A DNA stretch of 64,000 nt from a sulfur-oxidizing endosymbiont of Gigantopelta aegis (GTDB taxonomy: Bacteria > Pseudomonadota > Gammaproteobacteria > GRL18): positions 2,033,157-2,097,156 of the forward strand of contig NZ_JAEHGE010000001.1 of NCBI RefSeq assembly GCF_016097415.1, read 5' to 3'. The translations under genes were made by a program, and so were the position numbers. Of this stretch, positions 1 through 64,000 are shown in pieces (position 1 is the stretch's first letter; every line of letters starts with the position of its first letter). The notes beneath the pieces were generated by a model that was not told where the DNA came from, did no database searches, and saw only the letters and a list, made by a program, of their open reading frames with translations.

Positions 1-927
1 ATGCCAACGCTGGAGATGATCAATGAGCGTTTTGCCCGTTATCTCCGTATCAGTATGTTTAACTTATTACGCCGTTCAACTGAAATATCTGTGGGTGGTA
101 TTCAGACACTTAAATTTGGTGAATATATTCACACACTCTTCGTACCTACCAGTCTTAACTTAATAAAAATGAAACCCTTGAGAGGGACGGCATTATTGGT
201 CATTGAGCCTACCTTGGTTTTCATTCTGGTGGATAATTTTTTTGGTGGTGAAGGTAAATTTCATGCAAAAATTGAAGGTCGTGAATTTACCCCGACGGAA
301 CAACGTGTGATCCACATGTTTATGGAATTGTGCTTTGAAGACTTGATTAAAGCATGGTCGCCAGTGATGCCAATGCTGTTTGAATTTAGCTCACGCGAAG
401 TGAATCCACAATTTGCCAATATTGTAAGTCCATCAGAAGTGGTGGTTGTGAGCAGTTTACATGTGGAACTAGAAGGGGGTGGCGGTAATATCCATATTAC
501 CATGCCTTATTCGATGCTCGAACCCATTCGTGAATTATTAGATGCGGGCATACAAAGTGACCGTAGCGATGTTGATGAACGCTGGAGTCAGGCCTTGGGT
601 GATGAAATTAAATCTGCTGATGTTGGACTGTCATCCGTATTAGCCAATACAAAATTGACTCTCAATGAAGTGGTTAAGCTCAAAGCCGGTGATATTATTC
701 CTATTGAGATTGAAGATGAAGTGAGCGTGTTTGCAGAAGGCATTCCTGTTTTTAAGGCACAACATGGCATTCATAATGGCTATCATGCGATTAAAATTAA
801 GGACAAAATGGAACGCCCAACGCATTTAGAAACCGGCATTCCATTTTTAGATGATGCTTTCACATCGACTGATTCTGAAGAAGATACGAGTGAAGGTGCC
901 AAGGCTTTACCAAAGGCAGACACATAA
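1..927 (+). CDS. fliM: Flagellar motor switch protein FliM (5'-truncated by window edge)
   Basis: FliM is the middle layer of the flagellar C-ring, binding CheY-P and FliG to set rotation direction. The visible 308 residues match FliM from its central domain on: an INERFAR segment at 7-13, the FliG-contacting GGEG motif at 82-85, and a C-terminal SpoA domain around 205-275. The first in-frame ATG is base 1 and aligns internally in the family. The N-terminal segment of roughly 45-50 residues with the CheY-binding LSQxEIDALL motif must therefore lie upstream. It heads the fliMNOPQR-flhB cluster. The tail after residue 280 is acidic and low in complexity. Confidence 0.96.
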   Translation: MPTLEMINERFARYLRISMFNLLRRSTEISVGGIQTLKFGEYIHTLFVPTSLNLIKMKPLRGTALLVIEPTLVFILVDNFFGGEGKFHAKIEGREFTPTEQRVIHMFMELCFEDLIKAWSPVMPMLFEFSSREVNPQFANIVSPSEVVVVSSLHVELEGGGGNIHITMPYSMLEPIRELLDAGIQSDRSDVDERWSQALGDEIKSADVGLSSVLANTKLTLNEVVKLKAGDIIPIEIEDEVSVFAEGIPVFKAQHGIHNGYHAIKIKDKMERPTHLETGIPFLDDAFTSTDSEEDTSEGAKALPKADT

Positions 928-973
928 ATTATTAATTTAAAAATATAAAATTACCATTGATTGGGTATGTATT

Positions 974-1360
974 ATGAGTGAAGAAACAGAAGATGCAGCA
1001 ACAGAAGATGACCCCTGGGCTGAGGCGATGAATGAACAGGCGGACTCTGAAGCAGCGGGATTTGAAAGCTTAGAAGATGATGGTATTGCATCGGAAGAAG
1101 AAATTAATCTGGATGTCATTCTTGATGTCCCCGTTGATATTTCTATGGAAATTGGACGTACCAAACTCAGTATTCGCAACTTGCTTAAATTGAATCAGGG
1201 TTCGGTTATTGAGTTGGATCGGCTTGCGGGTGAGCCAATGGATGTATTAGTGAATGGGACATTGATTGCTCATGGTGAAGTGGTTGTGGTTAATGACAAA
1301 TTTGGTATTCGTTTGACCGATGTCATTAGTCCGGTTGAACGTATTAAGAAGCTTAAATAA
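974..1360 (+). CDS. fliN: Flagellar motor switch protein FliN
   Basis: FliN forms the base of the flagellar C-ring and works with FliM in switching and with FliH in export. The protein has 128 residues, normal for the family. An acidic, low-complexity N-terminus (about 1-45) is followed by one SpoA domain (about 48-128) with the typical LDVxLDVPVxxSxExG opening and the NQGSVIELD and NGxLIAxGEVVVV segments. It follows fliM by 46 bp and is followed after 4 bp by fliO, so co-transcription is likely. Confidence 0.96.
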   Translation: MSEETEDAATEDDPWAEAMNEQADSEAAGFESLEDDGIASEEEINLDVILDVPVDISMEIGRTKLSIRNLLKLNQGSVIELDRLAGEPMDVLVNGTLIAHGEVVVVNDKFGIRLTDVISPVERIKKLK

Positions 1361-1364
1361 AACA

Positions 1365-1952
1365 ATGACAAGCCGCCCGACAAAATTAATAGCTCTTTTT
1401 TTAATGATGATTTTTTCTCTCTCCCAACCCTTGCTTGCGGAAACAAAGGTTGAGAGCAATATAGAAAATGATACGGCTCTTCAAAAACAACAGGAAAACA
1501 CTCCACTCACAATATCTGAGACAGATGACAAAGGTTTTTCCGGATTGAGCAAAAGCATTTTTCCTGCTAATACGATAAACAATAGTCAGTCTACTACGAT
1601 AACGAATAGCTCAAAAGCACTGGATGTTTCTCTGGGACTCATTTTTATATTAATTCTTATTATGGCACTTGCCTGGTTTATGAAAAAAATGGGTTATAGT
1701 AACCTGACCGGGCAAGGACAGTTAAAAATCATTGCTTCACTTAACCTGGGACAAAAAGAAAAAATTGCGCTGATTCAAGTGGGCAAGCAACAATTATTAA
1801 TTGGTATGACTGCGCAACAAATTAATACGCTACATGTGTTAGATGAAATGTTGGAAGAATCAGAGTTTCCTAACAATAAAGCTTCGTCAATAGGGAATAA
1901 TGCCTTTGCTCGTGCTTTCGCACAAATAAAAGCAGCTAATTTAAAGCAGTAA
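1365..1952 (+). CDS. fliO: Flagellar biosynthesis protein FliO
   Basis: FliO is a small inner-membrane protein that helps assemble the FliP ring of the flagellar type III export gate. I chose the ATG at 1365 because it lies just after the fliN stop and begins a hydrophobic N-terminal segment (residues 8-25, signal-like, ending near LLAET). An earlier in-frame ATG at 1320 lies inside fliN. A second transmembrane helix spans about 88-105, followed by KKMG and a cytoplasmic domain with the GQGQLKIIASLNLG signature. Length is 195 residues; the linker at 26-85 is poorly conserved, as usual for FliO. It sits between fliN and fliP, the standard place. Confidence 0.92.
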   Translation: MTSRPTKLIALFLMMIFSLSQPLLAETKVESNIENDTALQKQQENTPLTISETDDKGFSGLSKSIFPANTINNSQSTTITNSSKALDVSLGLIFILILIMALAWFMKKMGYSNLTGQGQLKIIASLNLGQKEKIALIQVGKQQLLIGMTAQQINTLHVLDEMLEESEFPNNKASSIGNNAFARAFAQIKAANLKQ

Positions 1953-1982
1953 TTTTTAAAATTATCCAGGTGATCCTATCCA

Positions 1983-2756
1983 ATGGAAAAAATAATTCCA
2001 ATTCAAAAATGCTTAAAAATGCTTAAATATTTATTGCTGCTATTGGTCATTTTTTTACCCGGATTGAGTCTTGCAGCGCCAGGTCTGGAAGCGCTTACGG
2101 TGACAACAGGCGCAAATGGCGAACAAAACTGGTCGGTAACGATTCAGGCGCTGGTCTTAATGACGGTGATTACATTATTGCCATCCATGTTGCTGATGAT
2201 GACCTCTTTTACTCGGATTATTATTGTTCTGGCCATCGTACGTCAGGCAACAGGCTTGATGCAAGCACCACCCGCTCAAGTACTTGTTGGCTTGGGACTT
2301 TTTCTAACGATGTTTATTATGGCTCCGGTCTTTGATCGCATGTATAACGATGGCTTTAAGCCTTATTTAGACGATCAAATTAAGATTGATGTGGCTTTAA
2401 AACGGGCATCCATTCCCTTGCATGAATTTATGCTGGCGCAAACACGGGAAAAAGATCTCACCATGTTTTCAGAAATTGCTAAAAAAGGCCCTTATCAAAC
2501 ACCGGCTGACGTGCCTTTTACCGTGCTGATCCCTGCTTTTGTCACCAGTGAATTAAAAACTGCTTTTACCATTGGTTTTTTGATTTTCATTCCCTTTCTA
2601 ATTATTGATTTGGTGGTTGCCAGTGTCCTGATGTCGATGGGTATGATGATGCTATCACCGCTCATTGTGTCGATGCCCTTTAAATTAATGCTATTTGTGT
2701 TGGTGGATGGTTGGTCGATGATCATGGGAACATTAGCCGCAAGTTACTACATATAA
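1983..2756 (+). CDS. fliP: Flagellar export-gate protein FliP
   Basis: FliP forms the core pentamer of the flagellar type III secretion gate with FliQ and FliR. The 257-residue protein has a cleavable-looking N-terminal signal (to about residue 31, LSLAAP), then transmembrane segments with the family signature MTSFTRIIIVLAIVRQA near 75-90. The C-terminal SMGMMMLSPLIVSMPFKLMLF segment is also present. The ATG at 1983 has an AGGTGA ribosome-binding site about 9 bases upstream. An internal ATG (residue 11 or 14) could also serve as start. It is followed by fliQ after 18 bp. Confidence 0.96.
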   Translation: MEKIIPIQKCLKMLKYLLLLLVIFLPGLSLAAPGLEALTVTTGANGEQNWSVTIQALVLMTVITLLPSMLLMMTSFTRIIIVLAIVRQATGLMQAPPAQVLVGLGLFLTMFIMAPVFDRMYNDGFKPYLDDQIKIDVALKRASIPLHEFMLAQTREKDLTMFSEIAKKGPYQTPADVPFTVLIPAFVTSELKTAFTIGFLIFIPFLIIDLVVASVLMSMGMMMLSPLIVSMPFKLMLFVLVDGWSMIMGTLAASYYI

Positions 2757-2774
2757 TAACGTGAGAAATAGACA

Positions 2775-3050
2775 ATGACACCCGAATCAGTTTTAGACAT
2801 TCTACAAGGTGCGGTTTATCTGATTATTATTTTATTGCTGATTACGCTTATACCTGCATTAGTGGTGGGTTTATTGGTCAGTATGTTTCAGGCTGCGACG
2901 CAATTAAATGAGCAGACACTGACTTTTATTCCTAAGCTATTAGTCACATTTGCTGTCTTAATGTACGCTGGTCCTTATATGCTGGATCGTTTAATGAGCT
3001 ATATGAATCAAATGTTTATTAATATACCCTTTTATTTGAGTGGCGGTTAA
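2775..3050 (+). CDS. fliQ: Flagellar export-gate protein FliQ
   Basis: FliQ is the small two-helix subunit that wraps around the FliP/FliR core of the export gate. It has 91 residues (family about 89), with hydrophobic helices at roughly 13-38 and 50-75. The conserved stretch QAATQLNEQTLTFIPK lies between them. The 3' end overlaps the chosen fliR start by 11 bp, so the two genes are probably translationally coupled. Confidence 0.96.
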   Translation: MTPESVLDILQGAVYLIIILLLITLIPALVVGLLVSMFQAATQLNEQTLTFIPKLLVTFAVLMYAGPYMLDRLMSYMNQMFINIPFYLSGG

Positions 3051-3876
3051 GGTGTTTAGCACCGCTGAAATCACGGCCTTTGTAGGGGCCTATATTTGGT
3101 CTTTTATTCGTTTCAGTGCCATGATGATGACAGCCCCCATTTTTTCAGCTAAATCTATTCCTATTCGTTTTCGAGTTTCAATGGCTTTATTATTGAGCAT
3201 AGTAGTGGCACCCTTATTACCGCCTTTGCCGCTGGTGGATTTTATTAGTGGTGAAGCCTTGTTGATTGCGATTCAGCAAGTCATTATAGGGGCAATTATG
3301 GGCTTTGCTTTGCAGTTGGCCTTTAATTTATTTGTTATGTCCGGGCATATTCTTGCCATGCAAGCAGGATTGGGTTTTTCTATGATGAATAGCCCTCAGG
3401 ATGGTGTTCAAGTAACCGTTGTCGGTCAACTATACTTGATGTTTGCAACCCTATTGTATTTGGCGCTTGATGGTCATTTGATTCTTATTCGTGAGCTGGT
3501 TAATAGCTTTACATTATTGCCCATTGGCATTAATGGCATCTCTACTAATGGCTATTGGATGTTGGTGAGTTGGGGCAGCCAAATGTTTCAAAGTTCAGTA
3601 ATGATGGTGCTACCTGCAATGACAGCCTTATTGATGGTGAATGTTAGCTTTGGCGTGATGTCCAAGGCATCACCACAATTAAATCCTTTCTCAGTAGGCT
3701 TTTTAATTACTATCGTGCTTGCTTTTGCGATTATTTATATCACTCTACCTACTCTTATCCCATACTTTGAACGGATTATGACGGAAATTTTTCAGCTCAT
3801 TAATGATATTTTAACTGATAGTGCTCAGGCTATTGTTATGATAAAAAATATGTCTCTCTCAGTGGTGACAGGCTAA
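3040..3876 (+). CDS. fliR: Flagellar export-gate protein FliR
   Basis: FliR completes the FliPQR export gate. The protein of up to 278 residues is almost wholly hydrophobic, with about six membrane segments. Family features include RFSAMMMTAPIFS near 25-37, a GFALQLAFNLFVMSGHILAMQAGLGF block around 88-113, and a C-terminal LP.L...FE. segment. The start is uncertain: GTG at 3040 overlaps fliQ, while GTG at 3052 would give a protein four residues shorter; neither has a strong ribosome-binding site. The stop overlaps the flhB ATG by one base. Confidence 0.95.
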   Translation: MAVKVFSTAEITAFVGAYIWSFIRFSAMMMTAPIFSAKSIPIRFRVSMALLLSIVVAPLLPPLPLVDFISGEALLIAIQQVIIGAIMGFALQLAFNLFVMSGHILAMQAGLGFSMMNSPQDGVQVTVVGQLYLMFATLLYLALDGHLILIRELVNSFTLLPIGINGISTNGYWMLVSWGSQMFQSSVMMVLPAMTALLMVNVSFGVMSKASPQLNPFSVGFLITIVLAFAIIYITLPTLIPYFERIMTEIFQLINDILTDSAQAIVMIKNMSLSVVTG

Positions 3877-5003
3877 TGGCTGAGAATCAAGATGGCCAGG
3901 ATAAGTCAGAAGACCCCACGGAGAAAAAGAAATCGGAGTCCCGAAAAAAAGGCCAGGTGACCCGCTCCAAAGAATTAACCACCCTGTTTATGTTGATAGC
4001 TTCCATCGTTGGCATTATGTATTTCTCCAAAGATATGATTGAAGCCATCACGGCAATTATGCGTAATAATTTTTCGGTAGAACGTGATGTTTTATTTCAC
4101 TCGGAAGAACTATTTATTCATTTTAAGGGTGAGCTTAGTCTTATGCTTAAGGCGCTCATACCGCTGTTTATATTAATGGTAATTACTGCCATATTATCCA
4201 GTGCATTATTAGGCGGCTTTAATTTTTCTGGCGATGCAATAAATCCAAAACCCGGAAAAATGAATCCCATTAAAGGCCTGAAAAAAATATTTGGAACAAA
4301 CGGCCTGATTGAATTAATCAAAAGTATTTTAAAAATAATGATCATGGGTTCAATTGCTGTGTATTTTCTTTGGGCGGCTAAAAATGAAATTTATGGCTTA
4401 TCAGAAGAACCTTTTCCTGGGGCTTTTATTCATTCCATGGAACTCATCAGCTGGCAATTTTTGCTCGTGAGTTTGGCGATGATTATTGTTGCCATGATCG
4501 ATGTACCTTATCAAATCTGGAGTAATACCAAGCAACTAAAAATGACCAAGCAGGAAGTGAAAGACGAATCAAAAAATTCTGATGGCAATCCTGAAATGAA
4601 AGGTCGCATTCGCCAGAAACAACGTGAAATTGCTATGCAGCGTATGATGGGTGATGTACCCAAGGCTGATGTGATCATTACCAACCCAACCCATTTTGCT
4701 GTGGCATTACAATATGATCCTGATGGCTCAGGCGCACCTATTATGTTGGCGAAAGGGGCTGATTTGGTGGCGATGCAGATCCGTAATGTGGCGCAGGCAC
4801 ATGAGATACCTATTATGGAAATCCCACCCTTATCAAGAGCCATTTACTATTCCGTTGAAATTGGTGATGAAATTCCTGCAGGACTTTATGTGGCAGTGGC
4901 ACAAGTTCTCGCCTATATCTTCCAACTCAAAAGTGGTGAAGTGGATGAGTCCAAGCAACCCGATATGGCCGACTTACCCATCCCGACAGAATATCAGCGC
5001 TAG
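3876..5003 (+). CDS. flhB: Flagellar export switch protein FlhB
   Basis: FlhB controls the change of substrate from rod/hook to filament proteins. The 375-residue protein starts with the charged segment typical of the family (DGQDKSEDPTEKKKSESRKKG), followed by four membrane helices up to about residue 210. The cytoplasmic domain carries the self-cleavage motif NPTH at residues 270-273, close to position 269-272 in enterobacterial FlhB. After it comes an intact cleaved C-terminal domain with the usual KG.D..A..IR..A....IP..E.PPL.R segment. The ATG overlaps the fliR stop (TAATG). Confidence 0.97.
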   Translation: MAENQDGQDKSEDPTEKKKSESRKKGQVTRSKELTTLFMLIASIVGIMYFSKDMIEAITAIMRNNFSVERDVLFHSEELFIHFKGELSLMLKALIPLFILMVITAILSSALLGGFNFSGDAINPKPGKMNPIKGLKKIFGTNGLIELIKSILKIMIMGSIAVYFLWAAKNEIYGLSEEPFPGAFIHSMELISWQFLLVSLAMIIVAMIDVPYQIWSNTKQLKMTKQEVKDESKNSDGNPEMKGRIRQKQREIAMQRMMGDVPKADVIITNPTHFAVALQYDPDGSGAPIMLAKGADLVAMQIRNVAQAHEIPIMEIPPLSRAIYYSVEIGDEIPAGLYVAVAQVLAYIFQLKSGEVDESKQPDMADLPIPTEYQR

Positions 5004-5014
5004 CGCTTCTTTTT
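4996..5014 (+). terminator. Candidate terminator at end of fliM-flhB operon
   Basis: The palindrome AGCGCTAGCGCT (4996-5007) spans the flhB stop codon and is followed by TCTTTTT. The stem is short, so intrinsic termination here is plausible but not certain. Confidence 0.4.
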
Positions 5015-5104
5015 AGTGGTTTCTAGGTTTATAGCAGTGAGATAGAGTTCAATTAATGCCAACCATCATGTAAAATAACTGTTTTTTCCTTCCTGAGAGA
5101 TGAA

Positions 5105-6526
5105 ATGACTGTAAGAACCCGCTTTGCTCCAAGTCCCACTGGCTATTTACACATTGGTGGTGCCCGAACTGCTCTATTTTCATGGCTTTATGCCCGACGT
5201 CATAATGGCAAGTTTGTCTTACGTATCGAAGATACTGACAGAGAACGTTCCACTCAGGAAGCGGTTGAGGTGATTTTAGAAGGCATGCAATGGTTGGGCT
5301 TAGATCATGATGAAGGGCCTTTTTATCAAACGGAGCGTATGGATCGTTATAAAGAAGTGATCCAGCAATTATTGGCTGATGGCTATGCTTATCATTGCTA
5401 TTGTAGCAAAGAAGAATTAGATGTGATGCGTGAAGCGCAAATGGCAAATAAAGAAAAAGCGCGTTATGACCGCCGTTGTCGTGACTTAGAGCAACCACCA
5501 GAAGGTAAAGAAGCGATGCTGCCGGTCATCCGCTTCAAGACTAATATTGATGGTGAAGTGCTTATCAAAGACCATGTAAAAGGTCAGATTGTCATAAAAA
5601 ATAAAGAACTTGATGACTTAATCATTGCCCGTGGTGATGGTACACCGACTTATAACTTAGTCGTTGTTATTGATGATTTGGATATGGGGATCACTCATGT
5701 TATTCGCGGTGATGATCACCTGAATAATACCCCGAGACAAATCAATATCCTTAAGGCCATGAATGCCGCAATTCCTGAATATGCCCATTTACCAATGATT
5801 TTAGATGAAAAGGGCGCCAAGCTATCCAAACGTCATGGTGCTGCCAATTTATTAAACTATCGTGAAGAGGGCTATTTACCCGAGGCTTTACTCAATTATC
5901 TGGTTCGTTTGGGCTGGTCACATGGGGATCAGGAAATCTTCTCTATTGCAGAAATGATTGAGTTATTTGATTTGGATGACATCAATAAGTCAGCCTCTTC
6001 AATTAATCCCGATAAATTATTGTGGTTAAACCAGCACTATATTAAAGAGGGTGATCCAGAACATGTGGCGAAACATCTCGCCTGGCACATGGATCATGCT
6101 GGCATCAACACCGATAAGGGGCCTCGCTTGTCAGCCATTGTGACAGCCCTGGCTGAACGGAGTAAAACATTAGTTGAAATGGCACAAAGTAGCCGCTATT
6201 TCTTTGAAGATTTTGCTGAATTTGATGAAAAAGCAGCGAAAAAGAACCTCAAAGCCGCTGCTCTTGAGCCACTGCAACAATTATTAGCACGTTTTACTGC
6301 CATAACAGAATGGCAGGGTGAGGCCTTACACCAAATGGTGTTAGATTTGGCTGATGAACTGGAATTGAAGCTAGGCAAAGTGGCACAGCCACTGCGTGTT
6401 GCTATAACCGGGGCTGGCATGTCCCCCTCAATAGATGTCACTTTGGAGTTAGTCGGTCGTGAACGTTGCCTAAACCGTATTGCAATGGCGATTGACTATA
6501 TTGAAGCGAGAGTTGCGGCGCAATAA
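5105..6526 (+). CDS. gltX: Glutamate--tRNA ligase
   Basis: Class I aminoacyl-tRNA synthetase that charges tRNA-Glu with glutamate in the cytoplasm. The 473-residue protein has the HIGH-type signature [14 protein letters not shown] (HIGG at 16-19) and the KLSKRHG motif at 239-245. A Cys-x-Cys pair near residue 98 followed by a later Cys (DRRCRD) resembles the zinc-binding insertion of E. coli GluRS. The C-terminal helical anticodon-binding domain is complete. An upstream TGAGAGATGA-type ribosome-binding site supports the ATG. It is monocistronic, with a hairpin terminator right after it, and marks the left border of the accessory island. Confidence 0.98.
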
Positions 6527-6539
6527 GCGCAACTATTAC

Positions 6540-6582
6540 ATGACTGTTTAAGTTATTCCTTTGGATGTGAACAGTCATTTTG
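6540..6582 (+). terminator. Hairpin terminator after gltX
   Basis: The inverted repeat ATGACTGTT / AACAGTCAT (6540-6548 and 6570-6578) is followed by a short T run, 14 bp after the gltX stop. It fits an intrinsic terminator with a 21-nt loop. Confidence 0.55.
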
Positions 6583-6637
6583 AGTGATTGAAATTAACTT
6601 CTTTGAAAGAAAACTGTCATTTCATCTCAGTAAAACA

Positions 6638-6668
6638 ACGTATTGACGTGTCAACACTTTTTCGGACA
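6638..6668 (+). repeat. 31-bp dispersed repeat with an inverted copy at 16452-16480
   Basis: This stretch (ACGTATTGACGTGTCAACAC followed by TTTTTCGGACA) recurs in opposite orientation at 16452-16480 with two small deletions and little other change. It contains the dyad TTGAC-GT-GTCAA. Both copies sit in intergenic DNA of the accessory island. It may be the end of a mobile element or a regulator site; I cannot name it. Confidence 0.5.
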
Positions 6669-6711
6669 TTTATACGTAATGCTGCGCACAACGTATAAAT
6701 GCTAAGATGTT
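6664..6711 (+). repeat. 48-bp hairpin repeat, copy 1 (attC-like core)
   Basis: The perfect 10-bp inverted repeat ATTTATACGT / ACGTATAAAT (6668-6677, 6691-6700) encloses a 13-nt loop with TGCtgcGCA. The 48 bp are identical to 8442-8489, and identity ends at a GTT on the right, as expected for attC sites cut at G/TT. Unlike the second copy, this one has no RYYYAAC box on its left side, where the 6638 repeat joins. It may be a damaged or hybrid attC site. Confidence 0.55.
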
Positions 6712-6738
6712 ATCACGACCTCATAGGAGATCAATTAA

Positions 6739-7253
6739 ATGTCAGGAAGCAAGCTATTGGGTTTAACTATAGCAATACTCAGACTGAAAATGGGGAGATT
6801 TTTTTTCAAGCCGTTAATAAGAGCAACGGAGTGTATACCTTTTTAAGAGAAGATAGACCTGCTGCTCTTTCTCCTGTAGAAGTTGATAAGTATAAGTACA
6901 ATAATATTAATTTCCCAGGGTGGTATCGGAAAGGAGATTCTGATAATTTCCAGGCAATTTATGATAATATTTATGTGGCCATTGGACCGAATCATGTGGC
7001 TAGAATTGAACTTACTGATAGTCCTGTGTATGCTGATTCGACAAAATTATTTACTGTTCCCTATGAAAAATGGACTGATAATGAAATCACTATCAATGTG
7101 AAGACTGCTGATTTACGTAATATTAATAGACTTTATCTGTATGTTGTCGATAAGTTTAACAATAGAAGCGAAAAAGGTATTTCTTTGGAAGATTTAAGGG
7201 ATAGAAAATTAGATTTTATAATACTCAAAATTTTGAACAGTAGTCATCGCTAA
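6739..7253 (+). pseudogene. Frameshifted remnant of a secreted protein gene
   Basis: A good ribosome-binding site (AGGAG, 6725-6729) precedes an ATG at 6739 that opens a signal-peptide-like sequence (MSGSKLLGLTIAIL), but this frame stops after 35 codons. The continuing protein is in another frame, open from 6699 to 7253. It reads as a hydrophilic domain with aromatic, beta-rich segments (NFPGWYRKG, YDNIYVAIGP, VPYEKWTDNEITI) and ends near KILNSSHR. The simplest reading is one exported protein gene with an internal deletion or frameshift around 6760-6800. I do not recognise the family; the segment VYADSTKLFTVPYEKWTDNE resembles an immunoglobulin-like beta domain only loosely. Confidence 0.45.
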
Positions 7254-7411
7254 TCAGTATTTCTTAGACACCCAGTGCGCTGAGGGGAATTACGGATAGC
7301 CATAGTTTGAGGTTTTAATTGATGGGGGTCTTTAAAGTTGTTTGAAGTTGTCTAATATAGATCTCTATTTCGTTCCCCTATAATTAAACCCATCCCTTCC
7401 TGCTCACATAC

Positions 7412-7445
7412 GTAGGATGCTGCTGAGGCACGAAGCGCATCAGCA
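7412..7445 (+). repeat. Intergenic repeat arm (GTAGGATGCTGCTGAGG type)
   Basis: About 34 bp nearly identical to 32975-33009 (one base differs in the core), and related to the GTAGGATGTGGTGAGG repeats at 61274 and 63369. It can form a small ATGCTG/CAGCA hairpin. It lies in the 380-bp gap between 7254 and 7633, where I see no convincing gene. Confidence 0.6.
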
Positions 7446-7573
7446 ATGCTTAATTAAATATCATAATGAATAAAAACACCATTTTTAAATAGGCTATCTT
7501 TTTATATGGAATTTTTCCATGTTGGTTGGCTAATAAAATCGTTGGTAATATAAAAACTCAGCAATTTTCAATA

Positions 7574-7609
7574 TTGACTTTTATGCATAAAATAATAATA
7601 ATATGCATA
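7574..7609 (+). promoter_or_regulatory. Promoter and paired operator of the VapBC-like locus
   Basis: A -35-like TTGACT (7574-7579) is followed by two TATGCATA palindromes at 7582-7589 and 7602-7609, exactly 20 bp apart. The AT-rich spacer offers -10 candidates (TAATAA or TAATAT near 7596-7604). Paired palindromes overlapping a promoter are the usual binding pattern of autoregulating antitoxins. Functional assignment is inference. Confidence 0.5.
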
Positions 7610-7633
7610 AAAATAAATATTGGGACAAAAAAG

Positions 7634-7828
7634 ATGAGAACAACATTAGATTTACCAGAAGAGCTATTAATCGAGGCAATGTCTGTCTCACATATTAAAA
7701 CAAAAACAAAAGTTATTACGCTTGCACTTCAAGAGCTTATCAGAAAGTCAGAAGTATCTGAACTAAAAAAATTTAAAGGGAAAATAGATCTAAATATTGA
7801 CTTAGATACAATTCGAGATAGATCATAA
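7634..7828 (+). CDS. Type II antitoxin, VapB-like
   Basis: Small antitoxin expected to bind and neutralise the downstream PIN toxin and to repress its own promoter. I use the ATG at 7634, which gives 64 residues starting MRTTLDLPEELLIEAMS. This is a ribbon-helix-helix N-terminus typical of VapB/DUF2191 proteins; an in-frame ATG-less extension to 7526 lacks family character. The C-terminal part (KKFKGKIDLNIDLDTIRDRS) is the toxin-binding tail. Its stop overlaps the toxin ATG by one base (TAATG). It sits within the integron-like stretch. Confidence 0.8.
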   Translation: MRTTLDLPEELLIEAMSVSHIKTKTKVITLALQELIRKSEVSELKKFKGKIDLNIDLDTIRDRS

Positions 7829-8211
7829 TGGAAGTATTAGTTGATACTTCTGTTTGGATTGATTATTTTCGTTCTGGGGATAAATCTGAAAAATTAGATT
7901 TTTTAATTGATGAAAATTTAGTTGTAATTAATGAGTTAATTCTGGCAGAACTCTTGCCTCTTCTTATTGTAAAGAAAGAAAAAAAAGTAATAAGATTGTT
8001 ACAAATTATAAAAAAATACCATCTTTATCCTGATTGGGAAGAAATTAGAGCTTATCAGGTTTCTTGTTTAAAATCAGGTTCAAATGGGGTAGGGATACCT
8101 GATTTATTAATTGCACAAAACAGTATTCAAAATAATTTACCTGTTTACTCAATCGATAAGCATTTTAAGTTTATGCATGATGCTAAAATTGGTATTAAAC
8201 TTTATCTTTGA
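7828..8211 (+). CDS. Type II toxin, VapC-like PIN-domain ribonuclease
   Basis: The 127-residue PIN-domain protein is a probable Mg-dependent endoribonuclease that cleaves tRNA or mRNA when free of antitoxin. The four acidic positions expected of a PIN active site are visible: D6 (LVDTSVWIDYF), E41 (ILAELL), D92 (GIPDLLIA) and D110 (SIDKHF). It is translationally coupled to the antitoxin (TAATG). Base composition is more AT-rich than the flanking core genes, consistent with acquisition. The RNA target cannot be told from the sequence. Confidence 0.85.
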   Translation: MEVLVDTSVWIDYFRSGDKSEKLDFLIDENLVVINELILAELLPLLIVKKEKKVIRLLQIIKKYHLYPDWEEIRAYQVSCLKSGSNGVGIPDLLIAQNSIQNNLPVYSIDKHFKFMHDAKIGIKLYL

Positions 8212-8220
8212 ATAATTAAT

Positions 8221-8278
8221 TTCCAACCAGAAAATGCATCGGAGGCAAAAAGACGCCCCGACGATTTTGGCGTTATCT
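8221..8278 (+). repeat. Possible attC-like site after vapC
   Basis: It begins TTCCAAC and ends GGC-GTTATCT, bracketing an imperfect dyad (ATCGGAGGC / GCCCCGACGAT). The overall 58-bp length and the GGCGTTA ending recall integron attC sites, but the left box departs from RYYYAAC and the stem is weak. Confidence 0.35.
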
Positions 8279-8360
8279 TCTCAAATTGCCAGCTCTTATT
8301 TGGTAAACGGTCATTTCATAAAAAAGGGCTAATTGACTATTTTGGTTTAGGTCACCTATT

Positions 8361-8412
8361 TTGGTTTAGGCCCCCCATCTTTTGAGATTAAATGATGGGT
8401 GGCCTAAATTAT
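8361..8412 (+). repeat. 52-bp hairpin repeat, copy 1
   Basis: The arms TTTAGGCCCCCCATC and GATGGGTGGCCTAAA pair over 15 bp with one mismatch around a 14-nt loop (TTTTGAGATTAAAT) and run into ATTATTTTT. Copies lie at 9621-9672 and 11349-11400. The gap 8212-8558 otherwise contains two attC-like sites and a promoter but no gene. Confidence 0.85.
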
Positions 8413-8433
8413 TTTTGTATTTTACGCGGCAAT

Positions 8434-8493
8434 GTCCAACAGGACATTTATACGTAATGCTGCGCACAACGTATAAATGCTAAGATGTTGGCT
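8434..8493 (+). repeat. attC-like site, 60 bp (copy 2 of the 48-bp hairpin)
   Basis: GTCCAAC (fits RYYYAAC) at 8434-8440 and GTTGGCT (near GTTRRRY) at 8487-8493 bracket the perfect dyad ATTTATACGT / ACGTATAAAT (8446-8455, 8469-8478). Length and arrangement resemble the 60-bp attC of aadA cassettes. It lies just upstream of the HigBA-like cassette. Confidence 0.5.
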
Positions 8494-8522
8494 TATCAAA
8501 TATCACAACACAAAAATAGATA

Positions 8523-8552
8523 TTGACACCATATAATCCACTGGATTACAAT
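8523..8552 (+). promoter_or_regulatory. Candidate promoter for the HigB-like toxin gene
   Basis: TTGACA (8523-8528) and TACAAT (8547-8552) are 18 bp apart. The predicted transcription start falls at about 8559, the ATG I choose for the toxin, so the mRNA could be leaderless. A TTG at 8523 in the same frame is an alternative start and would dissolve this reading. Confidence 0.4.
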
Positions 8553-8558
8553 CCAAGT

Positions 8559-8897
8559 ATGCAAACAATCGTTGAATTACCAGAATATATCAAAAGATCC
8601 GATAAGTTACTGAACGAACCTGAATCAAATAGCATTATCAATTACTTAACTGCTCATCCCGCAGCTGGTAAACTTATGCAAGGCACTGGTGGTATTCGAA
8701 AGTTACGATGGTCATCGCAAGGCAGAGGAAAAAGTGGTGGTGTTCGAGTGATATATTACTACCATAATCAATCAATGCCATTATTTTTGTTAACCTTATT
8801 CGGCAAAGGTGAAAAAGAGAATCTCACGAAGGGCGAACGTAATGATTTAGCAAAATTTACATCACTACTTATTTTAAATTATGGCGGTAAAAAATGA
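8559..8897 (+). CDS. RelE/HigB-family toxin
   Basis: Probable ribosome-associated mRNA interferase. From the ATG at 8559 it has 112 residues. The compact basic fold typical of RelE/HigB2 toxins is suggested by GGIRKLRWSSQGRGKSGGVRV followed by IYYYH and LLTLFGKGEKENL. The in-frame TTG at 8523 would add 12 residues without family character. It precedes its antitoxin, the order of higBA loci, and overlaps it by 4 bp (ATGA). The pair is bracketed by attC-like sites, as is common for toxin-antitoxin cassettes in integrons. Confidence 0.85.
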   Translation: MQTIVELPEYIKRSDKLLNEPESNSIINYLTAHPAAGKLMQGTGGIRKLRWSSQGRGKSGGVRVIYYYHNQSMPLFLLTLFGKGEKENLTKGERNDLAKFTSLLILNYGGKK

Positions 8898-9181
8898 GCT
8901 CAGCATTTGATAGTATTAAACAAGGTCTTGAAGAAGCATTGGATTTTTCAAAAGGAAATTCAACAAAAGCTATAGTGCATGAATTTACACCCTTAGATGT
9001 AAAAAACATTCGTGCAAAAATTGGTATGACTCAAAATGAGTTTGCCTCTGCGTTTGGTATTAGTGTTAGTACCCTTCGACATTGGGAACGAGGAGACCGT
9101 ACTCCTCATGGCCCAGCCTTAGTCTTACTCAATGTTGTTGCAAAAGAACCTCAAGCAGTTTTGAATGCTCTAAGCAACTAA
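8894..9181 (+). CDS. HigA/NadS-like XRE-family antitoxin
   Basis: The 95-residue DNA-binding antitoxin carries a helix-turn-helix of the XRE (Cro/CI) type at about 38-75: IRAKIGMTQNEFASAFGISV then STLRHWERGDRTP. The N-terminal 30 residues probably contact the toxin. It should neutralise the upstream RelE-like toxin and repress the operon. The ATG overlaps the toxin stop. The stop is followed within 3 bp by the start of the best attC candidate in the window. Confidence 0.87.
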   Translation: MSSAFDSIKQGLEEALDFSKGNSTKAIVHEFTPLDVKNIRAKIGMTQNEFASAFGISVSTLRHWERGDRTPHGPALVLLNVVAKEPQAVLNALSN

Positions 9182-9183
9182 AA

Positions 9184-9313
9184 AGCCAACAAGAATTTGC
9201 AATGGATCACAGGGACGTATCGATTTTTTAAAATAAGCCAAGTGAGTTTGACGGGTGTGCTTTTTTAATAAAGTCTTTCCATGTCCCTGTGCCCATTGAA
9301 ATAGGCGTTAGAT
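9184..9313 (+). repeat. attC-like recombination site downstream of the HigBA pair
   Basis: AGCCAAC (9184-9190) and GTTAGAT (9307-9313, fits GTTRRRY) form the outer boxes. Inside, CAATGG-AT-CACAGGGAC (9200-9216) pairs with GTCCCTGTGCCCATTG (9283-9298) over 15 bp, with AT opposite a single G, i.e. an extrahelical base as in attC. The 66-nt centre is variable. Total length of 130 bp is within the known attC range. No integrase gene is visible. Confidence 0.6.
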
Positions 9314-9334
9314 TTTCAAATCAGAAACAGAAAC

Positions 9335-9567
9335 ATGACTGAGTATGAAGTAAGAGGAACTGAGATCAGAGGATTAGCTAAATCACTTGTATTACAGTTC
9401 ATGCAAAAAATCCAGACTGCAAGCCTGGGAGCAATGGGCTAAAGTTAGCACAAATATTTAGAATGTATGGCTTTGATTGGGGAGAATATGAGAAGGCAAT
9501 ATCATCCAATCAACAATACTGGGTAGTAGCTTTAGTTCGTGAGCTTAAAGCTGAAGGGGGGTGTTAG
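9335..9567 (+). pseudogene. Frameshifted small cassette gene, unknown function
   Basis: An ATG at 9335 starts MTEYEVRGTEIRGLAKSLVLQ. After one frame change near 9400 the other frame continues VHAKNPDCKPGSNGLKLAQI and onward through FRMYGFDWGEYEKA to ISSNQQYWVVALVRELKAEGGC before TAG at 9565. Together they make a coherent protein of about 77 residues. The gene lies just inside the right edge of the attC candidate, where a cassette gene would start. I do not recognise the family. Either a one-base error or a real mutation breaks it. Confidence 0.5.
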
Positions 9568-9620
9568 AGCGTGCTCCCAAAACAAAACATTGGCGATTAA
9601 TAATTTGGTTTAGGCGAATT

Positions 9621-9672
9621 TGGTTTAGGCCACCCATTTTTTGAGATTAAATGATGGGTGGCCTAAATTATT
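9621..9672 (+). repeat. 52-bp hairpin repeat, copy 2
   Basis: The arms TTTAGGCCACCCAT and ATGGGTGGCCTAAA are perfect over 14 bp, with the same loop family as copies 1 and 3. It is preceded by a shorter direct repeat of the left arm start (GGTTTAGGC at about 9608). It lies between the broken cassette gene and the secreted-protein gene. Confidence 0.85.
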
Positions 9673-9761
9673 ATTGTCCGATAATAAAAATTATAGACTG
9701 TAATGTCATGGAATGCTCATTCTAAATATCATGTTTTATGACGTATGATTGAGGTGTATCT

Positions 9762-11228
9762 ATGAAATCCATCAGTACAAATAACTTACCTATAAAAGCT
9801 TTATTGCTCAGAGCTGTTTTTGCTCTGATTCTTTTATTTATGCATTATAGTGTGCTTTATGCTAGCAATGCGGTAAATACTGGCATGAAGTCAGAATTAA
9901 AATTAATAATGATGTCGCAACAGCTTCCGGTATTAACGAGTGCTGACCTCATGCGTTTACCATTAATTTCAATTGATGATATGAAGTTTGTTGGTGCGTT
10001 CAGAATAAAGTCTGGGCGCTATGGTGAATCAAAAACAGGTTATTCAAATGGCCGAATTGCTTATAATGATGACAACCATTCTTTGTTTATTACGGGGTTT
10101 CCTAGTGATAGCTCTATTGCTGAGTTTCTAATACCTGAACTGGTGAATAGTAGTAATATTTTAGAGTTGAATCGCACATCAAAACCGAGACAAGATTTTT
10201 TTAGGCCTTTATTGCGATTAAAGGAAGAAAATACACAAAACCTCAATAGATTGGGAGGTATGGAATATGTAGAGGGTGAATTATTAGTCCATAGCTATGA
10301 ATATTACGATGCACAGGTTGACAGTACATATACGTCTCTAGTGATAAGAAATGCTAACAATATGAACAACTCAATTATTGATGGTTTTTTTGAATTTGAC
10401 GGTAATGCGCACGTTTCTCTATGGATATCACCCCTACCAACTCAATTACAACAACTTTTTGATGGTGATTATATTACTGGTGCATCGAGTGTAATGCCTA
10501 TCAACTCAAGAGCTTCGATGGGGCCAAGTGCTTTTGTATTCAACTCAGCAGATATAGTAAAAACAGATAATACGAATAATATTAGGCAAAAAAATGGCCT
10601 AATTAACACTATAAAATTACTGGATTATAATTTGGCTCATATTTTGACGGACAATGTGAAGGGGTGGCTACCATTTAAAGAGTGGGGTGGGAAAATTCAA
10701 TATAATTATTCAGGACAAAGGCCGGCAGGTGATGATTTCCCCCTCGTTTATGATGTAAATTTAGTGGGTAATAATTATTTATGGACTGAAAAATCAAGTG
10801 CTCAATATGGGATTGTGTTACCGGGCACAAGAACCTATGCCATTTTTGGTAGTTCCTCTATGCATTATTCTGGGGGGGGATACAAAATAACTAAAAAAAA
10901 TGGCAAAACCTGTCCAGGGCCATGTGCATATGATCCATCTGACAATAATAATTATTATTGGTTTTATGATTTAGCAGAATTATACCAAATAAAAACAGGG
11001 AAAAAACGGCCTTATGAAGTCAAACCTTATAGTTTTGGTCGCTTTGTAACACCCTTTGATAAGATGTATAGTGCTAAAAGAAAGTATGGTTATAAGCCTT
11101 TAGTTTCAGGAGGCACTTATAATGCGAAAGATAAAATCATTTACTTTTCATTGCCTGTTGCTGATCTTGAACAAAGCATATATGAGCCTGCTCCAGTTAT
11201 CATGGCGTATAAACTAAATAGAAATTAA
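9762..11228 (+). CDS. Secreted protein of unknown function, 488 residues
   Basis: I do not recognise this family. An N-terminal hydrophobic segment at about 12-34 (ALLLRAVFALILLFMHYSVLYA) looks like a signal peptide or anchor, with a possible cleavage near YASNA. The mature part is rich in Asn, Tyr, Gly and Ser. Blocks such as DMKFVGAFRI (about 73), YSNGRIAYNDDNHSLFITG, LGGMEYVEGELLVHSYEYY and FGSSSMHYSGGGYK suggest a beta-rich extracellular fold, possibly a propeller. A single pair of close cysteines (CPGPC, near 386-390) could form a disulfide. It lies between copies 2 and 3 of the hairpin repeat, without operon partners, in AT-rich island DNA. Confidence 0.75.
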   Translation: MKSISTNNLPIKALLLRAVFALILLFMHYSVLYASNAVNTGMKSELKLIMMSQQLPVLTSADLMRLPLISIDDMKFVGAFRIKSGRYGESKTGYSNGRIAYNDDNHSLFITGFPSDSSIAEFLIPELVNSSNILELNRTSKPRQDFFRPLLRLKEENTQNLNRLGGMEYVEGELLVHSYEYYDAQVDSTYTSLVIRNANNMNNSIIDGFFEFDGNAHVSLWISPLPTQLQQLFDGDYITGASSVMPINSRASMGPSAFVFNSADIVKTDNTNNIRQKNGLINTIKLLDYNLAHILTDNVKGWLPFKEWGGKIQYNYSGQRPAGDDFPLVYDVNLVGNNYLWTEKSSAQYGIVLPGTRTYAIFGSSSMHYSGGGYKITKKNGKTCPGPCAYDPSDNNNYYWFYDLAELYQIKTGKKRPYEVKPYSFGRFVTPFDKMYSAKRKYGYKPLVSGGTYNAKDKIIYFSLPVADLEQSIYEPAPVIMAYKLNRN

Positions 11229-11348
11229 ATTCATTTATTAGTCTTTATCACCTAATAAAAAGCAATATCAAAGCTAAATTGTAAAAAAATTCTTCTCGAA
11301 ATGTGAATTTACAAAAATTGAATGTTTTTCAGTGGAGTGGGTAGCAAT

Positions 11349-11400
11349 TTGGTTTTGGCCACCCATCTTTTGAGATTAAATGATGGGTGGCCTAAATTAT
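11349..11400 (+). repeat. 52-bp hairpin repeat, copy 3
   Basis: Same element as at 8361 and 9621, with the arm GGCCACCCATC pairing with GATGGGTGGCC around the TTTTGAGATTAAAT loop. It is the only clear structure in the 424-bp gene-free stretch 11229-11652; I see no gene or strong promoter in the rest. Confidence 0.85.
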
Positions 11401-11652
11401 TCTACTTTTATACATCGAAATTCGAAGTGTTTTTTGCGGCGATAATTATAAGGGGAAGACGTGAGGCCAGGCTTCCTAAAAACGTAGTACCTCTGTAGGC
11501 TTTGTGTTGTAAGGTCTGTAGAGCGTTAAGCGAATAATATGTCGTTTATGCACAATACCCCAAAATTTTCAATGTATAAATTGAAAAGTGTCATTGAATT
11601 GCCTATCCTAAGTATGTGAACGATTGACCAGAAATCAACATAGGTAACAATA

Positions 11653-11913
11653 ATGAAAATTATCTTTTTAGTAATATTCTTTATCTTACAAATAATACCT
11701 TTATCTGCTGAAGCTGACTTATATAATTGTAAAAATGCATCTGGTGAAACTGTTTTTCAAGATAAGCCTTGCGGTGAAAATGAGCAAACTAAAGGGCATG
11801 TAAAAAGTAGGGATAGAGAAGAAGTTAGAAAACAGTATGATAGAAATATGAAAGCAATGCGTGAGTCTAATGAATTCTCTAGAAGAATTGTTAATAGTGA
11901 TGTGTCACGATAG
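11653..11913 (+). CDS. DUF4124-type secreted protein, 3' end supplied by mobile DNA
   Basis: The short exported protein has a signal peptide (about 1-21, LSAEA) followed by the DUF4124 core LYNCKNASGETVFQDKPCGE at 24-42, with its two cysteines. The rest is charged and helical (KSRDREEVRKQYDRNMKAMRES). Function of the family is unknown. The stop codon TAG (11911-11913) lies at the border of a segment duplicated at 16182-16334, so the natural C-terminus may have been replaced when the insertion sequence arrived. An AGGTAACA sequence upstream is a weak ribosome-binding site. Confidence 0.7.
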   Translation: MKIIFLVIFFILQIIPLSAEADLYNCKNASGETVFQDKPCGENEQTKGHVKSRDREEVRKQYDRNMKAMRESNEFSRRIVNSDVSR

Positions 11914-12055
11914 AGCCGTTCCATTCACCCAAGGTATTTTCACAACGGTAATGATCCTGTTACAATATCTTCACGGCACAGGCTGAGGAGCCGATGGCCG
12001 TCAACGGTAATGGGCGGCATTTATGTCGCCTTTTACCCCTCTTCAATCAATCGAT

Positions 12056-12918
12056 TTAAGCTATTTCCTGCTGTATTTCATAATCGACTGGTGACAAATA
12101 ATCATTAGCCGAATGAAGTCGCTCCCGATTATAAAATACCTCAATATATTCAAATATTGCCTGCTTTGCTTCTACTCTGGTTTTGAATCGACAATGGTGC
12201 GTCAATTCAGTTTTCAAACTATGAAAGAAGCTCTCTGATACAGCATTGTCCCAGCAATTTCCTTTGCGGCTCATAGACTGAATTATGTTATGATCCGACA
12301 ATATTTTTCTATGACTATCAGAGGCATATTGGCTACCTCGGTCAGTATGCCAAAGCAATCCATCCATTGGTTTACGCTTCCATATGGCCATCAGTAAAGC
12401 ATCATTGACTAGCTTGGCTTTCATTCGCTCATCCATCGACCAGCCAACAATTTGCCTAGAGAATAAGTCAATGACAACCGCTAAATATAACCAGCCTTCC
12501 TTGGTGGCAATATAGGTAATATCACCCACATAGTAGCGATCAGGTTGAGAGACAGCAAACTCTCTTTCCAGTAAATTTGGAGATATACGCTTATTATGCT
12601 TGGAATTAGTCGTCGCTTTAAAGCGTCTCTTCGTTTTACAAAACAAACCGGCTTTTTTCATTAATCGACCAATTCTCCGGCGGCTTATATGAACGCCTTT
12701 TTCAGCCAGTTTTCTTTTAAGACGACGGGTTCCATAAGTCTTGCGACTGTCTTCAAACAGTTTTTTAGCTGCTCAGTAAGCGCTTCATTTTCTTTCTCTC
12801 TATCCGTTTTAGGAGAGCTAACCCAATCATAATAGCAACTACGGGAAACATCCATAAAACGGCACAGAATCGTTACCGGGTAATCTTTAGCCTGATCAGT
12901 TATCCATGCGTACTTCAC
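12056..12918 (-). pseudogene. IS3 transposase orfB, copy 1 (frameshifted)
   Basis: DDE integrase-type transposase. The GTG at 12918 starts [15 protein letters not shown]; the frame then changes at a run of six A (near 12770) where seven are needed to keep [20 protein letters not shown] in frame. The remaining 201 residues (12056-12661) hold the catalytic core: D in VGDITYI, D in [11 protein letters not shown] and E in [11 protein letters not shown]. The run reads CTA-AAA-AAC, an A-AAA-AAC heptamer, so -1 slippage could in principle restore it. Every copy that covers this spot has the same six A. The protein ends [13 protein letters not shown], unlike copy 2. Confidence 0.75.
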
Positions 12919-13216
12919 AAAGTTTCCCTTGCAAAGTACGCTGTGGCCTTTTTAATAAATCACGCTCCTGAATCACTTTTGCCAATTCTTTTTTCAGACG
13001 TTTTACTTCATCATAAATGTGTTCATCACTTCTATTGGCTACCGTCTTCACCGGTTTGGAATATTTACTGATCCAGGTATGTAGAGTATTTACATTAACA
13101 CCTAGCTCCCTGGCAGTCTGAGAAACGGGTTGATCCGTCTCATTAGCTAATTTGACAGCTGATTCTTTAAATTCTGATGTATAGCTTTTATTCGGTTTTT
13201 TTGTTTGATCATTCAT
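12896..13216 (-). CDS. IS3 orfA, copy 1 (helix-turn-helix protein)
   Basis: The 106-residue N-terminal transposase component has the helix-turn-helix [19 protein letters not shown] (about 11-29), then [20 protein letters not shown], followed by a leucine-zipper-like region ([20 protein letters not shown]). Its end ([17 protein letters not shown]) departs from family expectation. With six A instead of five after TTATT it would read [15 protein letters not shown] and stop at a TGA overlapping the orfB GTG, the classic IS3 arrangement with an A-AAA-AAG slippery site. Confidence 0.75.
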   Translation of the reverse strand: MNDQTKKPNKSYTSEFKESAVKLANETDQPVSQTARELGVNVNTLHTWISKYSKPVKTVANRSDEHIYDEVKRLKKELAKVIQERDLLKRPQRTLQGKLCEVRMDN

Positions 13217-13282
13217 TTTAGGTCACACTTTTTATCTTTTAGTTATTTTAAGTTGTGTGTCCGGTTAAGTATAGCCACATTA

Positions 13283-14032
13283 TGGCTTCAACAGAAAATT
13301 TAAAGCAAATAGAGTAACAAGTAAAATAATAAACATGACTAGAATATAAACTTGTAGTGTATTGAGCGTATTTTCCCATAATTTTTCATAGGCAAAGCCG
13401 GGGTAACTTTGAACGTGGATCGCGCCCACTGTTTGCCAACCATTTTCTACAATAGCTTCTTGAAAGGGAGCATGTAATAAATAAGGAAATAAACCACTGG
13501 GGCACTTTATCTACTATTAAAGGGCCACTGTTATCAATGCCAAATAACCATTTTCTCCTGAGCATGAGAGGATAATTTTCATTTAAGTATTCTCGAATAT
13601 TGCTTGTACTAACAAAAAACGTACTGATGAAAACTGTGATAAAAACCACTGATCATGATGATAATTTGTTTAAACATGTCATGTGATTGAAATAAGGAAA
13701 TAAACCACTGGGGCACTTTATCTACTATTAAAGGGCGTGTTTTGGCAAACAATAACTTGTTATCAATATCTTTAATGGTAATTTCTTTATAATAACCACT
13801 ATCAAACATCAAATTGGTATAGGTTTCGATGCCAGCAATATCACCACCACTGATTTCAGATGTGATGGCAATACCCAGTGACGTCGCAGCATCCTGAGCA
13901 TGAGAGGATAATTGTTCATTTAAGTATTCTCGAATATTGCTAACAATAAATGTACTAACAAAAACATGTACTGATGAAAAGTGTGATAAAAATTACACTG
14001 ATCATGATGATAATTTGTTTAAACAATGTCAT
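13283..14032 (-). pseudogene. lapD: lapD remnant: N-terminal piece, partly duplicated, cut by IS
   Basis: On the minus strand an ATG at 14032, behind AGGA, begins MTLFKQIIIMISVIFITLFI, then breaks and resumes as VSTFIVSNIREYLNEQLSSH and AQDAATSLGI. It continues MFDSGYYKEITIKDIDNKLL and PLIVDKVPQWFISLF. These match the first membrane helix and periplasmic domain of LapD, the inner-membrane c-di-GMP receptor that sequesters LapG. At 13689 the 5' region repeats, diverged and with an internal deletion, again reaching PLIVDKVPQWFISLF. It then runs on in another frame as NGWQTVGAIHVQSYPGFAYE, a second membrane helix and LLKP, where IS copy 1 begins. HAMP, GGDEF and EAL domains are absent. Confidence 0.75.
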
Positions 14033-14113
14033 TGTGATTGATTCCTTTTATAACAATTCGTTTTGCATACGTTCTATTAGTTCAGTCCACAAACGTATTC
14101 TGGAACTATAATG

Positions 14114-14967
14114 TTAGTTATACTCAACCGGACAGACTGGTGACAAATAATCATTAGCCGAATGAAGTCGCTCCCGATTATAAAATACCTCAATATATTC
14201 AAATATTGCCTGCTTTGCTTCTACTCTGGTTTTGAATCGACAATGGTGCGTCAATTCAGTTTTCAAACTATGAAAGAAGCTCTCTGATACAGCATTGTCC
14301 CAGCAATTTCCTTTGCGGCTCATAGACTGAATTATGTTATGATCCGACAATATTTTTCTATGACTATCAGAGGCATATTGGCTACCTCGGTCAGTATGCC
14401 AAAGCAATCCATCCATTGGTTTACGCTTCCATATGGCCATCAGTAAAGCATCATTGACTAGCTTGGCTTTCATTCGCTCATCCATCGACCAGCCAACAAT
14501 TTGCCTAGAGAATAAGTCAATGACAACCGCTAAATATAACCAGCCTTCCTTGGTGGCAATATAGGTAATATCACCCACATAGTAGCGATCAGGTTGAGAG
14601 ACAGTAAACTCTCTTTCCAGTAAATTTGGAGATATACGCTTATTATGCTTGGAATTAGTCGTCGCTTTAAAGCGTCTCTTCGTTTTACAAAACAAACCGG
14701 CTTTTTTCATTAATCGACCAATTCTCCGGCGGCTTATATGAACGCCTTTTTCAGCCAGTTTTCTTTTAAGACGACGGGTTCCATAAGTCTTGCGACTGTC
14801 TTCAAACAGTTTTTTAGCTGCTCAGTAAGCGCTTCATTTTCTTTCTCTCTATCCGTTTTAGGAGAGCTAACCCAATCATAATAGCAACTACGGGAAACAT
14901 CCATAAAACGGCACAGAATCGTTACCGGGTAATCTTTAGCCTGATCAGTTATCCATGCGTACTTCAC
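14114..14967 (-). pseudogene. IS3 transposase orfB, copy 2 (frameshifted)
   Basis: Same DDE transposase as copy 1, broken at the same six-A run (near 14819). The catalytic part (14114-14710) has D, D and E motifs intact and ends [10 protein letters not shown] within the right inverted repeat. This is probably the authentic C-terminus of the element, because the repeat itself encodes CPVEYN-stop. The upstream part is in frame with orfA in this copy only. Confidence 0.75.
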
Positions 14968-15264
14968 AAAGTTTCCCTTGCAAAGTACGCTGTGGCCTTT
15001 TAATAAATCACGCTCCTGAATCACTTTTGCCAATTCTTTTTTCAGACGTTTTACTTCATCATAAATGTGTTCATCACTTCTATTGGCTACCGTCTTCACC
15101 GGTTTGGAATATTTACTGATCCAGGTATGTAGAGTATTTACATTAACACCTAGCTCCCTGGCAGTCTGAGAAACGGGTTGATCCGTCTCATTAGCTAATT
15201 TGACAGCTGATTCTTTAAATTCTGATGTATAGCTTTTATTCGGTTTTTTTGTTTGATCATTCAT
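14734..15264 (-). CDS. IS3 orfA fused to 5' part of orfB, copy 2
   Basis: The 176-residue frame has the orfA helix-turn-helix and leucine-rich region, then [28 protein letters not shown] run of four A (five in copies 1, 4 and 5; six expected) joins orfA to the start of orfB by chance of frame. It ends prematurely at the orfB six-A run. It cannot make an active transposase but might yield a DNA-binding inhibitor; that is inference. Confidence 0.65.
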
Positions 15265-15330
15265 TTTAGGTCACACTTTTTATCTTTTAGTTATTTTAAG
15301 TTGTGTGTCCGGTTAAGTATAGCCACATTA

Positions 15331-16182
15331 GTACGCATGGATAACTGATCAGGCTAAAGATTACCCGGTAACGATTCTGTGCCGTTTTATGGATGTTTCC
15401 CGTAGTTGCTATTATGATTGGGTTAGCTCTCCTAAAACGGATAGAGAGAAAGAAAATGAAGCGCTTACTGAGCAGCTAAAAAACTGTTTGAAGACAGTCG
15501 CAAGACTTATGGAACCCGTCGTCTTAAAAGAAAACTGGCTGAAAAAGGCGTTCATATAAGCCGCCGGAGAATTGGTCGATTAATGAAAAAGCCGGTTTGT
15601 TTTGTAAAACGAAGAGACGCTTTAAAGCGACCTAATTCCAAGCATAATAAGCGTATATCTCCAAATTTACTGGAAAGAGAGTTTACTGTCTCTCAACCTG
15701 ATCGCTACTATGTGGGTGATATTACCTATATTGCCACCAAGGAAGGCTGGTTATATTTAGCGGTTGTCATTGACTTATTCTCTAGGCAAATTGTTGGCTG
15801 GTCGATGGATGAGCGAATGAAAGCCAAGCTAGTCAATGATGCTTTACTGATGGCCATATGGAAGCGTAAACCAATGGATGGATTGCTTTGGCATACTGAC
15901 CGAGGTAGCCAATATGCCTCTGATAGTCATAGAAAAATATTGTCGGATCATAACATAATTCAGTCTATGAGCCGCAAAGGAAATTGCTGGGACAATGCTG
16001 TATCAGAGAGCTTCTTTCATAGTTTGAAAACTGAATTGACGCACCATTGTCGATTCAAAACCAGAGTAGAAGCAAAGCAGGCAATATTTGAATATATTGA
16101 GGTATTTTATAATCGGGGGAGCGACTTCATTCGGCTAATGATTATTTGTCACCAGTCGATTATGAAATACAGCAGGAAATAG
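15331..16182 (+). pseudogene. IS3 transposase orfB, copy 3 (5'-truncated, several indels)
   Basis: The start of orfB is missing. The six-A frameshift is shared with the other copies. In addition an A is lost in ATGAAAAAGCC and two bases near GCGACCTAATTCC, so [20 protein letters not shown] replaces the normal stretch. Two extra G after TATAATC change the C-terminus to [16 protein letters not shown]. The DDE motifs D (VGDITYI), D (HTDRGSQY) and E ([11 protein letters not shown]) remain in the 15583-16182 frame. Not functional as written. Confidence 0.75.
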
Positions 16183-16334
16183 CTTAAATCGATTGATTGA
16201 AGAGGGGTAAAGGCGACATAAATGCCGCCCATTACCGTTGACGGCCATCGGCTCCTCAGCCTGTGCCGTGAAGATATTGTAACAGGATCATTACCGTTGT
16301 GAAAATACCTTGGGTGAATGGAACGGCTCTATCG
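15331..16334 (+). mobile_element. IS3-family element, copy 3 (5'-truncated, altered right end)
   Basis: Plus-strand copy lacking the left end and orfA: it starts at GTACGCATGG of orfB immediately after copy 2. It runs to the orfB stop and then through the roughly 150-bp segment also found beyond copy 1. Copies 2 and 3 therefore form a head-to-head inverted pair. Confidence 0.85.
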
Positions 16335-16517
16335 TTCCAGAGGGCAAAGCCCTTTCTCTTCATCTGTTTAAAGTTAACATGAGAAACTAAAATGATAGGA
16401 AATACAAAATGACAAAAATCACTTGAAACAGCCAAAAAAAATTTAGAAAACTGTCCGAAAAGTGTTGACACATCATACGTATGAATATGAAGCAACAAGG
16501 TACAAATAAAACCTATA
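16335..16517. other. Spacer between IS copies, with inverted copy of the 6638 repeat
   Basis: No gene is seen. 16452-16480 is the reverse complement of the repeat at 6638-6668 (TGTCCGAAAAGTGTTGACAC and onward). A small GGAACG/CGTTCC dyad sits at the border with copy 3 (16320-16340). Confidence 0.5.
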
Positions 16518-17016
16518 TAATGTGGCTATACTTAACCGGACACACAACTTAAAATAACTAAAAGATAAAAAGTGTGACCTAAAATGAATGATCAAACAAA
16601 AAAACCGAATAAAAGCTATACATCAGAATTTAAAGAATCAGCTGTCAAATTAGCTAATGAGACGGATCAACCTGTTTCTCAGACTGCCAGGGAGCTAGGT
16701 GTTAATGTAAATACTCTACATACCTGGATCAGTAAAATATTCCAAACCGGTGAAGACGGTAGCCAATAGAAGTGATGAACACATTTATGATGAAGTAAAA
16801 CGTCTGAAAAAAGAATTGGCAAAAGTGATTCAGGAGCGTGATTTATTAAAAAGGCCACAGCGTACTTTGCAAGGGAAACTTTGTGAAGTACGCATGGATA
16901 ACTGATCAGGCTAAAGATTACCCGGTAACGATTCTGTGCCGTTTTATGGATGTTTCCCGTAGTTGCTATTATGATTGGGTTAGCTCTCCTAAAACGGATA
17001 GAGAGAAAGAAAATGA
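16518..17016 (+). mobile_element. IS3-family element, copy 4 (3'-truncated)
   Basis: Left end TAATGTGGCTATACTTAACC at 16518, then orfA and the first part of orfB, ending abruptly after GAGAGAAAGAAAATGA where copy 5 begins. The orfA frame carries an extra A (AGTAAAATATTCC, about 16735). Confidence 0.85.
16584..16904 (+). pseudogene. IS3 orfA, copy 4 (frameshifted)
   Basis: The protein opens like other copies ([19 protein letters not shown]) but after TLHTWISK the extra A changes the frame to [10 protein letters not shown] and stops at 16769. The rest of orfA (16770-16904) persists out of frame. Not functional. Confidence 0.75.
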
Positions 17017-17082
17017 TAATGTGGCTATACTTAACCGGACACACAACTTAAAATAACTAAAAGATAAAAAGTGTGACCTAAA

Positions 17083-17406
17083 ATGAATGATCAAACAAAA
17101 AAAAAACTGAATAAAAGCTATACATCAGAATTTAAAGAATCAGCTGTCAAATTAGCTAATGAGACGGATCAACCTGTTTCTCAGACTGCCAGGGAGCTAG
17201 GTGTTAATGTAAATACTCTACATACCTGGATCAGTAAATATTCCAAACCGGTGAAGACGGTAGCCAATAGAAGTGATGAACACATTTATGATGAAGTAAA
17301 ACGTCTGAAAAAAGAATTGGCAAAAGTGATTCAGGAGCGTGATTTATTAAAAAGGCCACAGCGTACTTTGCAAGGGAAACTTTGTGAAGTACGCATGGAT
17401 AACTGA
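17083..17406 (+). CDS. IS3 orfA, copy 5
   Basis: The 107-residue helix-turn-helix protein is like copy 1 but with KKKLNKSY near the N-terminus, caused by a longer A run. The same five-A run gives the aberrant end [17 protein letters not shown] instead of the expected [12 protein letters not shown]. Confidence 0.7.
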   Translation: MNDQTKKKLNKSYTSEFKESAVKLANETDQPVSQTARELGVNVNTLHTWISKYSKPVKTVANRSDEHIYDEVKRLKKELAKVIQERDLLKRPQRTLQGKLCEVRMDN

Positions 17407-17732
17407 TCAGGCTAAAGATTACCCGGTAACGATTCTGTGCCGTTTTATGGATGTTTCCCGTAGTTGCTATTATGATTGGGTTAGCTCTCCTAAAACGGAT
17501 AGAGAGAAAGAAAATGAAGCGCTTACTGAGCAGCTAAAAAACTGTTTGAAGACAGTCGCAAGACTTATGGAACCCGTCGTCTTAAAAGAAAACTGGCTGA
17601 AAAAGGCGTTCATATAAGCCGCCGGAGAATTGGTCGATTAATGAAAAAAGCCGGTTTGTTTTGTAAAACGAAGAGACGCTTTAAAGCGACGACTAATTCC
17701 AAGCATAATAAGCGTATATCTCCAAATTTACT
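17384..17732 (+). pseudogene. IS3 transposase orfB fragment, copy 5
   Basis: The N-terminal part [20 protein letters not shown] stays open to the six-A frameshift and ends at 17617. The following sequence continues to ISPNLL in another frame and then breaks off at the lapG junction. The DDE domain is absent. Confidence 0.75.
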
Positions 17733-18393
17733 CATCACTATTGCCTACTCGTTTACCTAATTTTTTTTGCTTTTGTATCCACATACCTTCACCATTAAAG
17801 CTGTAAACTGGTTTTAAGTCACTGCGTTCTGATGCGGGTAATATATTTTTATTAATATTGTCTAATACTAAAGGGATATCTCGTTTGGTTTTTCCATACG
17901 TTAAAACCATGTGAGCTTGATTATACTCTAGAGCTTTAACATAGGTTAGTTTTAGACGGTCAATAGGAACGCCCAAAGAAGTAAGAGTGAAGTACTTTAT
18001 GATGGTAAAATCTTCACAATCTCCGGCGGCTTTTATGAGCGTTTCAAGTGGCGTTGCCCAATAATCTTTTTGTTTCCATAGTTTTTGATCGGAAGTCCAG
18101 AGAATTTGTTCATTAAAAAAATCATTGGTTAACTCAAGCTTTTCAAGTTCAGTCTTATCCTGATTATTATTGACAAATGCCTGCCAGCGGGTGAGACGAA
18201 GAGCAACCTTTGGTCCATATCGGTTTTCGACTTGAGATAGTTTTTTTTCAGAATAGAGAGTGTTTTTCTGTTGGGCATTTATCCATCCAGCCATTAAAAC
18301 AAAGACGGTTGTTAAGACAATAATGGCAGGGGAAAAGTTATGCATATTAAATAAACATAGCATAGTTTTTGTAACAAACAACTGTATGTACAT
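17728..18393 (-). CDS. lapG: LapG-type periplasmic cysteine protease (C-terminus at IS junction)
   Basis: LapG is a calcium-dependent periplasmic protease of the transglutaminase-like BTLCP family. It cleaves LapA-type adhesins off the cell surface unless held by c-di-GMP-bound LapD. The expected triad is present: C126 (GDCEDF), H161 (AHMVL) and D178 (VLDN). A hydrophobic export segment spans about 20-40. The ATG at 18393 may be too far upstream; Met17 is an alternative. The last codon and the TAA stop (17728-17733) fall at the junction with IS copy 5, so a few native residues may be lost. The lapD remnant lies 3.7 kb downstream on the same strand. AAGGGT-AA-ACCCTT at 18443-18456 lies between this gene and the divergent one. 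Confidence 0.88.
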   Translation of the reverse strand: MYIQLFVTKTMLCLFNMHNFSPAIIVLTTVFVLMAGWINAQQKNTLYSEKKLSQVENRYGPKVALRLTRWQAFVNNNQDKTELEKLELTNDFFNEQILWTSDQKLWKQKDYWATPLETLIKAAGDCEDFTIIKYFTLTSLGVPIDRLKLTYVKALEYNQAHMVLTYGKTKRDIPLVLDNINKNILPASERSDLKPVYSFNGEGMWIQKQKKLGKRVGNSDE

Positions 18394-18512
18394 TAATTAG
18401 GACACATGATTACTTTGCAAAATTTATTAATTATAGAGCGCCAAGGGTAAACCCTTATATTAAAGAGTCATGAAATGCTCATATAATTACAGTAATGATA
18501 AGGATATGTCTA

Positions 18513-19235
18513 ATGATTAATTACTTGAGCTTTATTTCAATAGTATTGCTCACTTCGTTTGTAGGGGTAGGTATTCCTACGGCTCAGGCAAATGGATTCT
18601 TTGAATACGATAGCCCTTCATCGATAAATAACCTTTCCCCCATTCCCTATGATGATTTCTTCTTTGATGAATATAACCCACATAATTTTTATAATCCCAA
18701 TAATCGTCTTAATAGCAATGTTAAAGAAATAGTGAGTGAAATTGTCAGCGGAATTGTTATTGAAGTGCCACATAAGGCTGAGAAGTCTCAACCTATAGAA
18801 ACGTTGTCGGAAATTCAAATGCTATTTCAGGATCAAGGGCTTTATGACAGCCTTGAAAGAAAAAGTGAACAAGCGATGCGAAAAAATACTGAAATGATAG
18901 AAGGAAATAATGTCATCAAAGAAATCCAATTGACTGAGCAGGCTACTATCGAAAGTACCAGTTTATCTCAGTTAACGGGTTCTACACTGATTGTTTCAGC
19001 TCGAAAAAAACAATATTATGAAAAACTATTTCCATTGCTTTTATCAAACCTAGGAATGACTATTAGTGATAAACAAAGATTAGATGCACTTTATATTTAT
19101 TTTTCACAAGGTAATATTATTAATGCACAGGATAATATTTGGCTCAAGCAATTGACCAATGAAAATTTTATGATTGAAAATATGCCAGAACTAAGTGATA
19201 AAGCAGATGGTAAAGTAGGATTTTTAAAACCCTAG
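18513..19235 (+). CDS. Exported hypothetical protein
   Basis: I do not recognise the family. I chose the ATG at 18513 because AAGGA (18500-18504) lies 8 bases upstream and the protein then opens with a clean signal peptide, MINYLSFISIVLLTSFVGVG to TAQA (about residue 26). An in-frame ATG at 18495 would add six residues. The mature protein (about 215 residues) is acidic, with an Asn/Pro/Phe-rich stretch (YDDFFFDEYNPHNFYNPNN) near 45-63 and a helical C-terminal half. It is divergent from lapG, so a biofilm-related role is possible but unsupported. Confidence 0.7.
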   Translation: MINYLSFISIVLLTSFVGVGIPTAQANGFFEYDSPSSINNLSPIPYDDFFFDEYNPHNFYNPNNRLNSNVKEIVSEIVSGIVIEVPHKAEKSQPIETLSEIQMLFQDQGLYDSLERKSEQAMRKNTEMIEGNNVIKEIQLTEQATIESTSLSQLTGSTLIVSARKKQYYEKLFPLLLSNLGMTISDKQRLDALYIYFSQGNIINAQDNIWLKQLTNENFMIENMPELSDKADGKVGFLKP

Positions 19236-19371
19236 TTCTCATCTTTAAGGCTACAAAATCTGTTTCTGCTCCCTCTCCCTATCTTCTTTATTAAAATACT
19301 TTTAAGCACTTTAACCTATGATAGGGGAGCAGAACAGAGTATTACTTTAAGCTTGAGAGCTTATTGGGTGT

Positions 19372-19430
19372 AAACCATCCTTTTAAACCATCCTTTTAAA
19401 CCATCCTTTTAAACCATCCTTTTAAACCAT
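19372..19430 (+). repeat. Tandem repeat, 13-bp unit, 4.5 copies
   Basis: The unit AAACCATCCTTTT occurs four times in perfect register plus a partial AAACCAT. It overlaps the end of the small membrane-protein frame on the minus strand. The 300 bp around it hold no larger gene. Confidence 0.95.
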
Positions 19431-19523
19431 GGAAACCCAGACCAAAGTGACTAGCGTAATTAATGAAATAAGCGCTACCGCTGCAACAGTACAATTTACA
19501 CAAAATTTGCCAAGTAAGTTCAT
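19422..19523 (-). CDS. Candidate 33-residue membrane peptide
   Basis: The ATG at 19523 is preceded by AAGGTGGGG about 9 bases upstream. The product MNLLGKFCVNCTVAAVALIS continues LITLVTLVWVSMV, one hydrophobic helix with a CVNC pair at 8-11. The stop falls inside the 13-bp tandem repeat. The combination of a good ribosome-binding site and a transmembrane-only product suggests a real small protein, possibly stress-related or toxic, but no homolog is known to me. A 39-codon plus-strand frame over the same bases (19429-19548) is less convincing. Confidence 0.4.
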   Translation of the reverse strand: MNLLGKFCVNCTVAAVALISLITLVTLVWVSMV

Positions 19524-19745
19524 TGTAATTCCCCACCTTTATTTATAAATATAATATCCAATAATAAAAAACAGGCTTAAACAGTTTTGTTTTATTATAT
19601 TTGTTTAAGACCTTTGGCTATATACTAACAGATTAATTCCCCTTATTTCAATAGGGATAATGCTAAATTTCGAACAGTTGTGTATTGTAATATATTGATT
19701 ATCTGATGCTTTTTAGATGTGTGCTGAAGTTTCACCGATGAATTA

Positions 19746-20150
19746 CTAAAAAAAGGATGCTTCTTTTTCAGGTTTTTGCAGAGTAAATAGACCGATGACT
19801 TGCTCATCCTGAGATAATGTCGCATGACCTTTATCGGTCACCACAAACTGATAAGCGGCTTTTTTATCGGTGTTATCAGAATAAACGCATTGCATGCTCA
19901 TTGTTTGTGGCGCAATCGCAGACCAGAAGCAGCGGCGAATAGATTCATCTTTTCCCTCAGTATAAAAGTCAGCAGTACCTTCAAAAAGCACATTAATGAT
20001 TGAGACGTTGAGTTCATTGGCTTTATCCGCTTTCCATTTTCCAGCACCGGGGTGAGGGGAGCAAGCGGTGAGAGTGACTAATACTATAATAAAAAATAAT
20101 ATGTTTAAAGCGCGTTTATAGTTAACAGAACTTGCAAATATTGTCAGCAT
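19746..20150 (-). CDS. Putative lipoprotein of unknown function
   Basis: The 134-residue protein has a lipoprotein signal ending in VTLTAC-S (Cys at about 30), so it is probably lipidated. The mature part begins SPHPGAGKWKADKANELNVS and contains paired cysteines (RRCFWSAI, SMQCVY). A repeated strand-like pattern suggests a small beta domain. No family assignment. It lies next to tRNA-Arg, with no operon partner. The ATG at 20150 is followed by 15 residues before the hydrophobic core; Met1 may be upstream of the true start. Confidence 0.65.
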   Translation of the reverse strand: MLTIFASSVNYKRALNILFFIIVLVTLTACSPHPGAGKWKADKANELNVSIINVLFEGTADFYTEGKDESIRRCFWSAIAPQTMSMQCVYSDNTDKKAAYQFVVTDKGHATLSQDEQVIGLFTLQKPEKEASFF

Positions 20151-20181
20151 TATCGGAACTCTATCAAGAAAGATGTTTATA

Positions 20182-20258
20182 TGGTGCCCCCGAGCCGATT
20201 CGAACGGCTGGCCTACCCCTTAGGAGGGGGTCGCTCTATCCAGCTGAGCTACGGGGGC
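20182..20258 (-). tRNA. tRNA-Arg (anticodon CCU)
   Basis: The minus-strand sequence folds as a full cloverleaf. The acceptor is GCCCCCG / CGGGGGC; the D stem is GCTC / GAGC; the anticodon stem is ACCCC / GGGGT with loop CTCCTAA (anticodon CCT, reading AGG). The T arm is AGCCG-TTCGAAT-CGGCT. Discriminator A and CCA are encoded. 77 nt in total. Confidence 0.97.
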
Positions 20259-20315
20259 GTATTTCGATGCTAATATACCATAAAATGCAGTTTAGCCATA
20301 GCTTGGGGCGGTGGA

Positions 20316-21089
20316 TTAATTGTTTTCCTGCATACGTTTTTTGCGATCAAGTCGAGTGATAAATTTTTGAATATAACGGCGATGTTCTGTGGCGAGCTCT
20401 TCCAGATGACCGGAAATAATGGTGCTGCCCTGGGTGTTTGAAATACGCTTGATATCCATTTCGCAGGTGATAGTTTCTTTGAGGTGAATGGTTAAAAAGG
20501 GGATTGTTTCATCGACATTCAAATCAAAGTGTTGATTGTGCTCGAGGCGGATGGCAATGCCACTGAAAGAGATGTCATTTAAGAATCCAGCGATAAAAGC
20601 CCCGGATTCAGTTTGCATGTTGACTTGTATGCGCTGACTGAGTGGAATGCTGACACGATAGCTTTCGCGACGTTGAGTGGAACGAATTATATCAGGAAAA
20701 TACATGACATAATGTGATATGCCTTGCTCCTTGCCGACCTCTTTTAGGGTACATTCCATGCTCAGTATGGCGCCATCAAGGCGTGTTTGCAGATGAATTT
20801 TCTTTTTTTTGATAAATAATGCATTGCCGGATGCGGGAATTAATTCATCCAGATAAAATAATCTGTTTTTATAGTCTATCTTGATAATAGCCGTATTGTA
20901 AACTTCTTTATCATCGGCTAAATTGGCTGTCATGATGACGAGGTGTTGTTGCAGTTGTTTCAGAATACGAATGATACTCTTTTCACTGTCATAGGTATTT
21001 CTTTGAATGTTTTTTTTCTTTTTCTTAAATGAATCCAGCAGTGAATTGAGATAGTTACCGGGAAAAAAGTTTTGCTTAAAAAGTGACAA
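20316..21089 (-). CDS. PilZ-domain protein, YcgR-like flagellar brake
   Basis: Likely c-di-GMP receptor that slows flagellar rotation. The 257-residue protein has an N-terminal YcgR-like domain (about 30-135) and a C-terminal PilZ domain with both binding motifs: RxxxR at R141-R145 (RRESYR) and DISFSG at 172-177 (D/NxSxxG type). It follows flgN by 38 bp on the same strand, so it is probably the last gene of a flgM-flgN-ycgR operon under the sigma-28 promoter at 22093-22119. Low sequence similarity of YcgR N-domains means the exact motor partner is inferred from context. Confidence 0.85.
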   Translation of the reverse strand: MSLFKQNFFPGNYLNSLLDSFKKKKKNIQRNTYDSEKSIIRILKQLQQHLVIMTANLADDKEVYNTAIIKIDYKNRLFYLDELIPASGNALFIKKKKIHLQTRLDGAILSMECTLKEVGKEQGISHYVMYFPDIIRSTQRRESYRVSIPLSQRIQVNMQTESGAFIAGFLNDISFSGIAIRLEHNQHFDLNVDETIPFLTIHLKETITCEMDIKRISNTQGSTIISGHLEELATEHRRYIQKFITRLDRKKRMQENN

Positions 21090-21127
21090 TGGTTTGCCCT
21101 GTTTCTTTTATAAAGTGTTTTATGCTA

Positions 21128-21670
21128 TTAAGCAGAAGTGTATAAGGCACTGCGCTTTTGTAAACTGGCTTGACCTAAATGACTATACGTTTGATCGTTG
21201 TTTTGCGGACGACCTAATAAAATCTGTAATATTTTATCATTGTTATCACGTAGCACACGAATCATACGGCCATTCACTTCATTTTGTTTTTTACATTCAG
21301 GTAAATAGGCTTTAATTTCTTGCCAGATTGCTTGTATGGCTTCAGAGGGAAATTGTTGGATAAAGGATGTGAAAGCTAGATTTTGGTAGGCCATTCCTGT
21401 TTGTTGTTCGAAAAAGTGCTGGCGTTGTTTATCCAGTTGCTCAAGCTTGCTGAGTAACATGAGTTTTTTATCAAGTAATTGATCAATGGTTTTCAGTTCA
21501 CGTTGGGCGATGGCAGTATTTTCAGTTTTTAATAATTCAATCACCTGTTCTAGACAAGCTTGTTCCTGTTGTAAAATGGTGTAAAAATTATCGGTATCAT
21601 CAGTGGTCTGATTATTTGTATCGTGTGCTGTCTGGTGTTGCTTTTCATCGGCTGCTATAAACGGGGTCAT
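21128..21670 (-). CDS. flgN: Flagellar export chaperone FlgN
   Basis: FlgN escorts the hook-filament junction proteins FlgK and FlgL to the export apparatus. The 180-residue helical protein has the family pattern of heptads in its N-terminal half (FYTILQQEQACLEQVIELLK, about 30-49) and a central leucine/lysine-rich helix (LDKKLMLLSKLEQLDKQRQ). The start MTPFIAADEKQHQ has an extra polar N-terminus. It lies 54 bp after flgM, the standard order. Sequence conservation is weak in this family; context carries much of the call. Confidence 0.85.
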   Translation of the reverse strand: MTPFIAADEKQHQTAHDTNNQTTDDTDNFYTILQQEQACLEQVIELLKTENTAIAQRELKTIDQLLDKKLMLLSKLEQLDKQRQHFFEQQTGMAYQNLAFTSFIQQFPSEAIQAIWQEIKAYLPECKKQNEVNGRMIRVLRDNNDKILQILLGRPQNNDQTYSHLGQASLQKRSALYTSA

Positions 21671-21724
21671 GTTACTGTCCTGGTATTTAAGACATATTTT
21701 CTATAGCATTCCTATTGTGTCTGC

Positions 21725-22066
21725 TTAAAGAAAATCTTTCTCAAAGTTAATCAATTTTTCAGCAATACGTGCAGAATTAAATTCAAAACTACCATTGCTC
21801 AGTGAGTTTTTTATGGTTTCAACTTTTTGTGTATCAATAATAGGCAATTGGGCAATCTGTGCTTCTAGTGACTTGATGCGCTGCGTAGAATCGGTCAGGT
21901 TGACAGAATCCTGAGCAAGTCTCGCATTAGATGTTTGATTGCTTTTAATATCAGGCGCTTGGACAGATTTAGCTGAACTCTTAGATGAACTTTTAGTTGA
22001 AATCTGTTCATTGGCTCGACTTGTTGGTGTCGTATTATTGGATATATTACTAATATTTATTGGCAT
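21725..22066 (-). CDS. flgM: Anti-sigma-28 factor FlgM
   Basis: FlgM binds and inhibits FliA (sigma-28) until it is secreted through the finished hook-basal body. The 113-residue protein has a disordered Ser/Thr/Lys-rich N-terminal half and the conserved C-terminal sigma-binding helices: DSVNLTDSTQRIKSLEAQIA (about 53-72) and VETIKNSLSNGSFEFNSARI (about 82-101) followed by AEKLINFE. A consensus sigma-28 promoter lies 27-53 bp upstream, giving the usual feedback loop. Confidence 0.95.
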   Translation of the reverse strand: MPINISNISNNTTPTSRANEQISTKSSSKSSAKSVQAPDIKSNQTSNARLAQDSVNLTDSTQRIKSLEAQIAQLPIIDTQKVETIKNSLSNGSFEFNSARIAEKLINFEKDFL

Positions 22067-22092
22067 TTCTTACACTCTCCCGTTTGGCTATA

Positions 22093-22119
22093 TTATCGGC
22101 CATCTGTAGGGAAACTTTA
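22093..22119 (-). promoter_or_regulatory. Sigma-28 (FliA) promoter of flgM
   Basis: On the minus strand TAAAGTTT-N11-GCCGATAA, an exact match to the FliA consensus including spacing. It is positioned to transcribe flgM, flgN and the PilZ gene. Confidence 0.9.
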
Positions 22120-22158
22120 AGTCTTTTATCATAAAAACTTAAAAAATCAGAAGTTTTT

Positions 22159-22899
22159 CTAAAAATTAATGGCGACAATACCACGATCAATCACCAGGGC
22201 ATCAATTATTTTCCTGGAACTGCTATTGCGTACTTTGATCATTTCATTGTAGCGCCCATTTTTCAGTGCCGTACCTTTCATGCTGATTTGTAATTTACTG
22301 CTTTTAGCGTAAATAATCACCGTTTCCCTTCTATGTACCAGCACAGGTTCTTGTAATAAATTACTGGTAATGACTCGATTAGGGCGAATGCTACGTCGTG
22401 CTTCACGACCTACAACGTTTTTGGGATCGGAAAAGTGCTTTTGATTTCGATGGTTGATTTCCTGTTCCACTAAGAGAATCTTATCATTAGTGATCAGTTC
22501 TCCTCGAGTAATGGTGGTTTTACTGACGATCATTTTTCTGCTGAGTTTGGCTTTTACTGAAATATAGATACTCCAGGGTGTTTCGCCATAACAACGCACA
22601 CCAACAGTCCAGCTTTTGGCGATTTCTTTGGTTTGTCCGGAGCTTGCTTCAAGTGCTTCAGAACATTGTTTGAAGCGAATTCGGGCATCGATTTTTCCGG
22701 CCGTTAATGATTTTATGGTCACATCATCGGGGATCTGACTACGCACAAAATCAACGGCAGTTTGACGGATTTGTTGGTGGGAGTGGTTCTGAGCCGCAAG
22801 TGAAATAGGACTATAAGATAGTGCAATGATAAATAAACCCATCAAGATAATAGCATTATAATCTGTATAAGAGATGATGTACTTGTTACTTAATCTCAT
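22159..22899 (-). CDS. flgA: Flagellar P-ring assembly chaperone FlgA
   Basis: FlgA is a periplasmic chaperone for FlgI polymerisation into the P-ring. The 246-residue precursor has an N-terminal export segment (about 15-36, LMGLFIIALSYSPISLAAQ), followed by an N-domain with a conserved cysteine pair region (FKQCSEAL, VRCYGE). A SAF domain covers about 120-185 (TTITRGELITNDKILLVEQE, NRVITSNLL), and a C-terminal segment GRYNEMIKVRNSSSRKII completes it. Met20 is an alternative start giving a more ordinary signal peptide. A sigma-54-like site lies upstream; the gene is separated from flgM by 92 bp containing the sigma-28 promoter. Confidence 0.94.
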   Translation of the reverse strand: MRLSNKYIISYTDYNAIILMGLFIIALSYSPISLAAQNHSHQQIRQTAVDFVRSQIPDDVTIKSLTAGKIDARIRFKQCSEALEASSGQTKEIAKSWTVGVRCYGETPWSIYISVKAKLSRKMIVSKTTITRGELITNDKILLVEQEINHRNQKHFSDPKNVVGREARRSIRPNRVITSNLLQEPVLVHRRETVIIYAKSSKLQISMKGTALKNGRYNEMIKVRNSSSRKIIDALVIDRGIVAINF

Positions 22900-22948
22900 G
22901 ATGAACCTTTAATTTAATGTCATTGAAATACTCTATATTAGAATTACA

Positions 22949-22964
22949 TGCAATTAATGAACCA
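22949..22964 (-). promoter_or_regulatory. Sigma-54-like -24/-12 element before flgA
   Basis: TGGTTC-N5-TTGCA on the minus strand keeps GG and GC ten bases apart, as RpoN requires. It lies 50 bp upstream of the flgA ATG. Flagellar class II genes including flgA are sigma-54-driven in several gammaproteobacteria. Confidence 0.5.
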
Positions 22965-23027
22965 GTTTTATCGTCATTTTTTTGTCGAATTATCTGTGTT
23001 TTTTTATATACAGACTATCATTATGGT

Positions 23028-23054
23028 TAAACATATAGAGATAGTTGTCGATAC
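23028..23054 (+). promoter_or_regulatory. Sigma-28-like promoter of the chemoreceptor gene
   Basis: TAAA-N15-GTCGATAC has a perfect -35 core and six of eight -10 bases of GCCGATAA, ending 63 bp before the chosen ATG. Chemoreceptors are common FliA targets. Confidence 0.6.
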
Positions 23055-23117
23055 TCTATGGTAGGAACACTTTTTAAATATTGATTAAACTCGAAACAAG
23101 TATCTATGGAGAGAAAT

Positions 23118-24317
23118 ATGGCTGCGTCTTTTTCTTTTGCTAAACCAAGCATATTAAAAAATTTATTTATTACCTTTTTGGCTTTTGGCACAGTTATCGG
23201 GGCTATTTTTCCCGTCTGGGCTAACTTGTTTGTAGACTGGAAAGAGGGTATGCAGGGCTGGTTTGTTATCTCCTGTGTGGCGGCTGGTCTGATCATTGGT
23301 ATTACGAACTATTGGTTATTGAAGATTATTTTACTCAAAAAATTACAATGTATATCGACTACGGCGGAGCTGATCAGTGCTAATGATTTAACGCGTAAGC
23401 TGGATGTGACGAGTAGTGATATGGTGGGGGATATAGCGCATAGTTTCAATCACATGAGTGGTAATTTACGCAATGTTATCGGTGAAATTAAAGATGTGGG
23501 TAATCGTTTACAAGATACTTGCTCGGAAATGAATGCGATCACTAATGAAACACAAAATAAAGTTAAACAACAACGCCAGCAAACTGAAAGTGTTGCAAGT
23601 TCAATTAGTCAAATGTCTGTACAAGTCCAGGAAATGAGCAACAATGCCAACGAAGCATCGACAGCGGTGGAAAATGCTTCTGATGAGACTCAAAAAGGTC
23701 AACAAGAGGTGGATTCGACCATTAGCTCTATTCGTAATCTGGCGACTAATGTCAGCAGTACTTCTGATGCCTTAGAAGAATTGGCTAAAGACAGTGAAAA
23801 TATCGGTACAGTGATTGATGTGATCAAAGGCATTGCAGAACAAACTAATTTATTGGCTCTCAATGCGGCCATTGAAGCTGCTCGTGCGGGTGAGCAAGGG
23901 CGAGGTTTTGCGGTAGTGGCGGATGAAGTTCGCACGCTGGCAAGCCGCACTCAAGAATCAACCAAAGAAATTGAGCAGATGATAGAACGTTTGCAAACGG
24001 CATCTAATCAGGCAGTGGCGGTGATGGGGCAGGGCAAGGAACAGGCTCAAGAGAGTGTTTCTCAGGCCTCTCAGGCAGGGCAGTCTTTGGAAACCATTTC
24101 TTCTTCTGTTGCTATGATTGCCACGATGAACTCGAATATTGCCAGTTTAGCCACTGAGCAACATCAGGTGACGGATAAGATCAACCATAGTATTTCAGAA
24201 ATTAATACGGTGGCTCAGGGGATTGTAGATGGCTCAGAAACAGTGACTCATTCGAGCCAAAAAATGGATGGTTTGGTACATGAAATCAATGCCTTAGTGA
24301 GCAAGTTTAAGCTTTAA
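23118..24317 (+). CDS. Methyl-accepting chemotaxis protein with minimal periplasmic loop
   Basis: Chemoreceptor signalling to CheA/CheW. I use the ATG at 23118 (399 residues) because GGAGAG sits 5 bases upstream; the ATG at 23106 overlaps that ribosome-binding site. Two membrane helices (about 15-35 and 48-68) are separated by only some 12 residues, so there is no periplasmic sensor domain. A HAMP domain follows (about 68-122), then the methyl-accepting coiled coil with the hairpin tip [35 protein letters not shown] from residue 238. Input may come from the membrane, HAMP or another protein. No CheR-tethering C-terminal pentapeptide is visible. Confidence 0.93.
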
Positions 24318-24322
24318 ATTGC

Positions 24323-25039
24323 TTACATACAGCCACTTTTTCTTTTTTCAAAGGTTTCGCCAATAATTTCTTTTAGCTGATCAGGTTTGATGAGGGTAAT
24401 GCTTTCATCATCGATACTGATCAGTCCTTCTTTTTTTAGTTTGGATAAAATTCGTGAAAATGTTTCTGGGGTAATGGATAATCTAGAGGCTATCATGGAT
24501 TTTGTGGCGGTCAGTTTGACCGTAGGCTGATCTTGCAAATCATTAATGTGCCCCAGCAAGTAACTGATTAAACGGTGTTTGGCATTGTATATTGTCAGTT
24601 CACTGATTTCGGTCAACAATCCTTTGAGGCGAGTACTCATGTCGGCCATCATAGTGAAGCAAAGTGCATTGGATTTTAGCAGTTCTTTAGTAAAGGCTTC
24701 ATTATCAAAATAAAACAGCTCAGTATTGCTGGTTGAACGCGCATTAACCGGATAACGATTACCTTCCATAAACATAACCGCTTCGGCAAATGTTTGCCCC
24801 GGGCCAATAATATCAACCACTTTTTCATTACCTTCTGGTGAGGTTTGAAATAACATCACCTGACCACTGCGCACCAAAAAAAAGCGTGAGGCTTCATTGC
24901 CTTGCTCGAATAAGATTTCATTTCTTTTTAGGGAGGCTAAATTAGATTTTTGCAGGATATGTTCAAAAGCATCGTCAGGCAAACTGCGAAAAAGATAGTG
25001 CTGACGTAATTCTTGCTGAAAAAGGTTGCTGATACTCAA
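24323..25039 (-). CDS. dnr: Crp/Fnr-family regulator, DNR-like (NO-responsive)
   Basis: Transcription factor expected to activate denitrification genes in response to NO. The 238-residue protein has a cNMP-like sensor domain (about 18-130: NEILFEQGNEASRFFLVRSG, GPGQTFAEAVMFMEGNRYPV), a dimer helix and a winged helix-turn-helix (about 180-215, KSMIASRLSITPETFSRILS). The N-terminus lacks the four-cysteine iron-sulfur cluster of FNR. The FAEAxMFM and LSIxPETFSRI stretches match Pseudomonas DNR. It is adjacent and co-directional with norCB, whose upstream region carries a TTGAT-N4-ATCAA box. Confidence 0.87.
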   Translation of the reverse strand: MSISNLFQQELRQHYLFRSLPDDAFEHILQKSNLASLKRNEILFEQGNEASRFFLVRSGQVMLFQTSPEGNEKVVDIIGPGQTFAEAVMFMEGNRYPVNARSTSNTELFYFDNEAFTKELLKSNALCFTMMADMSTRLKGLLTEISELTIYNAKHRLISYLLGHINDLQDQPTVKLTATKSMIASRLSITPETFSRILSKLKKEGLISIDDESITLIKPDQLKEIIGETFEKRKSGCM

Positions 25040-25133
25040 AAGATAATTCCTGCTTAATGATCATGGGTAGGATTGCTAAGTGATCGAAATTATAATTGAG
25101 ACGAAATAGAAAAGATAGACTTATGTTATGCAT

Positions 25134-25163
25134 AAAAAAAGGCAGGGTGATTAAACCCCGCCT
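25134..25163 (-). terminator. Intrinsic terminator after norB
   Basis: On the minus strand GGCGGGG-N8-CCCTGCC is followed by TTTTTTT. It lies 47 bp after the norB stop and separates norCB from dnr. Confidence 0.85.
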
Positions 25164-25209
25164 CTCGTTTGAACTTAAGTTTTAACGCTTAAAGTTAACG
25201 TTTATGTTT

Positions 25210-26601
<1,392 letters not shown>

Positions 26602-27034
26602 TTAACCTTGAATGTTTGGTGGCCAGTTAGCCGTATTGACTTCTGAGGTCCATTTAAGGAACTCAGCGATGCCATTCAGCTCTTCATCACTCAGGTTAAA
26701 CTGAGGCATGCTGCGGCGACCAGGAATACCATTTTTAGGACGGCTTTTAATGAAACCAATAATGGCTTCTTTACTATTACCAAAACGGGTGTAAACATTG
26801 CCCAGCTCCGGTGCAAAGTAAGCGCCTTCGCCTAAATGGTATGACAACCAACACAGTTGTTGTCTTCCCAGACTTTTTACCCAGAACAACTTCCGGGGTG
26901 ATATTTTCTCGATGGTCACGCTCGGCGAGAACGCCTTGCGTGTCGAAGGTAAGGGCCAGAAGTAGTAGGAAGAAGAATACACTGCCTCCATAAAAGATAT
27001 TTCTGGCCATGTTTTTTGTGAACACTTCACTCAT
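26602..27034 (-). pseudogene. norC: Nitric oxide reductase cytochrome c subunit NorC, two frameshifts
   Basis: NorC is the membrane-anchored cytochrome c that passes electrons to NorB. Translation from the ATG at 27034 (GGAGAG ribosome-binding site) gives MSEVFTKNMARNIFYGGSVF, a membrane anchor, ERDHRENITPEVVLGKK and then garbage. One base is missing in the A run near 26873 and one in the T run near 26834. Adding one A and one T restores VWEDNNCVGCHTI-LGEGAYFAPELG. The CxxCH haem site falls exactly between the two breaks, in a frame of its own. The rest (to NTANWPPNIQG, including the axial-Met segment RRSMPQFNLS) is intact in the third frame. Real decay or base-calling error. Confidence 0.9.
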
Positions 27035-27148
27035 GGCTTTCGCTCTCCTTATTATTTTTATGACAAAATTCAAGTCGCTACATTACCACAACTTGAATTG
27101 CCAATGTAGGTTATGGGGAAGTATCTGATATTTGTGGCTGAAGTGTCA

Positions 27149-27162
27149 TTGATTTCAATCAA
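27149..27162 (-). promoter_or_regulatory. FNR/DNR box upstream of norCB
   Basis: TTGATTTCAATCAA is a perfect TTGAT-N4-ATCAA palindrome, 115 bp before the norC ATG. It predicts activation by the adjacent DNR-like regulator or by an FNR. Confidence 0.85.
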
Positions 27163-27221
27163 GTGATAAAAATGCTTGGGGAGAAATTAATAAACCCTGA
27201 GTGTTGGTCTGGTAATACTAG

Positions 27222-27295
27222 AAAATAGTAACCTGTAAACCCCTTAATCTTCAGCACCTAAGTCGCTCTCGCTACGATTCAACTAATTATTTTAG
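27222..27295 (+). repeat. Partial MITE (right half), related to 62835-63016
   Basis: It shares with the end of the full element TGTAAA(C/G)CC..AATCT.CAGCAC and CGCTCTCGCTACGATTCAAC, then diverges at the outer end. It stops exactly where the lpxC fragment begins. Confidence 0.65.
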
Positions 27296-27586
27296 GATAA
27301 AACGATCAAAGTTCAAAAAGGAGATCAATATGCTTTGTTATCACCAGGAATTCAATCAAATATTACAGTTTCTATTGATTTTGAACAAGAGGCCATTGGC
27401 GCACAAAGCTTTTCTGTTAATCTGAAGGATAAATCATTACAGCAGGAAATTGCCCCGGCAAGAACCTTTGGTTTTAAAGATCAGATAACAGACTTACATG
27501 AACAGGGACTGGCATTAGGTGGTTCATTAAAAAATGCGATTTTAGTCGATGGTCATCGTATTGTTAACCCGGAAAAATTACGCTAG
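27296..27586 (+). pseudogene. lpxC: Internal fragment of lpxC
   Basis: LpxC deacetylates UDP-3-O-acyl-GlcNAc in lipid A synthesis. About 96 codons are open from 27296 (DKTIKVQKGDQYALLSPGIQ) to the TAG at 27584. They match the middle of LpxC: the VSIDFEQEAI strand, then APARTFGF, GLALGGSLKNAIL and NPEKLR. Both the N-terminal half (first zinc histidine) and the C-terminal zinc/catalytic part (HKxxDAxGD) are missing. The stretch has no start of its own in frame except a TTG at 27335. It is a displaced duplicate; a complete lpxC must exist elsewhere if lipid A is made here, as lpxA, lpxB and lpxD imply. Confidence 0.82.
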
Positions 27587-27716
27587 TACACATGTCTTTC
27601 AATTATGATGAAATGAATAAAAATACATAGTTGTAAGCTTTTTATAAGAGAGTTTATAAGGCTTCCGGAAAATTGGTTTAGCTAAAATGATGGAAAGCCT
27701 TGAACTGTTAAATTTG

Positions 27717-28730
27717 TTACTCAGGATAACCATCGGGGTTATTACTCTGCCAACGCCAGGTATCCTCAGCCATTTCATCCAATCCATGCTCGGCCTTCCA
27801 GCCAATTTCCTGTAAGGCAAAAGCGGGATCAGCAAAACAGGTGGCAATATCACCCGCGCGACGAGCAACTATTTGATAGGGAACTTCTTTGCCAGAGGCT
27901 TTTTCTATGGCTTTTACCATTTCTAATACACTATAGCCTTGGCCTGTGCCTAAATTGTATACCACTAAGCCTGGCTTGCTGACTAGTTTTTCCAAGGCTT
28001 TGATATGTCCTTTGGCGAGATCAACCACATGAATATAGTCTCTGACTCCTGTGCCATCAGGTGTGTCATAGTCACCGCCAAACACTGAAAGCACTTCGCG
28101 CTTACCTACTGCAACTTGAGATATATAAGGAATTAAATTATTGGGAATGCCATTAGGATCTTCACCAATTAAGCCTGATTTATGTGCGCCAACCGGATTA
28201 AAGTAACGTAATAGGGCAATATTCCATTGCTTGTCGGCAACAAACAAATCATGGCTGATTTCTTCGATAATAAGTTTAGAACGGCCATAAGGATTGGTGG
28301 CAGACAATGGAAAATCTTCAGTAATGGGTACTGTGTGTGGGTCGCCATAAACAGTGGCAGAGGAACTAAACACAAAGTTTTTGACTGCGTGATCACGCAT
28401 GACTTTAAACAGCACTAAAGTACCTGTCAGGTTAGTCTGATAATACTCCAAAGGCATTTCAACGGATTCGCCTACGGCTTTAAGACCCGCAAAATGAATA
28501 ACCGCATCAATTTTGTGCTCAGAAAATATGGCCGACAAGCCTTTTTCATCAAGAATATCTTGTTGGTAGAAAATGGTTTCTTTACCGGTGATGGTTTTAA
28601 CACGTTGCAGGGATTCTTCACTTGAGTTGCACAGGTTATCGACAACCACAACTTCATAACCATTATTAAGTAATTCAACACAAGTATGACTGCCAATATA
28701 ACCGGCTCCACCGGTAACCAATATCTTCAT
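27717..28730 (-). CDS. galE: UDP-glucose 4-epimerase
   Basis: NAD-dependent interconversion of UDP-glucose and UDP-galactose for surface polysaccharides and galactose use. The 337-residue SDR protein has the Rossmann motif GGAGYIGS (7-14) and the catalytic set S124 (SSSAT), Y148 and K152 (YGRSK). The C-terminal substrate domain is typical of GalE ([33 protein letters not shown]). It lies 19 bp downstream of dapE on the same strand; no functional link to the dap genes is expected. Confidence 0.96.
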
Positions 28731-28749
28731 TTATTATTATCCTAATTTG

Positions 28750-29934
<1,185 letters not shown>

Positions 29935-30282
29935 TTAGTTGTTAAAAATATCTTGATATTGCTCATCTTTGAAAGCAACATAAAAGTCATTGTCGATGGC
30001 CAGTACCGGACGTTTGATAATAGACGTATTGTCCAGCATGATAGCAATCGCTTTGTCTTTGTCAACGTCAGCCTTGGTTTCATCCGGGAGTTTGCGCCAA
30101 GTCGTACCGCGCTTGTTGAGCAAAACTTCCCAGCCCAGTGTATCGACCCATGGTGTTAAGGTGGCCTGATCCAGACCGTCTTTTTTAAAATTATGAAAGC
30201 TAAATTCGATATTGTTTTCAGTCAGCCAGTCTTTGGCTTTTTTGACCGTGTTGCAATTGGGAATGCCGTATAAAGTGATCAT
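29935..30282 (-). CDS. ArsC/Spx-like thioredoxin-fold protein (YffB type)
   Basis: The 115-residue ArsC-family protein is of the YffB group, whose member sits beside dapE in enterobacteria too. From the ATG at 30282 it starts MITLYGIPNCNTVKKAKDWL, with a single active-site-like Cys (C10). The usual RGTTWRKL and IIKRPVL segments follow. Longer in-frame upstream sequence to 30360 is not family-like. Probable glutathione-linked reductase, not an arsenate reductase by context. It lies between dapD and dapE. Confidence 0.85.
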   Translation of the reverse strand: MITLYGIPNCNTVKKAKDWLTENNIEFSFHNFKKDGLDQATLTPWVDTLGWEVLLNKRGTTWRKLPDETKADVDKDKAIAIMLDNTSIIKRPVLAIDNDFYVAFKDEQYQDIFNN

Positions 30283-30375
30283 TATTATTGCTCTTATGAA
30301 GGGGGGTGTTTTAAAATTTTTATATTGAAAATTAGGCGAGTAGGAAAATTTTATAGTCAAATTGGAAGCAATTTA

Positions 30376-30400
30376 ATAAGGCGGGCAATGCCCACCTTAT
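30376..30400 (-). repeat. Intergenic hairpin GGCGGGCAATGCCCACC
   Basis: ATAAGG(C/T)GGGC arms pair over 11 bp with one mismatch around AAT. A related sequence occurs at 38794-38811. It lies between dapD and the ArsC-like gene and could act as a weak terminator or mRNA stabiliser. Confidence 0.6.
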
Positions 30401-30414
30401 ACGTGATGAGCTGA

Positions 30415-31236
30415 TTAAATGTTTCTTAATAACTCATTAATGCCCACTTTACCCAGTGTTTTAGCATCAACCTGCTTTACAATCACAGCACAATAGAGGC
30501 TGTATTTACCATCAGCAGAAGGAAGGTTGCCAGAAACGACAACGGAACCTGCAGGGACACGACCATAGGTGACTTCATCTGTCATGCGGTTATAAATACG
30601 GGTACTTTGACCAATGTAAACACCCATTGAAATAACCGAACCTTCTTCAACGATCACACCTTCAACCACTTCTGAACGTGCGCCAATAAAGCAATTGTCT
30701 TCAATAATCGTGGGGCCTGCTTGTAATGGCTCAAGTACGCCACCGATGCCAACACCACCTGATAGGTGAACATTCTTACCGATTTGTGCGCAAGAACCAA
30801 CCGTTGCCCAAGTATCAACCATTGTACCGCTATCAACATAAGCACCGATATTACAATACGACGGCATTAAAACTACGCCCGGAGCAATATAAACGCCTTT
30901 TCTAACGGTTGCAGGTGGGACGACACGAATACCGGCTTCACGGAAGTCGCGGGAGTTATAATCCTGAAACTTTGACTGAACCTTATCAAAATAGTTGGTT
31001 GAACCGCTTTTCATCAAGTGATTGTCTTCGATGCGGAAAGATAATAATACTGCTTTTTTGAGCCACTGGTGAACGACCCAGTCACCATCAATTTTTTCAG
31101 CCACTCTCAGGCGACCACTGTCCAGCATTTGAATGGCTTCCATAACGGCTTCTTTGACGTGAGTGTCAACAGAAACAGGCGTGATTTCAGCTCGGTTTTC
31201 AAATGCTTGTTCGATAATCTCTTGCATGTCGCTCAT
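30415..31236 (-). CDS. dapD: Tetrahydrodipicolinate N-succinyltransferase
   Basis: Transfers succinyl from succinyl-CoA to tetrahydrodipicolinate, first step of the succinylase lysine/DAP branch. The 273-residue trimeric left-handed beta-helix enzyme has an N-terminal helical domain (to about 100). Hexapeptide repeats follow ([60 protein letters not shown]) and the C-terminal [13 protein letters not shown] segment. It starts 3 bp after the dapC stop, so the pair is co-transcribed. Confidence 0.97.
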
Positions 31237-31239
31237 AAA

Positions 31240-32448
31240 TTATTCCTTATAACGCTTTAAATAGGTACGGATACGATTTGCCGCTTCGATGCATTCTTCA
31301 AGGGGTGCAACCAGCGCAATTCTTGCATAGCCAAGACCAGGATTAGCCTGACCGGTTTTTCGTGACAGATAACTGCCGGGTAGTACAGTAATATTTTGAT
31401 CTTGAAATAATTTTGCAGCAAACTTTTCATCGTCGCCACAGGGGACTTTAAGCCAGATGTAGAATGATGCGGGTGGTGCGTGGATTTCAATCACCGGGTT
31501 TAAAATCTCAATAAAGGCCTTATATTTTTCCCGATAGGCATCGCGGTTAGCTAATACATGGTTTTCGTCCTGCCAACAAGCAATACTGGCGTATTGTGTA
31601 GTGATTGGCATGGCTGAACCATGGTAGGTGCGATACAACAAAAACTTTTTAATAATCTCCGCATCACCCGCAATATAGCCAGAACGCAGGCCAGGTACAT
31701 TTGAACGCTTGGATAGGCTATTAAATGCTACCAGGTTTTTAAAGTCACTCACGCCCATATCATTGGCTGCTTCCAGCAAGCCAGGTGGTGGGCGGTGCTC
31801 TTCTCGATACAGTTCGGAATAACATTCGTCGGAAGCAATAATAAAGTCATACTGATGCGCAATACGAATTAACTTTTGCATTGAAGACTTATCAATGACT
31901 TCACCGGATGGGTTGCCGGGCGAACAAATATACAATAGCTGGCAGTGTTTCCAGATGTTAGTTGGAATATTATCAAAATCAGGTAAAAAATAGGTTCTTT
32001 CGCAGGCATTGACGAAATAGGGTGTTGCACCGGCGAGAATAGCCGCCCCTTCATAAATTTGATAGAAGGGATTAGGCATAACCACTAAGGGATCTCTCTC
32101 CTTTCGGTCAATAACTGCCTGAGCAAAGGAAAACAATGCCTCGCGAGTACCATTGACAGGTAATACTTGAGTCTCAGGATCAAGTTGATTTTCATTTAGC
32201 TTGAAGCGCCGTTCAATCCAACTGGCAAGGGTTTGGCGTAATGCAGGCATACCCCGGGTGGATGGGTATTGGGCCAGACCATTAAAATTATTTTTAATCG
32301 CATCAAAGACAAAGCCCGGAGGCTCGTGTTTAGGCTCACCAATGGATAAGGCGATGTGCTTTAACTGACCATTGGGATTAATGTTTTTCTTTAATTCCGC
32401 CAGTTTTTCAAATGGATAGGGTTTCAGTAATTCTAATGCAGGGTTCAT
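31240..32448 (-). CDS. dapC: Succinyldiaminopimelate transaminase DapC
   Basis: PLP-dependent class I/II aminotransferase, third step of the succinylase DAP pathway. I use the ATG at 32448 (MNPALELLKPYPFEKLAELK, 402 residues), the usual DapC start; the in-frame TTG at 32463 adds five residues. PLP-site features include the ICSPGNPSGEVI loop near 168-179, ASDECYSELY and the Schiff-base lysine in NSLSKRSNVPGLRSGY. The C-terminal RIALVAPLEECIEAANRI is complete. It is directly upstream of dapD. Alternatives such as ArgD are excluded by the N-terminal signature and context. Confidence 0.92.
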   Translation of the reverse strand: MNPALELLKPYPFEKLAELKKNINPNGQLKHIALSIGEPKHEPPGFVFDAIKNNFNGLAQYPSTRGMPALRQTLASWIERRFKLNENQLDPETQVLPVNGTREALFSFAQAVIDRKERDPLVVMPNPFYQIYEGAAILAGATPYFVNACERTYFLPDFDNIPTNIWKHCQLLYICSPGNPSGEVIDKSSMQKLIRIAHQYDFIIASDECYSELYREEHRPPPGLLEAANDMGVSDFKNLVAFNSLSKRSNVPGLRSGYIAGDAEIIKKFLLYRTYHGSAMPITTQYASIACWQDENHVLANRDAYREKYKAFIEILNPVIEIHAPPASFYIWLKVPCGDDEKFAAKLFQDQNITVLPGSYLSRKTGQANPGLGYARIALVAPLEECIEAANRIRTYLKRYKE

Positions 32449-32548
32449 TCCGTCATTTCTCAAAATCAGATCCGGCTATTATAAAAGAATTATTGCCCCG
32501 GCATCAAATAAACTTTGCTATTTTTCCCTATGTTCATACAATAATGTC

Positions 32549-32935
32549 ATGAAAAATCATTCTATCTTTCTCCGACTTCACCATGGTAGCCTTATCGTTA
32601 AGGATTTAAGCCGTTCCTTGCAGTTTTATTGTGAGGTTATTGGCTTGCAAAAAAATCTACAACGTCCTGATATGAGTTTTGAGGGGGCTTGGTTAGATAT
32701 TGGAGAGCAACAAATTCATTTATTAAAGTTGCCAGCAACAGAACAGCCTGTCAATATGCCGGAACATGCAGGCCGTGACCGTCACTTGGCTATTCATGTG
32801 ACGAGCATCGATGCTATAAGGGCTAATTTAGCAGCAAAAAAACTACCTTTCACCATGAGCCGTTCAGGACGGGAAGCCTTATTTTGCCGCGATCCAGATG
32901 GCAATGGACTGGAGTTTATTAAAGTAGAAGGTTAA
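32549..32935 (+). CDS. VOC/glyoxalase-family protein
   Basis: The 128-residue vicinal-oxygen-chelate protein has two babbab modules. Candidate metal ligands are the His in RLHHGSLIV (near 11-12), His in RHLAIHV (about 80) and Glu in GNGLEFIKV (about 123). It resembles small metalloenzymes of the glyoxalase I or fosfomycin-resistance/dioxygenase superfamily, but the substrate cannot be told. It is transcribed alone, divergent from dapC. The repeat at 32975 follows it. Confidence 0.8.
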   Translation: MKNHSIFLRLHHGSLIVKDLSRSLQFYCEVIGLQKNLQRPDMSFEGAWLDIGEQQIHLLKLPATEQPVNMPEHAGRDRHLAIHVTSIDAIRANLAAKKLPFTMSRSGREALFCRDPDGNGLEFIKVEG

Positions 32936-32974
32936 GCCGTAAAACTACATCACTTTATAAATACAATTGCACCC

Positions 32975-33009
32975 GTAGGATGCTGCTGAGGAACGAAGCG
33001 CATCAGCAT
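32975..33009 (+). repeat. Intergenic repeat arm (GTAGGATGCTGCTGAGG type), second copy
   Basis: About 35 bp matching 7412-7445 except for AGGAACG versus AGGCACG, placed between the converging VOC gene and glnD. Confidence 0.6.
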
Positions 33010-33024
33010 GAATTAACTTCAAAA

Positions 33025-35760
33025 CTAATTAATCGCTTCAATCCGTCGAATAATCGCTTTACGAATACCTTCCTGTTGTTTGATATCAGTAATCATTTGG
33101 TTGTTTCTATCCCGGATCACAAATACATCTTCAACTTTTTCACCAAAGGTAGATATTTTGGCATTATCCAGAGAAATTTGGCATTCGATCAATGCCTGGC
33201 CAATATGTGAGAGTAGGGATGGACGGTTTGCCGCTGAAATGCTCATCAAGGTTTGATTGTTTTCTAAATCCTCATCAAATTGCACGAGGGTTTCATGGGA
33301 AAATTGTTTTTCACTACGGCTGAGACGCTGGGTGATCGTAGGCAGTTCCAATTCATCTTTTTCAGCTCTATCCTGAGCCAGATTTTCTTCGAGTGATAAA
33401 CGAATAGTTGCGATGCGTTCTTCATCCGTGACGACAGAACCATCGGCTTCCAGTACAAAATAAGTGTGATAGATGTAACCATTGGATGATGAAATTGTTT
33501 TAGCTTCAATCACATCGAGTAAGAGTTGTGAGAGTGTAGAGGTGACTAAAGAAAAAATATAGTCCTGCTTCTTAGTGTAAATAAAAATTTCTGTACCACC
33601 GTGTTCACCCAAAGTACTGATAAGCACCAGCGGTTTATCGGCTTCAGATGTATGGCTGTCGGAGCCAAGGCTTAAAATAGCCGCAGTTTGCCAGACAATT
33701 TCTTTAGGCTGAAACTTAATAAAATATTCATCAGGCAAAGTAGACCAAAGTGCCATAATATCCGCTTGGGCAATGTTTTTATCGGATAATTTATCCAGTG
33801 CAATCGTTTTGAAGTTTTTTATGTATTCCTCTTGACGTTGAGGATTTTCTAAGCCTTTATTTAAAGCTACTTTGGTTAAGTTGTATAGTTGTGATAGGAG
33901 CGAACCTTTCCAACTATTCCAAATTTTGGGACTGGTAGCACGAATGTCAGAAACTGTCAGCATATAGAGATAATCAAGATACAGGTTATCGCCGACCTGT
34001 AAGGCAAACTCATGAATGACGCCAGGATCATTAATATCCTTACGCTGGGCGGTTGAAGACATGATCAGATGATTGCGTACCAACCAGGTAACCAAGCGAA
34101 TATCCTGATGGTTGAGATCGTGTTTTTGACAAAACTGTTCAACATCAACGGCACCAAGTTCAGCGTGTTGGCCACCACGTCCTTTGGCAATGTCATGAAA
34201 TAATGCTGCCAGATACAAAAGCTCAGGCTTGGGCAGCGTCTTAGCGATTTTACTACCCAGAGGCAACTCATCATCGTGTTTTTCAACAAATAAACGACGG
34301 GTATTACGCAATACTTTTAAAGTATGTTCATCCACGGTATAGGCATGATATAAATCGTGCTGCATCTGTCCTACAATCTGTTTGAACTCAGGGATATAAG
34401 CCTCTAATACGCCATAACGATTCATGCGCCGCATCTCGTGGGTAATACCAAAAGGCTGGCGGAGAATTTCCATAAATAAACTACGGCAACGTAAGTCTTT
34501 GCGAAAACTATCATCGATAAGATAATTATTGGCACGGATAAGGCGAATGGTGCTGGCGCGAACGCCTTTTAATTTGGGATCCTGGCAAAGCAAGAGAAAA
34601 ATTTCTAAGAGTGCAAAGGGATATTGGCGAAAGATGTTTTTATTCGCAGCAGCAATATAGCCCTTGTAGTTAATGAAGCGACGATTAATTTTTTTCGGCT
34701 CAGTCGTGGCATCACTGAAAATAATCACTTCCTGAAAATATTGCAGAAGCATTTCATTGAGACGTTCTAATTGCATCACTGTTTGATAATAGTCAGTCAT
34801 AAAGCACTCAACGGCTAATTTTCCCGCACAATCCTGACAGCCAAATTGCTGTGCTAACTCGCGTTGATAATCAAATAATAAGCGTTCTTCATGACGTTTG
34901 CATAAAACATGCAGGGCAAAACGGATTTTCCAAAGAAAATTCTGGCCATTTTCTAATTGCTCAAATTCATAGGGGGTCAGAAAGTTGTGTCCGACTAATT
35001 GTTTCAGACTGTCCACATCAAAGTGACGTTTTGCTACCCAGCCTATGAGCTGAATATCGCGTAGACCGCCAGGGCCTTCTTTAATATTGGGTTCGAGATT
35101 ATAGGCTGTTTCATTAAACTTTAAGTAACGCTGGTTTTTTTCTTGGATTTTAGCGGCAGTGAATGTTTTGGTTGGCCATAGATTATCGGGGCTTAATTGG
35201 CAGGCAAGTTGCTCATAGAGCTTCTGATCGCCAGTAATTAAACGGGATTCCATCAAATTACTGATGATAGTAATATCATCCTCAGCTTCTTTGATACATT
35301 CGTCTACGGTGCGTACGCTATGACCAATTTCCAGTCCAATATCCCATAGTAGGGTAATGAACATTTGCAGGTTTTCAACAAAGGCCTTATTGGCATCGGA
35401 TTGCTCATCTAAACAGGCTTCATCCAGACAATGTTCTGCATCGTGCAATAAAAGTAAATCAACATCACTATGAGGGTGTAACTCACCGCGACCATAACCA
35501 CCAACGGCCAGCAAAGCGGCATTTTCGCCTAAATTATAATATGACCAGGCAAGGCTAAGAATAATATCAATGGCCTGAGAGCGTTCATGGATTAAATGAA
35601 CAACATTATGTTTTTCCTGAAACTGTAGTATTTGTTTTTCATAAACCGCTTTAACTGCTGCTTTTAGGGGAATTAATGGCGTTTTACTTTGTGCCAACTC
35701 AGCTTCAAGTGAGTTGAAATCAAATAATACTTCAAGAGAAGGGGAGATGCTGAGTGGCAT
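33025..35760 (-). CDS. glnD: Bifunctional PII uridylyltransferase/uridylyl-removing enzyme
   Basis: Central glutamine sensor: uridylylates PII (GlnB/GlnK) when nitrogen is scarce and removes UMP when glutamine is plentiful. The 911-residue protein has the nucleotidyltransferase signature GGYGRGELHPHSDVD (87-101), the GlnD linker domain, an HD hydrolase domain (HD at 522-523, LAALFHDIAKGRGGQHAELG), and two C-terminal ACT domains (about 710-790 and 825-905). Length is normal and no domain is missing. It follows map on the same strand after 63 bp. Confidence 0.97.
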   Translation of the reverse strand: MPLSISPSLEVLFDFNSLEAELAQSKTPLIPLKAAVKAVYEKQILQFQEKHNVVHLIHERSQAIDIILSLAWSYYNLGENAALLAVGGYGRGELHPHSDVDLLLLHDAEHCLDEACLDEQSDANKAFVENLQMFITLLWDIGLEIGHSVRTVDECIKEAEDDITIISNLMESRLITGDQKLYEQLACQLSPDNLWPTKTFTAAKIQEKNQRYLKFNETAYNLEPNIKEGPGGLRDIQLIGWVAKRHFDVDSLKQLVGHNFLTPYEFEQLENGQNFLWKIRFALHVLCKRHEERLLFDYQRELAQQFGCQDCAGKLAVECFMTDYYQTVMQLERLNEMLLQYFQEVIIFSDATTEPKKINRRFINYKGYIAAANKNIFRQYPFALLEIFLLLCQDPKLKGVRASTIRLIRANNYLIDDSFRKDLRCRSLFMEILRQPFGITHEMRRMNRYGVLEAYIPEFKQIVGQMQHDLYHAYTVDEHTLKVLRNTRRLFVEKHDDELPLGSKIAKTLPKPELLYLAALFHDIAKGRGGQHAELGAVDVEQFCQKHDLNHQDIRLVTWLVRNHLIMSSTAQRKDINDPGVIHEFALQVGDNLYLDYLYMLTVSDIRATSPKIWNSWKGSLLSQLYNLTKVALNKGLENPQRQEEYIKNFKTIALDKLSDKNIAQADIMALWSTLPDEYFIKFQPKEIVWQTAAILSLGSDSHTSEADKPLVLISTLGEHGGTEIFIYTKKQDYIFSLVTSTLSQLLLDVIEAKTISSSNGYIYHTYFVLEADGSVVTDEERIATIRLSLEENLAQDRAEKDELELPTITQRLSRSEKQFSHETLVQFDEDLENNQTLMSISAANRPSLLSHIGQALIECQISLDNAKISTFGEKVEDVFVIRDRNNQMITDIKQQEGIRKAIIRRIEAIN

Positions 35761-35823
35761 TAATGGATTCCTAAATAAATATTGATGAGTTTTTTAATTA
35801 TTAGCAATTATTGTAGTAACTAA

Positions 35824-36588
35824 TTAGCGTTCTTCATCACGAAGCGTGAGCACTTCATAGCCATCTGAGGTGACGAGAATAGTATGCTCCCATTGTGCTG
35901 ATAAACTCCGATCCTTGGTGACAACGGTCCATTTATCCGGCAAGACTCGCACTTGACGTTTACCGGCATTGATCATGGGTTCAATGGTGAAGGTCATGCC
36001 TTCTTCCAGTTGTTCTTTGGTGCCGGGCTTACCATAATGCAGTACTTGTGGATCTTCGTGAAAGTTCACTCCAATGCCATGACCGCAATATTCTCTGACC
36101 ACTGAAAAGTTGTTTTTTTCCGCATGTTGGGCAATCGCATGGCCAATATCACCGAGATGAATGCCGGGCTTAACCATTTCAATGCCGGTAAATAAACATT
36201 CATGACTGATACGGCAGAGACGCTCGGATAAAATAGAGGGCTTGCCGACTAAAAACATCTTGCTGGTATCGCCATGATAGCCATCCTTGATGACGGTAAT
36301 ATCAATATTAATAATATCCCCGCTTTTGAGCTTTTTATCACTGGGAATACCATGGCAAATTTGATTGTTGACCGAAGTGCAGATAGACTTTGGAAAACCA
36401 TGATAATTAAGGGGCGCTGGTATCGCTTGCTGTTCGTTGACTATATAGTCATGGCATATTTTATCCAGCTCATCGGTGGTGATGCCAGCATTGACGTGGG
36501 GGGCAATCATTTCCAGTACATCGGCTGCCAACTTACCAGCAATGCGCATTTTTTCAATTTCTTCAGGGGTTTTTATACTAATGCTCAT
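35824..36588 (-). CDS. map: Methionine aminopeptidase, type I
   Basis: Removes the initiator methionine from nascent proteins. The 254-residue pita-bread-fold enzyme has the five metal ligands D96, D107, H170, E203 and E234, matching the E. coli set one position upstream. YCGHGIG, EGMTFTIEPM and WEHTILVT are intact. It is divergent from rpsB, as in many gammaproteobacteria, and heads map-glnD. Confidence 0.98.
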   Translation of the reverse strand: MSISIKTPEEIEKMRIAGKLAADVLEMIAPHVNAGITTDELDKICHDYIVNEQQAIPAPLNYHGFPKSICTSVNNQICHGIPSDKKLKSGDIINIDITVIKDGYHGDTSKMFLVGKPSILSERLCRISHECLFTGIEMVKPGIHLGDIGHAIAQHAEKNNFSVVREYCGHGIGVNFHEDPQVLHYGKPGTKEQLEEGMTFTIEPMINAGKRQVRVLPDKWTVVTKDRSLSAQWEHTILVTSDGYEVLTLRDEER

Positions 36589-36740
36589 GACTCAACTTCT
36601 TTTTAGAAAATCCAATCCGCATTATACCTACATTTGACAAAATCTAGCAAAAAAACTGCCAAAAGAAGGCCAATATTTATTCCAGAGATGAATTTATGGA
36701 AGAGCATTAAAAAGATAAATGCGAATTAAAAGAAATATTG

Positions 36741-36768
36741 TTGTTTAGCTGGTTTTATGGAATAATAT
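36741..36768 (+). promoter_or_regulatory. Promoter of rpsB-tsf
   Basis: TTGTTT (36741-36746) and TAATAT (36763-36768) with a 16-bp spacer are followed by the GC-rich discriminator GCACGCC. Such discriminators are typical of stringently controlled ribosomal promoters. Confidence 0.5.
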
Positions 36769-36774
36769 GCACGC

Positions 36775-36946
36775 CTTGTTATACGTAGATGTCTAATAAG
36801 GTTTTTTATTATTCCGACCCTCTATCGACACGTAAATCCGGGTGCCTGGACACGATTATTACTGCTTAATTGCTTAATGATGGTGAAAAATCAGGTTGGT
36901 TTATGGGATATTGGGAAGATTTAACCCCTATACAAAGGAATTTATC
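36775..36946 (+). other. Leader of rpsB (candidate autoregulatory 5' UTR)
   Basis: A roughly 170-nt untranslated leader separates the promoter from rpsB. S2 represses its own operon through the leader in E. coli. A short hairpin (ATCCGGGTGCCTGGACACGAT) is visible, but I cannot establish the known fold by eye. Confidence 0.35.
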
Positions 36947-37708
36947 ATGGCAAAAGTTACAATGCGTCAAATGCTTGAAGCAGGCGTTCATTTCGGTCAC
37001 CAGACTCGTTATTGGAATCCAAAGATGGGTCAGTACATCTTCGGTGATCGCAACAAAATTCATATCATCAACTTAGAAGCAACATTGCCTATGTTCAATG
37101 ATGCAATGAACTTCATTGGTCAGATTGCAGCTAAGCGTGGCAAAATCTTATTCGTTGGCACCAAGCGTGCAGCGGGCAAAGCCGTTAAAGAACAAGCATT
37201 ACGTTGTGGTATGCCTTATGTCAACCACCGTTGGTTAGGTGGCATGCTGACTAACTTTAAAACAGTCAAGCAGTCTATCAAACGTTTAAAATACTTAGAA
37301 AAAGCCTCAGAAGATGGTACTTTTGATACCTTGACCAAAAAAGAAGTTCTAATGAACTCCCGTGAAATGGAAAAGCTAGAAAAGAGTCTTGGTGGTATTA
37401 AAGATATGAACAATCTACCTTCAGCTGTTTTCATCATTGATGTTGGCCACGAAAAAATTGCTGTGCTAGAAGCTAACAAGCTAGGCATTCCAGTCATTGG
37501 TGTTGTTGATACTAATAACAAAGCTGATGGCATTGATTATATCATTCCTGGTAATGACGATGCGATTCGTGCCAACAATCTGTATACAGAAACAGCAGCA
37601 GAGTCAGTGCTAGATGCTAAAGCGGCGAGCACAGAAAAGGTTGCCTCTGATGAGTTTGTTGAAGTTGACAACTCTAATAAGGGTGCAGCAACAGCAGAAG
37701 CATCTTAA
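36947..37708 (+). CDS. rpsB: 30S ribosomal protein S2
   Basis: Ribosomal small-subunit protein needed for S1 binding. The ATG at 36947 with AAAGGA seven bases upstream gives 253 residues starting [20 protein letters not shown]; the in-frame ATG at 36896 lies in the leader. Signatures [33 protein letters not shown] and PVIGVVDTN are present. The C-terminal tail ([17 protein letters not shown]) is acidic and variable as usual. tsf follows after 145 bp. Confidence 0.98.
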
Positions 37709-37853
37709 TACGTCTCAATACGTAGAGCATAGTCTGCTGAGCGCTACTAATATAGTGTCTCAGCGGACTCAAAACAATCCAGAATTATAATCGGGCAGTA
37801 GATAGGTCAATGCGATCACTACTGCCCGTTTTGAATAAACGAGGTCAAAAAAA

Positions 37854-38732
37854 ATGGCAATTACTGCTGCAATGGTTAAAGAACTACGTGAGCGCACAGG
37901 CGCTGGCATGATGGAATGTAAGAAATCATTGGTTGAAACTGATGGTGATATTGAAGCGGCTATCGAATTAATGCGTAAAACGGGTCTGGCTAAAGCAGAC
38001 AAAAAAGCCGGTCGTATTGCTTCTGAAGGTAAAGTTGTGGTTGAATTCAGTGCTGACAACAAAAAAGGTGTTATGTTGGAAGTGAACTGTGAAACTGACT
38101 TTGTTGCCATGGGCGACGAGTTTGGTGATTTTGCCAGTGCGGTTGCTAAGCGTATTCTAGCGGATGATCCTGCTGACGTGGCGACATTATTAGAGCTGTC
38201 TTTAACTGACGGTTCTGAAAGCATCAACATCATTCTAAAAACAATGATTGCTAAAATCGGTGAAAACATGTCGGTACGTCGTTTTATGACCTTTGAAACT
38301 GAAGGTGAGTTAGGCGCATACCTACACGGCACTAAGATTGGTGTAGTGGTTGATATGAAAGATGGCAATCAAGAGTTAATTAAAGATGTCGCCATGCATG
38401 TTGCCGCCAGTAACCCTAAAGGTCTGGACGAGTCTTCTTTAGACGCAACTGAACTGGCCAAAGAAAAAGAAATCGCAGCCGCTGAAGCCGCTAATAGTGG
38501 TAAGCCTGAAAATATTATCGAGAAAATTGTCGCAGGTAAGATCAAGCGCTTCATTAAAGATAACACTTTAGTGGGTCAGCCTTTCGTTAAAAACCCTGAC
38601 ATCACTGTCGAGCAATTAGTTAAAGATGCCGGTGCAACTATTCTTGGCTTTACCCGTCTGGAAGTTGGCGAAGGCATTGAAAAGAAAAATGAAGACTTTG
38701 CAGCAGAAGTAATGGCACAGATTGGCGGTTAA
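37854..38732 (+). CDS. tsf: Elongation factor Ts
   Basis: Nucleotide exchange factor for EF-Tu. The 292-residue protein has the N-terminal UBA-like domain with the conserved RERTGAGMMECKKSL (14-28), the core VNCETDFVAM segment with the TDF motif that contacts EF-Tu, and the dimerisation/coiled-coil part. Length is normal. A hairpin (GGCAGG/CCTGCC) follows the stop. Confidence 0.98.
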   Translation: MAITAAMVKELRERTGAGMMECKKSLVETDGDIEAAIELMRKTGLAKADKKAGRIASEGKVVVEFSADNKKGVMLEVNCETDFVAMGDEFGDFASAVAKRILADDPADVATLLELSLTDGSESINIILKTMIAKIGENMSVRRFMTFETEGELGAYLHGTKIGVVVDMKDGNQELIKDVAMHVAASNPKGLDESSLDATELAKEKEIAAAEAANSGKPENIIEKIVAGKIKRFIKDNTLVGQPFVKNPDITVEQLVKDAGATILGFTRLEVGEGIEKKNEDFAAEVMAQIGG

Positions 38733-38748
38733 ACGCTTTTTTTAGCAG

Positions 38749-38812
38749 GGCAGGTATTCATTGGCCTGCCATCACTGTTTAATGAGTACTGCTGGCGGGC
38801 AATGTCCGTCCT
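38749..38812 (+). repeat. Two intergenic hairpins between tsf and pyrH
   Basis: GGCAGG-N10-CCTGCC (38749-38770) and GGCGGGCAATGTCCGTCC (38794-38811, related to 30376-30400). They may attenuate transcription between tsf and pyrH; no clear T tract follows. Confidence 0.5.
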
Positions 38813-38841
38813 ACAAAAAACAAATAAAAAAGGAGCAGCCT

Positions 38842-39552
38842 GTGAGCGCAAAATATCAAAGAGTCCTATTAAAACTCAGTGGTGAGGCATTGATGGGAGA
38901 ACAAAATTTTGGTATTGACCCGCAGGTGCTGACTTACGTTTCTCAGGAAATAAAACGTCAAATTGACAAGGGCATACAAGTAGGTCTTGTTATTGGTGGC
39001 GGTAATATTTTCCGTGGCGTTGGTTTGGCTGCTTCTGGAATGGATCGCGTTGCAGGCGATCACATGGGTATGTTGGCAACCGTCATCAACTCTCTAGCGA
39101 TGCAGGATTCACTGGAAAAAAATGGTGTGCCTGCCCGCGTTATGTCAGCTTTACCTATCCATCAAGTCTGTGAAGACTATATTCGTCGTCGTGCTATTCG
39201 TCACCTGGAAAAGGGACGGGTTGCAATCTTTGCTGCCGGTACTGGCAATCCCTTCTTTACTACAGATTCTGCTGCTAGTTTACGCGGTATTGAAATAGAA
39301 GCGGATATTGTTATCAAAGCAACTAAAGTTGACGGTGTTTATTCTGCTGATCCAGTTAAAGATCCGAGTGCTACTATGTATGACAATTTGACATTCGATG
39401 AAGTCTTAGAAAAGAAACTTAATGTCATGGATACGACTGCTATTGTATTATGTCGTGATCATAATATGCCAATTCGGGTTTATAATATGACCAAAGAAGG
39501 CGCTTTAGATAAGGTAATGAATGGTGAGCAAGAAGGAACGCTGGTCAAATAA
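38842..39552 (+). CDS. pyrH: Uridylate kinase
   Basis: Phosphorylates UMP to UDP. GTG at 38842 with AGGAG eight bases upstream gives 236 residues starting (V)[16 protein letters not shown], the canonical PyrH start; a longer in-frame ATG at 38761 lies in the hairpin region. Motifs KLSGEA (11-16), [10 protein letters not shown] and [13 protein letters not shown] are present. It begins pyrH-frr-uppS-cdsA-dxr. Confidence 0.97.
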
Positions 39553-39668
39553 TTACGCAAGCTAAAGTTTTAATCCTATAGCAAAGTTTAAAAAAAAGTG
39601 TTTAACCTATTTCTGATATTTGGTGTTTAAATTAGAATTCAGAAATTTTGGGAATTTGGGAGAATGAT

Positions 39669-40226
39669 GTGATTAATGAAATTCAAAACGATGCAGATGC
39701 TCGCATGAGCAAGAGCATCGAATCCTTAAGACAAGAATTAACAAAAGTTCGAACGGGGCGTGCCCATACCAGTTTACTCGATAGTATTACTGTTGATTAT
39801 TATGGTAATGAAACGCCTTTAAATCAGGTCGCTAATATCTCTATTTTGGATTCCAGGACTCTATCGATTCAGGTTTGGGAAAAACAAATGACACCGGTCG
39901 TAGAAAAAGCCATTATGAAATCAGACTTGGGGCTAAATCCAAGCACCAGTGGTGATTTGATGCGCATTCCTTTACCGCCTCTGACCGAAGAAACCCGCAA
40001 AGGGCTTATCAAAGTGGTTCGTAATGAAGGCGAAAATGCTAAAGTGGCCATTCGTAATATTCGTCGCGATGCCAATGGCTCTCTAAAAGAGTTAGAAAAA
40101 GATAAAGATATATCAGAAGATGAAGAACGTCGTGGACAAGACTTTGTGCAGAAATTGACTGATAAGCATGTTAAAGCAATTGATGATATCCTTTCGGTTA
40201 AAGAAAAAGACTTGATGGAAATCTAG
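39669..40226 (+). CDS. frr: Ribosome recycling factor
   Basis: Splits post-termination ribosomes together with EF-G. GTG at 39669 with GGAGA five bases upstream gives exactly 185 residues, the canonical length; an earlier in-frame ATG at 39648 is inferior. Domain segments [19 protein letters not shown] and [20 protein letters not shown] are intact. uppS begins one base after the stop. Confidence 0.97.
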
Positions 40227-40227
40227 C

Positions 40228-40977
40228 ATGTCAGCGGATAATCCCACTCGTGCCAAAGGCAATGCCCTTAAACATGTCTGCATCATTATGGATGGTAATG
40301 GTCGTTGGGCAAAAAAACGCTTTATGCCTCGCTTTGCAGGGCATAAAGCGGGCTTGAGTGCATTACGCAAAATTGTTGCTGCCTGTGTTGAAGAAAAACT
40401 GGAAGTTTTAACCGTTTTTGCCTTTAGTAGTGAAAATTGGCGTCGTCCGGAAAAAGAAGTGGGCCTGCTCATGGAGTTATTTGCCACGGCTCTGACTCGT
40501 GAAGTAAAAAAACTCAATGAGAACAATGTACAATTACGTGTGATTGGTGAATTATCTGCTTTTTCAGATAAAATCAGAGGTCTGATTGACGATGCAGTGG
40601 CTTTAACTGCGGACAATGATGGTCTGGTCTTTAATATTGCTGCTAATTATGGTGGCCGTTGGGATATGGCTCAGGCTACTCGTCAGATTGCGCTTAAAGT
40701 GCAGGCTGGCGAGATGAAGGCAGACGAAATTGACGAAACCACCATAGAAGCACATCTTTCTATGAGTGGCTTGGCTGAACCGGACTTGTTCATTCGTACC
40801 GGTGGTGAGCAACGCATCAGTAATTTTGTTCTTTGGCAATTAGCCTATTGCGAATTTTTCTTTACCGATACCCTATGGCCAGATTTTAATAAAAAGATTT
40901 TTCTCGATGCTATTGACTCTTTTCATGCCCGACAAAGACGATTTGGCCGTACCGGTGAACAATTAAAAGAAGAATAA
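40228..40977 (+). CDS. uppS: Undecaprenyl diphosphate synthase
   Basis: cis-Prenyltransferase making the C55 lipid carrier for peptidoglycan and O-antigen. The 249-residue protein has the catalytic Asp in IIMDGNGRWAKKR (D22), the FAFSSENWRRP block and the C-terminal DLFIRTGGEQRISNFVLWQL signature. Start codon is adjacent to the frr stop, suggesting translational coupling. Confidence 0.98.
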   Translation: MSADNPTRAKGNALKHVCIIMDGNGRWAKKRFMPRFAGHKAGLSALRKIVAACVEEKLEVLTVFAFSSENWRRPEKEVGLLMELFATALTREVKKLNENNVQLRVIGELSAFSDKIRGLIDDAVALTADNDGLVFNIAANYGGRWDMAQATRQIALKVQAGEMKADEIDETTIEAHLSMSGLAEPDLFIRTGGEQRISNFVLWQLAYCEFFFTDTLWPDFNKKIFLDAIDSFHARQRRFGRTGEQLKEE

Positions 40978-40983
40978 CACTGC

Positions 40984-41826
40984 ATGTTAAAACTAAGAGT
41001 TATTACCGCTTTAATCCTATTTCCCCTTGCCGTCAGTGGCATTTTGTTTTTACCTAAGCACTATTTTGCCGCTCTGTTTGGCTTGGTCATGTTATTGGGT
41101 GCGTATGAGTGGGCGGGCTTTGCTAAATTCCCTTCCGTATTGGCAAAACTAGCCTATGTGTTGATGGTGGCAGTGATATTGCTCTCTATATGGCTGCTTA
41201 ATTTTATTTTGCCGATGAACTTTATGAATGGCCTTGCGGCGGTATTTTGGCTTTTTGCCTTCGTGTTATTAGTCGCCTACCCCAAAAGTGCTAGCTTCTG
41301 GAGTGGCAAAATTATCATTATTTCCATCATGGGCTTTTTTCTATTAAGCATTGCTTGGTATGCCGTGGTTAAAATTCATGAAATTGAAGCATTGCAATTT
41401 GCTCAAACACAAATAAGTGGCCCGTATTTATTGCTCTCGTCTATGATGTTGATTTGGGCGGCGGATACCGGTGCCTATTTTTCTGGCAAGCGTTTTGGTA
41501 AAAACAAACTTGCACCTAAAGTCAGCCCTGGAAAATCCATTGAGGGTGTAATGGGTGGCTTATTATTAGCGGTATTGATTGTTATTCTATTTACCGCATG
41601 GCATGGCGGTCAGTTGCAAGACTATTTTAATGTTATCGGTATTACACTGGTGACGGTTATCTTTTCTGTTATTGGTGATCTTATGGAAAGTATGTTTAAG
41701 CGTCAGGCCGATATCAAAGACAGTGGCAATATACTGCCCGGACATGGTGGCATCTTAGATCGTATCGATAGCATCACTGCGGCTTGCCCAGTATTTTTAA
41801 TCGCACTATCATTGGTGTATCTATAA
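40984..41826 (+). CDS. cdsA: Phosphatidate cytidylyltransferase
   Basis: Makes CDP-diacylglycerol, precursor of all phospholipids, at the inner membrane. The 280-residue, about eight-helix protein carries the CDP-diglyceride synthase signature near the C-terminus: SMFKRQADIKDSGNILPGHG, GILDRIDS. ADTGAYFSGKRFGKNKLAPKVS is the upstream conserved loop. It starts six bases after the uppS stop. Confidence 0.97.
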   Translation: MLKLRVITALILFPLAVSGILFLPKHYFAALFGLVMLLGAYEWAGFAKFPSVLAKLAYVLMVAVILLSIWLLNFILPMNFMNGLAAVFWLFAFVLLVAYPKSASFWSGKIIIISIMGFFLLSIAWYAVVKIHEIEALQFAQTQISGPYLLLSSMMLIWAADTGAYFSGKRFGKNKLAPKVSPGKSIEGVMGGLLLAVLIVILFTAWHGGQLQDYFNVIGITLVTVIFSVIGDLMESMFKRQADIKDSGNILPGHGGILDRIDSITAACPVFLIALSLVYL

Positions 41827-41886
41827 ATTTTGAACGAATTGGAATCAATCGATTCTAAGTCAGAATGAGTTAATGAGAATCTCTGC

Positions 41887-43092
41887 ATGATCAATGTAGC
41901 AATATTAGGATCAACTGGGTCTATAGGTACCAGTACGCTGGATGTGATTGCCAGACAGCCAGAACGCTTTTGTGCCTATGCACTCACCGCCAATAAAAAT
42001 GTTGAACGGATCTATGAGCAATGTGTGCAATTTTCCCCTGTCAAAGTGGTAATGGTCGATGAAGCTTCGGCTCATACATTAGAGCAACGCCTAAAAGCTA
42101 ATGCTCAAACTTCTCATATTCAAGTGTTCTCGGGCAGCCAGGCTTTGGATGATATTGCCGCTGATAAAGACGTCGATTATGTCATGGCAGCCATCGTAGG
42201 CGCGGCTGGACTTAATTCATCGCTAGCGGCGGCACGTAGTGGCAAGCGAATTTTACTAGCCAATAAAGAATCATTGGTGATGTCCGGTGACTTGTTTATG
42301 CAAGCGGTAAAGGATAATGATGCGATATTATTACCCATTGATAGCGAGCATAATGCCATTTTTCAGTCGATGCCGGAACAATTGACCCGTAATGGGGCGA
42401 GTATTGATTCGGGTAATGCCTTATTACTTGCCGGTGTAGAAAAAATTCTGCTGACAGCCTCAGGTGGGCCGTTTTTAAGTAAAACACTGGATGAATTACA
42501 TCATGTCACACCGGATCAAGCCTGTGCTCATCCGAATTGGGAAATGGGACGGAAAATATCCGTTGATTCTGCCACGATGATGAATAAAGGACTGGAGGTC
42601 ATTGAAGCCAGTTGCTTATTTAATGCGACGGCTGATGATATTCAGGTGGTTATCCATCCGCAAAGTGTGATTCATTCTATGGTATCCTATAACGATGGTT
42701 CGGTATTGGCGCAATTGGGCAATCCTGATATGCGCACCCCCATTGCTCATGCAATGGCATGGCCGGAGCGCATGAATTCTGGTGTGGCACAATTAGATAT
42801 CTTTAAGGTTGCGCAATTGAATTTTCAACAAGCGGATTTTGAACGTTTTGTCTGCTTGCGCTTGGCCTATGATGCCCTACGTGCTGGCGGTACAGCTCCG
42901 GCTATTTTAAATGCGGCCAATGAAGTGGCTGTTGAGGCTTTTTTGCAGGAACAAATATCATTTACACGTATTGCCGGTATTGTTGAGCAGACTTTAGAGC
43001 AACTCAGTAGTGAAGCTGCAACGTCATTAGATATTATTCTTGTTGCTGATACTCAGGCAAGAATAATAGCGACAGGATTGTGTACTGCTTAA
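41887..43092 (+). CDS. dxr: 1-deoxy-D-xylulose 5-phosphate reductoisomerase
   Basis: Second step of the MEP isoprenoid pathway (target of fosmidomycin). The 401-residue protein has the NADPH motif GSTGSIGTS (8-16), [11 protein letters not shown], the DSEHNAIFQ metal/substrate segment, SGGPF and NPSwE-type [20 protein letters not shown]. Length is normal. ispD for the same pathway is at the right end of the window. Confidence 0.97.
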
Positions 43093-43157
43093 TATTGGAT
43101 GAGTTGTTTTTCTAAGCTTGCTATTATTTTATGATTTATAGGACGTCATTGTTTTAA

Positions 43158-44510
43158 ATGGATAATCTTTTTATTATTTTACCCGCTTTTATTTTTACTA
43201 TTGCCTTATTAGTGGCTATTCATGAGTTTGGTCATTTTTGGGTGGCAAGAAAGCTCAATGTCAAAGTGCTACGCTTTTCTATCGGTTTTGGTATGCCCTT
43301 ATTTAGCTTTCGGGGCAAAAAAGATAATACTGAGTTTGTGCTGGCTGCAATCCCCTTAGGTGGCTATGTCAAAATGCTGGATGAAAGAGAGGCTGATGTG
43401 CCCGAGGATGAAGTTCACCGTGCCTTCAACCGCCAATCTGTTTATAAACGATTTGCCATTGTTTTTGCGGGACCTTTTATTAATTTTGTTTTTGCTGCTT
43501 TTGCCTTTTGGTTGATGTTTGTCATGGGGGTTCAGGGGGTGAAACCTATTATGGGCAAACTGGCTCCTACTTCAATTTCTTGGGAATCAGGGCTTAGAAG
43601 TGGTGATCACATCGTTGCGGTGGATGATAATGATACGCCTACAATGAGTGCTGTCTATGAACATTTATTTGAAGCCTTTCTTGATCGCAGTACGGCCACG
43701 ATTACTTTAAACGATCAGCGTAAAGTCCATTTTGATTTTTCCAGTATGGCTCAGGATGTCGAACCTTCTGAACTACATAAAATTATTGGCCTGACGGTTC
43801 AATTGCCAGTTGAGGATGTCATTATTAGTGAAGTGACTGTTGATTCGCCAGCAGCAAAGGCAGGAATCGAGGCTGGGGATCAAATTATTGCCATTGATGG
43901 GCAGTCAATCGATCACTGGCGAGAGTTGGTTAATGCCGTTATCGATCGACCGGGTGAAACGATCAGTGTTGAAATTTTAAGAAATGCTCAGCGTTCAACA
44001 TTGGCAGTGATAATTGGCTCAGCAAAAAGCGCTAATCGAACGATTGGTCGTATTGGCGTGCGCCCAAAGTCAGTCTCGGGCTTACCAAAATCCATGTATT
44101 CCATGCATCAATATGGTATTTTTGCTGCGATTCCCAAAGGAATTGAAAAAACTTGGGATTTATCAGTGCTAACAGTAAAAATGTTAGGTAGAATAGTCAT
44201 CGGTGAAGCGTCCATCAAAAATATTAGTGGGCCTATTACCATTGCTGAGGTGGCTGGACAGTCAGCACAGCTCGGTATTGAGAGTTTTTTACGCTTTTTA
44301 GCCATTGTCAGTTTGAGTTTAGGGGTGATTAATTTATTACCGATTCCCATGCTGGATGGTGGACATTTATTGTTTTACATTGTTGAGATAGTTAAAGGCT
44401 CGCCTGTTTCAGATATGGTACAGGAAATTGGCCTGAAAATAGGCGTAACACTCTTAGTGATGCTGATGAGTGTTGCCTTGTATAATGACTTTGCTCGCTT
44501 GCTAAATTAA
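43158..44510 (+). CDS. rseP: Site-2 intramembrane protease RseP
   Basis: Inner-membrane zinc metalloprotease that cleaves RseA-type anti-sigma factors after DegS, releasing sigma-E. The 450-residue protein has HEFGH at 22-26 in the first helix and NLLPIPMLDGGHLLFYIVE near the end, supplying the third zinc ligand. Two PDZ domains lie between (about 115-195 and 200-290, the second with AAKAGIEAGDQIIAIDGQSI). It is immediately upstream of bamA, as in E. coli. Confidence 0.97.
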   Translation: MDNLFIILPAFIFTIALLVAIHEFGHFWVARKLNVKVLRFSIGFGMPLFSFRGKKDNTEFVLAAIPLGGYVKMLDEREADVPEDEVHRAFNRQSVYKRFAIVFAGPFINFVFAAFAFWLMFVMGVQGVKPIMGKLAPTSISWESGLRSGDHIVAVDDNDTPTMSAVYEHLFEAFLDRSTATITLNDQRKVHFDFSSMAQDVEPSELHKIIGLTVQLPVEDVIISEVTVDSPAAKAGIEAGDQIIAIDGQSIDHWRELVNAVIDRPGETISVEILRNAQRSTLAVIIGSAKSANRTIGRIGVRPKSVSGLPKSMYSMHQYGIFAAIPKGIEKTWDLSVLTVKMLGRIVIGEASIKNISGPITIAEVAGQSAQLGIESFLRFLAIVSLSLGVINLLPIPMLDGGHLLFYIVEIVKGSPVSDMVQEIGLKIGVTLLVMLMSVALYNDFARLLN

Positions 44511-44637
44511 ACTGCGTAATTGCCTGTTATTGGGTATTTATGTAGCGAATACAAACTGATTTTCTGGAGAATTTATTTCTTCGTCCCGCTTGTTTAAGTG
44601 TTATTAAATAGAGACGAAGTTACTTTACTTATTTATT

Positions 44638-47004
44638 ATGATTGGAACTCACTTAATGCGTCGCGCAGTTTTTTCTTTTGTTTTTCTCTGTTTGTTATTT
44701 GTTCACTCAATGGCCTTCTCAGCTGAATCATTTATTATTGAAGATATCAATGTTGAAGGCTTGCAGCGTATTTCTGCGGGTACAGTGTTTAACTACTTAC
44801 CGTTGAAAGTGGGCGATAGGCTTGATGCTCATACTGTTTCTAAATCCATTCGTGAACTTTATAAAACAGGCTTTTTCAAAGATGTACGTCTAGAGAAAGA
44901 TGGCAATACTTTGATTGTCTTCGTTATTGAACGTCCGGCCATTTCTGATATTAAATTCGAAGGCAACAAAGACATTGAGACCGAAGAACTCACTAAGGCT
45001 TTGAAACAAATCGGTTTTGCTGAAGGTCGAGTCTATGACAAGTCTATCTTGCAACGTGTGGTTGAAGAGCTAAAGCGCCAGTATTTTGCCCGTGGTAAAT
45101 ATGCCGTACGCATTGAAACTAAAGTAACGCCCTTGGAACGTAATCGTGTTGGCATCCATTTAGATGTTTCAGAAGGGCGAGTGACGACGATTTATCGCAT
45201 TAATATTGTTGGCAATAATGTCTTCGACACTGAAACTTTACTGGATGAATTGGAGTTAACGACTAAAACACTATTCTCTTTCTATACCAAAACTGACCAA
45301 TATTCTAAACAAAAATTAGCGGGTGATTTGGAAAAATTGCGTTCCTATTATCTTGACCGTGGGTATATCAACTTTAAAATTGAATCCACTCAGGTTGCCA
45401 TTACCCCGAATAAAAAGCATATGTATATCACTATTAACCTGTCCGAAGGTGAAAAATATACTATTAATGAGGTGAAATTGGCGGGTGATTTAATTATTGA
45501 GCCCAAAGAAATATTCCCTGTTGTTCATATTCAAAAAGGTCAGTTTTTCTCACGTAAAAAAATTACTGAAACCAGCGAGTCGATTGTTGATCTATTAGGT
45601 AAGGCCGGTTACGCTTTTTCTAATGTGAACCCCATTCCTCAAGTGAACGAAGACAAAAAAGAAGTAGCCATTACCTTCTTTGTCGATCCGGGAAACCGTG
45701 TTTATGTCCGTCGGGTGAATATTATTGGTAATGCCAGTACTGCCGATGGAGTCATTCGCCGTGAAATACGCCAATTTGAAAACTCCTGGATTTCCACTAC
45801 TGATGTAGAGCGCTCCAAAGCACGTCTACAACGTCTGGGTTTCTTTAAGAATGTGAGTGTCGAGACGCCAGCAGTACCCGGCTCACCAGATTTGGTGGAT
45901 GTGACTTATACTGTAGAAGAGCAATCAACGGGTAGTATTAATGCGGGTGCCGGTTTTTCCCAGTCGCAGGGTATTATTTTCAACTTCAGCATTTCACAGA
46001 ATAACTTTTTGGGTACAGGTAACCGTTATGCGCTTGCGGTGAATACCAGTGATGCCAATACTTTGTATAGTATTAGTGTTACAGACCCGTACTTTACTGA
46101 CGATGGCATCAGTCGAACCCTACGTGCAACCTGGCGTGAAACGGATTTGGCAGAGGAAAATTTATCCAATTATGCAACAGATAATGCCAGCATCGGTGTT
46201 GGTTTTGGTGTACCGATCAATGAATTTGACCGTATTGGTTTTGGCTTGGACTTTGAAAATACCAATATTGATTTACCTAGTAATCCGCTACTTTCAACAT
46301 CGTTTAATATTTTAGAGTTTGTTGCTAAAGAAGGGACAAACTTCAATACCCTGAGGTTTTCGGCCAATTGGTCACATGACACACGTAACAAGGCCATTTT
46401 CCCAACCCGAGGTGCATTACAGCGCCTGTCAGGTGATTTGGCACTGCCAGGTAGTGATTTAAGTTTTTATCATTTAAACTATGTGCAACAACGTTTCTTC
46501 CCGTTGACTCGAACGACTACCTTTATGCTAAAAGGTAATTTGGGTTATGCAGGTACCATTGGTGGCGATTCATTCCCGCCATTTGAGCGTTACTATGCCG
46601 GTGGTATGCGTGATGTCCGAGGTTATAAATCTAATACATTAGGGCCTAAGGATGATACTCCTCAATATATTCCACCCTTTGGAGCATATCCCGGTGGAAC
46701 AACAATCCCAACAGGCGATCCATTAGGTGGTGAGTTAAAAGTCATTGGTAATGCAGAAATTATTTTACCAGTGCCGTTCGTAAAAGATTCATCGGCTTAT
46801 CGTTTAAGTGGCTTTGTTGATATGGGTAATGTATTTGCAACGGCGGGTGATTTTGAAATTGGGGAGTTGCGCTATACTACAGGTATAGCCGGTGCTTGGT
46901 TGAGCCCCTTTGGTTTATTAAGAGTGAGTATGGCAGTACCGCTAAACGAAAAATCGGGTGACGATACGGAAGTGTTCCAGTTCTCGTTTGGTCAGAATTT
47001 TTAA
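44638..47004 (+). CDS. bamA: Outer-membrane assembly factor BamA
   Basis: Essential core of the BAM complex that inserts beta-barrel proteins. The 788-residue precursor has a signal peptide (to about FSAES), five POTRA domains (about 30-430) and a 16-strand barrel with the conserved RGY motif (GMRDVRGYKSNTLGP) and terminal phenylalanine (FSFGQNF). An ATG at 44656 (MRRAVFSF) would shorten the signal by six residues and is equally credible. It lies between rseP and skp. Confidence 0.97.
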   Translation: MIGTHLMRRAVFSFVFLCLLFVHSMAFSAESFIIEDINVEGLQRISAGTVFNYLPLKVGDRLDAHTVSKSIRELYKTGFFKDVRLEKDGNTLIVFVIERPAISDIKFEGNKDIETEELTKALKQIGFAEGRVYDKSILQRVVEELKRQYFARGKYAVRIETKVTPLERNRVGIHLDVSEGRVTTIYRINIVGNNVFDTETLLDELELTTKTLFSFYTKTDQYSKQKLAGDLEKLRSYYLDRGYINFKIESTQVAITPNKKHMYITINLSEGEKYTINEVKLAGDLIIEPKEIFPVVHIQKGQFFSRKKITETSESIVDLLGKAGYAFSNVNPIPQVNEDKKEVAITFFVDPGNRVYVRRVNIIGNASTADGVIRREIRQFENSWISTTDVERSKARLQRLGFFKNVSVETPAVPGSPDLVDVTYTVEEQSTGSINAGAGFSQSQGIIFNFSISQNNFLGTGNRYALAVNTSDANTLYSISVTDPYFTDDGISRTLRATWRETDLAEENLSNYATDNASIGVGFGVPINEFDRIGFGLDFENTNIDLPSNPLLSTSFNILEFVAKEGTNFNTLRFSANWSHDTRNKAIFPTRGALQRLSGDLALPGSDLSFYHLNYVQQRFFPLTRTTTFMLKGNLGYAGTIGGDSFPPFERYYAGGMRDVRGYKSNTLGPKDDTPQYIPPFGAYPGGTTIPTGDPLGGELKVIGNAEIILPVPFVKDSSAYRLSGFVDMGNVFATAGDFEIGELRYTTGIAGAWLSPFGLLRVSMAVPLNEKSGDDTEVFQFSFGQNF

Positions 47005-47154
47005 ATTATTTTAAATATAATCAACTAAATTTCTGTTTTATGCGGTAAGTTGAGGCAGAGTACAGCATTCTGCAATTAGTTTTATTATTGATGTTTAAAT
47101 GCGATTAGCTAATACAGAGCTGATGGTATTATCTTAAATTTTAGGGAGAAAAAA

Positions 47155-47667
47155 ATGCCTACATTGCCACGTTTATTAGTTTTAATGGTATTGCTGTTTA
47201 GCGTATCATTTGCTTATGCAGGACAGAAAATTGCTTTTGTTAATCAAGCTAAGCTTCTACAAAAAGCACCGCAGGCAGAGTCTGCCCGTAATAAATTACA
47301 AAAAGAATTCGCTAAACGCGATAAATCCTTAGTAAAATTACAAAAACAAATAAAAAGCAATGCCATCAAGCTACAAAAAGATGCCGCTATTCTATCTGCC
47401 GGTGAATTGAACAAGCTGAAAAGAAAAATTACTTTATTAAGAAGAGATTTAGAACGTGATAAGGCAGCCTTTAAAGAAGATTTAAGTATTCGTCAAAATG
47501 AAGAATTGGTTAAATTACAAAAAGCTGTGCTGAAGTCAATTCAAACCATTGCTAAAAATGAAAAATATGACTTAATTATCAGTGATGGCGTGATTTATGC
47601 GAGCAAACAAATTGATATTACTGATAAAATATTAGCGCAGTTAAAAAAGCAATATAGCGGTCGTTAA
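47155..47667 (+). CDS. skp: Periplasmic chaperone Skp/OmpH
   Basis: Holds unfolded outer-membrane proteins in the periplasm for BamA. The 170-residue precursor has a signal peptide ending FAYAG (about 23), then the family start KIAFVNQAKLLQKAPQAE, long coiled-coil tentacles rich in Lys and Leu (about 45-120) and a C-terminal beta segment YDLIISDGVIYASKQIDITD. GGGAG lies seven bases upstream of the ATG. Confidence 0.95.
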   Translation: MPTLPRLLVLMVLLFSVSFAYAGQKIAFVNQAKLLQKAPQAESARNKLQKEFAKRDKSLVKLQKQIKSNAIKLQKDAAILSAGELNKLKRKITLLRRDLERDKAAFKEDLSIRQNEELVKLQKAVLKSIQTIAKNEKYDLIISDGVIYASKQIDITDKILAQLKKQYSGR

Positions 47668-47686
47668 GAATAAGTAAGCTTAATTA

Positions 47687-48730
47687 ATGTCTATCTCTAC
47701 GCGACAGGCCAGCTTACAAGAATTGGCCGATATCGTTGGTGCTACAATCAAAGGTGATCCCAATACCCTTATTTCGGGTATTGCGACACTGGAGTTGGCA
47801 CAGCAAAACGAATTGAGTTTTTTTTCAAATCGAAAGTACCATAAGTTTCTCAAAATAACTCAGGCGACTGTGGTCATATTGCATGCTGATGACTTGGCTG
47901 ATTGTCCAAGTAATGCCATTGTGGTTGCTGATCCTTATCTGGCCTATGCAAAAATAGCGACCTGGCTTACCCAAACACCCATACAGAAAACACAAATAGC
48001 CCCAAGCGTTATAATGGCTGACAATGTTCAATTAGGTGAAAATAGCTTAATTGGAGCCAATGTTGTTATTGGTGAAAATAGCAATATTAGCAACAATGTT
48101 AGCCTTCATGCTGGCTGTGTTATTGGCAAAAATGTCACTATTGCCAACAATAGTGTTTTGTATGCCAATGTTTCTGTTTATGACAATGTGCAGATTGGTG
48201 AGCAATGTATCATTCACTCGGGTGCAGTGATAGGCAGTGATGGTTTTGGTATTGCCAATGAAAAAGGCCAATGGCTCAAAGTACCCCAACTGGGAACGGT
48301 TATTATTGGTGATAAAGTTGAAGTGGGCGCTAATACCACCATTGATCGTGGTGCAATAGAAGACACGGTGATTGAAAACGGTGTTAAACTGGATAACCTG
48401 ATTCAAATTGCTCATAATGTTCACATTGGAGAACATACCGCTATTGCCGGTTGTGTCGGTGTTGCAGGCAGTTCAACTATTGGCAAACAATGTGCAATAG
48501 GTGGTGGTTCAGGTATTTTGGGACATTTGACGATTGCTGATCATGTACACATTACCGCCACTTCATTGGTGACTAAGTCAATTAAAGAATCCGGTGTTTA
48601 TTCCTCTGGCACGCCCTTGCAGGAAAACGCACAATGGCACAAAAATTTTATTCGCTTTAAACAATTAGATAAAATGGCAAGACGCATAAGCGAACTAGAA
48701 AAAAAGCTTAATAAAATAGCAAAAACATAA
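47687..48730 (+). CDS. lpxD: UDP-3-O-acylglucosamine N-acyltransferase
   Basis: Third step of lipid A synthesis. The 347-residue protein has the N-terminal uridine-binding domain (ELSFFSNRKYHKFLK) and a left-handed beta-helix of hexapeptide repeats (about 100-300). The catalytic His lies in LIQIAHNVHIGEH, as expected near 243-250. The C-terminal helix (RISELEKKLNKI) is present. It starts 19 bp after skp. Confidence 0.97.
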   Translation: MSISTRQASLQELADIVGATIKGDPNTLISGIATLELAQQNELSFFSNRKYHKFLKITQATVVILHADDLADCPSNAIVVADPYLAYAKIATWLTQTPIQKTQIAPSVIMADNVQLGENSLIGANVVIGENSNISNNVSLHAGCVIGKNVTIANNSVLYANVSVYDNVQIGEQCIIHSGAVIGSDGFGIANEKGQWLKVPQLGTVIIGDKVEVGANTTIDRGAIEDTVIENGVKLDNLIQIAHNVHIGEHTAIAGCVGVAGSSTIGKQCAIGGGSGILGHLTIADHVHITATSLVTKSIKESGVYSSGTPLQENAQWHKNFIRFKQLDKMARRISELEKKLNKIAKT

Positions 48731-48820
48731 TAGCTTGCAATTATAATAATTTACAAAATAACAGCTTACGAACATAAAACATTCAATTTACGTTTTTATA
48801 CGAGTTAAAAGAAGAATTTA

Positions 48821-49276
48821 ATGGAAAAGCAACTTAATACAATGGATATCCAGGATATTATGGATCATCTTCCTCACCGCTACCCGTTTTTACTGGTGGA
48901 TAAAGTGCTTGATTTTGAATCGGGTAAGTCCTTGACTGCACTAAAAAATGTGACTTATAACGAACCGCAATTTACTGGACATTTCCCACAAAAGCCTATT
49001 TTGCCGGGTGTATTGGTTATTGAAGCTCTTGCTCAGGCGACGGGTATCCTAGCATATAAATCAACCGGAACTAAGCCCAATGGCGACTCACTCTATTATT
49101 TAGTGGGCATTGATAAAGCACGTTTTAAACGTCCGGTCAATCCAGGTGAACAGCTGATACTCAAGGTTGATGTGATTAAAAATATGCGTGGCGTATGGAA
49201 ATTTGCAGCGGTTGCGACAGTAGATGATCAATTAGTGGCCTCGGCAGAATTAATGTGCGCGGAGCGAGATGCCTAA
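48821..49276 (+). CDS. fabZ: 3-hydroxyacyl-ACP dehydratase FabZ
   Basis: Dehydrates 3-hydroxyacyl-ACP in fatty-acid elongation and balances flux with LpxA for the same substrate. The 151-residue hot-dog protein has the active-site pair H54 ([12 protein letters not shown]) and E68 (VIEALAQ). [15 protein letters not shown] near the start is diagnostic. The stop is directly followed by the lpxA ATG. Confidence 0.98.
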
Positions 49277-50056
49277 ATGAGTTTAATTCACCCCACTGCA
49301 ATCATTGATCCTGCTGCGGAACTTGCAGATGATGTGGAAGTGGGTGCTTATTCTGTTATTGGTAAAAAAGTAACAATTGATAGCGGCAATAAAATTGCTT
49401 CGCATGTGGTCATCAATGGCCCGACTCATATCGGTAAGGACAATACTTTTTTTCAATTTGGCTCAATTGGTGAAGCGCCACAAGATAAGAAGTATCAGGG
49501 TGAAGACACTACTCTGGAAATTGGCAATAGAAATATCATCCGAGAATTTACTACTCTAAATCGGGGTACAGTTCAAGATCGTGGTGCCACCACTATTGGC
49601 AGTGACAATCTTATTATGGCCTATGTTCATGTGGCTCATGATTGCATTATTGCTGATGATATTATTCTGGCCAATAATGTAGCCTTGGCAGGGCATGTTA
49701 ATATTCATAGCCATGCAATATTAGGTGGATTTTCATTAATACATCAATTTTGCACTATCGGATCTTATTGTTTTACCGCCATGAATAGTGTTATTTCAAA
49801 AGATATTCCTCCCTATGTGATGGTTTCAGGGCACATGGCCAAGCCCCACGGCTTGAACATTGAAGGACTTAAACGTCATGGCTTTTCAGCAGAATCTATA
49901 AAAGCAATTCGCAATGCCTATAAGGCCTTATATCGATCCAACCTCACATTGGATGATGCAATTACTGAAATCAATGAGTTGGCAACCAACTGCTCTGATT
50001 TAAGTCGTATGATTGATTTTCTGGGTAACAATGTCAACCGGGGAATTATTCGCTGA
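49277..50056 (+). CDS. lpxA: UDP-N-acetylglucosamine acyltransferase
   Basis: First step of lipid A synthesis: adds a 3-hydroxyacyl chain to UDP-GlcNAc. The 259-residue trimeric beta-helix enzyme has the catalytic His region AYVHVAHDC near 119-127 and LGGFSLIHQFC, with the helical C-terminus complete. The TGA overlaps the lpxB ATG (TGATG), so lpxA and lpxB are translationally coupled. Confidence 0.98.
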   Translation: MSLIHPTAIIDPAAELADDVEVGAYSVIGKKVTIDSGNKIASHVVINGPTHIGKDNTFFQFGSIGEAPQDKKYQGEDTTLEIGNRNIIREFTTLNRGTVQDRGATTIGSDNLIMAYVHVAHDCIIADDIILANNVALAGHVNIHSHAILGGFSLIHQFCTIGSYCFTAMNSVISKDIPPYVMVSGHMAKPHGLNIEGLKRHGFSAESIKAIRNAYKALYRSNLTLDDAITEINELATNCSDLSRMIDFLGNNVNRGIIR

Positions 50057-51222
50057 TGCGTATTGGCATTATTGCCGGAGAAGCTTCGGGCGACATTCTT
50101 GCAGCGGGTTTAATGCAGGGTATTTTAGCACAATACCCTGATGCACAATTTGAAGGTATCGCTGGCCCGCTAATGGTTGAGGCCGGCTGTCATGCCATTT
50201 ATCCAGCGGAAAAACTATCCGTTATGGGCTTGGTTGAAGTCTTGGCTCACTATCGTGAGTTGTCCGCTATTCGTAAAGAACTCATCGCTCATTTTCTTAA
50301 TAATCCACCGGATGTTTTTATCGGCATTGATGCGCCTGATTTTAATTTGGTTATTGAAGCAACCTTAAAAAAAGCCGGTATCGGTACGATTCATTATGTG
50401 AGCCCTTCCGTTTGGGCATGGCGTCAATATCGTCTGGCTAAAATAGCTTCAGCCGTTGATTTAATGTTGACGCTATTCCCCTTTGAGGCAAGATTTTACG
50501 AAAATCATAAAATTTCTGTAAAATATGTTGGACATACCTTAGCGGATGAAATTGATTTAGCGGTTGATACCCATCAGGCGCGTGAAAAAATTCATTTGGA
50601 AGTTGCTGCAAAGCATCATGTCATTGCTGTTCTACCGGGCAGTCGTATGTCAGAAGTCAGTCGCCTAGCGAAGCCTTTTATTGAAACGATGTTATCAAGT
50701 TTAAAACAGCAACCTGAGTTATTGTTCACAATTCCTTTTGTTAATAGCAAAACTCGTCATTTTTTTGAGCAAGAGCTGAATGAGCAAACTGCAAATGATC
50801 CGGAGGCTCGTTCGCGTTTTATATTGTTTGATGGTCATTCCAGAAATGTAATGGCAGCAGCTGATGCAGTCATGTTAGCATCCGGCACAGCGGCATTAGA
50901 AGCCTTGTTACTTAAAAAACCGATGTTAGTGGCCTATAAATTAGCGCCAATCACTTATTGGATTGCCAAACGTTTATTAAAAGTACCGTATTATTCCTTG
51001 CCTAATTTATTAGCCGGTGAATATCTGGTGGAAGAAATCACCCAGACGGATGTTTGTGCAGAGAATTTAACCCCAAAGTTATTAAATTTGTTATCTGATG
51101 ACTTGTGGCAAAATAAGCTAGAAATCTTTAATGATATCCATTCCTTATTGCGTAAAAATGCCAATCAAAGTGCTGCACAAGCGGTAATCGATTATGTTAA
51201 GGCGCGGGGTTCTATAAAATAA
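50056..51222 (+). CDS. lpxB: Lipid-A-disaccharide synthase
   Basis: GT19 glycosyltransferase joining two acylated glucosamines at the inner membrane. The 388-residue protein opens with [17 protein letters not shown], then [22 protein letters not shown] and LLPGSR-type [10 protein letters not shown] and [21 protein letters not shown]. All diagnostic blocks are present. rnhB starts one base after the stop. Confidence 0.97.
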
Positions 51223-51223
51223 A

Positions 51224-51841
51224 ATGGCCTTTGATCCCTTATATTTAAATTTGAGCGGTCATATTGCTGGTGTGGATGAAGTGGGGCGTGGCCCTCTAGC
51301 AGGGGCAGTGGTTACCGCTGCTGTGATCCTTGATCCGAATAATCCTATTGTCGGGTTGGATGATTCAAAAAAACTGAGTGAAAAAAAACGTGAAGTACTG
51401 GCCTTAGAAATAAGAGAAAAAGCCCTTTGTTTCTGCATTGCCCGGGCTGAGCATGAAGAGATTGATGCGCTGAATATCTTTCACGCGACTTTATTAGCGA
51501 TGAAGCGTGCCGTTGAAGGCTTGGAAATTAAGCCTGATAAAGTATTAGTGGATGGCAAGTTTTGCCCTGACATTGCTTTTCCGAGTGAGGCAGTGGTTAA
51601 GGGAGACTCCAGGGTCGCTGCGATTAGTGCCGCTTCTATTTTGGCTAAAGTGTTTCGAGATAATGAGATGATTGTTTTAGATGCGGTTTATCCGGGGTAT
51701 GGCTTTGCTAAACATAAAGGCTATCCGACTAAGGTTCATATTGCGGCCTTGGAGAAATTGGGTGTTACGCCGATTCATCGGCGAAGTTATAAGCCAGTGC
51801 AGAGGGTGCTCGATGATGACTCTTTAAAGTCCAGAGGCTAG
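51224..51841 (+). CDS. rnhB: Ribonuclease HII
   Basis: Cleaves RNA in RNA-DNA hybrids and removes misincorporated ribonucleotides. The 205-residue protein has the active-site acids D18 and E19 in [14 protein letters not shown] and D110 in KVLVDGKF, with a later Asp in VFRDNEMI. Its stop codon TAG overlaps the first bases of a 120-bp palindromic element. Confidence 0.97.
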
Positions 51842-51960
51842 AGAGGTATAGGTGGACTTTTCTGGGGGACACTTCAAGGACGCTTCAAGGCCCTCCATGG
51901 CTCGCTCATCCTCGGCGTCCTGCCTCGAAAAGCCCCCTGAAAAACCCACCTACACCTCTC
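51841..51960. repeat. 120-bp palindromic element between rnhB and dnaE
   Basis: Arms of 28 bp (51841-51868, GAGAGGTATAGGTGGACTTT and on; 51933-51960) pair with about five mismatches. The 64-nt centre holds a nested GGACGC/GCGTCC pair. It is richer in G and C than its surroundings, suggesting a mobile hairpin or a bidirectional terminator. Nothing else is evident in the 231 bp before dnaE. Confidence 0.7.
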
Positions 51961-52072
51961 TAACCTCTTAATAGAGTCATGCATCTCGCGGGGAGTGGTA
52001 GAGCAAAAGAAAAAGAATAAAGAAAAATCAATAGCCGATCCAGCAGTTTTAAATTTAAGGTCACACAAGTCC

Positions 52073-55000
52073 ATGTCGAAGCAATTTATTCATCTAAACC
52101 TCCACACTGAATTCTCTCTTGTAGATGGTATAGTTCGCCTAAAACCCTTAATTAAAGCCATCCAAAAAGCTGAAATGCCGGCCATAGCGATTACAGATCA
52201 AAGTAATTTATATGCCCTGGTAAAAATCTATCAGGCATGTCTAGGGGCAGGTATAAAACCTATTCTGGGTGCTGATTTATGGCTACAAAATAAAGAAGAA
52301 CTAGGTAAACCCTTTCGCTTATTAGTACTATGTAAAAACAATGATGGCTACTTAAATCTAAAAAAACTCATCAGCCTCAGTTATCTTCAGGGACAACATC
52401 TTGGCAAGGCTATGGTTGAATGGGAGTGGTTAAAAGATCACGCATCTGGTTTGCTCACCTTATTAGGCAGAGAAAGTGATGTCGGTCAATTATTATTAGA
52501 GGATAAAATTAACGAGGCAGAAGCTTTATTAGTCGATTATAAAAGCCTTTTTCCTGACAGCTTGTATCTAGAGTTACTAAGAACCTCGCGCAGTGGTGAT
52601 GAAACTTTTTTACATCGTGCGGTTGCTAGTGCAACACGTTTGGGTCTACCTGTCGTGGCGACCAATGCGGTGCGTTTTTTGGTAAAAGAAGACTTTGCTG
52701 CGCATGATGCCCGGGTTTGTGTGAATCAAGGGCGGGTGTTGGCTGATAAAAGACGGCCAAAAGATTATTCAGAAGAGCAATACCTGAAGTCTAAAGACGA
52801 AATGAATGTCTTATTTGAAGATATTCCAGAAGCCATTGAAAATAGTGTCGCCATTGCCAAGCGTTGTAATGTGACTCTGCATTTAGGTGAAAACTTCCTA
52901 CCGAATTTTCCCATTCCAGAAGGTTTGAGTATGGATGAATACTTCCGACAACTTTCTCATGATGGCTTGAATAAGCGCTTTCCCCAGCTTTGGGGTAAAG
53001 ATTTCACCGAAGATAAACCTGAATTTCAAGACAAAATTAAAGAATATCGTGAACGGCTGGACATTGAACTGGACGTTATTACCCAAATGGGTTTTCCCGG
53101 TTACTTTTTAATTGTTGCCGACTTTATTCAATGGTCCAAAGAAAATGATGTGCCGGTAGGGCCGGGTCGTGGTTCGGGTGCGGGTTCATTAGTGGCCTAT
53201 GCCATGACCATTACCGATCTTGACCCGCTGGAATATGATTTACTCTTTGAGCGATTTCTCAATCCTGAGCGAGTTTCCATGCCAGATTTTGATATTGACT
53301 TCTGTATGGAAGGCCGGGAAAAAGTTATTCAATATGTGGCTGAAACCTATGGTCGTGATCGGGTTTCGCAAATTATTACCTTTGGTTCAATGGCGGCTAA
53401 AGCAGCAATTCGAGATGTGGGGCGCGTACAGGGGCAGGGCTATGGCTTTGTAGATTCAATTGCCAAGCTCATTCCTATGGACATCGGTATTACCATTTCT
53501 CAGGCCATGGAGCAGGAAGAAGAATTACAACGTCGCTATGATGAAGATGAGGCGGTGCATGACTTAATCGATATGGCATTGTCCTTAGAAGGCATCACCA
53601 AAAACGTCGGTAAGCATGCTGGGGGAGTGGTTATATCGCCCAGCGATATTAATGACTTCTCACCCATTTACTGTGAAGATGGCTCCCAAAGCATTGTCAC
53701 GCAGTATGATAAAAATGATGTGGAAACCGTGGGCCTGGTTAAATTTGACTTCTTAGGACTAAAAACACTGACAGTGGTTGACTGGGCATTGAAAATTATT
53801 AATGCTCGAAAACGTAAGCTGGGTGAAACAGATGTTGATATAGTACAAATCGATTTAGAAGATCGTGCCGCATTTAAAACCCTTAAAGCCAGCAATACTA
53901 CTGCTGTTTTTCAGCTTGAATCTCGGGGCATGAAAGATCTGATTAAGCGTCTGCAACCGGATTGTTTTGAAGATATTGTGGCCTTGGTAGCTTTGTTCCG
54001 CCCCGGCCCTTTGCAGTCGGGCATGGTGGATGACTTCATTGACCGTAAGCATGGTCGCCAAAAAGTAGAATATCCGCATCCTTCTCTGGAACCTATTTTA
54101 CAGCCCACCTATGGTACGATTTTGTATCAGGAACAGGTGATGCAAATTTCTCAGGTCTTAGCTGGCTATACGCTGGGTGGGGCGGATTTACTGCGCCGAG
54201 CCATGGGTAAGAAAAAGCCTGAAGTCATGGCAGAGCAACGTTCTATCTTTGAGGATGGCTCGGTTGAAAACGGGGTTGATAAAGACATTGCTCGACACAT
54301 TTTTGACCAGATGGAAAAATTTGCTGCTTATGGTTTTAACAAATCACACTCAGCAGCCTATGCACTGGTTTCTTATCAAACACTATGGCTAAAAACCCAT
54401 TATGTAGAAGCCTTTATGGCAGCCGTTTTATCTGCGGATATGGATAATACTGAAAAAGTAGTGGTGGTTATTGAAGAGTGTCGAGATGATGAAATAAAAG
54501 TCATCACACCGAATGTGAATTTATCCGAATATAAATTCACGGTCAGCGAAACGGATGAAGTGGTCTATGGCTTGGGCGCTATCAAAGGCGTTGGTGAAGG
54601 CGCAATTGAAAGTATCGTTGAGGCGCGTGAGAAGGATGGTGAATATAAAGATTTTCAAGATTTTTGCAATCGAGTCGATTTGCGCCGCTGTAATAAACGG
54701 GTGATGGAAACACTGGCCAAAGCCGGTGCGTTGGATGTCTTTGGCTTAAGCCGTGCGACATTGTTTAATGCCATTCCTGAAGCAACTAAAGCAGCCGATC
54801 AATTTTCTAAGGCTCAAGCCGTAGGGCAAGATGATTTATTTGGCAGTGATTTTTTTGATACGGGCTCTTTAGATAGTACTTCAGAAGACAGCTCATGTAA
54901 CTTCGAAACCTTAGATGAGTGGCCGGAAGATGAACGGCTACGTTTTGAGAAAGATACTTTGGGCTTGTATCTTACCGGCCATCCTATTGAGCAATATCTT

Positions 55001-55567
55001 GATGAATTGCGCCATTTTACGACTCATCGATTGATGGAGTTGAATCCAGAAAAGAATCAAAATATTGTCATTGCCGGCTTGATTATTGCCATGCGTACCA
55101 TGATGACTAAGCGTGGTAATAAAATGGCCTTTATTACCATTGATGATCGCAGTGGTCGTCAGGAAGTGGCCTTGTTTGCAGAAAAATATGAGCAATTCCA
55201 AGCTATTTTGGTCAAGGACTCAGTGATTGTTATTTCTGGTGAATTAGGCTTGGATCGTTACTCCGGCAATGCTCGAATCACCGTTGATATGATTTATGAC
55301 TTAGATACGGCGCGTAATCACTATGCTCGTCGTCTCTCGGTAGATATTAACCATCAGCAAGTTGATGAAACTTTTGTCAATAACTTCAAAGAAGTGCTAG
55401 AACCCTTTAGGGAAGGCGGTGAATGTCCCGTGGTTTATAATTATACCGGCCTTAAAGCAACAACATCTATTCGTCTATCCGATGAGTGGCGAGTACACTT
55501 AAGTAAAGAGTTACTGAGTCGTATTGATAAGCTGACGCACTCACAGAGCAAGATTATGTACCGTTGA
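52073..55567 (+). CDS. dnaE: DNA polymerase III alpha subunit
   Basis: Catalytic subunit of the chromosomal replicase. I use the ATG at 52073 (MSKQFIHLNLHTEFSLVDG, 1164 residues), the family start; an in-frame GTG at 51995 adds 26 unrelated residues. The order is PHP domain (about 1-280), the polymerase palm with PDFDIDF (D405, D407, matching E. coli D401/D403), the fingers and helix-hairpin-helix region, and an OB fold (about 985-1075). The C-terminal tau-binding segment is present. Length fits DnaE1. Confidence 0.97.
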   Translation: MSKQFIHLNLHTEFSLVDGIVRLKPLIKAIQKAEMPAIAITDQSNLYALVKIYQACLGAGIKPILGADLWLQNKEELGKPFRLLVLCKNNDGYLNLKKLISLSYLQGQHLGKAMVEWEWLKDHASGLLTLLGRESDVGQLLLEDKINEAEALLVDYKSLFPDSLYLELLRTSRSGDETFLHRAVASATRLGLPVVATNAVRFLVKEDFAAHDARVCVNQGRVLADKRRPKDYSEEQYLKSKDEMNVLFEDIPEAIENSVAIAKRCNVTLHLGENFLPNFPIPEGLSMDEYFRQLSHDGLNKRFPQLWGKDFTEDKPEFQDKIKEYRERLDIELDVITQMGFPGYFLIVADFIQWSKENDVPVGPGRGSGAGSLVAYAMTITDLDPLEYDLLFERFLNPERVSMPDFDIDFCMEGREKVIQYVAETYGRDRVSQIITFGSMAAKAAIRDVGRVQGQGYGFVDSIAKLIPMDIGITISQAMEQEEELQRRYDEDEAVHDLIDMALSLEGITKNVGKHAGGVVISPSDINDFSPIYCEDGSQSIVTQYDKNDVETVGLVKFDFLGLKTLTVVDWALKIINARKRKLGETDVDIVQIDLEDRAAFKTLKASNTTAVFQLESRGMKDLIKRLQPDCFEDIVALVALFRPGPLQSGMVDDFIDRKHGRQKVEYPHPSLEPILQPTYGTILYQEQVMQISQVLAGYTLGGADLLRRAMGKKKPEVMAEQRSIFEDGSVENGVDKDIARHIFDQMEKFAAYGFNKSHSAAYALVSYQTLWLKTHYVEAFMAAVLSADMDNTEKVVVVIEECRDDEIKVITPNVNLSEYKFTVSETDEVVYGLGAIKGVGEGAIESIVEAREKDGEYKDFQDFCNRVDLRRCNKRVMETLAKAGALDVFGLSRATLFNAIPEATKAADQFSKAQAVGQDDLFGSDFFDTGSLDSTSEDSSCNFETLDEWPEDERLRFEKDTLGLYLTGHPIEQYLDELRHFTTHRLMELNPEKNQNIVIAGLIIAMRTMMTKRGNKMAFITIDDRSGRQEVALFAEKYEQFQAILVKDSVIVISGELGLDRYSGNARITVDMIYDLDTARNHYARRLSVDINHQQVDETFVNNFKEVLEPFREGGECPVVYNYTGLKATTSIRLSDEWRVHLSKELLSRIDKLTHSQSKIMYR

Positions 55568-55601
55568 TTTTTCAGCTATTGTTTCAGCTATTGCCTTAAG
55601 T

Positions 55602-56030
55602 ATGATTGACTCCAGCATATCATTATGGGGCTTATTTATCAGTGGCTTTACCTCGGCTACGTTATTGCCCGGCGGCTCAGAAGGCTTATTTTTATGGATG
55701 TTGTCACAACAAGCCTGGGATACAGGCCTGTTGATCCTCATTGTTGGCACGGGTAATTCGCTGGGAGGGATGACTAATTGGCTGATAGGATTTTTTATTC
55801 GCAAGGGCTTCTACAAAGAAAAGCAAACCACGAATAAAACCCGTCTTAAAGCTGAAACATGGCTAAAAAAACACGGCTCACCCATACTGTTCTTTAGTTT
55901 TCTCCCGATTATCGGCGATCCGCTCTGTGTTGTTGCTGGCCTCGTTAAGATCCCCTGGTTTAAAGCGCTATTGTTTATCACCCTCGGAAAATTTATCCGT
56001 TACTTGGCCTTAAGTTACGTCATTTTTTAA
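55602..56030 (+). CDS. YqaA-family (DedA-like) inner-membrane protein
   Basis: The 142-residue membrane protein is of the VTT/DedA superfamily YqaA group, with three to four helices. Signature segments are GFTSATLLPGGSEGLFLWML, GTGNSLGGMTNWLIG (G-x-x-x-G helix) and FFSFLPIIGDPLCVVAGLVKIPW. Some superfamily members are lipid flippases or scramblases; the function of this group is not settled. It lies between dnaE and accA. Confidence 0.85.
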   Translation: MIDSSISLWGLFISGFTSATLLPGGSEGLFLWMLSQQAWDTGLLILIVGTGNSLGGMTNWLIGFFIRKGFYKEKQTTNKTRLKAETWLKKHGSPILFFSFLPIIGDPLCVVAGLVKIPWFKALLFITLGKFIRYLALSYVIF

Positions 56031-56151
56031 TTATAACTTATGAATTAGTAGCCTGTTTTAACGCAATTAAAAGTGTTATAATCATAGATTAGTACACACT
56101 AATTAAGCTTGTTTCTGAAGGATTCAGGAATAAAAAGATAAGAATGATAAC

Positions 56152-57111
56152 ATGAACCCAAATTTTCTTGATTTTGAACAACCTATAGCGGAACTTGAAG
56201 CTAAAATTGAAGAATTACGCTATGTGGGCAATGATACCGACCTGAATTTATCCGAAGAAATTTCGACCCTGCAGGGGAAAAGCAAGACGCTGACGGAATC
56301 TATTTTCAAAGATTTAACACCCTGGCAGATATCACAATTAGCCCGCCATCCCATGCGTCCATATACTCTGGATTATGTTGAACACATGTTCACTGATTTT
56401 GAAGAACTTCATGGTGATCGCGCCTATGCGGATGATGCGCCAATTGTGGGTGGTCTGGCGCGTTTGGACGGTATTCCGGTTATGATCATCGGTCAACAAA
56501 AAGGCCGTGATACGGCGGAGAAAGTGAAGCGTAACTTTGGTATGCCGCGCCCTGAAGGCTATCGTAAAGCGCTGCGTTTAATGAAATTGGCAGAGCGTTT
56601 TAAGTTACCTATTTTAACCTTTATCGACACTCCGGGTGCGTATCCTGGTGTTGGTGCGGAAGAACGCGGCCAAAGTGAAGCGATTGCCCGTAATTTGATT
56701 GAAATGGCTGAATTAAAAGTGCCCATTATCTGCACTGTCATCGGTGAAGGTGGCTCGGGTGGCGCATTGGCAATTGGTATTGGTGATCGTGTCAATTTAT
56801 TGCAATACAGCACTTACTCTGTGATTTCACCTGAAGGCTGTGCGACTATTTTATGGAAGAGTGCAGAAAAAGCTTCTGAAGCTGCTGAAGCCATGGGCAT
56901 TACTTCATCACGCTTAAAAGAATTAGGCTTGATTGACCAAATTATTGATGAGCCCATTGGTGGTGCCCATCGTGATCACGTCAGTATGGCTAAAAAATTA
57001 AAACAATCCTTATTGGAAACACTGGAACACTTACAGGAAATGCCAACCGATAGATTGCTTGATTCTCGTTATGAGCGCTTGATGAAATTTGGCAACTACA
57101 TTGAAACCTAA
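56152..57111 (+). CDS. accA: Acetyl-CoA carboxylase carboxyltransferase alpha
   Basis: Alpha subunit of the carboxyltransferase that forms malonyl-CoA for fatty-acid synthesis. The 319-residue protein has an N-terminal coiled segment ([16 protein letters not shown]), [25 protein letters not shown] and the crotonase-fold glycine-rich [20 protein letters not shown]. Length is standard. A hairpin follows its stop. Confidence 0.98.
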
Positions 57112-57130
57112 GTTGAAACCTAAGCGTTAG

Positions 57131-57154
57131 GGTGGATCAACTTGCGCATCCACC
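57131..57154 (+). terminator. Hairpin after accA
   Basis: GGTGGAT-N10-ATCCACC, 20 bp after the accA stop. No strong T run follows, so it may be a repeat of the GGTGGATC...GATCCACC type as much as a terminator. Confidence 0.4.
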
Positions 57155-57214
57155 TTCAATAATGCCTACAAATTAGTAGTAATTCATTCGTAGGCAATAA
57201 CATGAAGAGCCCAA

Positions 57215-58648
57215 ATGTCGATTACCCCTCAGGCGTTTCATTTCCATCTAGAAAAAATATCCAAAGCTGACAAATTTCTTGTTGCTTATAGCGGTGGGGT
57301 TGATTCCCATGTTTTATTACATCTCTGTTCCCAACTGAAGAATTCACCTAATGGCTTTGAACAGTCTTTTTCGGCAGTTTATATTGATCATGGTTTAAGT
57401 TCTCAAGCAAAAAAATGGGGGCAGCATTGCCAACATATTTGTTTTGAACTGGATATTCCCCTGACCATTATTGAAGTCGATGCCCGTCCTAAAAATGGTC
57501 AAAGTCCTGAGGCAGCCGCCCGATTGGCTCGTTATCATGCTTTTAGTCAGATATTGGCTGAAAATGAGTGTTTATTGACCGCTCAACACCTTGATGATCA
57601 GGCTGAAACCCTATTGTTACAATTGTTACGTGGTGCGGGCACTAAAGGTCTTTCAGCCATGCCTCGTAGCAAGACCTTTGCTAAAGGTTTTTTATGCCGC
57701 CCCATCATCGACTATCAAAAGCAGGCAATTATTGATTATGCCAAACAACATCAATTGGAATGGGTTGAGGATGAAAGCAATTTAGAACAGCGCTTTGATC
57801 GTAACTATCTACGTCACACCATCATGCCCTTACTTGAAGAGCGTTGGCCTGCAGTCAAAGAAAATTTTGCCAAATCGGCTGAGATTTTATCTGAATCACA
57901 ATCCTTATTGGATGAATTGGCTGAAAATGATGCGCAGCACTTATTTTTTAAAAATGCGGAGGCCGTCTTAGAAAAAGATAAACTTCTAATTACACCCACA
58001 TTATCATTATTGAAAAAATCGCCACTAGAACTTGCCCGCTTAAATAATTTATTGCGCTATTGGATTCATCGCAATGAATTACCCTTGCCATCAAAAAAAA
58101 TATTAGAACAAATCGTTCATCATGCCTTGTTCGCGGGTGATGATGCAATGCCATTGGTTGCCTGGACAAGAGAAAATTTTCATTGTGAAATCAGACGTTA
58201 TCGGGATAAATTGTATTTGCTGGATGTTTCATTTAAACAGCATAATTTAGCAGATTTTGACAGCTCACAAATATTAATCTTGGATGAGTCGATTATTGGG
58301 GTAGAGTTAAAGATCGTCAATACTAATCGTTGTATTCAACTACTTTCTTGTGAGGCGACTCAAACGAGTGCTGCCTATAATTGTCAGCAACTATTTTCTA
58401 AGCCGATCACAATACGCTTTAGAAAGGGTGGAGAGCGGTATCGAAAACACCTTGATGGCCATTCTCATCCATTGAAGCACTGGTTTCAGGAGCAGGGCAT
58501 TCCACCCTGGGAACGAGAACAGATGCCCTTGGTTTTTTGGGGCGATGAATTGGTTCAAATTGGTCATAATATCGTTAATCAATCACTAAAAAGTGCAGAA
58601 TCCAATGATTTAGTGATGATTCTCTGGCAAACTTGTAAAAATAAATAA
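57215..58648 (+). CDS. tilS: tRNA(Ile)-lysidine synthetase
   Basis: Converts C34 of the CAU-anticodon tRNA-Ile to lysidine so that it reads AUA. The 477-residue N-type ATP pyrophosphatase has the P-loop SGGVDS (26-31). Downstream lie AEAAARLARYHAF, TAQHLDDQAETLLLQLLRGAG and the TilS substrate-binding middle, with the C-terminal domain (RFRKGGERYRKHLDGHSHPL then KHWFQEQGIPPWER). Length matches the long gammaproteobacterial type. Confidence 0.95.
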   Translation: MSITPQAFHFHLEKISKADKFLVAYSGGVDSHVLLHLCSQLKNSPNGFEQSFSAVYIDHGLSSQAKKWGQHCQHICFELDIPLTIIEVDARPKNGQSPEAAARLARYHAFSQILAENECLLTAQHLDDQAETLLLQLLRGAGTKGLSAMPRSKTFAKGFLCRPIIDYQKQAIIDYAKQHQLEWVEDESNLEQRFDRNYLRHTIMPLLEERWPAVKENFAKSAEILSESQSLLDELAENDAQHLFFKNAEAVLEKDKLLITPTLSLLKKSPLELARLNNLLRYWIHRNELPLPSKKILEQIVHHALFAGDDAMPLVAWTRENFHCEIRRYRDKLYLLDVSFKQHNLADFDSSQILILDESIIGVELKIVNTNRCIQLLSCEATQTSAAYNCQQLFSKPITIRFRKGGERYRKHLDGHSHPLKHWFQEQGIPPWEREQMPLVFWGDELVQIGHNIVNQSLKSAESNDLVMILWQTCKNK

Positions 58649-58743
58649 AATTGCCTAAGTTTGAGATGAAATTTATACCAATAAACGGTAAAATCGGTGA
58701 TTATTTCTTACATGCACAATTGAAAATCCTAAGAGCCTGATAA

Positions 58744-60404
<1,661 letters not shown>

Positions 60405-60405
<1 letters not shown>

Positions 60406-61253
60406 TGGCTGCAAATGCTTTTAATTTATGTGGCTTTGAAGTTGGCTTGGATGAGCGCTTATTTTTAATTGCCGGCCCCTGCGTGATCGAAAGTGAACAG
60501 ATGGCCATGTTTACGGCAGAGAAATTAAAAGAAATTACCTCGGCCCTGAATATATCTTTTATTTATAAGTCTTCATTTGATAAGGCTAATCGTACTTCCA
60601 GTAGCAGTTATCGTGGACCGGGTCTGGCCGAAGGGCTAAGAATTTTACAAAAAGTAAAAGATGAATTGGAATTGCCTATTTTAACGGATGTGCATGAAGA
60701 CAGCCCCCTAGATGAAATTGCTGATGTGGTTGATGTCTTGCAAACCCCTGCTTTTTTATGTCGTCAAACCAATTTTATTCAAAGTGTCGCCAAAATCGGT
60801 ATGCCAATCAATATTAAAAAGGGTCAGTTTCTTGCACCCTGGGATATGAAAAATGTCATTGATAAGGCAAAAGAAACGGGTAATCAACAGATCATGGCCT
60901 GTGAGCGGGGTGTGAGTTTTGGTTATAACAACCTCGTGTCAGATATGCGTTCTCTTGCGGTAATGAGAGAAACTGGTTGCCCGGTTGTTTATGATGCCAC
61001 ACATTCGGTGCAACAGCCCGGTGGCTTGGGTGGTTGCTCCGGTGGTAATCGTGAATTTGTTCCAGTATTGGCACGTGCAGCGGTTGCCAGTGGGGTGTCA
61101 GGTTTGTTTATGGAAACCCATCCTGAACCGGAAAAAGCATTAAGTGATGGGCCAAACTCATGGCCTTTGGACAAGATGAGTGAGCTAATAAAAATGTTGA
61201 TGGATATCGATCAACTGGTTAAGTCGCAGCCTTTTGCGGAAGACTGTTTGTAA
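60405..61253 (+). CDS. kdsA: 3-deoxy-D-manno-octulosonate 8-phosphate synthase
   Basis: Condenses arabinose 5-phosphate and PEP in Kdo (LPS inner core) synthesis. The 282-residue TIM-barrel enzyme has the signatures [48 protein letters not shown] and [15 protein letters not shown]. Asn in the SFGYNN segment, instead of the metal-binding Cys, suggests the metal-independent class; this is an inference. The pyrG-kdsA-eno order is common. Confidence 0.97.
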
Positions 61254-61273
61254 GCAAGCAATATACTTCAGAT

Positions 61274-61356
61274 GTAGGATGTGGTGAGGAACGAACCGCA
61301 TCAATGATTTTAAAGAGACACCTTTGATGCAGTTCGTTGTATTCACCACATCCTAC
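61274..61356. repeat. Long-hairpin intergenic repeat before eno
   Basis: The left arm GTAGGATGTGGTGAGGAACG-AACCGCATC pairs imperfectly with the right arm GATGCAGTTCGTTGTATTCA-CCACATCCTAC. It is the same family as 63369-63449, sharing even the outer TACTTCAGAT flank. Confidence 0.85.
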
Positions 61357-61417
61357 AAATGTAAAGATAAATAGTTTATAGAAAATAAATAACAGAAAGT
61401 TAACACAAATAAATTAA

Positions 61418-62719
<1,302 letters not shown>

Positions 62720-62742
62720 TATTTAAAAATATCTTTGATAGA

Positions 62743-62803
62743 AATGGGGTACTCTTTGGGCTTTTCTGTAGAAGAATTTAAGTCAAAATGAGACCCCATT
62801 TTT
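62743..62803 (+). terminator. Candidate terminator after eno
   Basis: AATGGGGT (62743-62750) pairs with ACCCCATT (62793-62800), followed by TTTCTTTG. The loop is long (42 nt), so the call is moderate. Confidence 0.45.
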
Positions 62804-62834
62804 CTTTGTGGGCCTTTTTTTAGCTTAAGATGTT

Positions 62835-63016
62835 TAACCTAGAAACCTCAGTTGAACCTACTGCGAGCGTCCAATGTACTGAATATTCAAGACTTTACAA
62901 AACATTTCGACTTCACCCGTAGGGTGACTACGAATAAAGCCAAAATAACTTGTAAAGCCTTGAATCTCCAGCACTTTAATCGCTCTCGCTACGATTCAAC
63001 TGAGGTTTCTAGGTTT
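62835..63016. repeat. MITE-like inverted-repeat element, about 180 bp
   Basis: The termini CCTAGAAACCTCAGTTGAA (62838-62856) and TTCAACTGAGGTTTCTAGG (62995-63013) are perfect 19-bp inverted repeats. Inside, ATTCAAGACTTTACAA and TTGTAAAGCCTTGAAT also pair, so the whole unit folds as one long hairpin. A half copy is at 27222-27295. It has no coding capacity and occupies most of the 346-bp eno-ftsB gap. Confidence 0.85.
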
Positions 63017-63065
63017 AAGTTAAGAAGTTCAGTTTAAGTAATTCAGGTCAAATGAATAACAGTTT

Positions 63066-63341
63066 ATGAACTATATCATTAGCATTTTTCTTATTTTAAT
63101 TATTGCCCTGCAATATGACCTTTGGGTGGGTAAGGCAAGCATCATTGAAGTCAATCAACTTGAAGCGGCATTGGTGTTACAAGCAAATGAGAATAAACAG
63201 CTTAAAGAGCGTAATGATGCTTTAAAGGCCGAAGTATTGGATTTAAAGAAAGGGCTTGGGGCGATAGAAGAACGGGCGCGTAGTGAGTTAGGCATGATTA
63301 AACAAGGTGAAACTTTTTTTCATGTGATTGAGAAGAATTAA
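63066..63341 (+). CDS. ftsB: Cell-division protein FtsB
   Basis: Bitopic divisome protein that works with FtsL and FtsQ. The 91-residue protein has a short cytoplasmic N-terminus, one membrane helix (about 3-22), a leucine-zipper coiled coil (about 28-68) and the family end AIEERARSELGMIKQGETFF. Located between eno and ispD, as in most gammaproteobacteria. Confidence 0.95.
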   Translation: MNYIISIFLILIIALQYDLWVGKASIIEVNQLEAALVLQANENKQLKERNDALKAEVLDLKKGLGAIEERARSELGMIKQGETFFHVIEKN

Positions 63342-63368
63342 AGCCAATACTCATTTATCTTTATATTA

Positions 63369-63449
63369 GTAGGATGTGGTGAGGCACGAACCGCATCAAA
63401 GGTTTATGTTTAAGGTCAGTGATGCGGTTCGTGCCTCACCACATCCTAC
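63369..63449. repeat. Perfect 29-bp inverted repeat between ftsB and ispD
   Basis: GTAGGATGTGGTGAGGCACG-AACCGCATC (63369-63397) and its exact complement (63421-63449) surround a 23-nt loop. Same family as 61274-61356 and, more distantly, 7412 and 32975. It would form a very stable RNA hairpin in the ftsB-ispD transcript. Confidence 0.95.
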
Positions 63450-63523
63450 ATCTGAAGTATAAAGCAGGTTTAATTGTCCCCTCATTTATAACGTTTAAGA
63501 ATAGACAAAAAAATCATATAAAA

Positions 63524-64000
63524 ATGCATAAGTCAACAAACTCCACAAAAAAGTGTTGGGCGATATTACCTGCTGCGGGTGTTGGTAAACGCATGGGCGC
63601 TAATATTCCCAAGCAATACTTACTATTGGCAGGTAAAACAATTTTAGAACAAACCTTGTCGGTGTTTTTACAACACCCTAATATTAGTGGTATTGTGCTT
63701 GCCATAACGCCAGACGATCCCTATTGGCAGGATATTTATAATGACCTCTCAGTACACGATATAGAAAAAATAATTGTTGCACCCGGTGGTGAAGAACGCT
63801 GTCATTCAGTGCTCAATGCTTTAACTGAATTGCAGGCGTTTGCAGCAGCAGATGACTGGGTGTTAGTACATGATGCAGCGCGGCCTTGTTTGAAGGCAAG
63901 TGATATTGGTTGTCTGATAGAGCAGTTGAGTCATACGAATGATGGCGGTTTGTTGGGCTTGCCTATGGCAGATACAGTAAAACGCTGTGATGGCAACAAT
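63524..64000 (+). CDS. ispD: 2-C-methyl-D-erythritol 4-phosphate cytidylyltransferase (3'-truncated by window edge)
   Basis: MEP-pathway enzyme making CDP-methylerythritol. The first 159 codons are present. From the ATG at 63524 the protein reads MHKSTNSTKKCWAILPAAGV, with the nucleotide-binding motif LPAAGVGKRMGANIPKQYL, then APGGEERCHSVLNAL and VLVHDAARPCL. The last quarter lies outside the window. The N-terminus is about ten residues longer than usual. Confidence 0.96.
   Translation, partial: MHKSTNSTKKCWAILPAAGVGKRMGANIPKQYLLLAGKTILEQTLSVFLQHPNISGIVLAITPDDPYWQDIYNDLSVHDIEKIIVAPGGEERCHSVLNALTELQAFAAADDWVLVHDAARPCLKASDIGCLIEQLSHTNDGGLLGLPMADTVKRCDGNN

Follow-up and report, generated by a model that had tools for sequence, protein, structure and literature searches.

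Long attC-type sites of a gammaproteobacterial genus, a stranded toxin–antitoxin cassette, and an IS91-family element that may travel as a gene cassette

Clusters of attC sites lacking an integrase are termed CALINs in IntegronFinder (PMC9024848), and toxin–antitoxin (TA) pairs are known as cassettes of Vibrio superintegrons (PMC11023631). Mobile elements are also associated with integron recombination sites: IS1111-attC insertion sequences and group IIC-attC introns are named in two reports (PMC12444791, PMC7923331). According to a third, ISCR28, an IS91-like element, lies beside attC in sul4 modules, with the attC at or right after its end, and has been suggested to be shuffled as a cassette component (PMC12772301).

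The locus described here lies in a window of 64,000 nucleotides (C1:2033157-2097156), the whole stretch analysed, from the genome of a sulfur-oxidizing endosymbiont of Gigantopelta aegis. Like a CALIN, it has two attCs about 0.9 kb apart and no intI nearby; unlike a CALIN, one cassette has a transposon end at its boundary, and the genome has intI elsewhere. As in the Vibrio superintegrons, a TA pair forms a cassette in a chromosomal integron system, whereas the window cassettes are dispersed, outside any large array. The site at 9184-9313 has the R''/R' boxes and unpaired spacers of a long, VCR-like integron attC, and it shares with integron attCs and gene cassettes the extrahelical L-box bases, the long variable loop, the G|TT edge and a cassette start that complements R''. 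The difference is that it belongs to a genus-specific family of ~130 nt missed by R1, a covariance model built from 14 attCs outside this genome (mobile integrons and distant relatives). Dispersed cassettes outside an integron are a known picture, now extended to a little-studied gammaproteobacterial genus.

On the forward strand, the site consists of R'' AGCCAAC (9184-9190), an inner stem and R' GTTAGAT (9307-9313). The inner stem has 15 bp, CAATGG/CCATTG plus CACAGGGAC/GTCCCTGTG, with AT facing C as extrahelical bases, and the spacers of 9 and 8 unpaired nt match those of attC. All the features on which the preliminary description relied (outer boxes, 15-bp stem with an extrahelical base, variable centre) are present in the sequence. 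R' fits GTTRRRY with its G|TT crossover, predicted between G9307 and T9308; R'' departs from RYYYAAC at the second base (G for Y) and was counted as fitting. In place, 5 of 7 positions of R'' and R' pair, as expected, because R' belongs to the next cassette. The bottom strand folds at -20.0 kcal/mol, against -11.4 ± 2.6 for dinucleotide shuffles (z -3.3). A geometry scan of the whole window (AAC/GTT boxes, attC spacers and inner stem) ranks the site first at 18.3, the maximum in two shuffled windows being 15.4; a strict R-box scanner missed the site in the window, and this scorer was used instead. An Rfam search of the window gave one tRNA and nothing at the site.

Comparison within the genus carries the identification. 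A second covariance model, R2, was built from 17 long attCs of the genus with the target left out. In its alignment, 90% of cells are standard pairs and 16 of 22 pairs have changed on both sides; this covariation was reached by none of 500 shuffles, and slid registers drop to 28-39%. R''/R' and L''/L' pairing, unpaired spacers and extrahelical bases are thus found together with covariation support. R2 matches 9184-9313 at its exact coordinates with 117.1 bits (E 3.9e-25), the next match in the window scoring 11.3 bits. Its 137 matches fall in 12 of 16 genomes of the genus, and this genome accounts for seven of them, counting the target; 8 genomes from outside the genus gave no match. The genomes compared are drafts. 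BLAST of the site finds five further copies in its own genome, scattered and 72-84% identical, and matches in 11 of 96 genomes (own included), all within the family; a distant search against plasmids gave no match. Five of R2's six other matches in the genome are these BLAST paralogs, four of which served in training R2 or are almost identical to a sequence that did, and the sixth is a weak match at C1:875012. One paralog is the first attC beside an intI gene (L002/L007).

R1, trained on short mobile attCs and a few from distant relatives, misses the long site and picks up ten genomic attCs of other types. The covarying family had been overlooked by a model trained on short mobile sites. The attC covariance-model check proposed earlier gave a match with R2, although R1 misses the site. 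The search for further attC sites in the genome yielded at least 16, in about ten places. An attC match, intI genes and other attCs, whose joint absence had been named as the finding that would speak against the preliminary description, are all there. The reading of 9184-9313 as attC-like is borne out by R2, the fold and the geometry scan, and the site is almost certainly a functional-type member of the ~130-nt attC family that is specific to the genus. A REP element or terminator, which a strong hairpin with other repeats nearby might suggest, has practically no probability: the copies lie at cassette ends, the boxes and 9/8-nt spacers match attC, the cassette start is exactly complementary to R'', and the covariation and R2 match refute it.

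The bases at the start of a captured cassette are complementary to the R'' box of that cassette. The complete TA cassette (8488..9307, forward strand, 820 bp) shows this relation, since its start GTTGGCT (8487-8493; G|TTGGCT) is the exact complement of R'' AGCCAAC. It carries a RelE/HigB-like toxin gene at 8559..8897 (forward; PF06296, E 5.8e-7; first ATG, an alternative TTG start being possible at 8523), followed by a NadS/HigA-like Xre antitoxin gene at 8894..9181 (forward; NF041265, 66.3 bits, cut-off 60; HTH_3). The toxin comes first, as in HigBA, and a RelE-fold toxin gene followed by an Xre antitoxin gene marks a predicted HigBA type II pair. The TA pair directly upstream of the site had been recognised correctly. 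Of the small gene said to lie directly downstream, gene sequence does occur at 9308 to about 9570, but as a two-frame remnant and no intact gene: the next cassette begins there (9308..9570, forward) as a frameshifted gene remnant that lacks its own attC.

In the proposed mechanism, the bottom strand of the attC would fold into an R/L-box hairpin with extrahelical bases, and an integron integrase would bind this folded strand, cutting between G9307 and T9308. The 820-bp TA cassette (8488-9307) would then move as a circle, in which the R boxes would be perfectly complementary. The data show the attC structure with its covariation, the cassette boundaries, the paralogs and the intI genes; recombination of the attC, action of a distant intI in trans and a role for the TA pair as a working addiction cassette are inferred.

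A second, short attC (8221..8278, forward) ends a vapBC cassette. It is the best R1 match in the window (15.0 bits, E 0.28) and has homologues in its own genome at C1:1178044 and near C1:875000. The cassette contains a vapB-like antitoxin gene with an ATG start at 7634..7828 (forward; PF09957, E 6e-12) and a vapC-like PIN toxin gene at 7828..8211 (forward; PF01850, E 2.7e-9), which scores 60.8 bits against NF047959, below the cut-off of 80. With this site included, the suggestion of an integrase-less attC cluster fits the locus: two close attCs and no intI nearby, a CALIN status that depends partly on the weak match at 8221 (15 bits). No intI and attI adjoin the array, as they would in a complete integron. 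Relatives share the flhB-gltX region as far as 6526 and nothing beyond it; therefore, the cluster sits in a variable region. The non-conserved stretch after gltX contains two attC cassettes, two solo IS91-like ends and gene remnants. With very high confidence, 9184-9313 is an ordinary attC belonging to a TA cassette, the cassette is part of a decayed CALIN after gltX, and the locus is a decayed outlier of a dispersed chromosomal integron system.

Two TIGR02249 intI proteins, with scores of 363 and 338 bits (the cut-off is 265), are encoded in the genome, one at C1:1697346 and one at C1:998550, 0.34 Mb (nearest, 344 kb) and 1.04 Mb from the window. The remark that no integrase is in view therefore holds for the window and fails for the genome. 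Next to the second gene is a divergent cassette whose terminal attC belongs to the same family as 9184-9313. The TA cassette is stranded about a megabase from the one integron of the genome that bears the same kind of attC. Both intI genes (L001 1032-2490; L002 1477-2734) have an intact core and a conserved N-terminal extension that is split by frame breaks but uninterrupted in two relatives. Present-day activity is doubtful because the extension is broken in both copies; an IntI acting in trans could in principle still use the window attC. A recombinase fragment at C1:3442434, also considered as intI, was rejected as IS91-companion-like.

What bounds the TA cassette on the left is no ordinary attC; an IS91-family element ends there. 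This solo right end (8434..8487, forward; 48-bp hairpin 8442-8489) is composed of GTCCAAC, an 11-bp hairpin and CTAAGATG, and abuts the TA cassette at G|TT. A second solo right end of the same element lies at 6664..6709 (forward; 48-bp hairpin 6664-6711), followed by G|TTATCA. The genome has three copies of the 48-bp hairpin, two of them in the window, and each is followed by GTT and then by differing sequence. There are many copies in relatives, sharing up to about 250 nt of noncoding sequence upstream, and in one locus (L095) this conserved region is preceded by IS91-type transposase sequence. Intact elements carry a Xer-like tyrosine recombinase (TIGR02249 match below cut-off) plus an IS91 transposase. 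In relatives, the hairpin right end lies downstream of a Y2 transposase gene, as in the IS91 family; the window copies are ends only.

The hairpin could instead be the attC of an ordinary cassette without a transposon link, given its R''-like GTCCAAC, its G|TT edge and a weak R1 match (9.5 bits). This is very improbable: in relatives the hairpin terminates an element with the Xer-like recombinase and IS91 transposase, and a conserved noncoding region of ~250 nt lies upstream. The 48-mer was accordingly rejected as an ordinary attC when IS91 transposase was found upstream. It was also rejected as a native attI; the intI-linked attI ends ...GTCAATTACTTG|TT.

The IS91-family end is therefore kept as the reading of the hairpin. 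Ten of 22 distinct right-hand junctions adjoin a cassette whose attC R'' exactly complements the junction bases; in 30 trials with permuted starts, the average was 0.5 and the highest count 2. The left end of the element is G|TTGAACAAAACCGC, and its neighbours are attI (n=3), attC (n=2, one of them, in L145, recognised by eye), a repeated hairpin (n=3) and genes or other sequence (n=2); these counts refer to the fetched loci and are no census. In one genome (G005), an intact element separates attI from the first cassette. In an intI-linked array on a plasmid of Candidatus Thiodictyon syntrophicum, it has an attC on one side and the next cassette on the other. In an Escherichia coli class 1 integron, it separates the aac(6')-IIa attC from aadA4, and both its edges are G|TT. 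Elements at L103 141-2619, L165 2331-4863 and L172 2365 to about 4940 are G|TT-exact between attI/attC and cassettes; G|TT edges, attI/attC-to-cassette placement and a 3' attC-like site are combined in L103, L081, L165 and L172. Copies in Thiothrix and Aromatoleum have similar ends outside recognised integrons. The latter, ISAzo26 (L166, annotated IS91-like), likewise has a recombinase with an IS91 transposase and G|TTGGAC ... GTCCAAC ends with a hairpin, but its copy lies outside any recognised integron. For four other plasmid elements examined, the ends are either unrecognised or different.

Two neighbouring sequences were seen next to ends of the IS91-type element. In L104 (2440-2545), sequence like the 3' end of a group II intron takes the place of the usual GTCCAAC flank and adjoins the IS91-type terminal hairpin at AGACATTTATACG. 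The left flanks of the element in L136, L148 and L151 have in common another hairpin sequence, which ends in ATTTAA[CT]TG|TT and may be the terminus of a further element of similar style.

The element ends mimic attC boxes, and the circle junction would resemble an attC. It is proposed, at about even probability, that attC-like termini (G|TTGRAC at the start, GTYCAAC-hairpin-G|TT at the end, circle junction attC-like) characterise a subgroup of IS91 elements that bear a Xer/IntI-like tyrosine recombinase, and that these elements move as gene cassettes into the attI and attC sites of chromosomal and class 1 integrons, via IntI or their own recombinase. On this view, such elements would have left the window hairpins behind as solo ends, and one of these hairpins would provide the left edge of the TA cassette. 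Cassette-like movement and attI/attC-targeted transposition both fit the element; the former is favoured because the element goes into attI and into unrelated integrons and preserves G|TT on either side. At least two copies interrupt genes or other sequence, and therefore the target is sometimes not an integron.

Like IS1111-attC and group IIC-attC, this would be a mobile element targeting integron recombination sites; unlike them, it combines an IS91-family (Y2/HUH) transposase with a Xer-like recombinase and has attC-like boxes at its own ends. It also differs from ISCR28, for which the accessible text describes no companion tyrosine recombinase (PMC12772301): here the element has two defined ends, each placed exactly at G|TT in attI and attC. 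Within the library searched, a literature search for IS91 with a tyrosine recombinase and attC found ISCR28 alone and not the recombinase-bearing type, whose novelty is unproven. The attC itself is ordinary; the transposon that may travel like a cassette is the unexpected part. If the proposal is true, rolling-circle transposition and cassette capture are joined in one unit, which is already in a class 1 resistance integron, and IS91-like elements sitting exactly at cassette boundaries are explained.

How the cluster came to be stranded can be read in two ways. The first, which is somewhat probable, starts from one or two larger arrays that were fragmented by IS91-family transposition, by IS3-type insertions and by recombination between copies, leaving this piece. 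The two solo IS91-type ends (6664 and 8434), the remnants after both attCs and the several IS3-type transposase copies or fragments that follow the cassette cluster at 12056-17617, in both orientations, agree with such a break-up; on the other hand, a donor array with the same cassette order was not found, and many dispersed attC sites are not beside an IS91 end of the 48-bp hairpin type. A single off-target IntI insertion of the TA cassette at a genomic attG-type site is unlikely, even though attG integration is documented (Loot et al. 2024, cited in PMC12444791 and PMC11023631) and single or paired attCs are scattered over about ten places. The left boundary is an IS91-family end and no plain host DNA, a second cassette and remnants adjoin the TA cassette, and a relative with an empty site was not found. 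Fragmentation of arrays by transposons is thus preferred over off-target integration.

Other repeats occur in the window. A hairpin repeat, TTTAGGCCACCCATC...GATGGGTGGCCTAAA, has three copies around the cassettes (8360-8410, 9619-9669 and 11348-11398) and four further diverged copies in the genome, of which the one at C1:967272 is 6 bases away from an attC-like site. A dispersed repeat with GGATGCTGCTGAGG occurs at 7405-7445 and 32978-32991, and also in L056, with a related form in L034.
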